Assembly: GCA_963169745.1 (NCBI GenBank) | Contig: CAUJCU010000010.1 | Coordinates: forward strand, 62,001 to 126,000 | Source: Bacteroidota bacterium | GTDB taxonomy: Bacteria; Bacteroidota; Bacteroidia; UBA4408 | Direction of reading: 5' to 3' | Length of the DNA: 64,000 nt | Shown: one piece after another, positions 1-64,000 of the stretch | Layout of the letters: each line of letters opens with the position of its first letter | Numbering within the stretch: the first letter of the stretch is position 1 | Position numbers and translations under genes: made by a program | The notes under the pieces: generated by a model | Databases searched by the model: none | What the model was told of the DNA's origin: nothing | Seen by the model: the letters and a program-made list of their open reading frames with translations, nothing else

Positions 1-203
1 AAACACTTGTTGTGCCTGATAAAGATAATGCCGTTATGCGTATTTATGATAGCAAAGGCAGCCTTGTCGAAAGCAAAATATACCTTATTGAAAAGGGGGT
101 AAACCGAGTTATATTTGATTCAGCAACCATTGAGCCGGGAATTTATCAATTATGTTGGGAATATAAGGGTGCTATTTCTCGAAAATCTTTTGTAAAACAA
201 TAA
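1..203 (+). CDS. C-terminal fragment of a T9SS-sorted secreted protein (5' truncated)
   Basis: The reading frame is open to the left edge, so only the last ~67 residues are seen. They form a short beta-rich tail with the pattern of a type IX secretion type A sorting domain: hydrophobic strand, IYDSKG turn, a GVNRV strand, a PGIYQLCW strand and the terminal SFVKQ. In such proteins this domain directs passage through the outer membrane and is then cleaved or exchanged for a surface anchor. The passenger part lies outside the window, so its function is unknown. An internal GTG at 12 is not likely to be the true start. The next gene begins 21 bases downstream on the same strand. Confidence 0.7.
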   Translation, partial: TLVVPDKDNAVMRIYDSKGSLVESKIYLIEKGVNRVIFDSATIEPGIYQLCWEYKGAISRKSFVKQ

Positions 204-224
204 GGCTATTTTTATACTTAATAA

Positions 225-962
225 ATGCTGAGTAACCTAAAACAAAAAATAGCTAAAAAAATGGCTTCCATACTGCCACAGGCTATTTATGAACAGTATA
301 AAAAGTATTATGATTCGGCTAACCAATACGCACAGGTTTATTACTCTCAAGAAGGTGAAGAAATTATTTTAAGGCGCTACTTTAACTATAAAAACACAGG
401 CTTTTTTGTAGATGTAGGAGCCTGCCACCCAATTCGATTTTCAAATACATACAAGTTGTATCAATTAGGCTGGAGAGGAATTAATATAGATGCCACCCCT
501 AAAGCCATGAAAAACTTTTTAAAGTACCGTCCATTTGACATTAACGTAGAAGCAGCAGTATCAGACAAAATAGAAAACCTCACATATTATTGTTTTAATG
601 AATCGGCACTCAACACTTTTGATACAGCTAAAGCCGAAGAAATAATACAATCAGGTCATTATACGCTGAATTCAAAAGAAAATATTCAAACACAAACATT
701 GGTTTCACTGCTTGATCGTTTCTTACCCCCTAATCAAGCCATTGATTTTTTTAGTATAGATGTTGAAGGTTTTGATTATAAAGTGCTACAAAGCAATAAC
801 TGGGACAAATACCGGCCACAGCTTATAATCGTTGAAACAGATTTACCACTCATTCAGGATGTGCTAAAATCTCCAATAGCTTCTTTCCTTAATGAGCATC
901 ACTATTTTTTGTTTGCAAAAACAGGAAAAAGCGCTTTTTTCTGCAGCAATAATCAAGGCTAA
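225..962 (+). CDS. FkbM family SAM-dependent methyltransferase
   Basis: This 245-residue protein has the FkbM layout: GFFVDVGACHP at about 59-69 is the glycine-rich SAM-binding loop after the first Rossmann strand, and FFSIDVEGFDYKVL near 174-187 is the conserved acidic strand. FkbM enzymes O-methylate sugars or other small molecules. It sits directly before a Wzm/Wzt exporter pair, and in such loci these enzymes often methylate the exported glycan; that role is inferred here. No signal peptide or membrane segment is visible, so it is probably cytoplasmic. ATG start with no Shine-Dalgarno, as usual in this phylum. Confidence 0.85.
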   Translation: MLSNLKQKIAKKMASILPQAIYEQYKKYYDSANQYAQVYYSQEGEEIILRRYFNYKNTGFFVDVGACHPIRFSNTYKLYQLGWRGINIDATPKAMKNFLKYRPFDINVEAAVSDKIENLTYYCFNESALNTFDTAKAEEIIQSGHYTLNSKENIQTQTLVSLLDRFLPPNQAIDFFSIDVEGFDYKVLQSNNWDKYRPQLIIVETDLPLIQDVLKSPIASFLNEHHYFLFAKTGKSAFFCSNNQG

Positions 963-1062
963 GTTCTTTCGTTTACTACCTTGTTGTAGCTGTAGATTTT
1001 GTGAAACGTAGTTTTTTTTGTTTCTTGTTGCTTTTAAATGTGAAATTTACTCATAAACTAAA

Positions 1063-1914
1063 GTGGAATCAAAACAAACTTGGACGGAGGTAATAAAGCC
1101 TAATAAAAGAGTTTTCGATTTGCAATTAAAAGAACTTTTTCGCTATAGCGATTTAATCCTATTGTTTGTCAGGAGAGATTTTGTATCAACATATAAACAA
1201 ACTATTCTAGGCCCAATTTGGTTTTTTCTTCAGCCTTTATTTACTACGGCCATTTTTATTGTTATTTTTACATATATTGCTAAGCTCTCAACAGATGCTA
1301 TTCCTCCGGCTTTATTTTACTTATCAGGTATAACCATTTGGACTTTTTTTTCAGAATGCTTGCTAAAAACTTCCAATACTTTTACCATGAATGCAGGTAT
1401 ATTTGGAAAAGTTTATTTTCCCCGACTTGTTACACCAATTTCAATTATCTTCTCTAACTCTATTAAGTTAATTTTACAACTTCTATTGCTGTTGCTTGTT
1501 TTTGTTTACTTTATTGCAAAGCAGGAAGTAAGTTTTTATTTAAGTTTTAATTTATTGCTAATTCCCTATGTTTTGGCTATGGTTGCTTTATTATCATTGG
1601 GTTTAGGGATTATTATTTCGTCACTAACCACAAAATACAGAGATTTAGCTTTTATAATTCAATTTGGCATACAATTGTTGATGTATGCTACTCCGGTAAT
1701 CTATCCTTTAAACATCACCGAAGGAAGATTAAAGCTACTTTTATCATTAAACCCACTAACAGCTTACATAGAAACATTTAGGTTTTCTTTATTCCAAAAA
1801 GCAACCTTTGATTCAAGTATGTTGGTTCACAGCAGTGTTTTTACCTTAGTGGTTCTTTTTCTTGGCATTATTATTTTCAATAAAATTGAAAAGTCATTTA
1901 TGGATACCGTGTAG
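1063..1914 (+). CDS. ABC-2 type glycan exporter permease (Wzm-like), copy 1
   Basis: The 283 residues include about six membrane segments and the ABC-2 family pattern: an N-terminal amphipathic region, then YKQTILGPIWFFLQP before the first helix and YATPVIYPL before the last loop. Wzm permeases pair with a Wzt ATPase to move lipid-linked polysaccharide across the inner membrane. The Wzt partner follows 8 bases after the stop. GTG start: the in-frame TAA at 1054-1056 lies just upstream, and the N-terminus aligns with the second permease at 11531-12376 (both end FMDTV). No clear promoter in the preceding 100 bases. Confidence 0.9.
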   Translation: MESKQTWTEVIKPNKRVFDLQLKELFRYSDLILLFVRRDFVSTYKQTILGPIWFFLQPLFTTAIFIVIFTYIAKLSTDAIPPALFYLSGITIWTFFSECLLKTSNTFTMNAGIFGKVYFPRLVTPISIIFSNSIKLILQLLLLLLVFVYFIAKQEVSFYLSFNLLLIPYVLAMVALLSLGLGIIISSLTTKYRDLAFIIQFGIQLLMYATPVIYPLNITEGRLKLLLSLNPLTAYIETFRFSLFQKATFDSSMLVHSSVFTLVVLFLGIIIFNKIEKSFMDTV

Positions 1915-1922
1915 AAAATGAT

Positions 1923-3203
1923 ATGGATATTTTAGCAATTAAGGTCGAGCATTTATATAAACAATATCGCTTAGGTGTTGTAAGTACCGGAACACTGGTA
2001 CATGATATTAACAGGTGGGTGCATAAGTTGCGTGGCAAAGAGGATCCATATTCAAAAGTTACAACTATTAATGACCGAACTCAAAAAAAGGAATCTGAAT
2101 ATGTTTGGTCTTTGAGTGATATTAACTTTGAAGTTAAACAGGGCGATGTACTTGGAGTGATAGGGCGTAATGGAGCCGGAAAATCTACTTTGCTTAAGGT
2201 ATTATCAAAAATTACAGCTCCTACAAAAGGAACGGTAAAGGTTAACGGACGTGTAGCCTCATTGTTGGAAGTAGGCACAGGCTTTCATCCAGAATTAACC
2301 GGTAGAGAAAACATTTTTTTAAACGGTGCCATATTGGGGATGAGTAAAAGGGAAATAAAGACTAAGTTCGATCAAATTGTTGATTTCTCAGGAGTTGAAA
2401 TGTATATTGATACTCCGGTAAAAAGATACTCTTCAGGAATGCACGTACGATTAGCATTTGCTGTTGCTGCGCATTTAGAATCAGAAATACTTATAGTTGA
2501 TGAGGTTTTAGCTGTTGGAGATGCAGAATTTCAAAAAAAATGTTTGGGGAAAATGAGTGAAGTTAGTAGAGGAGAAGGCAGAACAGTATTGTTTGTAAGC
2601 CACAATATGGGTGCTATTCAAAACTTGTGCACACGAAGCATTTTGCTTTCTAATGGTTGTATAACATTCGATGGACTTGTGGAAGAAGGAATAAGAAAGT
2701 ATAACAGCTCGCTCGTTAGTTTGCTTCAGCATATAGCTGTTGCAGATCGTAAAGACAGGACAGGAAGTCAGGTAATTAAACTTATTTCATTTAAAATTAA
2801 TGGTATGGAATGTGATGGGATAATTAGACTTAATAGCAGTGATACTTTGGTGGTAGAAATGACTTTTCAAAGTATTGACGATTACTCAGGAGGAAGGATT
2901 ATGTTTGGGGTTTACGATGAAAACTCGCAACGCCCTTTATTTATTGATAGTGATTTGGAAATGATACGGTTAGATTTTAAAAAAGGCTTAAACCATATTA
3001 AAGTTTCTTTCCCTGAAAAATTCTCTTTAGGTTTTGGAAATTATACGATGAATTATTCAGTTTTTAATAATATTGAGGTGGTTGATTATATTCAACAAGT
3101 AGCTGTGTTTGAAGTTATAGAAAGTGACTTTTATCAAAACAGCCGTTCTTCTCAGCAAAGCCCCAGAATTCTTATAAGGACAAAGTGGGAGATAAGCCAT
3201 TAG
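1923..3203 (+). CDS. Polysaccharide ABC transporter ATP-binding protein (Wzt-like), copy 1
   Basis: The ATPase of the exporter, 426 residues. Visible motifs are Walker A GRNGAGKST (81-89), signature YSSGMHVRL (about 169-177) and Walker B ILIVDEV with switch VSHN. After about residue 260 there is an additional beta-rich domain. In characterised Wzt proteins that domain recognises the modified end of the glycan and so sets substrate specificity. The nucleotide-binding part closely resembles the second copy at 10205-11509, but the C-terminal domains differ strongly, which suggests that each pair exports a different glycan or differently capped chain (inference). It converges on a minus-strand glycosyltransferase after 34 bases; no clear terminator there. 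Confidence 0.92.
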   Translation: MDILAIKVEHLYKQYRLGVVSTGTLVHDINRWVHKLRGKEDPYSKVTTINDRTQKKESEYVWSLSDINFEVKQGDVLGVIGRNGAGKSTLLKVLSKITAPTKGTVKVNGRVASLLEVGTGFHPELTGRENIFLNGAILGMSKREIKTKFDQIVDFSGVEMYIDTPVKRYSSGMHVRLAFAVAAHLESEILIVDEVLAVGDAEFQKKCLGKMSEVSRGEGRTVLFVSHNMGAIQNLCTRSILLSNGCITFDGLVEEGIRKYNSSLVSLLQHIAVADRKDRTGSQVIKLISFKINGMECDGIIRLNSSDTLVVEMTFQSIDDYSGGRIMFGVYDENSQRPLFIDSDLEMIRLDFKKGLNHIKVSFPEKFSLGFGNYTMNYSVFNNIEVVDYIQQVAVFEVIESDFYQNSRSSQQSPRILIRTKWEISH

Positions 3204-3237
3204 GTAGGGTTTTGCATATCTCGATGATGTTCTAGAG

Positions 3238-4224
3238 TCATCTTTTTAAATGTTTAAGAGACTGATATAATTCTTTGATACTTTTTGCTGTTTCAGATGT
3301 CTTTCTTAAAGTAATTCCCGAAGTGAAATAAATTAAGTTGGCTTCCCTTTCCGTATAAAAATTAGTTCGATTAAAAATAATGGAAAAAAATACCTTTAAA
3401 TAGTTTAAAAGAAATATTTTATATTTCAAGTTAGGATACCTTAAAACTTCTATATAAACACTATAAACCTTTAAAATAGAAGCAGATTGTAAAAAACCTT
3501 TAGTCAATTTTTTTAGATAAGTCCAATTGAGTCTTTGAGGGTCAATAAAGTGTTTAAACATCAAACTTTCATCATAATAAAGTTGATATCCCATGAGTAT
3601 AAACCGCATACATACTTCTGAGTCGCCTCCCGAACTTAACTCATTCCCTTTTCTATCAGAAAGAAAAGAGGGATAATCTTTAAAAGATTGAACATATAAT
3701 GACTTCCTGAAAGCAAGACCACTGCCCCATAAAAATTCTCTTTCAGTTATATCTCCAGATTTTTGACCTTGCTTTCCAACAGCATAAGCCCATTTATAAT
3801 CCTCCCACCAGTCAGGAAGTTGAACTTCACTTACACCTTCACTTTGGCCGCCAACAGCTGCAACATTTTTATGGTTGTTTAAAAAATCACAAGCAGTCTG
3901 AATATAATTTTTATCCAGCCAATTATCATCATCACAAAAAACTATATATTCGTATTGTGCCTCTTGAACTCCTTTGCTTCGGGCATAACTAAGACCAGGC
4001 GTTTTCTCATTTACTATTTTTGATCGTCTTTGTAAAATTTCATATTGATTTATTTCATTACGAGCAACTTCTAAAGTATTATCTGTAGAGTTATTATTAA
4101 CAATAATCAACTCCCATGCGGTTGACTCAGCTACTTGTTGAAGTGCGAGGTGTTTTATGGTTTCGTGTAAACGATGGGCACTGTTATAACAACAAATAAT
4201 TATAGATATATTGTTTGTTTCCAA
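3238..4224 (-). CDS. Glycosyltransferase family 2
   Basis: A 328-residue GT-A fold enzyme. The nucleotide-sugar part begins SIIICCYNSAHRL (7-19), contains NNNSTDNT for base contact near 43-50, and the metal-binding acidic cluster FCDDDNW at 97-102. GGDSEVCMR and a KHFIDPQRL segment resemble the acceptor region of rhamnosyl- and galactosyl-transferase-like members. It is the last gene of the minus-strand glycan block, 90 bases downstream of the unknown protein at 4315-5313. Sugar donor and acceptor cannot be told. Probably cytoplasmic, acting at the inner membrane face. Confidence 0.88.
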   Translation of the reverse strand: METNNISIIICCYNSAHRLHETIKHLALQQVAESTAWELIIVNNNSTDNTLEVARNEINQYEILQRRSKIVNEKTPGLSYARSKGVQEAQYEYIVFCDDDNWLDKNYIQTACDFLNNHKNVAAVGGQSEGVSEVQLPDWWEDYKWAYAVGKQGQKSGDITEREFLWGSGLAFRKSLYVQSFKDYPSFLSDRKGNELSSGGDSEVCMRFILMGYQLYYDESLMFKHFIDPQRLNWTYLKKLTKGFLQSASILKVYSVYIEVLRYPNLKYKIFLLNYLKVFFSIIFNRTNFYTEREANLIYFTSGITLRKTSETAKSIKELYQSLKHLKR

Positions 4225-4314
4225 TTTAAAAAGTTAATTGTAATTAGGTATAATTAGACAAGTATAAAAAATTAATACATTAAAGCAGTGGTTTTTGCCT
4301 GGTTTCTAATAGTG

Positions 4315-5313
4315 CTATGCTTTTCCAATTAACCTTTTTATTATACTTTTCAACTTTTGCACACTTCTCGTTAAAAAAAAATCTCCCCATGCTTTGTACA
4401 TTATTAAACTCTGCCTAAATAACGAAATACCCTCTGTTATACCTAATTCTTCTTCAACTATTTTTCTTTGTTCTGGTGTAACATGATCTTTAATTTCTCC
4501 AAAAACAGATTTAACCCGTTGCACTTGTTTATGATCATTAATTGTTCGGCCTGATGCTATACTGTTATAATCAGTATTTGATAATATAGTAGGTTTAATA
4601 TTCAGTATTGTAGTTTTTAATCCAATAACAGTGCAATAGAACACATGCGACCCAATTTCATTAGATAAACAATACTCAAAGTTTCTAATAATTTCAAAAA
4701 AGTTATGTACAAACGCCTTGCTTTTCCATGACCCCGAAGTGTAAATCGGAAATCCAGCTTCTATATATGGTTTATGTCTTCCTTTTTGAATATCTACAAA
4801 AAACATAGAAATAGAGACAGGTTGCATAGTACTGGGTAAATTTTTTAAGTAGGCTATGATGGTTTCTGTATCAGATGACTTGTCAGTCCAATAGGTAGAG
4901 TGGGCATGAAAAAAAATGGTTCCTTTAGCTTGCGGTAGTTTACGAATCTTATTTTTTTTTACATACACTGCAAATGGAGCCTGTAGGTGATAAGCTTTTT
5001 TTCCTGTCCTTAATTCATAGTCATTAACCAGGCGTTTAGAATAAAGTCCAATATACTTTTCAGGAGATCTCAAAATATGATCAGTTACAAAATCCCATTG
5101 ACTTATGCCATGAAAATTTCTCATAGCTATTGGAAAACTCTTAGGATAAAAGCAATATTGCCTTATAATTTCTCCATTTCCATACAACTCCGATTCTTCA
5201 ATGGTGTTTTTAACGAAACTGTTTTCAAATTTTGAAAAATAAAGCAACTCTGACTCAGACATGCCATCAGACTTGAATGTATATTTTGGATTTATTTTAA
5301 AATCAGTACTCAT
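4315..5313 (-). CDS. Unrecognised protein in glycan cluster, possible GT-B-like glycosyltransferase
   Basis: I do not recognise this 332-residue protein with confidence. It has no signal peptide or membrane helix. Possible functional spots are FFHAHSTYWTD (about 134-144), with two histidines after a hydrophobic strand, and SNEIGSHVFYCTVIGLKTTI (about 217-236). The second resembles the donor-binding stretch of GT-B enzymes and capsule/sialyl-type transferases, where a Ser/Asn-Gly-Ser turn is followed by a helix and a GxK/P segment. The C-terminal part is basic (KLKSIIKRLIGKA) and could touch the membrane. Its position straight after nonulosonic-acid genes makes it a candidate nonulosonic-acid transferase. 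That is inference. Confidence 0.55.
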   Translation of the reverse strand: MSTDFKINPKYTFKSDGMSESELLYFSKFENSFVKNTIEESELYGNGEIIRQYCFYPKSFPIAMRNFHGISQWDFVTDHILRSPEKYIGLYSKRLVNDYELRTGKKAYHLQAPFAVYVKKNKIRKLPQAKGTIFFHAHSTYWTDKSSDTETIIAYLKNLPSTMQPVSISMFFVDIQKGRHKPYIEAGFPIYTSGSWKSKAFVHNFFEIIRNFEYCLSNEIGSHVFYCTVIGLKTTILNIKPTILSNTDYNSIASGRTINDHKQVQRVKSVFGEIKDHVTPEQRKIVEEELGITEGISLFRQSLIMYKAWGDFFLTRSVQKLKSIIKRLIGKA

Positions 5314-5361
5314 TATTAACTTATATTATATAATCTTTAATTTTTGTAAAGATAATAAGTG

Positions 5362-5369
5362 CAAAAATA
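5362..5369 (-). promoter_or_regulatory. Possible -7 promoter box (TATTTTTG) for the 4315-5313 gene
   Basis: On the minus strand the sequence TATTTTTG fits the Bacteroidota consensus TAnnTTTG, about 50 bases before the ATG at 5313. No TTG -33 element is found at the normal spacing. The 123-base gap after pseG makes a separate promoter plausible. Confidence 0.3.
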
Positions 5370-5436
5370 CATTACAGCACTTAATATAAATGCCATAGAT
5401 AGGGCAATTTAAGAAAAAATATTATTTTGTTTATGT

Positions 5437-6441
5437 TTAGTTTGAAATAATTTCAAAGACTCTATTAGCCCCCTCTCCATCAATTAAAAATTTAGTATTA
5501 ATGTGCATCTGTAATAAATCTTTTTTTGATAAATATAATTTTTCGATAGCACTAGAAACTTTTTCTAAAGTTTCGGTTGAATATAAACCAAAGTTAAGTG
5601 TTACTTGATGCTCTACTAATTCTTGAAGTAAAAACTGTTGCGATTCACGTTCAAAAAAATTAATGGTGGGTAATCCGGCATATACTGCCTCAAACGAGGT
5701 AACGCCACCCGGCAAAATACCTAGTACACAATTTTTCAAGATATTCCACATACTACTATTGGTTTTTGCCAAAATTATCTCGTGTGAAGTATCATTTCTA
5801 ATTTCATCAATTAAATCATCAAAAGAGTGCTTGTAACCTTCGCCAACCATAACCCAAAAAGTAGCATTAACCTTACACTTTTTTAAAGCCTTAAGCACTT
5901 CAAGCGTTTTATTATGAGCATCACCTCCCCCCATACTTATAGCTATAGGAAAATTTATATTCTTTAAATTTTCTTCATAAACACCGGAACTGATTGGAGT
6001 GCAATTTTTTTGAATTATGGCATATTCGAAACCGGCATATATTTTTAAATTAGGATAATTGGAGGGCTCAAAATTTAAGTATTTGGTTCGTCCAAAATAA
6101 AAGTCAATCATTTCAAAGTGATTGAAAATAGGACTTAAAATAACTGTTCTTGAAGTACTGTTTTTAATAATGGTTAATGTGTTAACCTCCATTTCAAGCA
6201 TATCAATAATTGAAATGGAGGAGGGCTTTAGTAGAGGTATAATTTCTACTTCATTTTCTACACAATATACTTGAATATTTGAGTTTTTTATTAATTTTAA
6301 TAGGCTTTTATCACCAATCAAATAAAAGTTAACAGCTAATTTAGTTTGTTTTTCTAAAACCTGATTAATAAAGGAATTAGAACGAATTAAGTGCCCTAAA
6401 CCTATTTTAGAAGAAGCCTTGCAAAAAACATTTAAAATCAT
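5437..6441 (-). CDS. pseG: PseG/SpsG-like UDP-sugar hydrolase of nonulosonic acid synthesis
   Basis: This 334-residue GT-B fold hydrolase carries the family signature GLGHLIRS near 14-21, with the histidine expected to activate water. SMGGGDAHNKT near 170 and ILPGGVTSFEAVYAGLP near 242-258 form the UDP-binding half. PseG removes UDP from UDP-2,4-diacetamido-2,4,6-trideoxy-beta-L-altrose, giving the free sugar that PseI condenses. It overlaps pseI by 4 bases (ATGA), so the two are translationally coupled. A legionaminic or related sugar pathway cannot be excluded on sequence alone. Confidence 0.82.
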   Translation of the reverse strand: MILNVFCKASSKIGLGHLIRSNSFINQVLEKQTKLAVNFYLIGDKSLLKLIKNSNIQVYCVENEVEIIPLLKPSSISIIDMLEMEVNTLTIIKNSTSRTVILSPIFNHFEMIDFYFGRTKYLNFEPSNYPNLKIYAGFEYAIIQKNCTPISSGVYEENLKNINFPIAISMGGGDAHNKTLEVLKALKKCKVNATFWVMVGEGYKHSFDDLIDEIRNDTSHEIILAKTNSSMWNILKNCVLGILPGGVTSFEAVYAGLPTINFFERESQQFLLQELVEHQVTLNFGLYSTETLEKVSSAIEKLYLSKKDLLQMHINTKFLIDGEGANRVFEIISN

Positions 6442-7436
6442 TTTATTATATCTTTAGAAAAAGCTTCGTGCTGTTGAATCGGTTTTGATAATGTTTTTCC
6501 TATGATATTATCAATCTCGTCTGCCTGTAAAATATTTTCAGGCCTCACAATAAGCACATCTTCATTTGTTATAATATGGCCCATAGGCAAGTTTTTTGCA
6601 GCATATAATGATCTTCTTGCTCTTTGCCTGGTATATCTTTCTGCGTCAGATATTTTATCTTCTTTCAAAATAAGTGCCTCATAAGCTTCATGTAAGTCAT
6701 TCACGTATGCTGTTAGTCCGGCTTCTTCCATAGCATAAGCATGATCTAATCCTTTTTGAGATTTATTTTCAGTGAAATGTTTTTCAAACCATGTAGCACC
6801 TAACGCAAGTGCAATACAAGCAGCATGACTTGTTCCGGTGTGATCAGAAAAACCAACTTCAAACCCAAATACTTTTTTTAATTCAGTTATAAATTTCAGG
6901 TTTGTTTGTTTTAATGTTGATGGATATACAGAAACACAATGTAAAATCACAAGATCATTAAACCCATTTTGGGTAATGGCTTTTACACCTATTTCAATAT
7001 CCTTTAAAGTTGACATACCTGTGGACATTACTACTTTTATACCATAATCAGCTACTTGTCTTAAAAATCGAACATTATTCAAATCGCACGATGCTAATTT
7101 AATATATGGAGGGTTAAAAGAAGCTAATAATTGTAATGATTGTTCGTCAAATACCGAGGCAGAAAAAGGAATACCGGTTTGAATTGCATAATTTGATAAT
7201 TCCTTGTACTCATGATCGGGCATTTCACCTTCTTGCCTTATTTTTATGACGTCATCAATGTTATAATGCCCATAATTATATTTCCCCGGTAGATAAAGCC
7301 CCCAAGTATTTATCATTTGAAATTTAACGGAATCGGCTCCTGCTCTAGCAGCAATATCAACCAGATTTTTAGCTTTTTGCAAACTGCCATTATTATTAGT
7401 CCCGGCTTCAGCAATAATATGAATTGGATACTTCAT
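6438..7436 (-). CDS. pseI: Pseudaminic/N-acetylneuraminic acid synthase family (NeuB/PseI)
   Basis: The 332 residues show the NeuB family order: a TIM barrel beginning IIAEAGTNNNGSLQKAKNL, with GADSVKFQ early, a central VMSTGMSTL strand and EVGFSDHTGT, then a C-terminal SAF/antifreeze-like domain from about 275 (RRSLYAAKNLPMGHIIT). These enzymes condense a six-carbon amino sugar with phosphoenolpyruvate to make a nine-carbon acid. The neighbouring PseG suggests pseudaminic rather than neuraminic acid. It starts 2 bases after the pyruvyl transferase stop and overlaps pseG. Confidence 0.9.
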   Translation of the reverse strand: MKYPIHIIAEAGTNNNGSLQKAKNLVDIAARAGADSVKFQMINTWGLYLPGKYNYGHYNIDDVIKIRQEGEMPDHEYKELSNYAIQTGIPFSASVFDEQSLQLLASFNPPYIKLASCDLNNVRFLRQVADYGIKVVMSTGMSTLKDIEIGVKAITQNGFNDLVILHCVSVYPSTLKQTNLKFITELKKVFGFEVGFSDHTGTSHAACIALALGATWFEKHFTENKSQKGLDHAYAMEEAGLTAYVNDLHEAYEALILKEDKISDAERYTRQRARRSLYAAKNLPMGHIITNEDVLIVRPENILQADEIDNIIGKTLSKPIQQHEAFSKDIIK

Positions 7437-7438
7437 TT

Positions 7439-8506
7439 TTATTTATTTTGTAAAACTTCATTTGCAAATGTAGTACACCCTTCAAGCATGGTACTTCTTA
7501 ATTGTTGCCATCTGTCGTTGCATTTTACTTTTAGGGTATTCAGGTCATTCATATTTTCAATTCGGTGTTTAACCTCTTGCACAACATCATCCTTCAGTAG
7601 GTTAATATTCCACTCATCCATACCAAGAGTATGGAGCATAGATATGGCTCTTTGATCATAACTAATTTTTATTGTTGGCACATTGTAAGAAATACAAGGA
7701 ATAAATGAGTGCAACCTATACGTTAAATTTAATCGCGTGTTTCTGAGGTAGGTTAAATATGTATATACATCTTCTGTATATACGTATTCCATTTCCTTAA
7801 ATGAGGCCGCAAAAGGAATATCTCTGTGGTCGTGACATAAGAATTTTACATTTGAATAGCCTTTGTTTTTTAATAATTCGATTAGTTGTAAAAGTTGTTC
7901 GCGCATTTCGTATTGTTTTGCAACCGGAATACTCATTAAAGTTGGAGTCCGAATAGAGATTAAGGCATCTGTTTTATCGGCATCTAATAAGGGCACTAAA
8001 TGCTGAGGTATTTCATTTATAAAAAGGGTAGGGCAGCCACCTACTACAGTATTAGCTCCTAAGTTTCTTATGTGGTCGTGAGTTGCCTGATCTCTTGATA
8101 AAGACACGTTGGCTCTTTTGTTTAACAACAGCATTTTGTCATCTGTCATAACATCTGTACGATCAACTAATTCTAGTTTATTGTTATATATTTTTCCACG
8201 AGAAACAGAGAATATCATCATGGGTTTTTCTAAAGCTTTTAAGGCAATAGGATTTACTTCCAACTCGCCATTCTCATATAAATTACCACCTCCAATAATA
8301 ACCCCATCTCCAAACTGATTAATTTCATAAATAGTTTGTGAAGATAAACCAGCCTTTTTTTGACTTTCGTATTTACCTGTTGCCGGTAAAGAAATAACAT
8401 TGTAATTTTTTTGAAAGGCCATTCTTATAAAGTGGTTTACTCCTAAGTAAATCACATCATTTCCAATGTTAAAGCCCTTGGGACGAATAGAAAATAAATT
8501 TATCAT
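7439..8506 (-). CDS. Polysaccharide pyruvyl transferase family protein
   Basis: This 355-residue protein resembles WcaK/CsaB-type enzymes: an N-terminal IGNDVIYLGVNHFIR segment, GGGNLYENG at 72-80, and in the second half LISIRTPT, FLCHDHRD and a RLHSFIPCISYNVPTI stretch that fits the donor-binding region. Members transfer pyruvate from phosphoenolpyruvate to glycans as a ketal, or belong to related families with other donors. It overlaps the upstream gene by 4 bases and is followed closely by pseI, both of which fit use of phosphoenolpyruvate in this locus. The exact acceptor is unknown. Confidence 0.78.
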   Translation of the reverse strand: MINLFSIRPKGFNIGNDVIYLGVNHFIRMAFQKNYNVISLPATGKYESQKKAGLSSQTIYEINQFGDGVIIGGGNLYENGELEVNPIALKALEKPMMIFSVSRGKIYNNKLELVDRTDVMTDDKMLLLNKRANVSLSRDQATHDHIRNLGANTVVGGCPTLFINEIPQHLVPLLDADKTDALISIRTPTLMSIPVAKQYEMREQLLQLIELLKNKGYSNVKFLCHDHRDIPFAASFKEMEYVYTEDVYTYLTYLRNTRLNLTYRLHSFIPCISYNVPTIKISYDQRAISMLHTLGMDEWNINLLKDDVVQEVKHRIENMNDLNTLKVKCNDRWQQLRSTMLEGCTTFANEVLQNK

Positions 8507-9543
8507 AATTGGGTGTTAATATAGGTTGCTAAATAGGTTGATACTTTTACTGAACTGTCTTCTGTTAAATGTTGTCCATCGGAATAAAAATTTAGTGGGT
8601 TTTCTTTATTAAATGGAATGTTTAAATCTATAAAATTATATTCATATCGAGCTAATTTTCGTTTAATATCTTCAAAAAAGTAGGGACAATGTTTGTTCTC
8701 AAAAAAAATTAATCGTTGATCAAGGGGTAGCCTCATAAACACAACTTTAGATTTTGCTTGACTTGCTTTGATTAGAAACTCATCAAGAATTTGCATTGAT
8801 TTCTTATACATTTCATGATGTTGGTCGCATAAGCTAGGGGTAACTTGAATTGCCTTGCGCAAATTTTTTGTTTCAGATAGTCGTTCTTGTAGCCTCTTCT
8901 TACGAAAAGTATTTGCTATTCGATGATTAGTAGTAATATTTAATGACCATTGATAACTGACAAAAGCTGAAAAAGGAGAATATCTGCTGAATACGGGTAA
9001 ATTTCGTTTTCTAGCTTCTTTAATTTTTTTTATGCCTCTATACAGAAAGTTAACATATGGAGAGGGTACAAATAGAGAAGGAAATAAAAAGCTGATTTTA
9101 TTTGATAATTTTCTTAAAAATGCTTTTGCTGGGCCTGGTTTACTTTTGTAATCGGCTCTTGCGTAATGTTCAGAAAACATAGAATAACGTGTTGAAACAT
9201 CAACAAACATAATTTTTGGATAACAGTTTGAATCCATTAATACCCTTAAAGAGTTAGAAAATGAAATATAATAATGAGCATAATTAAAACAACTTAGTTT
9301 TGTTTCTTTGGTAATAATACTGGGGTTAATTGCATCTAAAATATGAGAGTTTCCAATAAAACCAATATCTGAAGGCGTTTCGGTAAATTTTTTTGCTACA
9401 ATTTCTCTTACAACGTCCTCTTCAATTATGGTTGATAGAGTTCCTTTATAATTCGTTTTTGGGTAAATATAATACTTTGTAAAAATAAAATTACGAATCA
9501 AAAGATAAAAAAAGAAAAATAGAAAAAAATACAACACACTCAT
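8503..9543 (-). CDS. Membrane-anchored SGNH/DltD-like protein, possible O-acyl esterase or transferase
   Basis: A 346-residue protein with one N-terminal hydrophobic helix (about 3-21), probably anchoring an extracytoplasmic domain. GFIGNSHILDAI (GNSH at 64-67) sits where the SGNH block I Gly-Asp/Asn-Ser is expected, and SDGQHLTEDS with D322 and H325 fits the block V Asp-x-x-His dyad. Such proteins (DltD, AlgX-like) add or remove acyl groups on envelope glycans. The 4-base overlaps with the genes on both sides place it firmly in the nonulosonic-acid operon, so acetylation state of the exported sugar is a reasonable guess. The family call is mine from motifs only. Confidence 0.6.
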   Translation of the reverse strand: MSVLYFFLFFFFYLLIRNFIFTKYYIYPKTNYKGTLSTIIEEDVVREIVAKKFTETPSDIGFIGNSHILDAINPSIITKETKLSCFNYAHYYISFSNSLRVLMDSNCYPKIMFVDVSTRYSMFSEHYARADYKSKPGPAKAFLRKLSNKISFLFPSLFVPSPYVNFLYRGIKKIKEARKRNLPVFSRYSPFSAFVSYQWSLNITTNHRIANTFRKKRLQERLSETKNLRKAIQVTPSLCDQHHEMYKKSMQILDEFLIKASQAKSKVVFMRLPLDQRLIFFENKHCPYFFEDIKRKLARYEYNFIDLNIPFNKENPLNFYSDGQHLTEDSSVKVSTYLATYINTQL

Positions 9544-10235
9544 TTATCAATGATTTGGCATGACTTTAAAATTTCTGATAATGAATATGTTTGAATATCA
9601 GGGAACATCTTAAAAACATTTTGAATATATTTTAATGAATTTTCATCATCAACGGTAAGCTCTGTCTTTTCTTTAATAGGAATATCGTTATGTATGTTTT
9701 GAATTTTAAATTTTGAATGATTATCATAAAAATATTTGGTAATGTGCTCTCGCTGCTCGGGTAAAAAATAACGAAAATGCTCTACAAAAGTTAATGACTT
9801 TATTATTTCAACACTATAACCATAAGGAAATGAACGAGGAAATATATTGGTTACGATATCATATTCATTTAATGCTTGTTCATGTTTTAATTTGTCGTTT
9901 ATTAAATTAATTGGAATAATAGGAGAATCACCATTTATTCTGATAAAATAATCTAAATTATATTTTTGAATACAATCAATTGTTCTCTGAGCAACATTTT
10001 CTAAGTCTCCGGAAACTATTTCTATTTGATTTCTGTTTGCAATTTCAACAAAAGCTTCATCCTCCGGTCTATTAGAAGTAGCTATGATATGGTAATTTGA
10101 ATTTATCTTTTTTGAAATATTGATAACATGTTGGATTAGTGGAATACCATTAATCTCAATTAATGATTTATTGGGTAATCTCCTTGAGCTTAACCTTGAA
10201 AATATTATTGTACCTGTTGTAAGTCCCATTTGCAT
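9540..10235 (-). CDS. Cytidylyltransferase of the NeuA/PseF/SpsF type
   Basis: This 231-residue enzyme begins with the nucleotide-binding pattern GTIIFSRLSSRRLPNKSL (8-25), matching the R-x-x-S-x-R-L-P-x-K-x-L loop of the SpsF/NeuA families, and has FIRINGDSPIIP with the metal-binding aspartate. It would activate the nonulosonic acid as CMP-sugar for transfer. Its start lies inside the end of the upstream Wzt gene (31-base overlap, or 25 if the ATG at 10229 is used), so expression is tied to the exporter. The loop looks closer to SpsF than to PseF; the substrate follows from the pseI/pseG neighbours. Confidence 0.8.
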   Translation of the reverse strand: MQMGLTTGTIIFSRLSSRRLPNKSLIEINGIPLIQHVINISKKINSNYHIIATSNRPEDEAFVEIANRNQIEIVSGDLENVAQRTIDCIQKYNLDYFIRINGDSPIIPINLINDKLKHEQALNEYDIVTNIFPRSFPYGYSVEIIKSLTFVEHFRYFLPEQREHITKYFYDNHSKFKIQNIHNDIPIKEKTELTVDDENSLKYIQNVFKMFPDIQTYSLSEILKSCQIIDK

Positions 10236-11509
10236 TCCAAATATACACCACCATTATCAATAAAAGCATTAACTTGCTTCGTCATCTGCTCTTCACTTTT
10301 TAAAACATGAAATCCTATAGCATTATCAATAAAATCGTCTGAGCCAGACGTGCTAACGTATTCACGTATCCAACAACTAATATTATAATCGCCCGGATAC
10401 AGCGAAATGGTATCTGTAGAAATTTTTATTTTATATACCCCTGGTTTAAGTTCCTCTATTTGTTGTTCCCATGATGAAACCAGGTGATGAAATCGCTGCC
10501 CCTTAAAATTAGAAATAGCAGCCCCAATTTCAGGCTGTTGAATCTTTTGTTTTATTTCAACTTCAATATTTATTTCAATCTTATCACCTTTATAAAAGCT
10601 TAATGTAGGTTTATTGTTTTTTCCAATACTGATACTTTTTAGTGTTGCGAAACGCTTTTCTCCTGAACGAGAAATAACTTTACTTTCAGAGAAAATAACT
10701 TGTGTTTGTTCTAAAACATTATTAGATAAATATTTTTTTATACCCTCCAAGGTATTACCTTCATAAAACACCCGCCCTTTGTCTAACCAAAGTAATTTGG
10801 TACATAAACTGGCTACAGCCTCCATATTGTGACTAACAAACAAAACCGTTCTCCCACTTCCACTTGAAATGTCTTTCATTTTACCTATGGCTTTCTTTTG
10901 AAACTCTGCATCTCCAACAGCAAGCACCTCATCTACAATTAATATCTCGGGTTCTAAAAACGCAGCTACTGCAAATCCTAAACGAACACGCATTCCTGAA
11001 CTAAACCGTTTAACCGGAGTGTTAACATATAATGTACAGCCTGAAAAATCTATAATTTCGTCAAACTTTGTGTCTATTTCTTTTTTCCTCATGCCTAAGA
11101 TAGCTCCATTTAAATAGATATTTTCTTTAGCTGTCAATTCCGGATTCATACCTGTTCCTACTTCTAAAAGAGAGGCTATTCTTCCTTTCCCCCTTACACT
11201 GCCGGTTGTAGGAGAAGTTATTTGTGAAATAATTTTTAATAAAGTAGATTTTCCTGCCCCATTCTTACCTATTATCCCTAAAACTTCTCCTTGTCTAACT
11301 TCAAAGTTTATATCTTTCAACGACCATACATAGTCGCTTGAGGCTGCTTGACTTCTGTCATTAATTTGGCCTACCAGCGCATAGGGGTCTTCTTTTCCTC
11401 TTATTTTAGCCCACCAGCGGTTTAAATCGTGTGATAGGGTACCGGTTCCTACTTCACCTAATCTATAGAGCTTCCCTAAATTTTCTACTTTAATAACAAT
11501 GTTCGACAT
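10205..11509 (-). CDS. Polysaccharide ABC transporter ATP-binding protein (Wzt-like), copy 2
   Basis: The second Wzt ATPase, 434 residues. Walker A GKNGAGKST is at 81-89, the signature FSSGMRVRLG near 168-177, and Walker B ILIVDEVLAVGD follows, with VSHN as switch. The region from about 255 is the C-terminal glycan-recognition domain, which shows little likeness to copy 1. It follows its permease by 21 bases and runs into the cytidylyltransferase gene, so export and CMP-sugar activation are probably on one transcript. Confidence 0.92.
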   Translation of the reverse strand: MSNIVIKVENLGKLYRLGEVGTGTLSHDLNRWWAKIRGKEDPYALVGQINDRSQAASSDYVWSLKDINFEVRQGEVLGIIGKNGAGKSTLLKIISQITSPTTGSVRGKGRIASLLEVGTGMNPELTAKENIYLNGAILGMRKKEIDTKFDEIIDFSGCTLYVNTPVKRFSSGMRVRLGFAVAAFLEPEILIVDEVLAVGDAEFQKKAIGKMKDISSGSGRTVLFVSHNMEAVASLCTKLLWLDKGRVFYEGNTLEGIKKYLSNNVLEQTQVIFSESKVISRSGEKRFATLKSISIGKNNKPTLSFYKGDKIEINIEVEIKQKIQQPEIGAAISNFKGQRFHHLVSSWEQQIEELKPGVYKIKISTDTISLYPGDYNISCWIREYVSTSGSDDFIDNAIGFHVLKSEEQMTKQVNAFIDNGGVYLECKWDLQQVQ

Positions 11510-11530
11510 GTTTAAACTTTTTGTTTGCCC

Positions 11531-12376
11531 TTATACGGTGTCCATAAAATCTTTTTCGGTTCTGTTAAAGATAACTATACCTAACAATAAAATTATAGCG
11601 GTAAATCCAACACTATAAAGCAACCAAGTTGATTCGTAGAAGCCTCTTCCTAAAAAAGCAAACTTAAAACCTTCAATTACATGCGTTATAGGGTTTAATT
11701 TGAAATATAAATGATACTTTTCAGGTATGGTACTAAGTGGGTAAATTACAGGAGTGGCATACATCAATAATTGTACACCAAATTGAATTAAAAATTTTAA
11801 ATCTTTGTATTTAGTAGTTAAAGAGCTAAAAATTAACCCAAAGCCTAAACCTAATAACGACATAACGATTAAAAAAATGGGAAGCAATAAAATCTCTATT
11901 TGAGGTTGCACCGCCACTCCTTGCAAAAGAATATAGTATAAGTATAAAGCTATAAATAAAACAAATTGTATAAAAAACTTAATAATACCCGATGATATTA
12001 CCGATAGGGGGGTAATAAGTCTTGGAAAATAAACTTTTCCAAAAATATCTGAATTTTTTACAAATGTATCTGAAGTTTGTATAAAGCAATCTGAAAAGTA
12101 GTTCCAAATTACTATACCTGATAAATAAAACAAGGGCTTGGGTAAGCCATCGGTAGAAATACTTGCAATGTTGCCAAACACAAAAACATAGATAACGGTG
12201 GTCATTACGGGTTGTAAAAAAAACCAAACCGGACCTAATATCGTTTGCTTATATACTAATGAAATATCTCGCTTTACGAAAAGCACCAATAAATCTCGGT
12301 ATTTCCATAAAGTCTTTAGTCTTAAATCAAATAAATGTCGTTGGGGCTCAATAACTAAATCCCATTTCTCTTCCAT
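11531..12376 (-). CDS. ABC-2 type glycan exporter permease (Wzm-like), copy 2
   Basis: A 281-residue permease with about six membrane segments, YKQTILGPVWFFLQP and YATPVIYPL motifs and the same FMDTV end as copy 1. An in-frame extension up to 12460 exists, but I place the start at the ATG at 12376: the protein from there (MEEKWDLVIEP) aligns with copy 1, and a TATATTTG box lies at 12399-12406, between the two starts. It is the first gene of the minus-strand nonulosonic-acid/export operon. The extension (RRIRRNK...) looks untypical for the family. Confidence 0.88.
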   Translation of the reverse strand: MEEKWDLVIEPQRHLFDLRLKTLWKYRDLLVLFVKRDISLVYKQTILGPVWFFLQPVMTTVIYVFVFGNIASISTDGLPKPLFYLSGIVIWNYFSDCFIQTSDTFVKNSDIFGKVYFPRLITPLSVISSGIIKFFIQFVLFIALYLYYILLQGVAVQPQIEILLLPIFLIVMSLLGLGFGLIFSSLTTKYKDLKFLIQFGVQLLMYATPVIYPLSTIPEKYHLYFKLNPITHVIEGFKFAFLGRGFYESTWLLYSVGFTAIILLLGIVIFNRTEKDFMDTV

Positions 12377-12698
12377 TTCTTTTTTATAAATTGGAGGGCA
12401 AATATAGGAAGAAAATTTATTCCTTCTTATTCTCCTTAAAGGCCAAACACTTACAAGCAAACGCTGGCTTATTATAGATAGTTATATTGTTTTTTAAATA
12501 GTATTTATTAAGATTCAAAACTTTAAAACCTTGTTAAGTTTTCAGCAGCAAAAAAACTTTTTGCCATACATTTTGAAGTGCTTTTGTTGAAAAATACAGC
12601 GTAAAGAAAATAGATCAACAAATCTTTTCTCCTTTTCTGCTACTGGAATCTTGTACAAATAGTAAGGGTTTAAGTATATTTTTTTAGTGTTTTAGCAC
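12377..12698. other. Noncoding gap of 322 bases between mtgA and the export operon
   Basis: AT-rich stretch without a credible gene. It holds the operon -7 box at 12399-12406 and a small perfect hairpin GCAAAAA-AAC-TTTTTGC at 12548-12564, about 135 bases beyond the mtgA stop and lacking a T-run on the mtgA strand, so it is only a weak terminator candidate. Nothing else is recognised. Confidence 0.6.
12399..12406 (-). promoter_or_regulatory. Candidate -7 promoter box (TATATTTG) of the glycan export operon
   Basis: TATATTTG on the minus strand fits TAnnTTTG and lies 23 bases before the ATG at 12376. A TTG at the ideal -33 spacing is not visible. If real, it would drive wzm, wzt and the nonulosonic-acid genes as one unit and supports the shorter Wzm start. 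Confidence 0.4.
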
Positions 12699-13589
12699 TC
12701 ACCATTGAATCTTATTATAATAACTCATCAGTTTTAATATCTTTTGCTGCTTGGCAAAGATTCTTTTATTAGGTGTTAAAGGGGTGTATTTTCTGGGATT
12801 GGGAAAACAAGCTGCAATCAGTGCAGCCTCGCCACGATTTAGTTTGCGGCATGATTTGTTGTAGTAGCTCTGGGAGGCTGCTTCAGCCCCATAAATACCA
12901 TCACCCATTTCAATAACATTCAAATATACTTCCATAATGCGATGTTTACTCCAAATTGTTTCAATTAAAAAAGTAAAATAAACCTCTAACCCTTTACGCA
13001 AATAGTTACGTCCTTGCCATAAAAAAACGTTTTTAGCCACCTGTTGTGATATAGTGCTGCCTCCTTTAACAGGCCTTTTGTCGGCATGTTTTTTATTATA
13101 TTCATAAGCCTTTTTCATAGCTTCAAAATCAAAGCCATGATGTTTTAAAAAATTTCCATCTTCGGCACACAGAGCGGCTAAAGGCATAGCATCAGACATG
13201 TCGTCAAGAGCGACCCATGACTTTTTAAGACGAGGCATTTTGCCATCCCATAAATGACTTATTGAACGACTAATCATTAATGGGGTAAAAGGTACCATAA
13301 CATATTTGTATAGGAAAACAAAGAGCAGACTAAGAACGACACCAATAAATAGCAATCTTTTAAGCCATTTCCATATAAAATGTATTACAAACACGATGGG
13401 AATTAACATTAAATACAAAAATATGTGGTAAACTAAAAGCACAAGTAAAGCTTCAAAGAATTGTTTTAACAAGTCGCTCTTAATAAGTACTGGCCTATAT
13501 TGGTTTAGGTAAAAATAAAATGAGTGAATCGTTTTTTTAGTCAAAAAATTAGTTAAAAGATACAAAAATGTTTTTTGTGATTTAAACAA
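12699..13589 (-). CDS. mtgA: Monofunctional biosynthetic peptidoglycan transglycosylase
   Basis: GT51 glycan polymerase that links lipid II into peptidoglycan strands at the outer face of the inner membrane. Motifs: the catalytic glutamate in EDGNFLKHHGFD (E143), KGGSTISQQVAKN (175-187) and IMEVYLNVIEMGDGIYGAEA. There is no transpeptidase domain. At 296 residues it is about 60 longer than usual. A second possible start is Met61 (13409), which gives the common length and sits 6 bases after a TATTTTTG box at 13416-13423. Against it, the 60 upstream codons are free of stops and encode a hydrophobic helix, so I keep the longer frame with reservation. Confidence 0.9.
   Translation of the reverse strand: MFKSQKTFLYLLTNFLTKKTIHSFYFYLNQYRPVLIKSDLLKQFFEALLVLLVYHIFLYLMLIPIVFVIHFIWKWLKRLLFIGVVLSLLFVFLYKYVMVPFTPLMISRSISHLWDGKMPRLKKSWVALDDMSDAMPLAALCAEDGNFLKHHGFDFEAMKKAYEYNKKHADKRPVKGGSTISQQVAKNVFLWQGRNYLRKGLEVYFTFLIETIWSKHRIMEVYLNVIEMGDGIYGAEAASQSYYNKSCRKLNRGEAALIAACFPNPRKYTPLTPNKRIFAKQQKILKLMSYYNKIQW
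13416..13423 (-). promoter_or_regulatory. Possible -7 box (TATTTTTG) just before the alternative mtgA start
   Basis: TATTTTTG on the minus strand ends 6 bases before the ATG at 13409. It lies inside the longer reading frame, so it matters only if the short start is used, and would then give an almost leaderless message. Confidence 0.2.
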
Positions 13590-13641
13590 TGGAGTGTTAA
13601 TTACATCAAGGTTTTTTAAAAAAAAGACTAATCGATATAAG

Positions 13642-13649
13642 TATTTTTG
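13642..13649 (+). promoter_or_regulatory. Candidate -7 promoter box (TATTTTTG) of ftsK
   Basis: TATTTTTG fits TAnnTTTG and ends 18 bases before the ftsK ATG. No TTG is seen at the standard -33 position. Confidence 0.4.
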
Positions 13650-13667
13650 ACATATAATTTTTTTTAA

Positions 13668-16244
13668 ATGGATGCATCAGAAAATCAGGAGGAAGAGAAA
13701 AAAGTAAAAAACAGGAAAAGCAACTCCGAATCAAAGCCCAAGAAGAGCGATGAAAAAAAGTTTGACCCGCAAGAGGAGCTATTAAAAAGTAATAACGAGA
13801 AATTACTTCGTACCCAAAGGCGTAAAATTATAGGAGGTGTTTTATTAATGCTTTCTTCTGTGTACCTATTAATTGCTCTGCTTTCATTTTGCTTTACTTG
13901 GTTTATTGACCAAGATAAAGTTACCCACGGCCACGGTTATTGGGTCTTATTAACCAATAATGAAATAGAAGTTAGTAATTGGTTAGGGAAGTCGGGTGCC
14001 ATTGTGTCACATTGGCTAATGCAACGCGGTATGGGAATTTCCTCTGTTTTTATTACACCTTTACTTTTTGCATTAGGTTTCATATTAACTTTCAAAATTA
14101 AACTCTTTTCATTTACAAAAGTTTTGAAACATTCGCTTATATCGATGTTTTTAGGATCAGTAATTTTATCCTTTATTTTTAACCAAATACTTCAAACTGA
14201 ATGGTTTTTTATAGGAGGTAATTTTGGATATCAGGCAAACAAATGGTTGATCTCCTTAGTTGGACTCATAGGTACTACCCTGTTATTACTTACTATTTTA
14301 TGCGGCTACTTGTATTTTGCGATTAACTGGAAAAATGTATTCAAAAAAAGTAAACAAGAGCAGTTAGATAATGCTTTACTCAATACGCAGACTTTTAATG
14401 ACTCCACTGATGCTGAACCACAAGATGCTCAAAAAAAACGCGATTGGAACGAAATTAAAGAAGAACAAGAAAAGAGTCTCTCTACATTAATTAATCCTCA
14501 TATTGCCAACCAAAACACCGAGAATACAGAGCAAAATGAAATTAATAAAACAGAAGAAAATGAAGAACTTTTGCAGACCAAAGAATTTGTAATGAGCCCA
14601 CTTCTTAAAATTGAAAAGTTGCCTGCCAAGAATGAAGATGATATAGAACTTATTGTAGAACATCAAATACAACCTGAAGTAGAATTTATTCAACCACATA
14701 CAGATGAGCCTGAGAATTTTGAATTACCGCATGCACAAGGTGATTTTGATCCCAAAGCCGATTTGTCAAGTTACGTTTTTCCCGAAATTGATTTACTCGA
14801 AAAGCACGGGAATGATTCTATAACTATTAATAATGATGAACTTCAAGCCAATAAGGATAGAATTTTAGATACGCTAAAGAATTATAATATTGAAATTGAA
14901 AAAATTAAAGCTACCATTGGCCCTACGGTTACTTTATATGAAATTATTCCGGCTCCCGGAGTGAGAATTTCAAAGATTAAAAACTTAGAAGATGATATAG
15001 CACTTAGCCTATCAGCATTAGGAATTCGTATAATAGCCCCAATGCCCGGAAAAGGCACAATAGGTATTGAAGTTCCGAATCAAAAGCCCGAAGTGGTAAG
15101 CATGAGAAGCATCATTTCTTCTGAAAAATTTCAAAACACCTCTTTTGATTTGCCTATTGCCTTAGGAAAAACGATTACCAACGAAACCTTTATTGCCGAC
15201 CTGGCCAAAATGCCTCATTTGCTTATGGCTGGAGCTACGGGCCAAGGGAAATCAGTAGGCTTAAACGCTATCTTAGTATCCTTACTTTATAAAAAACACC
15301 CCTCACAAATAAAATTTGTTTTGGTGGACCCTAAAAAAGTAGAGTTAACTCTTTTTAATACTATTGAAAGGCACTTTTTAGCCAAACTTCCTAATGCCGA
15401 AGAAAGCATTATTACCGATACCAAAAAAGTGATTCATACTCTAAATTCATTATGCATATTAATGGACACACGCTATGAATTACTTAAAAATGCAATGGTT
15501 AGAAACATTAAGGAATATAATGCCAAATTTATTGCCCGTAAACTAAACCCGCTTGAAGGTCATCATTTTATGCCTTATATTGTTTTGGTTGTTGATGAGT
15601 TTGCAGATTTAATTATGACGGCTGGCAAAGAAGTAGAAACTCCTATCGCTCGTTTAGCACAGTTGGCACGTGCTATTGGTATTCACTTGATTATTGCCAC
15701 ACAAAGACCATCGGTTAATATTATTACCGGAACAATTAAAGCCAATTTTCCGGCACGAATAGCCTTTAGAGTATCATCAAAAATTGATTCACGTACTATT
15801 TTAGATACTGGAGGGGCTGAACAATTAATTGGTAGAGGAGATATGCTGCTTTCTACCGGAAATGATTTGATAAGAATACAATGTGCCTTCGTAGATACTC
15901 CTGAGGTAGATAAGATTACAGAGTTTATTGGTGCTCAGCGTGCTTACCCAATGCCATATTTACTCCCGGAGTATATTGACGAAAATGAAAGTTCTGAAAA
16001 AGAAAACATCGATTTATCGCAGCGTGACTCTTCATTTGAAGAAGCTGCTCGTATCATTGTTCAGCATCAGCAGGGCAGCACTTCGTTAATACAACGAAGA
16101 TTAAAATTAGGTTATAACCGGGCAGGACGAATTATTGACCAATTAGAAGCTGCCGGAATAGTGGGGCCATTTGAAGGAAGTAAGGCCAGACAAGTATTAG
16201 TAAAGGACGAACAAAGTTTGGAACAGATTTTGAAGGGAATGTAA
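13668..16244 (+). CDS. ftsK: DNA translocase FtsK
   Basis: The 858-residue protein pumps DNA at the division septum and helps resolve chromosome dimers. Order: a charged N-terminal tail (1-50), about four membrane helices (roughly 55-220), an acidic Asn/Glu-rich linker (225-370), the alpha/beta motor with Walker A GATGQGKSVGLNA (about 522-534) and Walker B VLVVDEFADLI (about 638-648), and a winged-helix gamma domain (about 783-850; IQRRLKLGYNRAGRIIDQLE) that reads the orienting DNA motif. Length and order are typical of Bacteroidota FtsK. lolA follows after 41 bases. Confidence 0.95.
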   Translation: MDASENQEEEKKVKNRKSNSESKPKKSDEKKFDPQEELLKSNNEKLLRTQRRKIIGGVLLMLSSVYLLIALLSFCFTWFIDQDKVTHGHGYWVLLTNNEIEVSNWLGKSGAIVSHWLMQRGMGISSVFITPLLFALGFILTFKIKLFSFTKVLKHSLISMFLGSVILSFIFNQILQTEWFFIGGNFGYQANKWLISLVGLIGTTLLLLTILCGYLYFAINWKNVFKKSKQEQLDNALLNTQTFNDSTDAEPQDAQKKRDWNEIKEEQEKSLSTLINPHIANQNTENTEQNEINKTEENEELLQTKEFVMSPLLKIEKLPAKNEDDIELIVEHQIQPEVEFIQPHTDEPENFELPHAQGDFDPKADLSSYVFPEIDLLEKHGNDSITINNDELQANKDRILDTLKNYNIEIEKIKATIGPTVTLYEIIPAPGVRISKIKNLEDDIALSLSALGIRIIAPMPGKGTIGIEVPNQKPEVVSMRSIISSEKFQNTSFDLPIALGKTITNETFIADLAKMPHLLMAGATGQGKSVGLNAILVSLLYKKHPSQIKFVLVDPKKVELTLFNTIERHFLAKLPNAEESIITDTKKVIHTLNSLCILMDTRYELLKNAMVRNIKEYNAKFIARKLNPLEGHHFMPYIVLVVDEFADLIMTAGKEVETPIARLAQLARAIGIHLIIATQRPSVNIITGTIKANFPARIAFRVSSKIDSRTILDTGGAEQLIGRGDMLLSTGNDLIRIQCAFVDTPEVDKITEFIGAQRAYPMPYLLPEYIDENESSEKENIDLSQRDSSFEEAARIIVQHQQGSTSLIQRRLKLGYNRAGRIIDQLEAAGIVGPFEGSKARQVLVKDEQSLEQILKGM

Positions 16245-16285
16245 ATTGTACATTAATTTGTATTCCATTAAACCTTTTAAAACAA

Positions 16286-16966
16286 ATGTTGTCAATTCAA
16301 AAAGAATATATGAGAAATAAATGGATTTTTTTAATAGCGCTAATAGTTTTAGGGGCATTTGCACATGCTCAAACTGATCCCAAAGCGAAAAAGATATTAG
16401 ATGAAGTATCTCAAAAAACGAAAAACTATAGTAGTATAAGTGCCGATTTTTCAATCATCGTTGAAAATAAAAAAAACAAAACCACTGATACCCAAAATGG
16501 GAAATTAATTCTAAAAGGAAGTAAATACAAATTAGAGCTAAACAACCAAATCATTATCAGCGATACAAAAACGAGCTGGACTATATTAAAAGATGCATCC
16601 GAAGTTCAAATAAATACAGTAGAAACAAAAGAAAAAGAGACCGGAATAAATCCTTCAAACATTTTTACTATACATGAAAAAGGATTCAAGTATGAGTTTG
16701 TGAAAGATGAGACAAGTAAGAATGGCGATATTAATCAGATAATCAAACTTTTTCCTGAAGATATAAAAAAGAAAAATTATCATACTGTTGTACTTACAAT
16801 CAATAAAAAGAAAGCCCAAATTGCAAGCATTAAAATTTTAGGAAAAGATGGAACGGATATAACTTATGCAGTAAAGTCTTTTAACACTACCAACCTTGTC
16901 CCTGATAATACTTTTGTGTTTAATGAAAAAAGTTATCCGGGCTACGAAATTATTGACTTACGATAG
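16286..16966 (+). CDS. lolA: Outer-membrane lipoprotein carrier protein LolA
   Basis: A 226-residue secreted protein of the LolA fold that would carry lipoproteins through the periplasm. The signal peptide (NKWIFLIALIVLGAFAHA, then Q) is followed by a long helix, DPKAKKILDEVSQKTKNYSS, and by antiparallel strands including ADFSIIVENKK and GKLILKGSKYKLEL, as in LolA. The ATG at 16310 would give a more compact signal peptide than the ATG at 16286; both keep the frame. It directly follows ftsK, an arrangement also common in other phyla. Confidence 0.88.
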   Translation: MLSIQKEYMRNKWIFLIALIVLGAFAHAQTDPKAKKILDEVSQKTKNYSSISADFSIIVENKKNKTTDTQNGKLILKGSKYKLELNNQIIISDTKTSWTILKDASEVQINTVETKEKETGINPSNIFTIHEKGFKYEFVKDETSKNGDINQIIKLFPEDIKKKNYHTVVLTINKKKAQIASIKILGKDGTDITYAVKSFNTTNLVPDNTFVFNEKSYPGYEIIDLR

Positions 16967-17105
16967 CTTCAGGATTTTATACGATACTCTGCAATCGTAA
17001 AAATCAGATCTTACTTGAAAAATGAATACTCTACCGAAGTAAAATCCCTTTTTTCATATTTTTTTGGGGCGAAAAATAAATAGCCTTAATCTCATTATTT
17101 TCCAT

Positions 17106-17113
17106 TAAATTTG
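17106..17113 (+). promoter_or_regulatory. Candidate -7 promoter box (TAAATTTG) of the rluB-like gene
   Basis: TAAATTTG fits TAnnTTTG and ends 24 bases before the ATG at 17138. The TTG at 17111, another possible start, lies within this box, which argues for the ATG. Confidence 0.4.
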
Positions 17114-17137
17114 CTCAATTCAAGAGAAGCCCAAAAC

Positions 17138-18529
17138 ATGGACAATAAAGAAAAAAAAACATCAAAAAAAACACATTCCGAAGATAAAAAAGAGCGCCTT
17201 AAAAATTTTTATGGTGAGATGCCCAAAATGAATACCGGAGTTAACTCAAATAAAAGTTCAAAATGGCAACCTAATGATGATTTATTACAAGGAAACTTTG
17301 AAGGATCAGAAATAAAAAAAAATAAAAAGTTTGATAAAGAAAATAATGACTTAAGTTTTAAATATAAAGACAAAAAGAATTACGCCACCTTTAATAAAAA
17401 TGAAGATAACAAGAAAGACAAGAAATGGGGGGCAAATGATATGACATTCAAACAGAACGATTCTAAGTTAAAAAACAAGAATTCAAACAAAGAAAGCGAT
17501 ACTAAATTACCTTTCAAAAGTTTCAAAAAAAATAAAAGCGGTGATCACTTTAAAGAAGAAAGTTCCTTTAAAAAAGGAAATTATGAAACCTTTAAAAGAT
17601 TATCAGGAAATAGAAGCGGAGATGTAAACGACCCTATAGGTAAGAAATCAAAAGATTACCGGCAGGGCAAGTCAGAAGTGTTGCCTGACTATTCTGAAAC
17701 CAAACAATATTATAAAAAGAATAACAGCGAAACGAAGACCGCTTCTCCTAAGTATGTAAAATTTAAATCCAAAGCCATTTCAGATGAGAAGCTACATCAG
17801 AGTGCAGATTTTGAGGCAACTATTCGCTTAAATAAATATATTGCAAATGCCGGAATTTGCAGCCGCAGAGAAGCAGATGAGTTAATTAAGGCAGGAGCCG
17901 TTTCAGTAAATGGAAAAATGATTACCGAAATGGGTTTTAAAGTAAAAAGATCGGATATTGTAAACTATGGTGGGGAAAGTCTCAAATCTGAAAAGCTGGT
18001 TTATATAATTTTGAATAAACCTAAAGATTACATTACTACTCTTGATGATCCTCAAGAGCGTAAAACAGTGTTATCTCTTATTAAAGGAGCGTGCAAAGAA
18101 CGTGTTTATCCTGTTGGCCGTTTAGACCGCAACACCACGGGTTTGTTACTTCTAACAAATGATGGCGAACTGACGGAAAAAATTACCCATCCTTCTTATG
18201 GGCAAAAGAAAATATACCATGTAGAATTAGATAAACCGGTAAAGCCCGAACATCTAAGAGCTCTTGCCCAAGGCATAGAATTAGATGATGGCCATGTGAA
18301 AGTAGATGAAATAGCTTATGTTAGTGGTGCCAACAGCAAAAAAGAAGTAGGTGTAACTTTGCACTCCGGACGTAATAGAATCGTAAGGAGAATGTTTGAA
18401 CATTTTGAATATAAAGTTAAGAAACTAGACCGTGTTTATTTTGCAGGATTAACCAAAAAAGATTTGGCAAGAGGACGCTGGCGGTTTTTAACTCCTATGG
18501 AAATAAATATGCTTAAAATGGGGCATTAA
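17138..18529 (+). CDS. rluB: rRNA pseudouridine synthase (RluB/RsuA type) with long charged N-terminal tail
   Basis: From the ATG at 17138 the protein has 463 residues. The C-terminal half is standard: an S4 RNA-binding domain (RLNKYIANAGICSRREADEL, from about 229) and the synthase domain with the catalytic aspartate in GRLDRNTTGLLLL (about 327-339), plus GRNRIVRRMFEHF. It would isomerise a uridine in large-subunit 23S rRNA (RluB) or a related site. The first ~225 residues are Lys/Asn/Asp/Ser-rich and low in complexity, probably disordered, and may bind RNA. Such tails occur in Bacteroidota members of the family. Confidence 0.88.
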   Translation: MDNKEKKTSKKTHSEDKKERLKNFYGEMPKMNTGVNSNKSSKWQPNDDLLQGNFEGSEIKKNKKFDKENNDLSFKYKDKKNYATFNKNEDNKKDKKWGANDMTFKQNDSKLKNKNSNKESDTKLPFKSFKKNKSGDHFKEESSFKKGNYETFKRLSGNRSGDVNDPIGKKSKDYRQGKSEVLPDYSETKQYYKKNNSETKTASPKYVKFKSKAISDEKLHQSADFEATIRLNKYIANAGICSRREADELIKAGAVSVNGKMITEMGFKVKRSDIVNYGGESLKSEKLVYIILNKPKDYITTLDDPQERKTVLSLIKGACKERVYPVGRLDRNTTGLLLLTNDGELTEKITHPSYGQKKIYHVELDKPVKPEHLRALAQGIELDDGHVKVDEIAYVSGANSKKEVGVTLHSGRNRIVRRMFEHFEYKVKKLDRVYFAGLTKKDLARGRWRFLTPMEINMLKMGH

Positions 18530-18600
18530 GAAAGTACCAGAATTTTTAATAGATTTGAAAAAAATAAAATAAAGTTCCTTTAACCTAATCCACAATAAAA

Positions 18601-20175
18601 ATGGCCATTATCGGTTCAATATTATCGCGAATTATTGAGTTAAATAAAAACTTACCACAAATACCTGTTAAAAGAAGCCCATATAGGCTTCAAAAAGCAA
18701 GTTTTACCAAGTTGTTAACACGGGCCTCATACACCTCTTTTGGGAAACATTATAACTTTGAACGAATTTTGAGCTCAACCAACCCTATGCGCGAGTTTCA
18801 AAAAACAATTCCAGTACATGATTACAATAAAATGTACCGGGAGTGGTGGTATCGAACCCTTAAAAATGAAGCAAATGTATGCTGGCCCGGAGTAATTAAA
18901 TACTTTGCATTAAGCTCCGGTACCTCGGAGGCCGCCAGTAAACACATACCGGTTTCAGGTGCTATGCTCCGATCTATTAAACGAACCAGTGTAAAGCAAA
19001 TGCTCACTTTAGCCTATTATGATTTACCGGCCGATGTTTTACAAAAAGGTTATTTGATGATAGGCGGGAGTACTGACTTAAATCGTCAAGGAGCTTATTT
19101 TGAAGGTGATTTGTCTGGTATAACCACAAGTAATATTCCACTATGGTTTCAGAGCTTCTACAAACCGGGCAAAGAAATTGCCCATGAAAGAGATTGGAAT
19201 GTTAAGCTAGATAAAATTGTTGAAAATGCTCCAAATTGGGATATTGGGTTTATTGTCGGAGTTCCTGCCTGGATACAAATTGTTATGGAAAGGGTTATAG
19301 CTCGTTATAATCTCAAAAATATACATGAAATATGGCCTAATTTAACCATTTTTGTCCATGGAGGTGTATCCTTTGAACCCTACAAGAACGGCTTTAAAAA
19401 ATTACTCGGGAAGCCCTTAATTTATATTGAAACTTATTTGGCCTCTGAAGGATTTATAGCCTACCAAATACGACCAGGAACTAATGCCATGAAACTGGCT
19501 TTAAACAATGGTATTTTCTTTGAATTTGTTCCTTTTAATGAAGATAACTTTACACCCGATGGCTCCATTGTAGAAAATCCGAAGGCTATGCTTATTGATG
19601 AGGTGCAAGAAGGCAAAGAGTATGCGTTACTGCTGAGTACCAATGCCGGTGCTTGGCGTTATTTAATTGGTGATACCATTAAGTTTACTTCTAAAGCCAA
19701 GTGCGAAATTATTATTACAGGCCGCACAAAGCACTTTTTAAGTCTTTGTGGTGAGCATTTAAGTGTTGATAATATGAATACTGCTATTAAAAGGGTATCC
19801 GAAGAGTTGAACATAGCTATTCCTGAATTTACAGTTCATGGAATTGAGCATAACAGCCTTTTTGCTCACCAATGGTACGTGGCTTGTGATGATACTGTGG
19901 CAGGTCAGATTTTGGCCGAAAAAATAGATGAAACCTTAAAAATAATTAATGATGATTATAAAACGGAGCGTGCCCATGCCTTAAAAGATATTTTTGTAAC
20001 GCCTTTGCCGATAAAATGCTTTAATGAGTGGATGGAACTTAAAGGAAAAGCAGGTGGCCAGCATAAGTTTCCTAGGGTAATGCGTGGAGCCATTTTAGAT
20101 GATTGGAAAGCTTTTGTAAATAATTATAGTGTTAAAGCCGGTAAGCATACAAAAGATGATATGGGCATTTATTGA
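18601..20175 (+). CDS. GH3 auxin-responsive promoter family protein (acyl-adenylate enzyme-like)
   Basis: A 524-residue member of the GH3 family within the ANL adenylating superfamily. Visible are the nucleotide-loop region YFALSSGTSEAASKHIPVS (near 100-118), IYIETYLASEGFIA, and NAGAWRYLIGDTIKF followed by ITGRTKHFLSLCGEHLS. Plant GH3 enzymes join amino acids to carboxylic hormones. Bacterial members are common in Bacteroidota, but their substrates are not known to me, so the reaction here is only inferred to be ATP-dependent carboxylate activation. The following transporter gene starts inside its last codons. Confidence 0.85.
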   Translation: MAIIGSILSRIIELNKNLPQIPVKRSPYRLQKASFTKLLTRASYTSFGKHYNFERILSSTNPMREFQKTIPVHDYNKMYREWWYRTLKNEANVCWPGVIKYFALSSGTSEAASKHIPVSGAMLRSIKRTSVKQMLTLAYYDLPADVLQKGYLMIGGSTDLNRQGAYFEGDLSGITTSNIPLWFQSFYKPGKEIAHERDWNVKLDKIVENAPNWDIGFIVGVPAWIQIVMERVIARYNLKNIHEIWPNLTIFVHGGVSFEPYKNGFKKLLGKPLIYIETYLASEGFIAYQIRPGTNAMKLALNNGIFFEFVPFNEDNFTPDGSIVENPKAMLIDEVQEGKEYALLLSTNAGAWRYLIGDTIKFTSKAKCEIIITGRTKHFLSLCGEHLSVDNMNTAIKRVSEELNIAIPEFTVHGIEHNSLFAHQWYVACDDTVAGQILAEKIDETLKIINDDYKTERAHALKDIFVTPLPIKCFNEWMELKGKAGGQHKFPRVMRGAILDDWKAFVNNYSVKAGKHTKDDMGIY

Positions 20176-20782
20176 AGGCATTTTACCGGGCTTAATTTTA
20201 AGTGCTGCCATAGGTCCGGTTTTTTTTATGCTGGTACAAACCAGTATCCAGAGAGGTTTTAGACTAGCCATGATTATGGAAATTGGTATTATTTTAAGCG
20301 ATGCTTTTTGTATCCTTTGTGCTTATTTAGGGCTTGCCTCCATATTCAATAATCCCGAATATAAAGAGGTTATTTTTATTGTGGGTAGTATTGTTTTGTT
20401 TGTGTTTGGGATAGTTATGTTTATGTCGCATAAAAAAGTAAATTTTACGGTTGATGATGAATTAAAGAAAGGGGATAAATCAAAACTTTTTTGGAAAGGT
20501 TTTTTGTTTAACATTTCAAATCCCTCGGTTGTTTTTTTCTGGATGGCTTTTGTAGGCTTTACCGCACCTCAGTTTAGCGAACATCGAGCTTATTTTGTGT
20601 TATATGTCTTAGGAACTTTAGCAACCGTATTTTCAATTGATATCTTTAAAGCTTGGGGAGCTAATAAAGTAAAAGCATATATGACCGAAAAGGCTATGAT
20701 AAATTTCAATAAAATTGCCGGAATAGGTATTTGTATTTTCGGTATTCTAATCTTTATTAAAGAAATTGTTCTAAAACCATGA
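20156..20782 (+). CDS. LysE family amino-acid exporter-like membrane protein
   Basis: About 208 residues and six membrane segments. The N-terminal FIEGILPGLILSAAIGPVFF and TSIQRGFRLAM resemble the LysE/RhtB signature G-x-x-x-GP-x-x-x. The middle contains GFLFNISNPSVVFFWMAF, typical of the family. I choose the ATG at 20156, which overlaps the GH3-like gene by 20 bases; a GTG at 20129 would add nine residues. Exported substrate unknown. It overlaps the next gene by 4 bases. Confidence 0.83.
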   Translation: MIWAFIEGILPGLILSAAIGPVFFMLVQTSIQRGFRLAMIMEIGIILSDAFCILCAYLGLASIFNNPEYKEVIFIVGSIVLFVFGIVMFMSHKKVNFTVDDELKKGDKSKLFWKGFLFNISNPSVVFFWMAFVGFTAPQFSEHRAYFVLYVLGTLATVFSIDIFKAWGANKVKAYMTEKAMINFNKIAGIGICIFGILIFIKEIVLKP

Positions 20783-21252
20783 GCCGGGAAGTTTCCTCTT
20801 TAAAACGCTTTTTTAATGAAAATCCTCGTCAAAAGTGGCTTCTAATTGGCTATTGCTCTTTTATTGCTTTATTTTTTTTTTTAAGAGTAGCCCGAAATAA
20901 TCAAGAGTTCTTATTTTTTAGCGGTGTATTAGCTGCACTGTATTATTTCTACAACAATGAGTTGTTTACTTATAAGTTGTTAAAATATGTTTATTTACTT
21001 ATAGATATCATCCTCTGTGTTTCCTTTATAATTTTAAAAAAAGAAACCATCTCTATGTTGTTTCCCATTACCACATATTTCTATTTATTTACCGGACGAA
21101 TATTGTTTTATCAAATATCAAAAAGCGAGCCTCATATTGACATACTGTTAAGCAAAGGAAGCAACAGGTTTTACACCCTATTGATGTTTTTACTTATTGT
21201 TGTAACCTGGATAGCCATTGTCATTAAATTTATGGATAATAAAATTGTATAA
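20779..21252 (+). CDS. Small integral membrane protein of unknown function
   Basis: 157 residues with about four or five hydrophobic segments (around 19-36, 43-57, 66-86, 90-110, 135-153) and short charged loops. I do not recognise a family. It starts in the ATGA overlap with the LysE-like gene and ends just before the YD-repeat protein, so it is probably co-translated with both. No catalytic motif is visible. Confidence 0.75.
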   Translation: MSREVSSLKRFFNENPRQKWLLIGYCSFIALFFFLRVARNNQEFLFFSGVLAALYYFYNNELFTYKLLKYVYLLIDIILCVSFIILKKETISMLFPITTYFYLFTGRILFYQISKSEPHIDILLSKGSNRFYTLLMFLLIVVTWIAIVIKFMDNKIV

Positions 21253-21256
21253 ACAT

Positions 21257-22168
21257 ATGAATCATTTACCCATTGAAAGTATTAGGATAAATCGAATAGG
21301 TGCAAAATCAGGACTAAAAGCTGAAACTCCCGAGGAGCTTTCATATCTTTTCATAGAACAGTTTTTTGACAAGAAAAATAATAAAATTAAAGAAGTAATA
21401 TGGAGCGAAGAAGGTGAGGAGGAACAAATAACCTATTATGAATACGATGAGAATGGAAGATTAATAAGCGAAAAGCATCAGTTTTTATTTGATGAAATAG
21501 AAGAAAAATCCCAATATTTCTATGAAGCCGATCTCCTTATGGAACGTAAAAAAGAATTCAGTTTTGGAAATATTGAAACAACAACCTTTACCTATAATGA
21601 GTACAAATTACCTACACAAATTAGAGTTACCGATGACGAAGGAAATGAAGAGGAAATAGAGGTTTTGGAGTATGAGGGTAAAAATTTAGTACACTATTTT
21701 AAAAAAAATGTTCTAGTAGGAAAAGAATCTGAATATTGGTTGAAATATGATGTTGATAACCGTTTGATTGAAGATAAAAAATGGCATCAGGCCGACTTGA
21801 AAACACTAACCTCTTTTTATAATTATTCCAAAAATATAGATGATCCTGATATCAAGATTATGAATGAAAAAGGTGCGGTTATTGAAGCTCATATAAAAGA
21901 GTTTAACGATAAAAATTTACTTATAAATCATGAAGTTCAATTTGTAAATAACGGACTGAAAAAAGCAATTTCAACTTTTGAATATAATGATGACGATAAA
22001 CTAATTTTTACTGAAACCATTGACCAAAATGGGACAAAACAAAGGTCAGTCATCAGTATATATGATGAAAAAGGATTGCTGTTATCGGAAACAAAGTCAG
22101 AACACGAAGTTGCTTCAGGAACCATAAATACTTTTACTTTACAATATCATTATACCTTTTTTCAATGA
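21257..22168 (+). CDS. Cytoplasmic YD-repeat-like protein of unknown function
   Basis: About 303 residues from the ATG at 21257. It is made of roughly eight strand-turn-strand units related to RHS/YD repeats, for example YYEYDENGRLISEK, WLKYDVDNRLIEDK, TFEYNDDDKLIFTE and ISIYDEKGLLLSE, and is strongly acidic. There is no signal peptide, unlike most RHS proteins, so it is probably intracellular. Its last 4 bases overlap the start of the large secreted protein, which suggests a linked role such as assembly or regulation; nothing in the sequence proves it. Confidence 0.75.
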   Translation: MNHLPIESIRINRIGAKSGLKAETPEELSYLFIEQFFDKKNNKIKEVIWSEEGEEEQITYYEYDENGRLISEKHQFLFDEIEEKSQYFYEADLLMERKKEFSFGNIETTTFTYNEYKLPTQIRVTDDEGNEEEIEVLEYEGKNLVHYFKKNVLVGKESEYWLKYDVDNRLIEDKKWHQADLKTLTSFYNYSKNIDDPDIKIMNEKGAVIEAHIKEFNDKNLLINHEVQFVNNGLKKAISTFEYNDDDKLIFTETIDQNGTKQRSVISIYDEKGLLLSETKSEHEVASGTINTFTLQYHYTFFQ

Positions 22169-25100
22169 AAAAACGAATACCCTTTCTTGTTTGTATTCTT
22201 GCAATACCCTACTTGGTAATGGCTCAACGAGGTAAAGACGGTAATAAAATTATTACCGGGTCAAATACAATCGTGAATGAGTACAATATGCTTACAGCTG
22301 ATGCTGCTTCGGGAGATGGAAATATTACAGTTGCCAACAATACTTTAAATCAAAATGGTCGATTTGCTGCTTCTCTGTCTCAGGGCGATTTACTCCTGAT
22401 TATTCAGGTTCAGGGAGCCAATATGTACGGCAGTGCCGTTTTAGACGGAAACGGTGTTACAGTTGGGAGCCCAATGGATAGCACCTGGGGGAGTATTCTC
22501 ACGTATCAAAATTGTGGAAATTACGAATTTGCAGAAGTCTTTGGGGTTTCAGGTACTAATACTATAACTTTAAAGTGCCCTTTGGCTAATAGCTATACTG
22601 CATCAGGAAAAGTGCAAGTTATTAGAATGCCTCGTTACACCGGTTTAACCATTAATAACAGTGCTTCTGTTACTTGTGATAGCTGGGACGGCAGTAAAGG
22701 TGGTATTATAGCCATAGAAGTTAATGGTGCTTCCGTAATTAATGGCTCAATTAACGCTACCGGAAAAGGGTTTAGGGGAGGTAATACGGACAATCAAACA
22801 GGTTTTGGAGTTAATGAGGCGGCCAGCACGGCTTCCTCGTATGGAGCCGAAAAAGGCGAAGGAATTGCCGGTTATCATGATGATTATAATTTTGCAGGTG
22901 GCAGGTATTGTAAAGGGGCGCCTCTTAATGGTGGAGGCGGTGCTACAAATCACAATGCTGGTGGTGGTGGTGGTGCCAATGGAGGAACCCCTCCCGCTTG
23001 GAAAGCGGTCGGAAATCCCTCTTTGGCAACAGCAAATTGGGCTAATGCATGGGATGCAGAATGGATCGGATTATCGAATGTTACCTCATCAGGAGGAGGA
23101 AGAGGCGGGTATTCAACCTCTACGAATAATCAAAATGCCCTTTCAGTTGGTCCTAATCAGGTTTCTTGGGGAGGTGATTCAAGAAGAACTCAGGGAGGCT
23201 TTGGAGGTCGTCCCCTTGACTATAATTTTAATCGTATATTTTTAGGTGGTGGTGGTGGTGCCGGTGATGGGGACGATGGTTACTCAGGTGCCGGAGGTAA
23301 CGCAGGAGGTATTATTTTTCTTAAAACATACGGTAATATATCGGGTACAGGAAATATTGTAAGCAACGGAGATAATGGCGTAAATTCTGCCGGAAACGCA
23401 CCCTTAAATGGGATTGCCGGAAAAGATGGAGCAGGGGGTGGTGGAGCAGGTGGTACAATTATGGTTCAAACCTTATTTCCTATTAATGGAGTTACTTTTG
23501 AAGCTAATGGAGGTAATGGAGGAAATCAGATTTTAACCAAAGGATTTCTTGCCCCTGCCATAACCGAAGCCCAAGGCCCTGGAGGCGGTGGCGGTGGTGG
23601 CTACATTAATACATCAGTCGCAGTGTCAGCCACTGTTAATGGTGGTGTAAATGGAACTACAAATTCTCCCAGCTTTTCTGAATTTCCTCCTAATGGAGCT
23701 ACTGTTGGAGGAAGCGGAAGTGTTGATGCTAACTTGTTACACTATGATATTGTGATAAATGATACAGCAATTTGCACCGGTGCTTCAGTAACACTAACTG
23801 CCACAGTTTTAGGAACTTTACCAACTGGTGTTGTTTTAACCTGGTTTGATGCCGCTTTTGGCGGTAACATTCTAGGTACTGGAAATACTTTTGTTACCCC
23901 CGTTCTAAGTAACAATATTACATATTACGCGGGCTTCTGCCCATCTACCTTTAGCAAGCCGGTTAATATTACTGTAGGCCCTGGAGTAACCATTTCTAAT
24001 GCTGGAATGAATCAACAAATATGTCAAAATGCTACTCAGTTGCAAGCAAATTCTCCAAGTTCAGGAACGGGACTTTGGACGGTTATAACAGGTTCTGGTA
24101 ATTTCGTTGATAATACGATTAACAATACAAATGTGACAAACCTATCTCCGGGAATTAATATTTTTGAATGGACAATTTCTTCTCCGGGCTGCCCTTCTTC
24201 TTCTTCACAAGTAACTATTGAAGTTGTTTCTGCACCTGTTGCCAATGCAGGCTTAAACCAACAAATATGTCAAAATTCTATACAGCTTCAGGCAGATAAT
24301 CCTAATCCTGGGGCAGGAGTTTGGACCGTTGTTTCAGGCTCCGGAAACATACAAAGCAATACATTGTACAACACCATGGTTACTAATCTTTCAGCAGGCG
24401 ACAATATTTTTGAGTGGACAGTAACTTCACCAGGTTGCCCGCCTTCCTCATCGCAAGTTACCATTCAAGTTACCATACCGCCAGTTGCACTTGCCGGACT
24501 CGACCAACAAATATGTTCCGATCAAACAACTCTGAATGCCCAAGCTCCATCATCAGGAACCGGAACTTGGACCTTAATCTCAGGAAGTGGACTAATTACC
24601 GATAACTCAAATAACGCTAGTACCGTTACTAATTTAGCCTTAGGAGCTAATGTTTTTGAGTGGACCGTAAGTCTTGCCGGGTGTCCTTCAAGTACCGATC
24701 AAGTGACTATAAATGTTACAAACGCCCCTGTTGCCAATGCAGGCTTAAACCAACAAATTTGCCAAGATTCTATACAGCTTCAGGCAGATAATCCTAATCC
24801 TGGGGCAGGAGTTTGGACCGTTGTTTCAGGTTCCGGAAACATACAAAATAATACTTTGTACAACACCATGGTTTCTAATCTTTCAGCAGGTGCCAATATT
24901 TTTGAATGGACAGTAACTTCACCTGGTTGCCCACCTTCCTCATCACAAGTTACCATTCAAGTTACCATACCGCCAGTTGCCCTTGCCGGACCCGATCAAC
25001 AAATATGTTCTGATCAAACAACGCTGAATGCTCAAGTTCCATCATCGGGAACCGGAACATGGACCTTAATCTCAGGAAGTGGACTAATTACCGATAACTC

Positions 25101-26730
25101 AAGTAACGTTAGTACCGTTACTAGTTTAGCTTTAGGAGCAAATGTTTTTGAGTGGACCGTTAGTCTTGCCGGTTGCCCCTCAAGTACCGATCAAGTGACT
25201 ATTAATGTAAACGGTACGGCAACTAGTGTCTTTGCCGGAGCTGATACTTCATTATGTGGAAATTTTTATACACTTAACGCACAAGCACCAGCAAGTGGTT
25301 ATGTCGGTGCTTGGACTTCGCCATTTCCTGACTTAGTTTTTAACGACAATACAAATCAAAATTCCGAAGTTAACGGCTTGCATAACGGTTTAAATATGTT
25401 AGTTTGGACATTAACTAATAATTTGGGCTGCCCCGATGTTTCCGACACGGTATTAATTACAGCCGCCTCTACACCATCAGCCGCATTTGCAGGTACTGAT
25501 AAAACAATATGCAGCACAAGCATGACCTTAAACGCAACAGCTCCTGTTTTTGGATTAGGCACTTGGTTAATAAACAGTGGAACAGGCTCTTTAGCCGATG
25601 AGCATGCACCTAATACTACAATAAGCAACTTAACTGTTGGGACTCATGTTTTAGTATGGACAGTTTCAAACCCGCCATGCCAAAATAATACAGATACTAT
25701 AGTCATTACAGTAATGCCCGAACTTTCTCTGGCTTATGCCGGAACCGATACTTCTATATGTACCGATGCCTTTCAGCTTCAGGCCTTACCTCCGGTAAAT
25801 GGAACCGGTGTATGGACATTGGTTTCAGGCGGTGGTACAATTGTGAACGCAAACGATGCTGCTACTCAGCTAAATAATTTACCTCCGGGTACAAATACGT
25901 TTCAGTGGACTGTTTCTAATGGCGTTTGTCCGGACAATACCGATCAAGTTCAGCTTATTGTTTCGCAGCCACCTTCAATTGCTTCGGCAGGAGGTGATGT
26001 GGTAACTTGTACTCAAAGTGCTGAAATAACAGCCGCTCCACCCTTAACAGGAACCGGTCAGTGGATAGTTACACAAGGAGCAGCAGATATTATTAACCCG
26101 AATGCACCAACTACTCAAGCTACCATTTTATCACCACAAGGGGCAACATTCACTTGGCAGGTAAGCAATGGCAGCTGCCCATCAAGTACCGATGATTTAG
26201 TCATTACTCTTTTAAATGCCTCTAATGCAGCCGATGCCGGGCAGAATGTTACAATTAATTTAGGAGATAGTACAACTCTTAGTGGCTCCGGTGGTCATAT
26301 TAATGGTTGGGAACCCCCATTTGCTTTAAGTTGCATTGATTGTCCTAACCCCGTGGCCAGCCCAATAGAAACAACAACTTATTACCTTTCTGTTACAGAT
26401 GCAAATGGTTGCACAAGTATTGATTCGGTAAAAGTTACCGTTGAAAATAGTACCGGATGGTATTTACCTAATGCTTTTTCACCAGATGGTAATTATGTAA
26501 ATGATATACTGTATTTTTATGGTACCGGGGTAAAAGAATTTGTTTTGCAAGTATTCGACCGTTGGGGTGAAAAAGTATTTGAAACATCTGATTTTAAACA
26601 AGGCTGGGATGGTACTTTTAAAGGGAAGCCATCTCTTTCGGGAGTATATGCCTATCAGCTAACAATTACTTTTAAAAGCACCAAGGTAGAACAAATAAAG
26701 GGAAACATAAGCCTTATTCGTTCTAATTAA
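22165..26730 (+). CDS. Large T9SS surface protein with repeats and gliding-type (type B) C-terminal domain
   Basis: A 1521-residue secreted protein. A signal peptide (1-20) is followed by a beta-rich region with a glycine-rich segment (about 170-485; many GGG runs), an Ig-like unit (about 533-600), nine Ig/PKD-like repeats of ~80 residues from about 608 (typical start AG-x-x-x-x-x-C, typical end FEWTV...CP-SS), a divergent tenth unit near 1350-1428, and a C-terminal domain from 1430 with WYLPNAFSPDGNYVND, VFDRWGEKVFE and GWDGTFKGK. That last domain is the gliding-motility-associated sorting domain of type B cargo. Likely a surface adhesin. Two repeats were recently duplicated as a pair (24241-25209). 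Confidence 0.9.
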   Translation: MKKRIPFLVCILAIPYLVMAQRGKDGNKIITGSNTIVNEYNMLTADAASGDGNITVANNTLNQNGRFAASLSQGDLLLIIQVQGANMYGSAVLDGNGVTVGSPMDSTWGSILTYQNCGNYEFAEVFGVSGTNTITLKCPLANSYTASGKVQVIRMPRYTGLTINNSASVTCDSWDGSKGGIIAIEVNGASVINGSINATGKGFRGGNTDNQTGFGVNEAASTASSYGAEKGEGIAGYHDDYNFAGGRYCKGAPLNGGGGATNHNAGGGGGANGGTPPAWKAVGNPSLATANWANAWDAEWIGLSNVTSSGGGRGGYSTSTNNQNALSVGPNQVSWGGDSRRTQGGFGGRPLDYNFNRIFLGGGGGAGDGDDGYSGAGGNAGGIIFLKTYGNISGTGNIVSNGDNGVNSAGNAPLNGIAGKDGAGGGGAGGTIMVQTLFPINGVTFEANGGNGGNQILTKGFLAPAITEAQGPGGGGGGGYINTSVAVSATVNGGVNGTTNSPSFSEFPPNGATVGGSGSVDANLLHYDIVINDTAICTGASVTLTATVLGTLPTGVVLTWFDAAFGGNILGTGNTFVTPVLSNNITYYAGFCPSTFSKPVNITVGPGVTISNAGMNQQICQNATQLQANSPSSGTGLWTVITGSGNFVDNTINNTNVTNLSPGINIFEWTISSPGCPSSSSQVTIEVVSAPVANAGLNQQICQNSIQLQADNPNPGAGVWTVVSGSGNIQSNTLYNTMVTNLSAGDNIFEWTVTSPGCPPSSSQVTIQVTIPPVALAGLDQQICSDQTTLNAQAPSSGTGTWTLISGSGLITDNSNNASTVTNLALGANVFEWTVSLAGCPSSTDQVTINVTNAPVANAGLNQQICQDSIQLQADNPNPGAGVWTVVSGSGNIQNNTLYNTMVSNLSAGANIFEWTVTSPGCPPSSSQVTIQVTIPPVALAGPDQQICSDQTTLNAQVPSSGTGTWTLISGSGLITDNSSNVSTVTSLALGANVFEWTVSLAGCPSSTDQVTINVNGTATSVFAGADTSLCGNFYTLNAQAPASGYVGAWTSPFPDLVFNDNTNQNSEVNGLHNGLNMLVWTLTNNLGCPDVSDTVLITAASTPSAAFAGTDKTICSTSMTLNATAPVFGLGTWLINSGTGSLADEHAPNTTISNLTVGTHVLVWTVSNPPCQNNTDTIVITVMPELSLAYAGTDTSICTDAFQLQALPPVNGTGVWTLVSGGGTIVNANDAATQLNNLPPGTNTFQWTVSNGVCPDNTDQVQLIVSQPPSIASAGGDVVTCTQSAEITAAPPLTGTGQWIVTQGAADIINPNAPTTQATILSPQGATFTWQVSNGSCPSSTDDLVITLLNASNAADAGQNVTINLGDSTTLSGSGGHINGWEPPFALSCIDCPNPVASPIETTTYYLSVTDANGCTSIDSVKVTVENSTGWYLPNAFSPDGNYVNDILYFYGTGVKEFVLQVFDRWGEKVFETSDFKQGWDGTFKGKPSLSGVYAYQLTITFKSTKVEQIKGNISLIRSN
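24241..25209 (+). repeat. 492-bp tandem duplication inside the surface-protein gene
   Basis: The sequence from GCCAATGCAGGCTTAAACC at 24241 recurs at 24733. The two copies, each holding two ~82-residue repeats, remain close to identical until about 25209, with only scattered changes. The offset is 492 bases, exactly 164 codons, so the frame is kept. This points to recent in-frame duplication or gene conversion. Confidence 0.85.
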
Positions 26731-26738
26731 TAATTTAT

Positions 26739-28118
26739 ATGACCCAAGGGGATACCATAATTGCTTTAGCTACACCTTCAGGAATAGGCGCTATAGCTGT
26801 AATTAGATTGTCGGGTATGAACGCTATCAATATGGTACATGAGTGCTTTGTGAATAGTAAAAACAAAATGACATTAAGAGAAAAAAAGTCACACACTCTT
26901 TCTTATGGTATTATTTCAAACAATGGCAGTGTAATAGATGAAATTGTTGTAAGCCTATTTCGAGCGCCTCATTCCTATACCGGTGAAGATATTATAGAAA
27001 TTGCCTGTCATGGTTCGCCTTATATACAAGAGCAAATTATTCATTTATTTATTGAGAAAGGTGCTCGCTTAGCTCAGCCCGGTGAGTTTACTCAAAGAGC
27101 TTTTTTAAATGGGAAATTAGATTTGGTCCAAGCAGAAGCTGTTGCCGATTTAATTGCCTCTGAAAATAAAGCAACACACCAAATTGCCTTAAATCAGATG
27201 CGTGGCGGGATTAGTACTGAACTTCAAAATCTTCGCAATAAACTGATAAATTTTACTGCACTCATTGAGTTGGAGCTTGATTTTTCTGATGAAGATATAG
27301 AGTTTGCTGATAGAGATCAATTATATAGCTTAATTCAAAAAATAAAAACTCAAATTACCAGTCTAATTGCTTCATTTGAGTATGGGAATGCTATTAAACA
27401 AGGGGTTCCAGTGGCAATAATTGGGAAACCTAATGCCGGAAAATCAAGCTTACTGAATATGTTTCTTAGCGAAGAACGAGCTTTAGTTAGCGATGTTGCA
27501 GGAACCACAAGAGATACAATTGAAGAAACAATGACTCTGGAAGGTATAAAATACCGTTTTATTGATACAGCCGGAATACGTCAAACCGATGATTTAGTGG
27601 AAGCAATGGGAGTAGAGCGCGCAAAAGAAAAACTAAAAACAGCAAAGGTCGTGCTGCATTTGTATGAAGATGATTGCAGTTTACTGAATGAAATAAAGGA
27701 GCTTATTCATGATAAGATTGTGTTTAATATAAAAACGAAGGTAGATATCTCAGGAACCTTAGAGCCTAATGAAGCTTTTGCATTAAGTAAAGAATTTCCG
27801 CATTATGAACATTTAGCTATATCTGTAAAAACACAGAAAAATATTGATAAATTACTTCAAAAACTTTCTCAACATTTTAAAAACGATATGGGCGAAAATG
27901 CATTAATAATCACTAATGTTCGTCACAAAGAAGCTTTGGTAAAATCACTCAATGCTTTAAATAGAGTAGAGGAAGGTATGAATCATCATATTAGTGGCGA
28001 TATGCTTTCTTTTCATTTAAATGATGTGTTGCTCCATTTGGGCAGTATTTCTGGGAAAATTGAATTAGACCGCGACATACTTGGTGCCATATTTAGCCAG
28101 TTCTGCATAGGCAAATAA
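26739..28118 (+). CDS. mnmE: tRNA modification GTPase MnmE
   Basis: At 459 residues it has the full MnmE layout: an N-terminal folate-binding domain (DTIIALATPSGIGAIAVIR), a helical domain, and an inserted G domain with G1 GKPNAGKSS (about 228-236), the DVAGTTRDT switch I/G2 region and DTAGIRQT (G3), ending in the conserved FCIGK whose cysteine is characteristic. With MnmG it makes the 5-carboxymethylaminomethyl group on wobble uridines. It starts only 8 bases after the surface-protein stop, so it may share that transcript. mnmG is not in the window. Confidence 0.96.
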   Translation: MTQGDTIIALATPSGIGAIAVIRLSGMNAINMVHECFVNSKNKMTLREKKSHTLSYGIISNNGSVIDEIVVSLFRAPHSYTGEDIIEIACHGSPYIQEQIIHLFIEKGARLAQPGEFTQRAFLNGKLDLVQAEAVADLIASENKATHQIALNQMRGGISTELQNLRNKLINFTALIELELDFSDEDIEFADRDQLYSLIQKIKTQITSLIASFEYGNAIKQGVPVAIIGKPNAGKSSLLNMFLSEERALVSDVAGTTRDTIEETMTLEGIKYRFIDTAGIRQTDDLVEAMGVERAKEKLKTAKVVLHLYEDDCSLLNEIKELIHDKIVFNIKTKVDISGTLEPNEAFALSKEFPHYEHLAISVKTQKNIDKLLQKLSQHFKNDMGENALIITNVRHKEALVKSLNALNRVEEGMNHHISGDMLSFHLNDVLLHLGSISGKIELDRDILGAIFSQFCIGK

Positions 28119-28142
28119 ACTCCTTAACACCAAAAGCACTAT

Positions 28143-29066
28143 TTAAAATACTCGTGAAATATTGAATCCTAAACGGAGTCCCCAGTTTTTTAAAGATGAA
28201 GTAGTAAATGGAATAAATTGATTCTCTATCATTCCTTGTGAGTTGCACACCTGTATTTGAAAAATATGCCCTCCAGTATCAATATCAAAGCCTATAGCAA
28301 AAGGGTTGTAATACAAGTATTTTCCCGAAGGGTCTTTTTGTTGTGCATATGATGTGGTAATACGGTACGTATATTCAGCAGTAAAAGCGGTACGCTGTGT
28401 TATTTTTACACGTCCTAATGCAGCAAGAGCAAACAAATCATTTTTATCATTTACTCTATTTACTAAATTAAAATGTATCATGGTAGGCGCTACTTGTAAT
28501 GAAAAATACTCATTAAATTTTCGGGCAACCATAATTTGATAACAGTAACTTAAACGGTTGCTAAATGGAGCATATCGGTCAATACCTGTTAGTGCTTTAT
28601 TGGGGTCACGCATAGCGGTATAATAAGCAGCAGCCAATAAAGTAATACTTACCGGGTTTTGTTTGCCGGTAGTTTGCCTTAAAAGACGGTATTTGGCATA
28701 GGTATCAACCGTTTTATCAATGTTAGTTCGTCCTAATCCAATATTTAAACGACCATCAAAGCAGTATTCAAGCCCCATTCGCATACTGGCTCCGCCATCT
28801 AAGCCAAAAGCATTATACCCGCCACTCCCAATATCACCAAAGCGGTGTGATATGCGATATTCCAATACATTTCTTCCTTGCGTTTCAATGGTATGCAGGT
28901 TAACCAGGCGTGTGCTTTTAAATGTACCTGAAACAAATTCCTTTTCTGTATTCTCGTTTTCATTCATAAGATTGTTTAAATCTTGTGCTTTAAGAATAGA
29001 AAAGGGAAATAGAACCAACCAAAGTAAGCTAAAATACGGCCATATTTTATGTTTGTTCATATGCAT
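28143..29066 (-). CDS. DUF5777 family outer-membrane beta-barrel-like protein
   Basis: 307 residues with an N-terminal signal peptide ending near ILKAQ, then alternating beta strands typical of a small outer-membrane barrel: VLEYRISHRFGDIGSG, GLDGGASMRMGLEYC and a C-terminal LRLGFNISRVF strand. The VLEYRISHRFG motif is typical of the DUF5777 family. Function unknown. Two closely spaced starts exist (29066 and Met3 at 29060); a TAACTTTG box at 29068-29075 sits so close that the second may be used. Convergent with mnmE after 24 bases. Confidence 0.8.
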   Translation of the reverse strand: MHMNKHKIWPYFSLLWLVLFPFSILKAQDLNNLMNENENTEKEFVSGTFKSTRLVNLHTIETQGRNVLEYRISHRFGDIGSGGYNAFGLDGGASMRMGLEYCFDGRLNIGLGRTNIDKTVDTYAKYRLLRQTTGKQNPVSITLLAAAYYTAMRDPNKALTGIDRYAPFSNRLSYCYQIMVARKFNEYFSLQVAPTMIHFNLVNRVNDKNDLFALAALGRVKITQRTAFTAEYTYRITTSYAQQKDPSGKYLYYNPFAIGFDIDTGGHIFQIQVCNSQGMIENQFIPFTTSSLKNWGLRLGFNISRVF

Positions 29067-29067
29067 T

Positions 29068-29075
29068 CAAAGTTA
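29068..29075 (-). promoter_or_regulatory. Possible -7 box (TAACTTTG) of the DUF5777 gene
   Basis: TAACTTTG on the minus strand fits TAnnTTTG but ends 2 bases before the ATG at 29066 and 8 before the ATG at 29060. If active, the message would be almost leaderless from 29060. Confidence 0.3.
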
Positions 29076-29090
29076 TTTTTTTGACTAAAC

Positions 29091-30215
29091 TTACGAAATC
29101 ATTTCAGCAAATTGCCGAAATAAGTAACGACTATCCCATGGTCCTGGAGCCGCTTCCGGATGGTATTGTACGCAATAAATTGGTCTGTTTTTTAATCGAA
29201 AACCTTCTATTGTATTGTCATTCAAATTAATATGAGTTACTTCAACATCCTTGTGTTTTTTAATGGCTTCGGCAGATACAGCAAAACCATGATTTTGGGA
29301 AGTAATTTCACTTTTTCCGCTAATTAAATTTTTTACAGGATGGTTGATTCCTCGATGTCCGTTTTTCATTTTAAAAGTCTCTATTCCAATAGATTCAGCC
29401 AATAATTGATGCCCAAGGCAAATCCCAAACACAGGCTTCCCGGTTTGCATTATTTCCTGAATAACTTGAATTTCTTTCTTCATCACAGATGGGTCTCCGG
29501 GGCCATTGCTTAAATGATATGCATGTGGTTCCCATTTTTCTATTTCCTTAAGAGTTGTGTTATAGGGAAATACCAAAAGTTGTAATTCTTCATGGGCCAA
29601 ACAACGCAAAATATTCTCTTTAATTCCGTAATCTAAAACCGCAACTCGTTTTTGTGCCGAGTCTGATCCATATAAGTAGGCTTTTTGTGTAGATACTTTA
29701 CTTGAAAGCTCTAAGCCCGCCATTCGTGGAACAGATGCAAGTTTCTCTTTTAGGTAATGCAAATCATCTGTTTCAGATGAAATAATAGCATTCATGGCTC
29801 CTTTGTCTCTTATATGACGTACCAAAGCACGAGTATCTATATCGCTTATCCCCACTTTATGGTTGCGCTCCAAATAGTTTTGAAGACTCTCATCAGCCCC
29901 AGCTCTAGAAAAAATATGGCTAAAACTTTTTAAAATTACGCCTTCAACTTTAATATTTCCTGATTCAAATTCGGTATTCTTAATACCATAATTTCCAATG
30001 TGAACATTATTCATAATAACCAATTGCCCATAGTAAGAGGGATCGGTAAATATTTCCTGATAGCCCGTCATTCCGGTGTTAAAACAAATTTCACCGGTGC
30101 TGGTTCCAATTTTTCCTACAGATTTTCCGTAAAATACAGTGTCATTGTCCAGAAGTAGTATGGCTTTTTTTCGGTTTACTAACGAGGTTGGTTTGCTAAC
30201 GTTTAATTGAATCAT
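29091..30215 (-). CDS. carA: Carbamoyl-phosphate synthase small subunit
   Basis: This 374-residue glutaminase subunit gives ammonia to CarB for arginine and pyrimidine synthesis. The N-terminal CPSase domain has STGEICFNTGMTGYQEI; the class I amidotransferase domain has the nucleophile cysteine in GICLGHQLLAES (about 265) and the His/Glu pair in YHPEAAPGP near the end. Normal length. carB is not adjacent, as in many Bacteroidota. No TAnnTTTG box was found in the 179-base divergent gap upstream. Confidence 0.95.
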   Translation of the reverse strand: MIQLNVSKPTSLVNRKKAILLLDNDTVFYGKSVGKIGTSTGEICFNTGMTGYQEIFTDPSYYGQLVIMNNVHIGNYGIKNTEFESGNIKVEGVILKSFSHIFSRAGADESLQNYLERNHKVGISDIDTRALVRHIRDKGAMNAIISSETDDLHYLKEKLASVPRMAGLELSSKVSTQKAYLYGSDSAQKRVAVLDYGIKENILRCLAHEELQLLVFPYNTTLKEIEKWEPHAYHLSNGPGDPSVMKKEIQVIQEIMQTGKPVFGICLGHQLLAESIGIETFKMKNGHRGINHPVKNLISGKSEITSQNHGFAVSAEAIKKHKDVEVTHINLNDNTIEGFRLKNRPIYCVQYHPEAAPGPWDSRYLFRQFAEMIS

Positions 30216-30334
30216 CTAAAAAGTAAAAGTTTCTACAAAGAAACAGCATTAACAAGAATTTCAAAAAACATATTTTAATACTTTGTCAACAAAAAGACTA
30301 ATTTTTCAAATGTGTATAAATGTGCACCGAATTG

Positions 30335-30367
30335 TTTGCTTTCTGTAAAGCAAAATAACTACCTTTG
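30335..30367 (+). promoter_or_regulatory. Bacteroidota-type promoter (TTTG-N21-TACCTTTG)
   Basis: TTTG at 30335-30338 and TACCTTTG at 30360-30367 are separated by 21 bases, matching the -33/-7 arrangement described for Bacteroides and Flavobacterium. The ATG at 30395 follows 27 bases later. It would drive the serine-palmitoyltransferase-like, fur, STAS, purA and OstA-like genes. Confidence 0.6.
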
Positions 30368-30394
30368 CCTTTTAAAAGCTATATTAAAATTTAT

Positions 30395-31636
30395 ATGGAT
30401 ATTTTTGAAAAAATTCAGAAAAACAGAGGTCCAATAGGGCAACATTCTAAAGAATCGCACGGCTATTTTACATTTCCCAAATTAGAAGGAGAAATTGGTC
30501 CGCACATGTTGTTCAGAGATAAAGAAAAACTGAATTGGAGTCTGAATAATTATTTGGGGCTAGCAAACCATCCCGAAGTGCGAAAAACGGATGCAGAGGC
30601 TGCTGCTCAATATGGTTTAGCAACACCCATGGGAGCAAGAATGTTAAGTGGAAACACTTCGTTTCATGAACAATTGGAAAGCGAGTTATCCGCATTTGTG
30701 CAAAAGCAAGATACGATACTCTGTAATTTTGGCTATCAGGCTATGGTAAGCGCAATAGACTGTTTAGTTGACCGCAGAGATGTTATTGTGTATGATGCCG
30801 AATCACACGCTTGTATACTAGATGGTGTTCGTTTGCACATGGGTAAACGTTATGTTTTTAAGCATAATGATGTTGCCGATTGTGAAAAACAACTAGAGCG
30901 CGCTACAAAACTTGCTGAAGAAACCGGTGGTGGTATTTTAGTTATCACAGAAGGGGTGTTCGGAATGCGTGGAGATCAAGGCTGTTTAAAGGAAATAGTT
31001 GCGCTAAAAAGTAAATTCAAATTTAGATTATTTGTTGACGATGCTCATGGTATTGGAACAATGGGTAAAAATGGTGGTGGAACTGGTGTTGAGCAAGGTT
31101 GTCAAGATGGTATTGATATATATTTTGGAACATTTGCCAAGTCATTTGCCCTAATTGGTGGCTTCATCAGCAGCGATGAGCAGGTTGTTGATTTTCTTCG
31201 ATATAATATGCGTTCTCAAATTTTTGCCAAAAGTTTGCCTTTACCCTTAGTTATTGGAGCCTTAAAACGTCTTGAGCTTATGCGTAAACACCCAGAATAC
31301 AAAGACAAACTATGGGAAATAACCAATGCCTTACAAAGTGGCTTGGTAAAAGCCGGGTTTAATATTGGGGTAACGAATACTCCGGTAACTCCGGTATTTA
31401 TGAATGGCTCTATTCCGGAGGCAACAAACTTAATTATTGATTTACGAGAAAACTATGATATTTTCTGCTCAATGGTGGTGTATCCTGTGGTTCCAAAAGG
31501 AATGATTATTTTAAGATTAATTCCTACTGCAGTTCACACCTTGAAAGATGTAGAATATACTATTGCTTCATTTTCAAAAATTGTGGATAAATTAAAAACA
31601 GGTCAGTACATGGCCGACAAAATTGCTTCTGTATAA
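30395..31636 (+). CDS. Alpha-oxoamine synthase, serine-palmitoyltransferase-like
   Basis: About 413 residues of a fold type I PLP enzyme. The schiff-base lysine lies in TFAKSFALIGG (about K249), with VDDAHGIGTMG upstream for cofactor contact and LNWSLNNYLGLANHP near the start. In Bacteroidota this subgroup condenses serine (or, in relatives, cysteate for sulfonolipids) with an acyl-CoA as the first step of sphingolipid synthesis. Glycine C-acetyltransferase is another possibility. ATG at 30395 is preferred over a TTG at 30365, which lies inside the promoter. First gene of a likely operon. Confidence 0.82.
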   Translation: MDIFEKIQKNRGPIGQHSKESHGYFTFPKLEGEIGPHMLFRDKEKLNWSLNNYLGLANHPEVRKTDAEAAAQYGLATPMGARMLSGNTSFHEQLESELSAFVQKQDTILCNFGYQAMVSAIDCLVDRRDVIVYDAESHACILDGVRLHMGKRYVFKHNDVADCEKQLERATKLAEETGGGILVITEGVFGMRGDQGCLKEIVALKSKFKFRLFVDDAHGIGTMGKNGGGTGVEQGCQDGIDIYFGTFAKSFALIGGFISSDEQVVDFLRYNMRSQIFAKSLPLPLVIGALKRLELMRKHPEYKDKLWEITNALQSGLVKAGFNIGVTNTPVTPVFMNGSIPEATNLIIDLRENYDIFCSMVVYPVVPKGMIILRLIPTAVHTLKDVEYTIASFSKIVDKLKTGQYMADKIASV

Positions 31637-31669
31637 TATTTTTGAACAAAATCTTAAATAAAATTTCTT

Positions 31670-32170
31670 TTGGTTACCAACGCTTCTAATCAAAAACAAA
31701 TAAACGAAACCAAGATTGCGGTTCGTGAAATTTTTCTAAAATATTTGGAACGACACGCCCATCGCAAAACTCCGGAAAGATTTGCTATTTTAGATGAGAT
31801 TTACAGCCATGCCGGACATTTTGATATTGAATCGCTATACGTACTCATGAAAAACAAAAAGTATAGGGTAAGTCGGGCTACCTTATACAACACTACCGAA
31901 TTGCTGTTGGATTGCAACCTGATAACTAAACATCAGTTTGGAAAAAATTTAGCACAATTCGAAAAATCATATAAATACAAACAGCATGATCATTTAATTT
32001 GTCAAGACTGTGGGAAAGTATTTGAATTTTGCGATCCTCGAATTCAACAAATACAGTCTATGACAGAGAATTTACTTGACTTTAGCATTACACATCATGC
32101 GCTTAACTTTTTTGGTAAATGCAATAAATTGGCTCAAAAGGGATCTTGCGAAAACTATAAGGAAAAATAA
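31670..32170 (+). CDS. Fur family transcriptional regulator
   Basis: 166 residues: a winged helix ([20 protein letters not shown], then [14 protein letters not shown] as recognition helix) and a metal-binding dimer domain with [17 protein letters not shown], whose His and CxxC match Fur. The usual second CxxC is replaced by two cysteines eight residues apart ([10 protein letters not shown]). Probable iron- or metal-responsive repressor; it could equally belong to the Zur or PerR branch. TTG start (31670), since no ATG occurs near the domain start. Ends 2 bases before the STAS gene. Confidence 0.87.
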
Positions 32171-32172
32171 TA

Positions 32173-32523
32173 ATGGCCTTTGAATATCTCATAGAAACTA
32201 AAACCGGGTACGATATTATTTATCTGAAAGGAAATTTAATAGATAAAACGGAAGCCACTAACTTGTTAAATGAGTTAAATTACCTAATTGAACAGGGGAA
32301 AAACAGATTTCTTCTGCAACTTAGCGACTTATTATATATGAACAGCAGTGGCATAGGGGTACTCATTTCCATATTAACCAAGGCTCGTAATGCTGGCGGT
32401 GAAGTATCTATTACGGGTTTATCACCTAAAATTAACCAGTTGTTGGTCATCACTAAGCTAAACTCGGTATTTAAAATTGCTGACAGTGAAAAGGAAGCAG
32501 CACATATTCTTATTCAGTACTAA
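32173..32523 (+). CDS. STAS domain protein, anti-sigma-factor-antagonist-like
   Basis: A 116-residue single STAS domain. The MNSSGIGVLI segment carries the serine that is phosphorylated by a partner kinase in SpoIIAA/RsbV-type proteins. DLIYLKGNLI-like strands precede it. It may act in a partner-switching system; no kinase or anti-sigma factor of that type lies next to it. Probably co-transcribed with the Fur gene and purA. Confidence 0.85.
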   Translation: MAFEYLIETKTGYDIIYLKGNLIDKTEATNLLNELNYLIEQGKNRFLLQLSDLLYMNSSGIGVLISILTKARNAGGEVSITGLSPKINQLLVITKLNSVFKIADSEKEAAHILIQY

Positions 32524-32545
32524 TTATTAAATTATAAATTCATAG

Positions 32546-33823
<1,278 letters not shown>

Positions 33824-35587
33824 TTGTCTTTTCAATTAATATCTTGTAGTTACTTTTTAAACTTCTTACGGCTTCAAAGCTGTTTGAACAGGCGTAAAAT
33901 TTCTATTACAAATAGGGTTAACCGTATCAGGCTTATATTTCCTCTTTTACTTGTGCTGTTTTTAAAAACTCCTTTGCACGCACAAAAAGTAAGTAAAATA
34001 GAAATTGTGAATGCCGACTCATTTGAGTTTGACGAAGACTTGGGGAATGGTGCAAAAAGACTTTTAGGTCATGTCCAATTTAAGCAAGATAATATTTTAA
34101 TGTATGCTGATAGTGCCTATTATTATGATAATAATGCCCTTGATGCCTTTGGAAATATTCATATAAACCAAGGAGATAGCATTCATTTAAATGGCGACAA
34201 TTTGAAATATAATGGCAATACGAAAATAGCTTTGGTTAACGGAAAAACAGTTACCCTTAAAGACAAGGATATGACCCTAACAACTACTCAGCTTGATTTT
34301 AATATGCAAAGTAACATTGGATATTATACTCAAAAAGGGAAAATTGTTACCCGTGAAAACACACTTACAAGCCAGTTTGGTTATTATTACAGTAATCAGA
34401 AAAACCTCTATTTTAAAAAAGATGTTGTTTTGTTAAATCAAGACTATAAAATGTACTGCGATACGTTACGTTACCATACACCAACCGAAACAGCCTTTTT
34501 TCAAGGACCTACACATATAATAGGGGAGAGCAACCGAATATATTGCGAAAATGGTTGGTATAACACAAAAACAGATAAAGCACAGTTTAATAAAAATGCC
34601 TGGCTCAAAAATAAAGACCAAAAACTAAGAGGCGATAGTTTATATTATGATCAAAAAAATGGTTATGGAAAAGCTATGAAAAATGTTGAAATACTAGATA
34701 GTGCTCAAAAAGTAAGCATCCAAGGACATTTGCTGGAATATTTTGAACAGGCTGAAAAATCAATAGTTACCAATAGGGCGGTTATGATACAATATTTTAA
34801 AGAAGACACCCTTTTTTTACATGCCGATACGCTTAAAGCAAGTTACGACAGTACTTATTTTGCCTTAAAAAAAATAAAGGAAAATGAAGAGTTGAACAAA
34901 AATAAAAACAAAAAGGACTATAAGCCCAATGTGCAAATGGAAGACTCTGTGGGTAGTGCACACCGAATGATATATGCTTACCATAAGGTAAAGTTTTACA
35001 AAAAAGATTTTCAAGGTTTATGCGACTCCTTGGTTTATTGCTCAAGTGATTCATTAATGAATTTATATACCACACCCATACTGTGGAATGAGGCAAACCA
35101 GCTTACGGCTGAGTTTGTAAATGTTAAACTTTTTGATGGAAAAATTATGCAACTCAATTTGATGAATAATGCCTTTATTGTTTCTCAATATGATAGCCTA
35201 AGATTCAATCAAATAAAGGGAAAAACAATGACCGGTTTTTTTCTGGAAAATGAATTGCGAAAAATTGATATTTACGGCAACGGAGAAACTATCTATTATA
35301 TTAAAGAAGATGCAGATAGCTCATTGGTTGGTGTAAACAAAGCCGAATGTAGCGATATGTCTGTTTATATCCACGACAGTAAGGTCGAGAAAATTAAAAT
35401 GTATAAAAAACCATCAGGAACAATGAAACCACCTAATGAGGTAAACCCGGCCGATATGAAACTTAAAGATTTTAACTGGTTTTCTATATACCGCCCTATA
35501 AGTCACGAAGATATATTTAATTGGCGTGATTTACCTTCAGAAAATATAAAGCAAAGGAAAAAAACTGCTGCTTCAAAAAAACAGTAA
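33824..35587 (+). CDS. OstA-like protein of LPS transport (LptA/LptD N-domain related)
   Basis: 587 residues with a hydrophobic signal segment (about 37-52, ending LHAQ) and then repeated OstA-like beta-jellyroll strands: RLLGHVQFKQDNILMYADSA, DAFGNIHINQGDSIHLNG, GYYTQKGKIVTRENTLTS and FFQGPTHIIGESNRIYCENG. Proteins of this type bridge LPS across the periplasm in Bacteroidota. The TTG at 33824 is the only plausible start, directly after the purA stop; the N-terminal 36 residues before the signal segment are unusually long. Convergent with the anti-sigma gene, 5 bases apart. Confidence 0.85.
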   Translation: MSFQLISCSYFLNFLRLQSCLNRRKISITNRVNRIRLIFPLLLVLFLKTPLHAQKVSKIEIVNADSFEFDEDLGNGAKRLLGHVQFKQDNILMYADSAYYYDNNALDAFGNIHINQGDSIHLNGDNLKYNGNTKIALVNGKTVTLKDKDMTLTTTQLDFNMQSNIGYYTQKGKIVTRENTLTSQFGYYYSNQKNLYFKKDVVLLNQDYKMYCDTLRYHTPTETAFFQGPTHIIGESNRIYCENGWYNTKTDKAQFNKNAWLKNKDQKLRGDSLYYDQKNGYGKAMKNVEILDSAQKVSIQGHLLEYFEQAEKSIVTNRAVMIQYFKEDTLFLHADTLKASYDSTYFALKKIKENEELNKNKNKKDYKPNVQMEDSVGSAHRMIYAYHKVKFYKKDFQGLCDSLVYCSSDSLMNLYTTPILWNEANQLTAEFVNVKLFDGKIMQLNLMNNAFIVSQYDSLRFNQIKGKTMTGFFLENELRKIDIYGNGETIYYIKEDADSSLVGVNKAECSDMSVYIHDSKVEKIKMYKKPSGTMKPPNEVNPADMKLKDFNWFSIYRPISHEDIFNWRDLPSENIKQRKKTAASKKQ

Positions 35588-35592
35588 CTATT

Positions 35593-36684
35593 TTATTTCC
35601 CGTTATTATAAACTTTAATGTTTACAATATAGTCTTTTAAAATTTTAATTTGGTTTACCCGACTAAGTCCTATTAAGTTATTTTTTTTGTTAAGCTTAAA
35701 GCCAACATGAAGTGAATCAATAGCTAAGCTATCTATTACAGATACAATATTTTGAGACTTAATGGCAAACGCAGTCCCTTCGGTTTCCGTTAATTTACCA
35801 CTGATTAACCCAATAATGTTGCCACTGCCGTCTATTAAAGGCCCGCCACTGTTTCCTGGATTTACTGGAATAGATATTTGATAAGAAATTGTATCACCTT
35901 CGTAACCCGAAGAAGCGCTAAGAGCTCCATCGCCATAAACAATATCTTCGCGAGGATAACCTAAAGTAAATACCTGCTCACCCAAATTGCCACTTTTTTC
36001 AGAAAAACTGTAAGGGAGCGAGCTATATGAAACAAACTCAGGCGATACCACTTTAAGAATTGCAATGTCTGATTGTACATCTCTAAAAACAGTTACTGCT
36101 TTGTAATTTTGAATGTGTTTGTTCTGGATAAATACCGAATCAGCACCTTTAATCAAATGCAAACTAGTAATAAAATAACCGTCTCGTGATATTGCAAACC
36201 CAGTACCACTATAGTTAGCCACAGGTACATCTGCTTTCTTTGCCGAGTTTATATTGTTAATTAAGGCATTTTGAGAACGTTTTATTTTGTCAATGTCGCG
36301 CTTTAATACTTTGAAGTTTGTACTTTGCCTTACTTGTTCTTTCTGAAAATTTAAATACATAATACTTGACAAAGCTACCAATAACGAAACCGATGCGGCT
36401 ACTGCCATAACCTTATAATGTTGCAACCAAAAAACTTTTAATTGGTGCGGCTTTTTATAGCTATTGTCACCAATTGTTTCCTGATGAATTTTTTCTAATT
36501 TTTGCTTTAGTTTGACTCTTTTTCCATATAAGAAAAGTGATTCTTTAATTTTCTTATACTCCAAAAACACTTGTAACATTTCAGGGTCTGTTTGTAATCT
36601 AATTTCAAACAAAGCAACATCTTGTTCCGATAGTTTCCCATCAAGATATAATTCAATTTCTTCTAAATCTTTACTCGTTTTCAT
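35593..36684 (-). CDS. Anti-sigma factor fused to a trypsin-like serine protease domain
   Basis: 363 residues in three parts. Residues 1-70 are a helical, cysteine-free anti-sigma-like domain (DLEEIELYLDGKLSEQD, LFEIRLQTDPEML). One membrane helix follows (about 92-112). Residues ~155-325 form a trypsin/HtrA-type protease with a full triad: H176 (TSLHLI), D206 (QSDIAIL) and S279 (NPGNSGGPL). No PDZ domain is seen. The ATGA overlap with the upstream ECF sigma gene marks them as a pair. A signal in the periplasm may thus be sensed or processed by the protease half and passed on to the sigma-binding half; mechanism is inference. Confidence 0.85.
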   Translation of the reverse strand: MKTSKDLEEIELYLDGKLSEQDVALFEIRLQTDPEMLQVFLEYKKIKESLFLYGKRVKLKQKLEKIHQETIGDNSYKKPHQLKVFWLQHYKVMAVAASVSLLVALSSIMYLNFQKEQVRQSTNFKVLKRDIDKIKRSQNALINNINSAKKADVPVANYSGTGFAISRDGYFITSLHLIKGADSVFIQNKHIQNYKAVTVFRDVQSDIAILKVVSPEFVSYSSLPYSFSEKSGNLGEQVFTLGYPREDIVYGDGALSASSGYEGDTISYQISIPVNPGNSGGPLIDGSGNIIGLISGKLTETEGTAFAIKSQNIVSVIDSLAIDSLHVGFKLNKKNNLIGLSRVNQIKILKDYIVNIKVYNNGK

Positions 36685-37268
36685 ATTTTTAATTTCTCCT
36701 CATGTTTAAAGAAAAGCTTTTTTAAGCGCATCAAACATTTATACTTTTGTGTTTTGGCATTATCTGCATTAGTGTATCCAAACTTTTCAGAAATTTCAAC
36801 CATATTGAGTTGATGGATGTAAAAGTCCTCAATTATTGTTTTACAGGGTTCTCCCAATTCTTGGAGTACATGAGTCATTTTAGTATAAAGTAATTCTTTT
36901 TCCTCGATTGCCTCCGATTCATTTTCAGTAAGCACAACATACTCAGAAAAATCGGCAATACCATTAACCATGGTGCTGTTCTTTTTTATTTTTTTTAGCC
37001 ACATGAGGCGGCTTACTGAGTATAAATAGGTTTTAATTTTGCATTGAAGATCAAAATTTTGATCCATAATGTTTTGGTAAAACACAATTACAGCTTCTTG
37101 AAATATATCTTTGGCATCATCAGCATTACCGTTGTTGCTCATTACAAAATGACTAACCGAACCAAAATACAATTTATAAAGAACGTTGAGTACACTGTCA
37201 TCATTATTGCGCAAGGCACTAATAATTTGCTCATCAGACAGGTTTATTTCCTTCTTTTCAGGGTACAC
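36681..37268 (-). CDS. ECF-type RNA polymerase sigma factor
   Basis: 195 residues. Region 2 is visible as SVLNVLYKLYFGSVSHFV and ADDAKDIFQEAVIVFYQNI; region 4 is a helix-turn-helix with NMVEISEKFGYTNADNAKTQ. GTG start, with an in-frame stop two codons upstream. It overlaps the anti-sigma/protease gene by 4 bases and is read divergently from the small lipoprotein. A TACCTTTG box and a 13-base inverted repeat lie 20-66 bases upstream, suggesting regulated or autoregulated expression. Confidence 0.9.
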   Translation of the reverse strand: MYPEKKEINLSDEQIISALRNNDDSVLNVLYKLYFGSVSHFVMSNNGNADDAKDIFQEAVIVFYQNIMDQNFDLQCKIKTYLYSVSRLMWLKKIKKNSTMVNGIADFSEYVVLTENESEAIEEKELLYTKMTHVLQELGEPCKTIIEDFYIHQLNMVEISEKFGYTNADNAKTQKYKCLMRLKKLFFKHEEKLKI

Positions 37269-37287
37269 TCTTTATACTTTTAATGCC

Positions 37288-37295
37288 CAAAGGTA
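37288..37295 (-). promoter_or_regulatory. Candidate -7 box (TACCTTTG) of the sigma factor gene
   Basis: TACCTTTG on the minus strand fits TAnnTTTG and ends 19 bases before the GTG. It overlaps one arm of the inverted repeat at 37289-37334, so anything binding the repeat would cover it. No TTG at -33. Confidence 0.4.
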
Positions 37296-37334
37296 ACCCA
37301 AATAAAAAAAATATTCAGGTATTGGGTTACCTTT
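37289..37334. repeat. 13-bp perfect inverted repeat between sigma factor and lipoprotein genes
   Basis: AAAGGTAACCCAA at 37289-37301 and its exact reverse complement at 37322-37334, with a 20-base AT-rich spacer. On the plus strand the second arm runs into a T-rich tract to 37344, so an RNA hairpin with terminator or attenuator character is possible. Each arm also contains GGTAAC, comparable to the -35 elements of ECF sigma factors. Role undetermined: operator, divergent promoters or attenuator. Confidence 0.7.
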
Positions 37335-37388
37335 TCTTTTTTTTAAGATTAAGGGTATAATTATTATTAACCAAATAAACTAAAAAAA

Positions 37389-37598
37389 ATGAAAAATTTA
37401 TTTAAATTCGTTTTTGCTGCTTTTACAGTAGCAATGTTAGCAACTGCTTGTGGTGGTGCTAAAACTGAAGAAGCTGCAACTGAAGCTGCTCCTGCTACAG
37501 AAGAAACTACAACTGAAGCTGCTCCTGTAACTGAAGAAGCTGCTGCACCGGTTGCTGATACAACTGCTGCTGCTGCAACTCCAGAAGCTGCTCATTAA
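37389..37598 (+). CDS. Small Ala/Glu/Thr-rich lipoprotein
   Basis: 69 residues. A signal peptide ending in the lipobox-like LATAC (Cys21) is followed by ~48 residues made almost only of Ala, Glu, Thr, Pro and Val in repeated forms (EEAATEAAPATEETTTEAAP). The mature part is probably an unfolded acidic, surface- or periplasm-exposed chain. Similar short proteins exist in Bacteroidota, function unknown to me. Divergent from the ECF sigma gene, with a strong terminator behind it, so it is a single-gene unit and a possible target of that sigma factor. Confidence 0.75.
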   Translation: MKNLFKFVFAAFTVAMLATACGGAKTEEAATEAAPATEETTTEAAPVTEEAAAPVADTTAAAATPEAAH

Positions 37599-37618
37599 TC
37601 AGATTCGAATTTAGTTAT

Positions 37619-37652
37619 AAAGCCCTTTTTTTAAAAAAAAGGGCTTTTTTTT
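37619..37652. terminator. Bidirectional intrinsic terminator
   Basis: AAGCCC plus seven T pairs with seven A plus GGGCTT, followed by a T-run on the plus strand and, on the other strand, an equivalent run. It ends the small lipoprotein transcript and touches the stop of the minus-strand glycosyltransferase. Confidence 0.85.
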
Positions 37653-38797
37653 CACTCTCTAAGCATTTTTACAAATTCTTTCCCAAAGTGCTTTATGGCA
37701 TCATTATAATCAATTTTTTCAACTTTACGGATTTCTTTTTCCGTATTTTGAATAAGATTTGCTAATTCAAGAGGCGAATCGGGCTTAAAAAAACTGACAT
37801 TCATTTTTATTTGTTCCCTATGTACGGGAATATCAGATAGTAAAATCCATTTATTTAATGATTTAGCATCTTCAACTACAGTACTCCACCCTTCAAACAG
37901 AGAGGGTTGAATAATAGCTATACAATTTGCCATTAAACACAATTGTTCCTTGTGTGGAATAAACCCTAAAAATTTAATTTGATCGAGTAAATCATGTTTT
38001 TGCGCTAGCTTTCTTATGCTTTCCGGATATTCCGGATTTCTGAAATCAAGTTCTTTTCCAGTAAAAACAACAGATACTTCTATGCCCTTTGACTTAAGCA
38101 TAAGAACAGCCTCTAACACTAATTTATGATTTTTATGTTTCCAAAATTGATTAGGAACTATAAAATAAGGTTTTGTGATGTGGTACTTTGAGGCTGTTTG
38201 CTGAAATGAAATGTCTTTAAAATCGGGAAGTGAAACAGCAAATGGAATTACATATAATGGGTTTATAGTTTGAGGATAAAAACTTAAAAAATCTTTCTTG
38301 GTTGCTTTGCTGCTAAATAATATTTTGCTTTTTGAGGTTAGTATCTCGTTGTAAACATGCTTTCGGCCTTCGTACTCGCGATTAAAAAATAAACTAGGCA
38401 TTAAAAGCTCTTGGCAATCGGGAATCCAAAAAATTTTTTTACTGTTACTCAATAAATCAGTATCCCAGCTACGTCTAAGTAAAATAGCGTAATCCAAATC
38501 TTTATCGGTCATTCTTTTTTCAAAAATATTTCGATTCAAGAGTACTCTGCTTATTTTGTTAGCCGCTCTCTCAAAAGCATTGTATTTGGATAAATACTTT
38601 TTGTGTTGCAACCGGGGGTAGCCAATTCTTTCTATGTGTTCTTTATCTTGTAAAGTGTCGGTATATAAAATAATTTCGGGTTGCCATTTTTCAGGAAGTG
38701 TTTTAAGGGCATAAATAAGATTGCTTAAATAATAGGTTCCGGCAATCCACGACTCATCATACTTATAAACTAGTGCTAGTCTAATCCTTGCAGCCAT
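37652..38797 (-). CDS. Glycosyltransferase family 4 (GT-B)
   Basis: 381 residues. The C-terminal donor domain is clear: VPNQFWKHKNHKLVLEAVLM, VVFTGKELD, IKFLGFIPHKEQL and the family E-x7-E region within PSLFEGWSTVVEDAKSL, followed by LLSDIPVHREQ. The start overlaps the epimerase gene by 22 bases, so both are probably translated together. It is the last gene in a five-gene minus-strand glycan block. Donor and acceptor unknown. Confidence 0.88.
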   Translation of the reverse strand: MAARIRLALVYKYDESWIAGTYYLSNLIYALKTLPEKWQPEIILYTDTLQDKEHIERIGYPRLQHKKYLSKYNAFERAANKISRVLLNRNIFEKRMTDKDLDYAILLRRSWDTDLLSNSKKIFWIPDCQELLMPSLFFNREYEGRKHVYNEILTSKSKILFSSKATKKDFLSFYPQTINPLYVIPFAVSLPDFKDISFQQTASKYHITKPYFIVPNQFWKHKNHKLVLEAVLMLKSKGIEVSVVFTGKELDFRNPEYPESIRKLAQKHDLLDQIKFLGFIPHKEQLCLMANCIAIIQPSLFEGWSTVVEDAKSLNKWILLSDIPVHREQIKMNVSFFKPDSPLELANLIQNTEKEIRKVEKIDYNDAIKHFGKEFVKMLRE

Positions 38798-39669
38798 AGA
38801 GCATAGTTTTTTAATCCCTGTTCTAGGGTTGTTTCAGGGTAAAATCCGAGCCCTTTCAAAGAGTCAATATTTGCTTCCCAAAATCTAGGGTCTGTTTTTT
38901 TTATCAACCCGTTAAACACTATTTTTGTTTGTGGGCTTATATGTTTTATAAATATCTCAGCAGCCTGATGCACCGTATATGAAGTGCCACTGGCTACGTT
39001 TACAGCTGTACCGTTGAATGAGCCTTCCCGAATAATGAGGTTAATTGCTTTCATCAAATCAGAAATATGAATAAAATCTCTCGTTTCAAGGCCATTACCG
39101 TAAAGTTCAACTTGGGTATTATTTTTTTTAAGTTGCTGATAAATGTCCCAAAATAATTGTTTTCTTAACCCATTACCATAAACCGAAAAAATACGCATAC
39201 TTATACAAGGAGTTTGATTGATTTTGGCATATAGTTCCAACAGTTTTTCGCTTAGTAATTTATGCTTTCCGTAAGGCGAAACAGGCTTTTTGTTTGATTT
39301 TTCAGATAATGGTAACGTTATAGGATTGCCATATACCGCTGCACTTGAAAGGTTAATAAATTTACAATTTGGATTGTATTTTTTGAGGGAATTCAAGATG
39401 ATTTCAACATTCAAATAGTTTAGTCTGTAATCTTCTTCTTGGTGTTCTATCGAAAAAGCTACAGTAGCACTTCCCGATGCATTTAAACAAACATCATATT
39501 GCTGATGTTCAAAAAGAACAGGTAAGTTTGAAAGGTTTTCATTAAGTAAAAAGGTATCTGGTGTTTTTTGATGAATATCACAAACCCTTACCCGATAACC
39601 TTGATTGATAAAAAATTGAGTGGCATGGCTCCCAATAAATCCATTACTTCCAATAATTAAAATATACAT
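38776..39669 (-). CDS. NAD-dependent epimerase/dehydratase family protein
   Basis: A 297-residue extended short-chain dehydrogenase. Residues 1-14 hold the nucleotide-binding IIGSNGFIGSH; the active site is visible as the serine in NLSSAAVYG and YGKHK (Tyr-x3-Lys) after PVSP. SMRIFSVYGNG and ETRDFIHISDL fit nucleotide-sugar epimerases such as GalE or RmlD-like relatives. It makes or modifies a sugar donor for the neighbouring transferases; exact product unknown. Confidence 0.87.
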   Translation of the reverse strand: MYILIIGSNGFIGSHATQFFINQGYRVRVCDIHQKTPDTFLLNENLSNLPVLFEHQQYDVCLNASGSATVAFSIEHQEEDYRLNYLNVEIILNSLKKYNPNCKFINLSSAAVYGNPITLPLSEKSNKKPVSPYGKHKLLSEKLLELYAKINQTPCISMRIFSVYGNGLRKQLFWDIYQQLKKNNTQVELYGNGLETRDFIHISDLMKAINLIIREGSFNGTAVNVASGTSYTVHQAAEIFIKHISPQTKIVFNGLIKKTDPRFWEANIDSLKGLGFYPETTLEQGLKNYALWLQGLD

Positions 39670-39683
39670 ATCTCAACTCAAGT

Positions 39684-40607
39684 TTATAAATTTTCTTTTT
39701 CTCCTGTTAATATATTTACAATTGGTAATTGTTTAATTAGAGCGCTTGCTTCTTCATAGTTTAAATAGCTAAGCTTTCCCTGTTCATTTCGGCTTTCACG
39801 AAAGCTTGCTTTTTTAAATAGCTGATCTGCAGTATATGGTTTTAATTGCTTTAGTTTATCATTTCTTACAAAGTACGCATTATTTCCGTTATTGTTGCAA
39901 GCAACTAAAGTATATCCTTTACGCTCTCCTAAATGTATTAATGCAGCCAGCGATGCTCCATAATATAAACCACTGTAATGTGCCTTATGGCGAATAAAAT
40001 CTGCTTGATATGGAACAGAAATGGCTCGGTCGCTCCCAAAAAGGCTATTGTATTCAATAACTAACAAAGGTGGACTTATCCCCATAGCTTCCCAAACCCA
40101 ATAGTCATTCCCATCAATATCTATTACAAGTAAATCGGGGGTGTTTTTTATACAGAACTGATGTAGAAGAGAATTAATATTTTCTTTTGTTATAAAACTA
40201 CATAAAGCCTCTAAATGATACTGCCAGTATAAATTATCTGATTTTATGGCTGCTATATTTTCTTTTGAGGCATCTATAACCAAGCCTTTCCAGCAATTGT
40301 TAAGCATCAAAAAGCGTGTATTTGATTCCTGATAGTTTTCAACTCCGAACTCAATAAAAACTTTATTTTCCAATTTTAAATATTCAGTTAAAAACTGAAT
40401 AATACCATCATCGCCCCATTGTGAGAAAACTTTAAATTCGGCTTCATTCAAATTGTGTATGATTTCGCTTTCTCGTTCTCGGTTCTTTAGGGCAATCAGC
40501 TTTCCCTCAAGGCACTTCAATTCTTGAATAGACTGGTATATTGCCGTAACTTGTAAACTTTGTTTTTCAATCATAGAAGGAGATTTTTTTTTGATATTAA
40601 AAAACAA
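39684..40607 (-). CDS. Probable SAM-dependent methyltransferase-like protein in glycan block
   Basis: 307 residues. SQWGDDGIIQFLTEY is followed by VFIEFGVENYQESNTRFL and LVIDASKENIAAI, which look like Rossmann strands with a SAM-binding loop in the manner of FkbM-related proteins, and by DLLVIDIDGNDYWVWEAM. The N-terminal ~60 residues are helical. I cannot assign a substrate. It follows the acyltransferase by 7 bases, so it belongs to this glycan block; a sugar methylation role is inferred. Confidence 0.6.
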   Translation of the reverse strand: MFFNIKKKSPSMIEKQSLQVTAIYQSIQELKCLEGKLIALKNRERESEIIHNLNEAEFKVFSQWGDDGIIQFLTEYLKLENKVFIEFGVENYQESNTRFLMLNNCWKGLVIDASKENIAAIKSDNLYWQYHLEALCSFITKENINSLLHQFCIKNTPDLLVIDIDGNDYWVWEAMGISPPLLVIEYNSLFGSDRAISVPYQADFIRHKAHYSGLYYGASLAALIHLGERKGYTLVACNNNGNNAYFVRNDKLKQLKPYTADQLFKKASFRESRNEQGKLSYLNYEEASALIKQLPIVNILTGEKENL

Positions 40608-40614
40608 GGGTGAA

Positions 40615-41241
40615 TTAATTTTTAAGTTTTTTTATAAATACTGCAGGATTGCCACCAACTAGGGTATAAGGCTCCACATTTTTTGTAACAACACTTCCAG
40701 CTGCAACTATGGCTCCCTCGCCAATGATAACACCTTTTAAAATAACCGCATTAAAACTTATCCAGGCTTTATCATGAATTACCACTGGGGCAGTTTCTAT
40801 AAGTCCTTTTTCTTTCCAAGGCCCGTTATTAATCAAATCTATGTATCGATCAGTTCGGGTGTCAGCATCTAACTCATGGGCCTGGGTGTCAACTATATTT
40901 ACTTGATGGGCAATAAGTACATGATTGCCAATTCGAACTTCATCACCAGACCAAATTCTACTCCCTTCGCCAATATAGCAATTGTGACCAATTGTAATTT
41001 TTCCACCATATCTAAAAATTAATAAAGTACCTCTAACATGTGTTTGGCGGCCAATGTGTATTTTTAAAGGATTGTTTTGTTGATTGGCAATATGTGTTTC
41101 GGGATAAAATGTGTACTCATTACCAGATACCCTCTTTTTGTTTTGGGCTACAACATCTTTTTGATGCTGTTGAATAATCAGCGACTGTAAAGAAGTACGA
41201 ACTATAAACCGTTGCAATAAATTAAGTAGCACTTTTTTCAT
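40615..41241 (-). CDS. Hexapeptide-repeat O-acetyltransferase (WbbJ/Maa type)
   Basis: 208 residues forming a left-handed beta helix. Hexad-like strands run from KIHIGRQTHVRGTLLIFRY through IGHNCYIGEGSRIWSG to VIIGEGAIVAAGSVVTKN, and YTLVGGNPAVFIKKL is the family's C-terminal signature. The catalytic His is probably in VNIVDTQAHELD. Transfers an acetyl group from acetyl-CoA to a glycan sugar. Its start overlaps the upstream transferase by 20 bases. Confidence 0.85.
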   Translation of the reverse strand: MKKVLLNLLQRFIVRTSLQSLIIQQHQKDVVAQNKKRVSGNEYTFYPETHIANQQNNPLKIHIGRQTHVRGTLLIFRYGGKITIGHNCYIGEGSRIWSGDEVRIGNHVLIAHQVNIVDTQAHELDADTRTDRYIDLINNGPWKEKGLIETAPVVIHDKAWISFNAVILKGVIIGEGAIVAAGSVVTKNVEPYTLVGGNPAVFIKKLKN

Positions 41242-42148
41242 TGCCTAAAAATACAGATTTGAGCTTATTAAGCAAAGAAATGAATAAAGTTGGGCGAGCA
41301 AACTCTTTTTGATACAATAGCTGTATTTTTTTACGGATGTTTTTGTTTTCATACACATGATCTGGAAAATTAATTTTTTCAATAAAGCCTATAGGGTTGT
41401 TGTCGGTTAAAAAATTACGATTTATTTTATGTGTTCCGCTACCATCAAAGCCTATATTGTTTACAAGATTAGCTCCGGGCATAATAAAATACTGTTTTTT
41501 ACTAAAATAATAAACATAAAACTCGACAGCCCAAGACTGTAATTTCCCTAATTTAGTTTTCTCAAACATGTCAGAATAAACATGGCCACAAACATTAAAC
41601 AAGCCCAATTCATCAGAATCTATTTGACTCAAATCAAGTTTATGTTGCTCTTCTTTAAAGTTATCCCATACTCTTTTGAAAGTTCCCCAACCCCAACAGG
41701 AGCCTGTTCGGGTAAAAAATGGTGATGTTTCTTTTATTGGGAAAGAGTAACCCGAAACCCCAGCAACACGATTGTCATTTATGTACTTGGCTAAGGCTTC
41801 GTTTTGAAAGTGTAAAAAATGAGGGGCAACAATAATGTCGTCTTCCAAAACAATTACTTTAGAATTATTTTGAAGAACTTCAGACAGGCCTTGTATGATA
41901 GATTTTTTTAGACCTAAATTAGTAGTGTTTATTTTAAGATGTACCTTTTTGAATCCGCTTACGCTTTGAGCAAAATTTTGGGTTTCTTTGATGTTTTCTA
42001 ATTCTTCAACAGCAGTATTTTTCTTTGCCCCATCACAAAAAATATACAACTCACTTTTTGGGGCCTCAGGATTTTTTAATAACGCTTCAATGGCCTTTTG
42101 GGCATGATTGGGGCGATTGTATAAAAACAAAGCAATAGGAGCAAACAA
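41222..42148 (-). CDS. GT-A glycosyltransferase (family 2 / GNT-I-like)
   Basis: 308 residues. IALFLYNRPNHAQKAIEAL begins the nucleotide-sugar fold and VIVLEDDIIVAPHFLHF carries the metal-binding Glu-Asp-Asp. SCWGWGTFKRVWDNF is a frequent feature of this Bacteroidota subgroup. The TTG at 42148 is the only plausible start; the TATTTTTG box at 42174-42181 lies 25 bases upstream. It is the first gene of the minus-strand block ending at 37652. Confidence 0.85.
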   Translation of the reverse strand: MFAPIALFLYNRPNHAQKAIEALLKNPEAPKSELYIFCDGAKKNTAVEELENIKETQNFAQSVSGFKKVHLKINTTNLGLKKSIIQGLSEVLQNNSKVIVLEDDIIVAPHFLHFQNEALAKYINDNRVAGVSGYSFPIKETSPFFTRTGSCWGWGTFKRVWDNFKEEQHKLDLSQIDSDELGLFNVCGHVYSDMFEKTKLGKLQSWAVEFYVYYFSKKQYFIMPGANLVNNIGFDGSGTHKINRNFLTDNNPIGFIEKINFPDHVYENKNIRKKIQLLYQKEFARPTLFISLLNKLKSVFLGNEKSAT

Positions 42149-42173
42149 GGCAAATAGCTTACAATTTATGTAT

Positions 42174-42181
42174 CAAAAATA
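42174..42181 (-). promoter_or_regulatory. Candidate -7 box (TATTTTTG) of the 37652-42148 glycan block
   Basis: TATTTTTG on the minus strand fits TAnnTTTG and ends 25 bases before the TTG start at 42148. No TTG -33 element identified. Confidence 0.4.
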
Positions 42182-42273
42182 GAAAATATTAAAGAACAGG
42201 AAGGTTATTTTTAAAGATATTATGTAACCATTGAAAAATTGAGAACTTTGTAATTTTAAATTCCGAATTATTT

Positions 42274-43143
42274 ATGAGTAGTACACTTCCTAAAATTACG
42301 GTAGTAACTCCCTCTTTTAACCAAGGGCAGTATATCGAAGACACTATAAAATCTGTTTTAAATCAGAATTACCCCAATTTGGAATATTTTATTTTTGATG
42401 GTGGTAGTTCTGATAATACTGTTGAGGTAATTAAAAAATATGAACATCAAATAGATTATTGGGTTAGTCAAAAAGACAATGGGCAGGCAGATGCTATTAA
42501 TCAAGGCTTTAAAAAAGCAACTGGTGATATATTATGTTGGATCAACTCGGATGATTATTACCTTCCGGATACCTTAAATTTTGTGGCAAAAAATATGGAT
42601 ATTTCTAAAAAAGAAGTTCTATATGGTGAGTCAGGTTATATTTTTGAACCACAAAAGGAAATTAAATACAGTAAAATAAAAGTAAAGGCCGAGAACTACA
42701 CTCTAGCTTTACATGATTACATTATTCAACCCAGTAGTTTTTGGTCACGCAAATCATGGGAGGCTACCGGAGTTTTAAATGAAAAGCTCCATTTTGTTTT
42801 TGATTGGGATTGGTTTTTAAGGGCTCAAAAGCAACAAGTTGATTTTAGATATATATCAAGAAATATGGCTATGTATCGTGTACACGATGCACATAAAACG
42901 GGCACAGGAGGCGACAAACGGCAAAAAGAAATAGAACATATTCTAAAAACATACAGTGGTAACTACATATTAAATGCTTTTTTATTTTTACGCGACCAAA
43001 GAGCGAAAGTGGATAAAGTTTTGAATTTTGCTAAAAAGAACAACCTTATTCGTTTTGATTATAAAATTTTACGAGCCCTATACCCGTTTAAGCTTTTACC
43101 TATAAAGGATATAGAATTGCGGCAATTGTACGACACCGAGTAA
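42274..43143 (+). CDS. Glycosyltransferase family 2
   Basis: 289 residues. ITVVTPSFNQGQYIEDTI opens the GT-A fold, FDGGSSDNTVEVIKKY follows, and the DxD-like metal site is in WINSDDYYLPD. A later WDWDWF-type aromatic stretch (HFVFDWDWFLRA) is typical of family 2 members acting on surface polysaccharides. It is divergent from the preceding block and read alone. Donor unknown. Confidence 0.88.
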   Translation: MSSTLPKITVVTPSFNQGQYIEDTIKSVLNQNYPNLEYFIFDGGSSDNTVEVIKKYEHQIDYWVSQKDNGQADAINQGFKKATGDILCWINSDDYYLPDTLNFVAKNMDISKKEVLYGESGYIFEPQKEIKYSKIKVKAENYTLALHDYIIQPSSFWSRKSWEATGVLNEKLHFVFDWDWFLRAQKQQVDFRYISRNMAMYRVHDAHKTGTGGDKRQKEIEHILKTYSGNYILNAFLFLRDQRAKVDKVLNFAKKNNLIRFDYKILRALYPFKLLPIKDIELRQLYDTE

Positions 43144-43158
43144 TTCAAAAGTGAATTA
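43141..43158. terminator. Weak hairpin at the end of the glycosyltransferase gene
   Basis: TAATTCA-AAAG-TGAATTA makes a 7-bp stem that includes the stop codon, between two convergent genes. It has no T-run, so termination is uncertain. Confidence 0.3.
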
Positions 43159-43199
43159 AGGAAGCCTAGTAAAAGCCAATGATTAAGTTAAACAATGAA

Positions 43200-44282
43200 T
43201 TATTTATTGTTATACGCTTTTTGTCTTAATATAAAATCCATAATAACCAATGCGGCCATTCCTTCTACAATGGGTACAGCTCTTGGCACAACACAAACAT
43301 CATGTCTGCCTTCTATTTGAATTTGAATATTTTGACCCTTCTTATCAACAGTTTTTTGAGGCGTTTTTATTGAAGAAACAGGTTTAAAAGCTACCTTAAA
43401 AGTAATATTTTCTCCGGTGCTTATACCGCCTTGAATTCCTCCCGAGTTATTGGATAAAAATTGTATAGTGCCATCCTTTACAGCCATTAAATCGTTATGT
43501 TCAGAGCCTTTCATAGCAGCGGCTTCAAAACCTTTTCCTAATTCAAAACCTTTTACCGCATTAATGCTTAGCATGGCTTTGCCTAATTCAGCATGAAGTT
43601 TATCAAAAACAGGTTCTCCAATACCTGCGGGTGTTCCAATAATTTCACCCTGTATAATGCCTCCTAAAGTATCTCCTTCTAATTTTGTTTGTTCCATGAG
43701 CTTTATCATTTCTTTGGCTGCTTCCATATCAGGGCACCTTACCATATTGTGCTCTATTGCCTTATAGTCGAAAGCAGAACCATGTAACTGTGCTTTAATA
43801 GGGCCTATCTGTGTAACATAAGCTCTAATTGAAACGTCATGATGTTTAAGCCATATTTGCGCTAAAGCACCAGCCACCACTCTGCTTAATGTTTCACGTG
43901 CGGAAGCCCGCCCACTACCTCTATGGTCTCTATTTCCATATTTTGCAGTATACGTATAATCGGCATGTGAGGGTCTGAATACCTCTTTTAAATGATCATA
44001 ATCTTCTGACTTTTTATCGGTATTATAAATTAAAAAGGCAATAGGAGTGCCGGTTGTTTTACCCTCAAAAATACCCGATAAAAAAATAACTTTATCTTTT
44101 TCATTTCTTGGAGTACTTAAGACATTTTGCCCCGGGCGCCTACGTTCAAGTTGCAGTTGAATAAATTCAAAATCAACTTCAATATTTGAAGGAAATCCGT
44201 CAATTATACCACCAATAGCTTCACCATGGCTTTCGCCAAAAGAGCTTAGTTTAAGAAGAGTACCAAAAGTATTTCCTGCCAT
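43200..44282 (-). CDS. aroC: Chorismate synthase
   Basis: 360 residues with all family signatures: GESHGEAIGGIIDGFPSNI, RRPGQNVLSTPRNEKDKV, HADYTYTAKYGNRDHRGSGR and SARETLSRVVAGA, GGIQGGISTGENI. It converts EPSP to chorismate using reduced FMN, the last step of the shikimate pathway. It lies 74 bases after the RNA methyltransferase gene on the same strand; no other aromatic-pathway gene is nearby. Confidence 0.96.
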   Translation of the reverse strand: MAGNTFGTLLKLSSFGESHGEAIGGIIDGFPSNIEVDFEFIQLQLERRRPGQNVLSTPRNEKDKVIFLSGIFEGKTTGTPIAFLIYNTDKKSEDYDHLKEVFRPSHADYTYTAKYGNRDHRGSGRASARETLSRVVAGALAQIWLKHHDVSIRAYVTQIGPIKAQLHGSAFDYKAIEHNMVRCPDMEAAKEMIKLMEQTKLEGDTLGGIIQGEIIGTPAGIGEPVFDKLHAELGKAMLSINAVKGFELGKGFEAAAMKGSEHNDLMAVKDGTIQFLSNNSGGIQGGISTGENITFKVAFKPVSSIKTPQKTVDKKGQNIQIQIEGRHDVCVVPRAVPIVEGMAALVIMDFILRQKAYNNK

Positions 44283-44356
44283 ATTTAATTTTCTATAAAA
44301 TTACAAAAAGATAACTATTATGCTATACAGCCCCTTAATAGCAGAAATCGCTAAAA

Positions 44357-45148
44357 TTACTTAAACCCTCTTTGCCTTCGAGCTTCATACGTGATGATAG
44401 CACAACTTCCTGAAACATTTAGAGAGTCTATTTTTCCTTGCATAGGAATTTTTATTTGCTGGTCACATTTTTCCAGCCAAAACTTACTTAAACCTTCTGC
44501 TTCAGTCCCAAATACAAGTGCTGTTGCTTCACTAAAATTTTGTTCGTGATACCACTCTGTTGCGGTGAGCGCAGCAGAATACGTTCTAATATTTTTAGTT
44601 CTTAACCAGGATAAACACTCTTCGTTACTGCAACAAACTATTTGTTTGGTAAATACACAGCCTAAACTGCTTCTAATTGTATTCGGATTAAAAATGTCTG
44701 TTTTTTTATCGCAAACTATAACAGCATCAACTTGCGCTGCATCTGCTGTCCGTAAAATAGCTCCTAAGTTTCCAGGCTTCTCTATTGATTCAAGAATAAT
44801 GATTAATGGAACTTGGGAAAGTTTCAACGCATCTAAACTTTGGTATTTTGATCGAACAACAGCTAAATATCCATCACTGCTATCGCGGTAAGCTATTTTT
44901 TGAAATACAGGAAGGGTTATTTCTATGTATTGCGCCTTATGAGCCATTGTTTTTTGGGTTAACAATTCTCCTTTTATCAACTCCGAACAATAATACAACT
45001 CTGTTATTTCATACCCGGCCTCAGCGCACAACTCAATTTCCTTTTTCCCTTCAACAGTAAATAAGCCACTTTCTTTTCTGTTTCCTGACTTTTCGAGCTT
45101 CTGAACAGCTTTTATTTTAGAATTACTAATACTCGAAATAAATAGCAT
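44357..45148 (-). CDS. TrmH/SpoU family RNA 2'-O-methyltransferase
   Basis: 263 residues. An N-terminal substrate-binding domain (SNSKIKAVQKLEKSGNRKES, FTVEGKKEIELC) precedes the SPOUT knot: motif 1 NLGAILRTADAAQVDAVI, motif 2 VFGTEAEGLS and motif 3 IKIPMQGKIDSLNVSGS. It methylates a ribose in rRNA or tRNA; the RlmB/TsnR branch seems likely but the site cannot be told. It begins 14 bases after the sucB stop and may be co-transcribed. Confidence 0.9.
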   Translation of the reverse strand: MLFISSISNSKIKAVQKLEKSGNRKESGLFTVEGKKEIELCAEAGYEITELYYCSELIKGELLTQKTMAHKAQYIEITLPVFQKIAYRDSSDGYLAVVRSKYQSLDALKLSQVPLIIILESIEKPGNLGAILRTADAAQVDAVIVCDKKTDIFNPNTIRSSLGCVFTKQIVCCSNEECLSWLRTKNIRTYSAALTATEWYHEQNFSEATALVFGTEAEGLSKFWLEKCDQQIKIPMQGKIDSLNVSGSCAIITYEARRQRGFK

Positions 45149-45162
45149 AACTAAGGCTATAT

Positions 45163-46416
45163 TTATATGCCCAACAAAATTTCTTCAGGGGCTTTAGAAC
45201 TAAATAGGAGTTTAATCGGATTTTCAAGCATCTCTTTTACCTTCACTAAAAAACCAACAGATTCTCTTCCATCAATAATTCGATGATCATAAGATAATGC
45301 TACATACATTATAGGCCTTATTTCAACGTTACCATTAACAGCTACGGGGCGTTCTATAACATTATGCATGCCTAGTATGGCACTTTGCGGAGGATTAATA
45401 ATAGGGGTACTCATCATACTGCCAAATACCCCGCCATTGGTAATAGTAAAAGTTCCACCTGTCATTTCTTCAATTGAAATTTTATTATCGCGGGCTTTTA
45501 GGGCTAAGTTTTTTATACCGCTTTCTATTTCGGCAAAGCTCATCATTTCAGCATTGCGAAGTACCGGGACAACTAATCCTTTTGGAGCACTAACGGCAAT
45601 ACCAATATCACAATATTTATGGTAAACTATTTCGTCTCCATCAATCATGGCATTAACAGCCGGAAACAATTGCAAAGCCTCAGTAACAGCCTTTGTGAAG
45701 AAACTCATAAAGCCAACATTCACACCATGTTTTTCCTTAAAAGTGTCTTTATATTTTGCTCTAATATTCATAATACTGCTCATGTCCACTTCGTTGAAGG
45801 TAGTGAGCATTGCAGTTTCGTTTTTAACAGCCACTAAACGTTGCGAAAGCTTTTTACGCAGGGTAGTCATTTTTTGTCTATCAGTTTCGCGATTGGGCAG
45901 TGCATCTTTTTGGGGGGCAAAGCCCTGTGCCAAGAGACTTAAAATATCTCCTTTGGTTATTCTGCCGTCTTTACCCGTTCCACTTATAGAAGCAACGGGT
46001 ATTTTATGCTCAGTAATAAGCTTTTTGGCTGCCGGTGAAGGAGTTCCTTTAGCATAAGAACTCGTGGTAGAAGATTCAGAGGCTTTCATAGCTGTTACTT
46101 TCTCGGGCAATGGAGTCGAAACTTTCTCTTCTTTAGGAGGAGCAGGAGTTTTAGCCTCGGGTGCTTTACTTGGCGCACTAATACTGGTGTCAATCTTTCC
46201 AATACTATCGCCTACTTTCACGGTATCACCTTCTTTAACTAATAAAGTTAATTGTCCGTTTTCTTCTGCATTTACTGTAAGCGTAGCCTTATCCGAATCT
46301 ATTTCACATAACTCATCGTCTTTCTCAACGTAATCTCCGTCTTTTTTTAGCCATCTGGCAATTTGAACTTCGCTAATAGACTCGCCCGGGCTGGGTACTT
46401 TTATTTCTATAATCAT
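45163..46416 (-). CDS. sucB: 2-oxoglutarate dehydrogenase E2, dihydrolipoyl succinyltransferase
   Basis: 417 residues in E2 order: a lipoyl domain (1-75) with the lipoylated lysine in [11 protein letters not shown], an Ala/Pro/Lys linker, a small peripheral-subunit-binding domain ([18 protein letters not shown]), and the catalytic domain ending with [15 protein letters not shown], which holds the active-site His and Asp. It forms the core of the TCA-cycle complex with the E1 encoded 41 bases upstream. One lipoyl domain is normal for SucB. The E3 gene is not in the window. Confidence 0.95.
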
Positions 46417-46457
46417 AAGCGTCTTATTAAATTATTTTATCAAAATACATATAAAAA

Positions 46458-49172
46458 CTAAGCAAAGGCTTTGTTAATTACTTCTTCTTGTTGTTTTATA
46501 TGAGCTTTAGATGAACCTGTAGCAGGGCTCGCACTTTCTTTTCTCGATACTATTTTTAAATTAAGATGTCTTAAAGTTCTCAGCATAAAACTCCAAGCAC
46601 CCATATTTTCTGGCTCTTCCTGAACCCATGTATATGATTTTGCCTTTTTGTATTTGGTAACAAGGGTATTTAGTTGTTTATTTGGAAATGGATACATCTG
46701 TTCAATTCGTACAATAGCTTTATGCTCTGCTTGGGTGCTTAATTTACGTTCCAAAAGGTCGTAATATATTTTTCCGGTACAAAACAATATTTCAGTAACT
46801 TTTTCAACTTGTGCGTTGGGGTCATCTATAATTTCTTGAAAACCTCCTTGCGTAAATTCATTCCATTTTGATACACACTTCGGATGTCGCAATAAGCTCT
46901 TGGGGGTAAATGCAATTAAGGGCTTGCGGAAAGAACTGTGAAGCTGTCTGCGTAAACAATGGAAAAAATTGGCCGGAGTAGTTACATTAACAACATACAT
47001 ATTACTTTCAGCACAAAGATGCAAGAATCGCTCTAAACGACCACTGCTATGTTCGGCCCCCTGGCCTTCGTATCCATGTGGTAAAAAAACACAAATTCCA
47101 TTCATTCTGCGCCATTTGTCTTCAGCACTTGAAATATATTGGTCAAAAATAACTTGAGCACAGTTATTAAAATCACCAAATTGAGCCTCCCAAATTGTTA
47201 ACCCATAAGGAGTGGCCATTGCGTAGCCATATTCAAAACCAAGAACCGCATACTCTGAAAGGAGAGAATTGAAAATCTGAAATTTTGCCTGAATGCGGTC
47301 CAAGTTATTTAATGGAACATATTCTTCTTCACTATCTTCAATTTTAATTACGGCATGACGATGAGAAAATGTTCCCCGCTCAACATCCTGTCCTCCAAAA
47401 CGAATCGGATAATTTTCGCAAAGCAACGAACCATAAGCTAATATTTCGCCCATAGCCCAATCTAAACTTCCTTCGCCTTCCAACATTTTTTGTCGGTCGT
47501 GAAAAATATTTTCAATTTTACTAAAAAACTTTTTCCCTTCGGGTAAGTATGAAGTCTTTTGTCCAATATACAAAAGCAGCTCTTTATTTACTCCGGTAAT
47601 GGGTGAATGTTCAAAATCCTGTTCTTTATCTCTGCGTACGCCCTTCCAAATACCTTCAAGAAAAGATGTTATTTTTGCGGTACTAATTTGTTTGGCCTCA
47701 TCAAGCCTGTCTTGTAGTAGCTTTTTAAAAGCTTTTTCTATTTCTTTAGCTTTAGTTTCGTCTATGCTTCCTTCGGCTATCAACTTTCTAACATAAATCT
47801 CGCGGGGATTGGGATGAGCAGCAATTGCCTTATACAATATGGGTTGTGTAAAACGCGGTTCATCTCCTTCATTATGACCGTATTTTCGGTAGCATAATAA
47901 ATCAATGAATACATCTTTGTGAAATTTTTGACGAAATTCAACGGCTAAACGTATAGCCAAAACCATAGCTTCTACATCATCTCCATTAATATGAAACACA
48001 GGTGATAGCACAACTTTAGCTATATCGGTACAATATGTACTCGAGCGCGCATCATGATAGTTGGTTGTAAATCCTATTTGGTTGTTGATAACCAAATGTA
48101 TGGTTCCTCCGGTTTTATAACCATCTAATTTAGACATTTGAATTACTTCATAAACAACACCTTGAGCAGCAATCGCGGCATCTCCATGAATAAGAATAGG
48201 GGCGAGTTTTTTATAATTGCCTTGATAGGCAGCATCTATTTTGGCTCTGGAAATTCCTTCAACAACGGAACTAACAGCTTCTAAATGTGATGGATTGGGA
48301 GTAAGACTTAAATGTACTTTTCGTCCGGTTTGTGTTTTTATATCGGCACTGTAGCCTTGATGGTACTTAACATCTCCATCAAAAAGAGAGTCTTCATATT
48401 CTTTACCTTCAAACTCACTAAAAATATCTTCATAGGTTTTATGTAAAATATTTGCCAGTACATTCAATCGTCCACGGTGCGCCATACCTATTACAAATTC
48501 TTCAATTCCCAATTCAGCACCCTTTTCGATAACAGCATCAAGAGCAGGAATCATAGACTCAGCACCTTCTAATGAGAATCGTTTTTGCCCAACAAACTTG
48601 GTATGTAAAAAACTTTCAAAAACTACTGCTTTGCTAATGTTTTGGAGCAAACGAAGTTTTTCCTCTTTAGTGAATTGAGGTGTATTTTGTGTACTCTCCA
48701 TGCGTTGTTGCAACCAATCTAATGTTTTTTGGTTGCGTATATATCTGAACTCTGCACCTATAGAGTTACAATACGTTTTTTTTAGAAAGGCAATAATATC
48801 TTTCAATTTTGCCGGACCAATACCTATTTGATTTCCGGCCTGAAAAACGGTTTCCATATCGGCTTCACCAAGGCCAATGAGATACAAATCATCAAGAGTA
48901 GGAGTGTACTTTCTACGTTCACGAACCGGATTGGTTTGCGTAAATAAATGGCCGGTACTTCGATATAAATTAATGAGATTAATAACCTGAAATTCTTTAC
49001 TCAAATTGTCAGGAACATCAGTATCAACAGCATAATTTTTTCGGGCAAATTCAAATCCTTCAAAAAATGTTCTCCACCCCTGCTCTACTGATTCAGGACT
49101 CTCTAAATAGTGCTTGTAATTGTCATCAACGCTGGTAATGTGACCATTACTCAAATACGAAAATTTATCCAT
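46458..49172 (-). CDS. sucA: 2-oxoglutarate dehydrogenase E1 component
   Basis: 904 residues, thiamine-diphosphate dependent decarboxylase of the TCA cycle. IGMAHRGRLNVLANIL, HGDAAIAAQGVVYEVIQMS and INNQIGFTTNY are the cofactor-binding parts; later VERGTFSHRHAV and FLPHGYEGQGAEHSSGRLER are typical of the C-terminal transketolase-like half. The N-terminal FLSNGHITSVDDNYKHYLES-like segment that joins E2 is present. sucB follows, so the two form an operon, with a likely -7 box at 49193-49200. Confidence 0.96.
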   Translation of the reverse strand: MDKFSYLSNGHITSVDDNYKHYLESPESVEQGWRTFFEGFEFARKNYAVDTDVPDNLSKEFQVINLINLYRSTGHLFTQTNPVRERRKYTPTLDDLYLIGLGEADMETVFQAGNQIGIGPAKLKDIIAFLKKTYCNSIGAEFRYIRNQKTLDWLQQRMESTQNTPQFTKEEKLRLLQNISKAVVFESFLHTKFVGQKRFSLEGAESMIPALDAVIEKGAELGIEEFVIGMAHRGRLNVLANILHKTYEDIFSEFEGKEYEDSLFDGDVKYHQGYSADIKTQTGRKVHLSLTPNPSHLEAVSSVVEGISRAKIDAAYQGNYKKLAPILIHGDAAIAAQGVVYEVIQMSKLDGYKTGGTIHLVINNQIGFTTNYHDARSSTYCTDIAKVVLSPVFHINGDDVEAMVLAIRLAVEFRQKFHKDVFIDLLCYRKYGHNEGDEPRFTQPILYKAIAAHPNPREIYVRKLIAEGSIDETKAKEIEKAFKKLLQDRLDEAKQISTAKITSFLEGIWKGVRRDKEQDFEHSPITGVNKELLLYIGQKTSYLPEGKKFFSKIENIFHDRQKMLEGEGSLDWAMGEILAYGSLLCENYPIRFGGQDVERGTFSHRHAVIKIEDSEEEYVPLNNLDRIQAKFQIFNSLLSEYAVLGFEYGYAMATPYGLTIWEAQFGDFNNCAQVIFDQYISSAEDKWRRMNGICVFLPHGYEGQGAEHSSGRLERFLHLCAESNMYVVNVTTPANFFHCLRRQLHSSFRKPLIAFTPKSLLRHPKCVSKWNEFTQGGFQEIIDDPNAQVEKVTEILFCTGKIYYDLLERKLSTQAEHKAIVRIEQMYPFPNKQLNTLVTKYKKAKSYTWVQEEPENMGAWSFMLRTLRHLNLKIVSRKESASPATGSSKAHIKQQEEVINKAFA

Positions 49173-49192
49173 AATTTTTTCTTAATCACACG

Positions 49193-49200
49193 CAAAGTTA
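49193..49200 (-). promoter_or_regulatory. Candidate -7 promoter box (TAACTTTG) of sucA-sucB
   Basis: TAACTTTG on the minus strand fits TAnnTTTG and ends 20 bases before the sucA ATG. No TTG at -33 spacing. Confidence 0.45.
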
Positions 49201-49246
49201 GGAATAATAATATAGGAAGCTATTAATTTTTTAAAAGACCCAATAC

Positions 49247-49279
49247 AAAACAAGGCCGGAAAAATTCCAGCCTTGTTTT
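49247..49279. terminator. Bidirectional intrinsic terminator after the giant surface-protein gene
   Basis: AAAACAAGGC (49247-49256) pairs with GCCTTGTTTT (49270-49279), with a second short GGAA/TTCC stem above one mismatch and an AAA loop. The outer A/T ends give T-runs on both strands. Placed 22 bases beyond the stop of the 3666-residue protein gene and upstream of the sucA promoter. Confidence 0.85.
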
Positions 49280-49301
49280 ACAGAAAAAATATGCAAATTA
49301 A

Positions 49302-52300
49302 TTACTTAATAATAGAAATTTTTTGATGATATAACAAATGATCATCATTCAAAATTTGAATTTGATAAAACCCATTTGATAGGGAGCTAATATCCATAAA
49401 ATACACTTCGGTTGCATTTTTTCTAATTACTTGTTTGCTTTCAATAATGTGTCCCAACATGTCAACTAAGTTAATTGTTAGTGTTTGTTGATGCTGGTCA
49501 GATGGAATTTGAATATGAACGCCTCCGTTTGTACTAGGGTTTGGATAAACTGCAAACACAAGTGGAGCTTGTATATTGTAAGATACAGCTTTTATAGTGC
49601 TGTAAGTCCATTGTCCATCAAAATCTGTTTGCTTTAACCGGTAAAATGATGTACCATCTAAAGGCTTTTCATCATAAAGCACATAGCTTAAAATTTGATT
49701 ACTATTTCCTGCCCCATCAATTTCCCCAATAGGTTCAAATGAAATTCCATCAGTTGAACGTTCTATGGTAAAAAAGTCATTATTAACTTCGGTGGCAGTG
49801 CTCCAACTGAGTTTAACTTCATTAGGAAGAGCTTGAACGTCAAACGATAATAGATTAATTGGTAGCGGAGTGCCATTACCCAAACCGGTAAAATCACTAA
49901 AGTTGTTTAAGCCTGTCCATGTTATTGTGTTGGTGCCAACATTTAAACTTCCGGTTCCCATTTCATAATTTGCCCCACTGCCCACAGCAGCAATCCAGCC
50001 CAAACTATTGTGTTTAAAAGGTTTTAAATTTGCTTCTACACCATTTATATCAATATTGGCATACTGATACACGACACCGTACGATGTAGTAACCGAAGGT
50101 AAATTGCTGGGCTCTACAATCCAATATCGAGAAAGATAGTTTGTTGCAGTACCACGGTCGGGATGCGCTATAGGTAGCACAGCAACTGTTAATGTTGTAT
50201 TCCCTGCCATTGGATCGTTGTTAAATTGAACATCTATTGGAGAATAGTTTAAGACATCGCCAATCGGGAAATTATACGTGGTATTATTGCTTGTAGTATA
50301 ACGAATAACTTGAGCTGTAGCCAAACCCGATATAATATAAGAACTGGAACTGCCTCCAATAATCGCACCATTATTACCCGTATAGCCTATGGTCAATACG
50401 TTATTGTTTAAATCAAATTTTCCGGTGCTTAGTGTTAAGGTATTTTTAACTTGTGCATTTATACTGCTTAAAGTTACTCCGGCTGAATTGTTTATACTTA
50501 AGTCATCAAAAGGGTTTACGGTGGTGTTACTACCACCTATAGTTTGCAAAGCACTTCCATTAAAAACAACACTTCTGTTATTAGGTATAAAATTTAGGAT
50601 AGATGCCCCATTATTTGTCCAGTTCCCGTTTAATTCAATATGACCGCCTGCCGCACCTGAACCTTTTAAGGTTCCGGCAAATATAATTGAACCTGAAACG
50701 TCTAGTGGCACCGTCATATTGTTACCACCCGAGCTCATATCAAAGCTTGACCCCGATGTAATATATAGATCACCACCTGTATTTAGGGCTACTGCAGCAT
50801 TTATAGCACCCAAACCGGCAGGGTTGAAGGTTGTATTATTTGCTACTTGAACATGATGCGGATAGCCTCTGCCGGATGTAGAATTCCATTCAATACCTCG
50901 GTTATAAGTACCTCCGGGGTAATACTCTAAAGTTGAACCAAGAGCATAATATGGCCCATTGTTGATTGCACTACCACCGGTATTGATTCGAAATACTCCA
51001 TTGTTTTGTATGGTAACAGTACCACTACCAAAATCTACAGCTCCGGATGTATAAACCATAAATGGATTACATGAACCGCTAAAAGTACCCGATGCATTAA
51101 AATTTAATATTCCTCCGGCTGTTCCTGTGGCAAAATCACCCGAAGTGGCATTAACTGAACCGGCATTACTGATATTGTATTGTTGACCAATTCCGATAGC
51201 TAAAATTCCGTTTGCTAAAACTAGATTATTTCCAACTGCGTTATTAACACTTAATGAAACCGTATTGTTTCCTCCGCCTCCTTGGTTGTCAATAGTTAGC
51301 ATGCCTGAATGAGTTGCAGGTAGGCCATTTCCGGTATTCTGGTTGGTTAAGCCATTATATATATAATGAGCAGAACTCAGAAATGTACGGCTTGTTGTTT
51401 GGATATTACCCATTGCAGTAGGGGCATTCACAATACCATCTGCTGAACCAATTCCAAGATTTGAGTTGGTTTGGTTGTTGAACGATCCACCTGTTAAAAT
51501 ATAGTTTTGGCAATTTAATGTGGCATTAGTAGCCAAAGTAAATGAGGCTGCTGAATGTATAGCTACTGATGAGTTAAAGGTTACCGTATTTGTAGTAACA
51601 CCATCGCCTATTTGCCACTTAATATCGCTGCTATTTATACTGTTCGTTGCAATATTAAAGGCCTGACTGCCACTCGCTTTATTGAGTGTTATTTGGGAGA
51701 GTACATTTTGAGAACGAACAATACTTCCTGTTCCAGAAACAGTAAAATCACCTTGTGTGGTTAAGTTAGAACTTCCTGCAGTAAAGGCTGAAGAGCCTGT
51801 CATATCCAAAATTCCAGAGGAAACTGTTAAATTGCCTTGTACATTGATAACCGCATTACCAGAGCCGCTTGACAGAGAGTTTACAAGTGCCAAACGACCT
51901 CCGGTAATAGTTAAATTCCCTCCAATATTTAATGTTCCTGAGCTGTTATTATTAAACATACGTAAATCATTACTTGGAGAACCGGTATTCACTAACGAAA
52001 AATTATTTGATACTGTTGTTAATGCTCCGCTTAAATGAATATAGGTGCTTTGAGAGGCACAATTCCATTCAAAATTGTAAAATGATTGATTTATTCCGGC
52101 CGGAACAGTATTGTTTACACCGGTTACCTGACACAAGGATCCTGTATTCCAGGTGGCAGTAGGTATTGTACCTCCATTTTGATTATGATTATATACGCCA
52201 CCACTATTAAATTCTATAGTTCCTGTATTACTTATAGTGCCTTGATTATTTAGTGTTCCTTCAACGGTTAAATCAGTTCCAGTACCGTTTGGTATAGTAA

Positions 52301-55300
52301 AAGTTTGACTCGAGTTGATGGTAAGTGTGCCTCCGACATCAATAGTTACCTGGTCAGCAACTGTGGCCGAAGCAATAGCTATATTATGGGTGTTTCTAAT
52401 AAAGATGCCTATACTATTATTATCATCAGGAGCTGAAACTGCAGGTACTCCCGGAGGTGAAACAAATAATGGATCACTGGAAACTTCCCATACTGAAGGA
52501 CTGCTCCAATTTCCGGAAGTAGCACTTTGATAAAATAAAGGTGCATTTGACCTTCCTATAAAATCATTATGCAAAAGTGTTCCTGTAGTTTGGTTGAGTG
52601 TTGAGGTGGTTAAAACATTAGTTAATGTATTAACCGAGCTACCGGCATCTTGTGTCCAAGTACTTAAAGGATTACTCCAACGATCTACTTTTAAACCGGT
52701 TTCAGAACCCACAACATCAGCCTGAACATAAGTAAAACTTGCGGTATAGGTGTAGTTGGGCGAATTTATACTATCGCAAGTCCAATAGCGTTTCAAATAA
52801 TCAGTTAAACTAAAATCGTTAGGGTGCTGTGTGTTTGTAACTCTAAACCCTACTGAGTCCGGATTGCTTAAGCTTGAAAAATTAATTGTAACGGGCGAGT
52901 ACTCGACTGTTCCGGTATTATCACCAATGGGGTAAGTGTATGATCCCGGACCATTAAAAATTCTAACAAGCATACCGTTTCCATTGGTTACAATCATTTT
53001 ACTTGCGCCTCCTGAATAACTTGCTGAGGCTTGCATCGTTAAATCATAATTACCAAGATACATGTGACAGTTAGTTAATGTAAGAACATTTTGTATTCTA
53101 ACACTTCTTTGTAATTCTAATCCACCTCCTGAGTTATTTACTGATAATTGATCAACCGAAGCCGGAAAACCGTTTCCTGTTTTTTGTAAACCACTACCTT
53201 CAAATGACCAAAGACAGCTACCACCCAAGCTTCTTGTGGCAGTTTGAATACATCCGCTGGCGGCAGGTGCTAATGAAAACCCATCCGGATGTTCAGTTCT
53301 AAGGCGGCCACCGTTTGCTATACGAAACATACCGGAACTGCTTATTACAAAAGATCTTAAATTAATGGAGTATCCGCTGCCGCTTCCAGTATTCGTTATG
53401 CTAATACCTCCTGAACCAAGATTCAAATTAGAATTAATTTGAAGTGCATTTGTAGTGGGTGAACCTGTACATTGAAAATAGGTATTCCCAATTACCGTTG
53501 CACTTGTTTGTGAGAACGTTCTAGTTGCAAACCAACCACTAAAGTTAAAATTAAAACATCCGGTTGGGGCAAAAAATGGTGGAGTATAGCCTGCTTTAGT
53601 AAATGTTCCGGAATTAAGAGCCAAATTTCCGTTTAAGGTAACTGTAGGTGCACCGGAGGCAACAGCTAAATAGGTCATCATAAAAGTTCCCCCATTTAAT
53701 GATAGGTTATTGTTTATGGTTAAATTACCGGGAGCTTTATTTTTAACAACAGCAAATATACCTCCAGTAATATTTAATTGATTCCCCAAAGTTGCAGTAC
53801 CAACTCCTGCACCGGTTGTTCCATTAGAAATATTCATTTCGCCCCCTGTTACTGTTACAATTCCGGTAAAGGTACCGATTCCAGTTCCTGTTGCACTGGT
53901 TAAGTTAAATACACCTCCATTAATGGTAGTAGTAAGATCAACAATTATAATCCCGTTTGCAGTTGTTCCAATATTTAATATTCCGTTATTCATTACCAGG
54001 GTCCCATCTATACCCAAGGTAACCGACCCGGAACTCCAAGAACCACCCACCCCATCAAAAATAAGGTTGTTAAACAACCTGCTGCCTACATTTGTTGTAT
54101 AATTATTAAGTATTATTCCCGGCAAGGTTGATGAAAACCGTACCGTACTTCCGGTTATCGTATTAACTTTAGTGGCTGCTGGTGCAAAACTTCCTTTTAC
54201 ATCAATAACCCCTGAATTGGCCAAAGATCGGGTAAAATCTGTACTGGTAATATTAAAATAATAAAAAGCAGGTATAATTTGACCGTTTGCTCCGGCAAAG
54301 TGAAACGTATTACCATCAACCGATGGGCTGTAATTTGTTACTGTAGGGCTAAAATTTCCGGCAACAGTAATTGTTCCAGGTTCGAGTGTTAAGGTGGCGC
54401 CTCCTCTGTTTTGAGAAATAATTAAGTTTTGGTAATTTCCTTTACTTATAGTTTGAGTGCTGGTGCTATTATAATTAACAGTACTACCGGTAACAGTAAT
54501 TATACCGGCACCTTGGTTAAAGCTTCCACAAATTCCTATGGTGCCGCTGTTGGCTAAAGTTCGGTTACCACCACTAATGTCCAAATTGCCATAATTTAAT
54601 GCCGGTATGGTTAAAGGGTTAAGTGTGCTGAGATACAGAGAGCTGCTGCAATTAAAAGTAGCAGTTGCTGTTATGTTAAAAGTTCCGTTAACGGTTAAAT
54701 TGGCACCAGCACCCAGTTGAAAATTGCCTGTTCCGGATACGGTAAAGTTGTTTACGTTAAAAGCTCCACTTGATGCAACACATGGATTGGGAGCTGAAAC
54801 TGAGATTGTAACATTATCTATAATATTTGGAACACCATTTGGAGTCCAGTTGGTTGCCGTGTTCCAGTTGTTACTGGTTGAACCGTTCCAGACATAGTTT
54901 ACTGGCGGTGCATAAACACGTCCTGTCCAATATGATGATAAAGCACCGCTAGTTTCATTGATGCTTCCGGTTAAGGTCATATCTGGTGAAACTACGGAAG
55001 TATTGGGGGTGCTGTTATACTCGTTCCATAATGGGCCTACATAACGACTAATTTTCATATTCGTAGCAACACCTACTACATCGGCCGGTTTAAAAGTAAA
55101 AGTAGGGATATAGGTATATGTACCTGCAGCACTATTGCTAAAGGTCCATCTCCGATTAATATAATCAGTTGATGGTAAATTGTTGGGTACTGCTCCCGGA
55201 GTAACAATAACACCCACATCTCTAATGGTGCTATTTGCAGAAAAGTTTAATTGTACTGGGCTGTAATTAGCAGCATCGCCAACCGGTAAAAGAAAGTTTA

Positions 55301-58300
55301 TAGGTAGTCCTGCTGTTGGAATACGTTGCAATAACTGCCCGGTGCCATTCGTAACAATATAGCTGGAATTGTTTATTCCACTATAGCTTGTTACGGAGGT
55401 ATTTATTTGGGTTAAATCAAAATTACCAAGAACCAATCTACCATTCGTAAAGATTAAGGAATTGGAAAGTGTAACAGAGCCCGACAAACTTACATTGGAT
55501 AAATTATTGATGGTTATATCTCTTGCTGAAGTTAAACCTGTTCCTGTTACTTGAGCAGCAGTTCCATTAAAAGTATAATTGGCTCCGGCATTAAAATTCC
55601 GGGCACCGCTTGTTTGGATAGAGCCAATGGCTCCGCTATACTCAATACCATCAGCATGTGCAGTAATTAAGGTGGCACCAGGGCTTGTGGCCGATAAAGT
55701 AAAAGCTCCGGTGGCATTTGATAATTCTTTGGTGCCACAATCTAAAGATGCATTTTCTTTGACTGTGAATGTTGAAGCTGCTCCACCTAAATTTATATTA
55801 GTAGAAAGAAGCAAGGTATTGGTGCTTGTTCCATTCCCAACATTCCAATTAATTATTCCGTTTATTGTACCTGAGGTTTGTGTAATTGACTGAGATAGAC
55901 TTGGTTTAACAAAATTAACAGTCATTACACCGGCTGTTCGGGAAAGTGTTCCTCCTGATAAATTTAAGTTACCTAAAAAATTTAAGGTAGATGAAGCTGT
56001 GGAGCTTTGTTGCAGTGTTCCACTATTTATTGTAGTATTTCCATTAATGTTAAGCACACATGCTAAATTAGCCGAGATTAAACGAAGAGTGCCCGTATTT
56101 ATATCTATTAATAAGTTTCCGCCAACGTTAATTGTTGAAGCCGTTGAAGAAATACTTAAAAGGCTGTTGTTGGTTGAAAGAAAACTTAGATTACCATTAA
56201 CTGTTGTAAATAAATTAGCACCCATAACTAAACTCGCACTTTGAGAGGTGCAATTCCAGGTAAAATTTCCAAATGCTTGATTAAAACCTGTTGGAATATT
56301 GCCAGTAACACCATTAATATAGCAATTTGAATTGATATCCCAAGTGGCTGTTGTTACAACTCCTGCATTTCTGTTGAAGTTGTAGTTTGATCCTGAAGCA
56401 AAGGTTAAGGTAGCTGCTGAGCTTGTGGTGGCACCAACGGTTAAATTATTGAAAGTTCCATTAACGAGTGTTGTGCTTGCCGTTGTAACAAACGAACCAT
56501 TGTTGTTTACCGTACCGTTAATAGTTGTTGTGCTATTTGCTGCTGAATAAGTCCCTATTCCGGTATTAGTTGCTGTATTTAAACTACCATCAACAATTGC
56601 GGTGTTATTTGACCCGGCACTATGAGCTATTGTTAAAGCAGTTGTAGAAGGGGCGCCACCTATGGTTAAACTACTTCCTGAGGCAATTAAAAAATCATCG
56701 CCATTCACACCGGTTAAAGCAAGAGTAGCAGCTGCGCTGGATAGTAAAGTAATATCCGTATTGTTGCTTACTGCTATTTTCCCAATACTTTGATTAGTAA
56801 TTGTATTGGCAACACTACTGCCACCATTGGGGAAAGTAAGAATATCATCAAAGCTCAAAACATTACGATTAGGCGACCAATTTGCTGCAACAGCAAAACT
56901 TTGTGTTCCTGATGTTGGAATCCAGCTATATACTTGAGGTGTTGAGCGTCCAACTATTTCATAACCTGTTACTAAAGGAAATATAGTTTCATCTACGCTG
57001 CTTGCAAATCTCAATGTAGTTGCTGCCGAGGTAGTAGCCGGAGCTTGTGTCCAGCCTCCTCCGGTGTAGGCATTTATTTTGGTATTTGTTGGTGTCCCAA
57101 CATTATCTGCAGCTAAAAAATTAAAAGTTGCATTATAGGTATAAGTCCCACCGGCACTGTTGTACACCCCAAAATACCTATTTCTGTAATGCGCTTGCGG
57201 ATCAGGAATATGCATTTGCGAGTGGGTGGCATTTGTAATATTAAATCCAATATCTCGAGGCACAGATGTAGCTGTGAAGCTTAATGCAGTAACTGGAGAA
57301 TACTCAATAGTTCCGGTCATATCTCCAATAGGCCATACATAAGTTATACCTGTAGCTATAGATCTTATCAATCGTCCAGTACCATCAACCACCACCATAG
57401 AAGCAGTATTTCCGCTAGCTACTACAGCAGCAGCAGCAGTGTTGGTAATAGTGAGATCATTAGCTCCTAAAACCAAGCGGTTGTAAGTTGCAGCTAATGT
57501 AAGCACACCGCTAGCGGGCAGTGTTCGGTTGCTATGTAAAAAAATATTACTTAATACGCTATTGGCAATAGTTACATGAACCGGTCCATTTGAGTTTGGC
57601 CATTCATTATCAGTAGTAGTATAATCGGCTGCAACATTATAATATAAGGTTGAGTTAACCGGATTATACTCCATAGCTCCTGTGCCCGAAACCGATACAC
57701 TTCCTTGAGTTAATATAAACCGTGCCGTAGAATTTATAGGAATTATACTGCCATTAACTATGGTAATACCCGCTGTATTGTTAAGTTTAAAATGTATAGT
57801 ATTGGTAATATTACCCGGTACGGTAATATTCACATTTTGATTGATAGTTCCTATAAAAGCAATTGTTCCATTTCCTGTTGAGGTTTCGGATATATTGCCG
57901 GCACTCACTGTAAAATCTCCCACAATATTAATAACAGGGGCACCTGTTCCGGTACTTATATTAAGGGTACCTCCGTTTTGTTCAAAATCATTGTTTGCAT
58001 TAAACTGTGCAGCTCCTGCACCACTACTTACAACTAGGGTACCACCTGAAATTGTAGCTTTCCCAGTAATATTAGCTTGAGCAGTAGCGTTGCCCAATGC
58101 TACTGTAAATGTTCCTCCACTTAAATCGCATATACCACTTACATTTAGTTGTGGGGAGCCACTGGCAGCACTACTAACAACTGTTGCTCCTAAGCTTTGT
58201 AAAAAGGCTCCGTTTACTTGTAAAACAGAAGCAGCAGTGTTATTGGTTACGTATAATGTACCACCTGTTTTAACAACATCTCCTGAAACATTAATGTTTG

Positions 58301-60302
58301 TTAGTGCTGTTGCTAAATAACATATACCACCACTTTGTATTAAATCTCCTCCTATGTTAATAGTAGTTGAAGCAGTGCTTGATAAAGTTAAAGTTCCTGT
58401 TGTTCCGGTGGAGAGAATACTTAAATTACCGGTTACATCAGTTAAATAACTGGCTAAATTAATTGCCCTTGTGTTTTGACCAGTACAGTTCCAAGTGAAA
58501 TTACTAAATGTTTGATCATAACCACTACCGGCACCAACAGCAAGGGCTGCGGTATATCCAATAATATCACAATTACTACCGGTATTCCAGGTTGCCGTAG
58601 GGATAACTCCTACACTGGTAGTATAATTATGTTCATAAGTACCCCCATTGTTAATAATGAGGGTTAAAGCCGAGGCACCTGTAACAGTTCCGGCACTGCG
58701 TAAGTATCCGTTAACATTACAAACAGCTCCTGTTATATCGAGTGTGTTTGCGGCAATATTTAAACGAGCACCGGCATCAATAGTTAAGTTATTGCTTATG
58801 GTTATAGTACTTGTTGCGCTAACCTGAGCCGAAGTATTTGAAATAATTAAATAAGAAAAATTAACTGCAGTAGAGCTAACCGTTTGTGTTGTATTTCCAT
58901 TATAAATTACGGCACGGCTGTTGGTGTTAAGCACTGATCCAGCCGTATTGGTAAAGTTACCTCCAATTTGTAAATCGCCTCCTATATTGGACGCTAAAGT
59001 CAAGGTGGCTGTAGCACTTAATAAAAGGTTGCCGCTTAGTTGACGATATTGTGAAGATGTCCCAAAATCTAATTGCGAAGAGGCTACCAGATCACCAACA
59101 CTAACGTGCGAAGGTACACCGGTTCCTGTCAATATATTAGGAGTCCACTCGGTACCTGCAACATAGTTACCTCCACTATTGTATTTTAAATAGGAACCAG
59201 TGGCATAATTGGGAGCATTTGTGTTAATATAACCGCTACTGCGAATGTCTAAAGCGGCACCAGAGTTAAAAGTAAGACCTCCCGAAGCCAGAGGTGTAAA
59301 CTTATTTTGAATTCGGATAATACCATCTACACTTAGATTGTTTCCAGTAATATTTCCTTCTCCACCGTATAGCCAAACAGTATTTACATTCATATTTATT
59401 GCCCCGGCACCACTGGTATTAATTGTTGTACCCGTTCCCTCGGTGTATGAGGCATTTCCCATAGTAATGGTTTGTGCTCCAAAATTTAAAGTTCCCCCAC
59501 TTACTTCAATAATCCCACCAGGAGCCAATGTCCACGCTGTACTGCTGTTTATGGTTCCGGTGTTAACAATAACTCGGGCATAAGTTGTTCCGCTGGCAGG
59601 AGCTGTATTGGTTATGGTTCCTGTTCCGGTTAAACTTAAATTGGTTGTTCGAGTAGGAATACAATCGGCACTTTTGGTTCCTATAGCTCCAAAATAATCA
59701 GATGTGGAAGGGGCGTTACCACTAGTTCCATTGGGAGCTGCTCCAAAAAAGCCTCCGTTATATGAAGCATATAAATGAAAGCGAATGGCATCGGGGCTTC
59801 CTAAATCTGACCAGGGCACTCTAACTTCCAAAGCTCCGTTTGATCCGGTGGTGGTGTATTGAGTCCAGCCTTGGGCATTAGCTGCACCGGTAGTCCAACC
59901 CGAACTGTAAGTACTGTAAAAACTTTCACCCGAACTGTTGTTGCGAATACAAATTCGATAATCGGCAGCAAAAGGTAAAGTAGGGGTGTTGCTATCCCAA
60001 GTTTCGCCTGTTGAAGAGCCGGTTCCGGTGCCTATATCATCGGCATAAATAGTGAAATGGTCAAAAGTTCCCCATGAGTTTCCGCCAGTTCTAAATGCAC
60101 CAAAATAAATATAGTTGGCATCATAAGTAACATAATAGTCAACATTATCAACCGAACTGTATTTTTCAGCCGCATTAAAGTCACTTGTGTTGCCACTAAA
60201 GCTTACTGTGTGGTTACTTTGCGACCAAACATGTTGCTGTACTATAAGCAAGCAAAACAGCATGACGACTTTTAGTTTTTTTAAAGTAAAATGAATTTCC
60301 AT
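49302..60302 (-). CDS. Giant modular T9SS surface protein (type A sorting domain)
   Basis: 3666 residues with no frame break. A signal peptide (1-27, ending WSQ) leads to a beta-sandwich-like region (about 30-215; VDYYVTYDANYIYFGAF) that resembles CBM9/DOMON folds. Thousands of residues of Thr/Ser/Asn/Gly-rich strands follow (NGTFNNLTVG, GTLNIGGNLTI types), fitting a long beta-helix or adhesin stalk. Four times a related block recurs, near residues 980, 1650, 2435 and 3330: a LLPVGDAANYSPV-like strand, a N-x-RY/RW-x-F-like domain and an ANW or SNNW-type segment. Near 3477-3570 is a fibronectin-like domain (LSWSTATEVNNDFFTIERS) and from 3579 the sorting domain (YPNPS...ISIIK). Ligand unknown. 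Confidence 0.92.
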   Translation of the reverse strand: MEIHFTLKKLKVVMLFCLLIVQQHVWSQSNHTVSFSGNTSDFNAAEKYSSVDNVDYYVTYDANYIYFGAFRTGGNSWGTFDHFTIYADDIGTGTGSSTGETWDSNTPTLPFAADYRICIRNNSSGESFYSTYSSGWTTGAANAQGWTQYTTTGSNGALEVRVPWSDLGSPDAIRFHLYASYNGGFFGAAPNGTSGNAPSTSDYFGAIGTKSADCIPTRTTNLSLTGTGTITNTAPASGTTYARVIVNTGTINSSTAWTLAPGGIIEVSGGTLNFGAQTITMGNASYTEGTGTTINTSGAGAINMNVNTVWLYGGEGNITGNNLSVDGIIRIQNKFTPLASGGLTFNSGAALDIRSSGYINTNAPNYATGSYLKYNSGGNYVAGTEWTPNILTGTGVPSHVSVGDLVASSQLDFGTSSQYRQLSGNLLLSATATLTLASNIGGDLQIGGNFTNTAGSVLNTNSRAVIYNGNTTQTVSSTAVNFSYLIISNTSAQVSATSTITISNNLTIDAGARLNIAANTLDITGAVCNVNGYLRSAGTVTGASALTLIINNGGTYEHNYTTSVGVIPTATWNTGSNCDIIGYTAALAVGAGSGYDQTFSNFTWNCTGQNTRAINLASYLTDVTGNLSILSTGTTGTLTLSSTASTTINIGGDLIQSGGICYLATALTNINVSGDVVKTGGTLYVTNNTAASVLQVNGAFLQSLGATVVSSAASGSPQLNVSGICDLSGGTFTVALGNATAQANITGKATISGGTLVVSSGAGAAQFNANNDFEQNGGTLNISTGTGAPVINIVGDFTVSAGNISETSTGNGTIAFIGTINQNVNITVPGNITNTIHFKLNNTAGITIVNGSIIPINSTARFILTQGSVSVSGTGAMEYNPVNSTLYYNVAADYTTTDNEWPNSNGPVHVTIANSVLSNIFLHSNRTLPASGVLTLAATYNRLVLGANDLTITNTAAAAVVASGNTASMVVVDGTGRLIRSIATGITYVWPIGDMTGTIEYSPVTALSFTATSVPRDIGFNITNATHSQMHIPDPQAHYRNRYFGVYNSAGGTYTYNATFNFLAADNVGTPTNTKINAYTGGGWTQAPATTSAATTLRFASSVDETIFPLVTGYEIVGRSTPQVYSWIPTSGTQSFAVAANWSPNRNVLSFDDILTFPNGGSSVANTITNQSIGKIAVSNNTDITLLSSAAATLALTGVNGDDFLIASGSSLTIGGAPSTTALTIAHSAGSNNTAIVDGSLNTATNTGIGTYSAANSTTTINGTVNNNGSFVTTASTTLVNGTFNNLTVGATTSSAATLTFASGSNYNFNRNAGVVTTATWDINSNCYINGVTGNIPTGFNQAFGNFTWNCTSQSASLVMGANLFTTVNGNLSFLSTNNSLLSISSTASTINVGGNLLIDINTGTLRLISANLACVLNINGNTTINSGTLQQSSTASSTLNFLGNLNLSGGTLSRTAGVMTVNFVKPSLSQSITQTSGTINGIINWNVGNGTSTNTLLLSTNINLGGAASTFTVKENASLDCGTKELSNATGAFTLSATSPGATLITAHADGIEYSGAIGSIQTSGARNFNAGANYTFNGTAAQVTGTGLTSARDITINNLSNVSLSGSVTLSNSLIFTNGRLVLGNFDLTQINTSVTSYSGINNSSYIVTNGTGQLLQRIPTAGLPINFLLPVGDAANYSPVQLNFSANSTIRDVGVIVTPGAVPNNLPSTDYINRRWTFSNSAAGTYTYIPTFTFKPADVVGVATNMKISRYVGPLWNEYNSTPNTSVVSPDMTLTGSINETSGALSSYWTGRVYAPPVNYVWNGSTSNNWNTATNWTPNGVPNIIDNVTISVSAPNPCVASSGAFNVNNFTVSGTGNFQLGAGANLTVNGTFNITATATFNCSSSLYLSTLNPLTIPALNYGNLDISGGNRTLANSGTIGICGSFNQGAGIITVTGSTVNYNSTSTQTISKGNYQNLIISQNRGGATLTLEPGTITVAGNFSPTVTNYSPSVDGNTFHFAGANGQIIPAFYYFNITSTDFTRSLANSGVIDVKGSFAPAATKVNTITGSTVRFSSTLPGIILNNYTTNVGSRLFNNLIFDGVGGSWSSGSVTLGIDGTLVMNNGILNIGTTANGIIIVDLTTTINGGVFNLTSATGTGIGTFTGIVTVTGGEMNISNGTTGAGVGTATLGNQLNITGGIFAVVKNKAPGNLTINNNLSLNGGTFMMTYLAVASGAPTVTLNGNLALNSGTFTKAGYTPPFFAPTGCFNFNFSGWFATRTFSQTSATVIGNTYFQCTGSPTTNALQINSNLNLGSGGISITNTGSGSGYSINLRSFVISSSGMFRIANGGRLRTEHPDGFSLAPAASGCIQTATRSLGGSCLWSFEGSGLQKTGNGFPASVDQLSVNNSGGGLELQRSVRIQNVLTLTNCHMYLGNYDLTMQASASYSGGASKMIVTNGNGMLVRIFNGPGSYTYPIGDNTGTVEYSPVTINFSSLSNPDSVGFRVTNTQHPNDFSLTDYLKRYWTCDSINSPNYTYTASFTYVQADVVGSETGLKVDRWSNPLSTWTQDAGSSVNTLTNVLTTSTLNQTTGTLLHNDFIGRSNAPLFYQSATSGNWSSPSVWEVSSDPLFVSPPGVPAVSAPDDNNSIGIFIRNTHNIAIASATVADQVTIDVGGTLTINSSQTFTIPNGTGTDLTVEGTLNNQGTISNTGTIEFNSGGVYNHNQNGGTIPTATWNTGSLCQVTGVNNTVPAGINQSFYNFEWNCASQSTYIHLSGALTTVSNNFSLVNTGSPSNDLRMFNNNSSGTLNIGGNLTITGGRLALVNSLSSGSGNAVINVQGNLTVSSGILDMTGSSAFTAGSSNLTTQGDFTVSGTGSIVRSQNVLSQITLNKASGSQAFNIATNSINSSDIKWQIGDGVTTNTVTFNSSVAIHSAASFTLATNATLNCQNYILTGGSFNNQTNSNLGIGSADGIVNAPTAMGNIQTTSRTFLSSAHYIYNGLTNQNTGNGLPATHSGMLTIDNQGGGGNNTVSLSVNNAVGNNLVLANGILAIGIGQQYNISNAGSVNATSGDFATGTAGGILNFNASGTFSGSCNPFMVYTSGAVDFGSGTVTIQNNGVFRINTGGSAINNGPYYALGSTLEYYPGGTYNRGIEWNSTSGRGYPHHVQVANNTTFNPAGLGAINAAVALNTGGDLYITSGSSFDMSSGGNNMTVPLDVSGSIIFAGTLKGSGAAGGHIELNGNWTNNGASILNFIPNNRSVVFNGSALQTIGGSNTTVNPFDDLSINNSAGVTLSSINAQVKNTLTLSTGKFDLNNNVLTIGYTGNNGAIIGGSSSSYIISGLATAQVIRYTTSNNTTYNFPIGDVLNYSPIDVQFNNDPMAGNTTLTVAVLPIAHPDRGTATNYLSRYWIVEPSNLPSVTTSYGVVYQYANIDINGVEANLKPFKHNSLGWIAAVGSGANYEMGTGSLNVGTNTITWTGLNNFSDFTGLGNGTPLPINLLSFDVQALPNEVKLSWSTATEVNNDFFTIERSTDGISFEPIGEIDGAGNSNQILSYVLYDEKPLDGTSFYRLKQTDFDGQWTYSTIKAVSYNIQAPLVFAVYPNPSTNGGVHIQIPSDQHQQTLTINLVDMLGHIIESKQVIRKNATEVYFMDISSLSNGFYQIQILNDDHLLYHQKISIIK

Positions 60303-60493
60303 GAATAAATATATTTAGATTATTAATTGCAAATTTTAGAGTACAAAATTAAACCTAATTTCGTTAAACGAAAAATAAATAATATGGTTCAATTTAATAT
60401 AATTTTAGGTTTAAGTGTAATCAAAAATGAAGGCTTAACTTTTTATCACTACCTTATATTTTCTTAGGATAATAATAAAAACTTTAAATTTTA

Positions 60494-60501
60494 TAATTTT
60501 G
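60494..60501 (+). promoter_or_regulatory. Possible -7 box (TAATTTTG) of the WG-repeat gene
   Basis: TAATTTTG fits TAnnTTTG and ends 6 bases before the ATG at 60508, which would make the message almost leaderless. No TTG -33 element is visible, so confidence is modest. Confidence 0.35.
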
Positions 60502-60507
60502 CACCCT

Positions 60508-62649
60508 ATGCTTAAAAGTCAGCCGTGCTTAATTGTAATATTTTTAATGTACGCATCGGGTGTTTTTGCCCAGAAGTTAAACGGTCGTTTAATCCATAAT
60601 AGAATTGACAAAGGCTTTGAAGCACTTGTTATTTACGACTATTTTAAAGCAAAGAGAAAATTTGAGTACAGTTCTCAAAGATATAAGAAACTGGCTGATT
60701 TTGGCTTGGCTCTTATTTATTACCGCACGGACAATCCCTTTTCACAAATTGACTCTGCTTATTCACATATTACTCGATGTGAGAAAATACCCTATAACCA
60801 AAATAAAAAGCTTCAAAAGAAACTTCTTAAATGGCATATTTCAAACGATTCTATTCAAATTTTGAAAGAGGCTATTGAACATCGTGCATTTTTAAATGCA
60901 GTTCAAAAAAACACCATTTTAGAATATGAAAATTACATTCAAAATTACACCGCATCAAAATGGCTCAATGAGGCTGAAAGTAGGAGAAATGCACTGGCTT
61001 TTAGAAATGCTTTAGAATTAAACACTTATGTGGCCTATAGAAATTTTATTACAAAATACCCAGATGCTCTTGAAATTCCAATAGCTAAAGATAAATATGA
61101 GTTTTGCTTGTTTAAAGAAAGTACAAATAGTAATACTATTGACGCTTATCGAAAATTTATTGGAACTTACCCTAAAAGCCCATTTAAACTGGTAGCCGAA
61201 GATTCTATCTATGCATTAAGCACGCAATCAAAAACTGTTGAGGCTTATTATACTTTTATCAAACAGAATCCAGAGAGCAGCCACATTAATGATGCATGGA
61301 AAAAAATATATTTGGGAAGCAAAAACGACTACAGCTTAGGATTTTACGAAAATTTCATAAAAAAATATCCAGACTATCCTTTTAAAGAAGCTTTAAAACG
61401 TGAAATTCAACTGGCACAAGTGGAGCTTTATATAGTTCGAGATAATAACTTATTCGGTGCTGTAAGCAAAACGGGTAATTTATTGATCCCATTTGCATTT
61501 GAAAGTATTGATGAGTTTTCGGAAGGTTTAGCCCTCGTGACCCAAAATGGGAAATATGGTTACATTAACAAAAGCGGAAAAACAGTAATTCCTATTGTTT
61601 ATGATGAGGCAGAGTCATTTCGAGAAGGAATTGCGATAGTTAAACGTGAGCAAAAATATGGAGCCATAAATAAAGTTGGCGACTTGGTTATTCCTCTTCA
61701 ATATGAAGAACTTGGCGATAGCCACGATAGCCTTTTGATGGTTAAATCAAACCAACAATATGGCTTTATAAACCAAAAAAATAAATTAATAATACCCTAT
61801 AGTTGGGATAATGTTTATGACTTTAACGAGGGGCTTGCCCCGGTTGAAAAACAAGAAAAACAAGGATATATAAACAAAAATGGAGCATTGGTTATTCCCT
61901 TAAAATATGATTGGGTGGAGTCATTCAATAATAATATTGCTCGTGTCCAAATTAATGAGTTGTATGGTTTAATTAACATCGAAGGGGATAGCTTATTACC
62001 CTGTATATACGATGTTATTTCGAAATTTAGTGAAGGTTTGGCATTGGTTGTTAAAGACGATAAATGCGGTTACATTAATCAAGCCGGAAAAATTGTAATT
62101 CCTCTGCAATACGATTATAAATCAGAAAATGAAATTTTTGGATTATTTAGTAATGGTTATGCCAAAGTAGTAAAAAGAAATAAGAAAGGCTTTATTGATA
62201 AAAACGGCAAAATTGTTATCCCCTTGGAGTATGCTGATGTGAATATGATTAGTGAAGGGCTTTTTCCGGTAAAGAAAAAATCGAAATGGGGCTATGCCGA
62301 TATCAATAATAAAATACAAATTAAACCTGAATTTGAAAAGGCTGAACCATTTAGCCAAGGGAGAGCAAAAGTAATTGTAAAAGGAAAATCAGGCTTTATT
62401 GATTTAAAAGGAAAAATAGTAATTGAGCCAAGATTTGATCTTGCACAAAACTTTGAAAAAGAAGGGGCTTTGGTTATGAAAGATGGAAAGTATGGATTGA
62501 TTAATACAAGCGGTACGCTCATTTTTCCAATGGAGTATGATAAAATTCAATTTTTGGGGAATGGGGTTGTTATACTACGAAAAAATGGGAAAAACGCCTT
62601 ATACTCGAATACTTATTTAAGGTTTATTTTTAAAGAACGTGACTTTTAA
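60508..62649 (+). CDS. WG-repeat protein with N-terminal helical repeat region
   Basis: About 713 residues. After a signal peptide ending VFAQ come ~300 residues of helix pairs, many built on Y-x-x-F/Y-I-x-x-Y/N-P (YRKFIGTYPKSPF, YYTFIKQNPESSH, YENFIKKYPDYPF), like TPR/HAT repeats. From about 305 follow nine or ten WG repeats, each with K-x-G-x-I-N-x-x-G-x-x-V-I-P (KYGYINKSGKTVIPIVYDE, KKGFIDKNGKIVIPLEYAD). WG repeats form beta-propeller-like or superhelical folds; function unknown. ATG at 60508 is preferred over a TTG at 60499. Divergent from the giant gene; exported, but no sorting domain is seen. Confidence 0.85.
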   Translation: MLKSQPCLIVIFLMYASGVFAQKLNGRLIHNRIDKGFEALVIYDYFKAKRKFEYSSQRYKKLADFGLALIYYRTDNPFSQIDSAYSHITRCEKIPYNQNKKLQKKLLKWHISNDSIQILKEAIEHRAFLNAVQKNTILEYENYIQNYTASKWLNEAESRRNALAFRNALELNTYVAYRNFITKYPDALEIPIAKDKYEFCLFKESTNSNTIDAYRKFIGTYPKSPFKLVAEDSIYALSTQSKTVEAYYTFIKQNPESSHINDAWKKIYLGSKNDYSLGFYENFIKKYPDYPFKEALKREIQLAQVELYIVRDNNLFGAVSKTGNLLIPFAFESIDEFSEGLALVTQNGKYGYINKSGKTVIPIVYDEAESFREGIAIVKREQKYGAINKVGDLVIPLQYEELGDSHDSLLMVKSNQQYGFINQKNKLIIPYSWDNVYDFNEGLAPVEKQEKQGYINKNGALVIPLKYDWVESFNNNIARVQINELYGLINIEGDSLLPCIYDVISKFSEGLALVVKDDKCGYINQAGKIVIPLQYDYKSENEIFGLFSNGYAKVVKRNKKGFIDKNGKIVIPLEYADVNMISEGLFPVKKKSKWGYADINNKIQIKPEFEKAEPFSQGRAKVIVKGKSGFIDLKGKIVIEPRFDLAQNFEKEGALVMKDGKYGLINTSGTLIFPMEYDKIQFLGNGVVILRKNGKNALYSNTYLRFIFKERDF

Positions 62650-62658
62650 GTTATTAAC

Positions 62659-62689
62659 TTGGAATTTTCAATTCTGTTTTTTACCTTTG
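62659..62689 (+). promoter_or_regulatory. Bacteroidota-type promoter (TTG-N20-TACCTTTG) of the ribosomal operon
   Basis: TTG at 62659-62661 and TACCTTTG at 62682-62689 are 20 bases apart, a good match to the -33/-7 consensus. Transcription would begin near 62693-62696, about 48 bases before the rpsF ATG and right at the hairpin at 62694-62709. Confidence 0.65.
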
Positions 62690-62693
62690 CGCT

Positions 62694-62709
62694 CCACTTT
62701 TTAAAGTGG
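62694..62709 (+). promoter_or_regulatory. Hairpin at the 5' end of the rpsF-rpsR-rplI message
   Basis: CCACTTTTTAAAGTGG can fold as CCACTT-TTTA-AAGTGG (6-bp stem, 4-base loop). By the promoter spacing it lies at the very start of the transcript, 32 bases before the ATG. It could protect the message or take part in feedback; I do not see the CCG-containing element known from S6:S18 leaders. Confidence 0.5.
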
Positions 62710-62741
62710 TAAAATTATTATTCATTTAAATTATTATTAAC

Positions 62742-63098
62742 ATGTTAAACAATTATGAAACCGTTTTCATTATGACTCCCGTTTTGTCTGATGATCAGGC
62801 AAAGGAAACGGTAAGCAAGTACAAGCAGCTACTTGCATCCAATGGTGCCAAATTAGTGCACGATGAAAGTTGGGGTTTAAAAAAGCTTGCTTACCCAATT
62901 CAAAAGAAATCTTCAGGCTTTTATTACCTGTTGCAATTTCAGGCGCCAGGTAGTTTTATTGCCGATCTTGAAATTAATTTTAAACGTGATGAGCGTATTA
63001 TTCGCTTTTTAACTGTGGCGCTTGATAAACATGCTTTAGCATGGGCTGATCGCAGAAGAGCAAAAAAAACAGAATCTAAAAAAGAAGTAACCGCCTAA
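62742..63098 (+). CDS. rpsF: 30S ribosomal protein S6 (bS6)
   Basis: 118 residues of ribosomal protein bS6: [20 protein letters not shown], then [20 protein letters not shown] and FYYLLQF strands, followed by [15 protein letters not shown] and a Lys-rich tail. It sits on the platform of the small subunit beside bS18. First gene of rpsF-rpsR-rplI, with 12 bases to rpsR. No Shine-Dalgarno upstream of the ATG. Confidence 0.96.
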
Positions 63099-63110
63099 AC
63101 TAGATATACC

Positions 63111-63380
63111 ATGTCAAAAGCACCAGAAATAAGATACCTAAATCCGGTTAGTGTTGAAGTGAGTAAAAAGAAATACTGTCGCTTCAAAAAAACAGGAATT
63201 AAATATATTGATTATAAAGATGCCGACTTCTTGTTGAAGTTTGTAAACGAACAAGGTAAAATTTTACCTCGGAGACTTACCGGAACATCCGTAAAGTATC
63301 AACGTAAAGTGAGCACAGCGGTTAAAAGAGCGCGTCATTTAGGGTTACTGCCTTATGTGGCTGATTTATTAAAACAATAA
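63111..63380 (+). CDS. rpsR: 30S ribosomal protein S18 (bS18)
   Basis: 89 residues, with [20 protein letters not shown] and the C-terminal [20 protein letters not shown] that identifies bS18. It pairs with bS6 on the platform near the 3' end of 16S rRNA. Its stop codon forms part of the Shine-Dalgarno of rplI. No Shine-Dalgarno before its own start. Confidence 0.96.
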
Positions 63381-63386
63381 AGGAGG
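63380..63386 (+). promoter_or_regulatory. Strong Shine-Dalgarno (AAGGAGG) before rplI
   Basis: AAGGAGG, 7 bases before the ATG at 63394, can pair fully with the core of the 16S anti-Shine-Dalgarno. This is unusual here, because the other gene starts I inspected in the window show no comparable site. Confidence 0.8.
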
Positions 63387-63393
63387 CATAGCT

Positions 63394-63840
63394 ATGAAAA
63401 TAATATTAAAACAAGAGGTAAAAAACCTTGGCGAGAAAGATGATTTAGTAACTGTAAAAAATGGTTATGGGGCAAATTACCTTATCCCTAAAGGAATGGC
63501 TATTTTGGCTACAGAAAGTAACCAAAAACAATTGACTGAAACGTTAAAACAAAGAGCTTATAAATTAGATAAACAAAGGAAAGAGGCTCAAAAAGTTATA
63601 GACTTCTTAAAAGACTTAACGATTAAAGTAGGAGCCAAAGCCGGTGAAAATGGTAAAATATTTGGTTCGGTTACTTCAATTCAAATAGCCGATGCTATTC
63701 GTAAATTAGGACATGAAGTGGATCGTAAAGCTATTACTTTAAACGAAGATCATATCAAAACTTTAGGAACATACTCTGCAAAATTAAAATTGATGAAAGA
63801 TATGATAGCAGATATTAAATTTGAAGTAATCGAGGAATAG
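63394..63840 (+). CDS. rplI: 50S ribosomal protein L9 (bL9)
   Basis: 148 residues: the N-terminal domain KIILKQEVKNLGEKDDLVTV with GYGANYLIPKGMA is the bL9 signature, followed by the long connecting helix (about 42-75) and the C-terminal domain with GENGKIFGSVTSIQIADAI. It helps hold the reading frame on the large subunit. Last gene of the ribosomal operon, with a terminator 17 bases beyond the stop. Confidence 0.96.
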   Translation: MKIILKQEVKNLGEKDDLVTVKNGYGANYLIPKGMAILATESNQKQLTETLKQRAYKLDKQRKEAQKVIDFLKDLTIKVGAKAGENGKIFGSVTSIQIADAIRKLGHEVDRKAITLNEDHIKTLGTYSAKLKLMKDMIADIKFEVIEE

Positions 63841-63856
63841 TTCTAAAAGTTATACT

Positions 63857-63897
63857 AAAAAAAGCCTCAGAATATCTATTTTCTGAGGCTTTTTTTG
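63857..63897 (+). terminator. Intrinsic terminator of the ribosomal protein operon
   Basis: AGCCTCAGAA (63863-63872) pairs with TTCTGAGGCT (63881-63890), loop of 8 bases, followed by a T-run to 63897. An A-run precedes it, so it could work on both strands. Confidence 0.9.
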
Positions 63898-63942
63898 CTA
63901 TTTATACCAAAGTATTGGTATTATTGCACCTGCAATCAAAAA

Positions 63943-64000
63943 ATGAACAAAACACCCCAATATTTAAGTATTGTAATTGCATCTTACAATAGTGCTCAGG
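63943..64000 (+). CDS. Start of a glycosyltransferase family 2 gene (3' truncated)
   Basis: From the ATG at 63943 only 19 codons are inside the window. They read MNKTPQYLSIVIASYNSAQ, where LSIVIASYNSA is the first strand and loop of the GT-A fold. The rest is missing. It lies just beyond the terminator, so it begins a new transcription unit, probably another glycan gene set to the right. Confidence 0.7.
   Translation, partial: MNKTPQYLSIVIASYNSAQ

Follow-up and report, generated by a model that had tools for sequence, protein, structure and literature searches.

Can an anti-sigma factor carry the protease that starts its own destruction? Anti-sigma factors normally receive their first periplasmic cut from a second protein, a protease such as DegS. 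The locus described here, from a Bacteroidota bacterium, encodes an ECF sigma factor followed by a single chain in which a cytoplasmic helical domain and a membrane helix are joined to a protease. It lies on the minus strand at positions 35593-37268 of the window, that is, the whole stretch of 64,000 nucleotides that was analysed. On the evidence set out below, we assign a probability of roughly 0.55 to the reading that the pair forms an autoregulated envelope-stress switch whose anti-sigma factor has a built-in site-1 protease.

The upstream gene (36681..37268, minus strand, GTG start) encodes a protein of 195 aa that matches both Pfam Sigma70_r2 (E 1.7e-5) and NCBIfam sigma70-ECF (TIGR02937, E 8.8e-16) above their cut-offs. 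It is an ECF sigma-70 factor that has regions 2 and 4, lacks region 3 and falls within the ~160-200 aa of this group, and its region 4 carries the signature TNADNAKTQKYKC. The protein aligns at 35-63% identity with 35 other sigma factors encoded upstream of such fusions, and the model of a homologous sigma factor gave fold matches to AlgU, sigmaE and SigW. An ATGA overlap joins the end of this ORF to the start of the fusion ORF (35593..36684, minus strand, ATG start, 363 aa), for which 112 homologues of the same architecture were collected. The initial annotation had described the overlap, a helical N-terminal domain, one membrane helix and a trypsin/HtrA domain with H176, D206 and S279, and every one of these elements proved exact. 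The genes adjoining the locus at 32549-35587 are purA and an OstA-like gene.

The fusion protein consists of an N-terminal helical domain, a single membrane helix and a PDZ-less HtrA/DegS-like protease, in that order. In an AlphaFold2 model built from 39 homologues (mean pLDDT 86), residues 1-72 (36469..36684, minus strand) form a cytoplasmic domain, probably the sigma-binding one, with helices 4-14, 20-32 and 34-72 at pLDDT ~86-97. A continuous helix spanning residues 80-146 includes the membrane segment (residues 92-112; 36349..36411, minus strand), and the confidence of the model is lower from residue 111 on. The periplasmic helical stalk (residues 114-150; 36235..36345, minus strand), delimited by the model and by conservation, is the candidate site-1 region. 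Residues 154-323 (35716..36225, minus strand) adopt the trypsin fold. Trypsin_2 matches residues 160-293 (E 5.5e-20), and the protein also matches the TIGR02037/DegS profiles. The closest solved fold is DegS-deltaPDZ (Foldseek, E 1e-12), and VIA-align points to HtrA1/DegS with a Z of about 20. The catalytic residues H176 (36157-36159), D206 (36067-36069) and S279 (35848-35850) are encoded on the minus strand. By its fold, its His-Asp-Ser triad and its GNSGG motif, the domain belongs to the HtrA/S1C proteases. It differs from the DegS/DegP type, which has at least one PDZ domain after the protease: the profile search found no PDZ match in the fusion protein, and only ~40 residues, predicted as a helix and a strand, extend beyond the protease domain.

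These residues form a conserved C-terminal tail in the position of the PDZ domain (residues 325-363; 35596..35712, minus strand), with a helix at 342-352 and a strand at 353-359 (pLDDT 95-97). Its residue R342 is kept in 110 of 112 homologues. Secreted Bacteroidota proteases of the same clade (loci L036-L040 and L157) share the protease domain and the tail and have no anti-sigma part, and none of the loci read has a sigma gene next to the protease gene. The tail thus belongs to the protease clade rather than to sigma control. By eye, these relatives have a secreted-type N-terminus and differ in their N-terminal domains. In one of them (genome G055, locus L040, 429-5933), the protease gene also adjoins purA, with an OstA-like gene near, and this neighbourhood, common to G055 and the window, is perhaps a trace of shared ancestry.

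The distribution of the pair was analysed in two samples. Scanning one genome per species yielded 545 stretches that encode relatives; the best 80 of the 545 were fetched, and the remainder may include protease-only relatives. In an even draw of 395 Bacteroidota genomes, 29 had a long fusion match, 27 of them near full length and 2 beginning at about profile position 36, and others had the protease part only. The fusion is present in Sphingobacteriaceae, Chitinophagaceae, Hymenobacteraceae and relatives; named carriers are Pontibacter, Hymenobacter, Rufibacter, Adhaeribacter, Pedobacter, Mucilaginibacter, Olivibacter, Solitalea, Pelobium, Chitinophaga and Rhodocytophaga. No full-length copy was found in plasmid records. 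A sigma gene of the same family stands immediately 5' of the fusion gene in all 111 distinct loci with upstream sequence, which answers the check on this point that the initial annotation had proposed. Since the remaining neighbour genes vary from genus to genus, this order is not a matter of chance. The annotation had also staked its proposal on conservation of the catalytic triad, and His176, Asp206 and Ser279, together with Gly277 and Gly280, are unchanged in 112/112 distinct homologues, which indicates strong constraint on the protease. In a protease tree, four incomplete rows aside, all fused forms lie together to one side of a branch supported at 96/94; the tree is compatible with a single origin of the fusion and does not prove it. 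Judged from these comparisons, the sigma factor and the fusion are an old and widespread pair. Two genomes of one family encode a fusion that lacks the first ~36 residues of the N-terminal domain, with the sigma gene, the promoter and the lipoprotein gene described below retained, a finding that counts against the proposed switch.

We then considered whether the N-terminal domain is likely to bind the sigma factor. Relatives of the sigma factor were searched in 60 genomes picked for showing no fusion match, and the gene following each fetched match was read. A profile of the N-terminal domain matched 19 of 28 proteins encoded after related sigma factors, mostly in genomes without the fusion, with E values down to 2.5e-15. 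The same profile had no other match among 684 reading frames or 980 ORFs neighbouring fusion genes. By eye, most of the matched partners have one membrane helix followed by TPR-like or other outer parts, and some have no large outer domain. The occurrence of the domain on such varied proteins suggests a module that accompanies this group of sigma factors and is combined with interchangeable outer parts, a pattern known from anti-sigma families. The profile also picks out a broader Bacteroidota family of ECF partners (loci L161-L190), apparently still unnamed, which was not found as a family in Pfam.

Comparison with named families gave weak signals. The N-terminal domains of homologues matched the anti-sigma family NF052375 in 11 of 36 cases at E<=1 (best 3.9e-4) and zf-HC2 in 7 of 36 (best 8.5e-4). 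The window's own domain matched neither of these nor any Pfam family, which counts against an anti-sigma reading, and it cannot be assigned to the ZAS type by the motif HxxxCxxC, as residues 1-92 contain no cysteine. The sigma factor, the gap and the N-terminal domain were also modelled as one chain, drawn from loci with both genes in one frame, with the stop codon read as glycine, a linker of ~28 residues and 30 paired rows. The read-through model reached a mean pLDDT of 85 and a pTM of 0.72 despite the disordered linker, suggesting that the two parts pack together; the pTM does not say where. Foldseek matched the model best to sigma chains from solved sigma/anti-sigma complexes, with AlgU-MucA ranking first.

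Two properties of anti-sigma factors in general are found here, namely direct co-encoding with an ECF sigma factor over a wide distance (111/111) and a cytoplasmic domain homologous to those of other sigma-linked membrane proteins (19/28). Given the module found after related sigma factors, the weak matches to anti-sigma families and the pTM of 0.72, residues 1-72 are probably the anti-sigma domain. Of what had been claimed at the outset, the coupling to the sigma gene stands directly, and the anti-sigma role is well supported, though indirectly, by evidence of these three kinds. Alternatively, the N-terminal domain might be no inhibitor, and the fusion a membrane protease that is simply co-transcribed with the sigma factor and one of its targets. 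The lack of a Pfam match for the window's own domain would fit such an arrangement, as would mutual information with APC between sigma and fusion columns, an uninformative comparison in which the N-terminal domain scores no higher than other parts (111 pairs, ~57 effective). However, a plain target gene needs no such domain, and the alternative accounts poorly for the same domain following related sigma factors on very different proteins, for the repeated though weak anti-sigma matches and for the sigma/N-domain model. We regard it as very improbable.

How might the sigma factor be released? Ala96 and Ala97 are the sole fully invariant residues of the membrane segment (112/112 homologues). They are preceded at position 95 by V, A, I, L or M in all homologues, so that residues 95-97 of the window's protein read VAA. 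The window's genome encodes one S2P homologue and ClpX. In RsgI anti-sigma factors, an xAA in the membrane helix becomes, after the RseP cut, the end that is read by ClpXP (PMC12203970). The invariant Ala-Ala, together with S2P and ClpX in the genome, suggests by analogy that the fusion is likely a substrate of regulated intramembrane proteolysis. For the preceding cut, self-cutting is our first choice, because the stalk bears a DegS-like domain and because Brevibacillus HtrAw, once supplied with substrate, cleaves itself from its membrane anchor in trans (PMC5359297). No particular cut site could be assigned, and conservation of the stalk is moderate (L127, R129 and Q138); both points count against self-cutting.

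The same observations leave room for a fusion that is an anti-sigma factor but whose protease is an effector or a sensor, with release brought about by another site-1 protease or by a change of shape on engaging damaged proteins. The fusion would then report the load on periplasmic quality control. An invariant triad is expected of any working protease, and the window's genome encodes other HtrA-type proteases that could make the first cut. Moreover, the secreted members of the clade, which have no anti-sigma part, indicate that the activity is useful apart from the sigma factor, and partners that have the N-terminal domain and no protease must be released in some other way. Against these points, an effector role leaves the fixed linkage of protease and stalk across the sampled families unexplained, and HtrA proteins are known to shed their own membrane anchor in trans (PMC5359297). 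On balance, we consider the effector role possible, if unlikely, and prefer self-cutting as the first step.

The outputs of the sigma factor were approached through conserved promoter elements. Upstream of the sigma gene, GGGTTAC occurs in 112 of 114 loci (expected ~1.7) and GTATTAA in 100 of 114 (expected ~7); of 105 sites, 85 have a spacer of N15 between the two and 17 a spacer of N16. The element sits ~30-90 bases 5' of the approximate sigma start. In the window, the probable sigma-dependent promoter of the operon is GGGTTAC-N15-GTATAAA (37271..37299, minus strand). A second, oppositely facing GGGTTAC is found in 98 of 114 loci, and in the window it belongs to what is probably a divergent promoter of this kind, GGGTTAC-N15-AGATTAA (37324..37352, plus strand). 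Given its position before the sigma factor's own gene and its conservation with the pair, we infer that GGGTTAC-N15-GTATTAA is read by this sigma factor. In 65 of 99 loci, only 0-4 nt (2-3 nt in 58) separate the end of the sigma promoter's -10-like element from the first in-frame start codon, and in the remaining loci the distance is 10-17 nt; the corresponding region of the window is 37266-37299. Possibly the sigma gene is transcribed as a leaderless mRNA; alternatively, its true start may lie further downstream than the GTG.

Two facing copies of GGGTTACCTTT make up a perfect inverted repeat at about 37289-37336, and on the plus strand the second copy is followed by a T run that is kept in close relatives. 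By its sequence, this repeat could also form a hairpin or a terminator within the leader of the lipoprotein gene. An interpretation of the repeat as a plain operator or terminator was disfavoured, because -35-like and -10-like parts are conserved in both directions, as expected of two promoters.

The exact promoter pattern was found at 62 sites over 25 genomes, compared with 3 in the reversed control. In the window's genome, the strict pattern GGTTACCTTTN{9,14}TATWAAG gave one site, the sigma promoter itself. Further sites sought there with a looser pattern were discarded (3 matches versus 9 in the reversed control), and apart from the two at the locus no site is conspicuous. Many of the 62 sites are likewise at the locus itself, some of them before tandem lipoprotein copies. 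Among the distant sites, ~7 precede another such lipoprotein and ~5, mostly in one family, precede a small protein. Five loci of that family (f35, probably Chitinophagaceae) encode small proteins, most of them 96 aa long, with the motif 17-29 nt in front of their genes, and the one tested matches AMPK1_CBM (E 1e-7). As far as the motif reveals it, the regulon appears to be narrow and to consist largely of small lipoproteins.

The divergent promoter precedes a gene for a small lipoprotein of 69 aa with the lipobox ...LATAC (37389..37598, plus strand), a probable sigma target in a conserved divergent position, followed by a terminator-like hairpin (37619..37647, plus strand). A divergent small lipoprotein is encoded in 101 of 107 loci, versus 3 of 106 at a control position downstream of the fusion gene. 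After the lipobox, the window's lipoprotein is rich in Ala, Glu and Thr and has no aromatic residues. Across loci, the mature parts abound in Ala, Thr, Ser, Glu, Asp and Val, with aromatics almost absent, a composition that makes disorder probable. The best NCBIfam match for 4 of 4 lipoproteins tested was the PG1828-family lipoprotein NF050142 (E 1e-6 to 2e-8), at scores of 29-35 bits, under the 50-bit cut-off, so that they are not assigned to that family. The divergent gene, the two-way promoter and the C-terminal helix and strand had gone unmentioned in the initial annotation, and the first two indicate what the switch probably controls.

The lipoprotein might also act back on the switch as a signal or brake, bound or cut by the protease, in which case faulty lipoprotein transport or a low lipoprotein level would set it. 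Such a role would be compatible with the autoregulated switch. The high frequency of the divergent gene relative to the control position speaks for it, and a narrow regulon made up largely of such lipoproteins is what feedback circuits show. Since the mature parts are of low complexity and poorly conserved, and the gene is missing from some loci, we rate this role as rather doubtful.

Taken together, the preferred reading, a self-cutting anti-sigma factor, would operate as follows. The N-terminal domain of the fusion would hold the sigma factor at the inner membrane, as the mobile module and the synteny suggest. A periplasmic signal would activate the PDZ-less DegS-like protease, which would cut its own stalk or that of a neighbouring copy. 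S2P would then cut the membrane helix and expose the invariant xAA end, and ClpXP would degrade the N-terminal domain and release the sigma factor. The released sigma factor would transcribe the operon that encodes it, the divergent lipoprotein gene and, in other genomes, a few more lipoprotein copies. In a fuller form of this scheme, held tentatively and at somewhat less than even odds, the one chain would be sensor, site-1 protease and anti-sigma factor at once in several Bacteroidota families, and its cue would possibly be the state of the lipoproteins made under the sigma factor, closing a feedback loop.

No description of an HtrA/anti-sigma fusion was found in the literature searched; a prior mention is possible in the 2021 ECF re-classification, which lies outside that search. 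Proteolysis of anti-sigma factors is a textbook scheme in which protease and substrate are apart, and the fusion would be a natural one-chain version of it, in which cis or trans cutting, the signal and the threshold could be studied without a second protein. The N-terminal domain offers a candidate anti-sigma domain for the Bacteroidota, a phylum where most ECF sigma factors have no recognised partner (PMC7406223). Finally, the promoter motif makes the regulon readable from sequence, and the small-lipoprotein output is directly testable.

Among known systems, E. coli sigmaE-RseA-DegS-RseP and P. aeruginosa AlgU-MucA-AlgW resemble the locus in having an ECF sigma factor, a single-pass anti-sigma factor and an HtrA-type site-1 protease, the latter two roles being predicted here. 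The likeness to the E. coli system extends to a protease fold nearest to DegS, a candidate xAA site and the presence of S2P and ClpX. In both systems, however, protease and anti-sigma factor are separate proteins. DegS and AlgW sense OMP ends through their PDZ domains, whereas the fusion has no PDZ domain and a conserved C-terminal tail, and the sigmaE regulon is a broad envelope set, in contrast to the few small lipoproteins that appear to be linked to the fusion. Class I (ASDI) and zinc (ZAS) anti-sigma factors share with it a short helical N-terminal domain, one membrane helix, a swapped outer domain and a gene adjoining that of an ECF sigma factor. Unlike them, the fusion has an N-terminal domain without zinc ligands and with marginal profile matches. 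A recognised ASDI neighbour has been reported for only 6% of Bacteroidetes ECFs (PMC7406223), and by sequence the N-terminal domain is a candidate for part of this missing set. Brevibacillus HtrAw is likewise a membrane-anchored HtrA domain, one that sheds its own N-terminal anchor in trans (PMC5359297), but it has a PDZ domain and involves no sigma factor. In RsgI of Clostridium thermocellum and Bacillus, the anti-sigma chain supplies its own first cut, as proposed for the fusion, and carries an xAA in its membrane helix; RsgI9 even has a protease-like outer domain, reported to bind polysaccharide (PMC12203970). The RsgI cut, however, is an autocleavage of a small, non-enzyme periplasmic domain where the fusion has an HtrA enzyme, and RsgI pairs with SigI rather than with an ECF sigma factor. 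The fusion shows no profile match or sequence relation to the RsgI family, to which it is thus not assigned. We infer that the fusion works most like sigmaE-RseA-DegS, except that a single chain combines protease and substrate, and also like RsgI, whose chain makes its own first cut.
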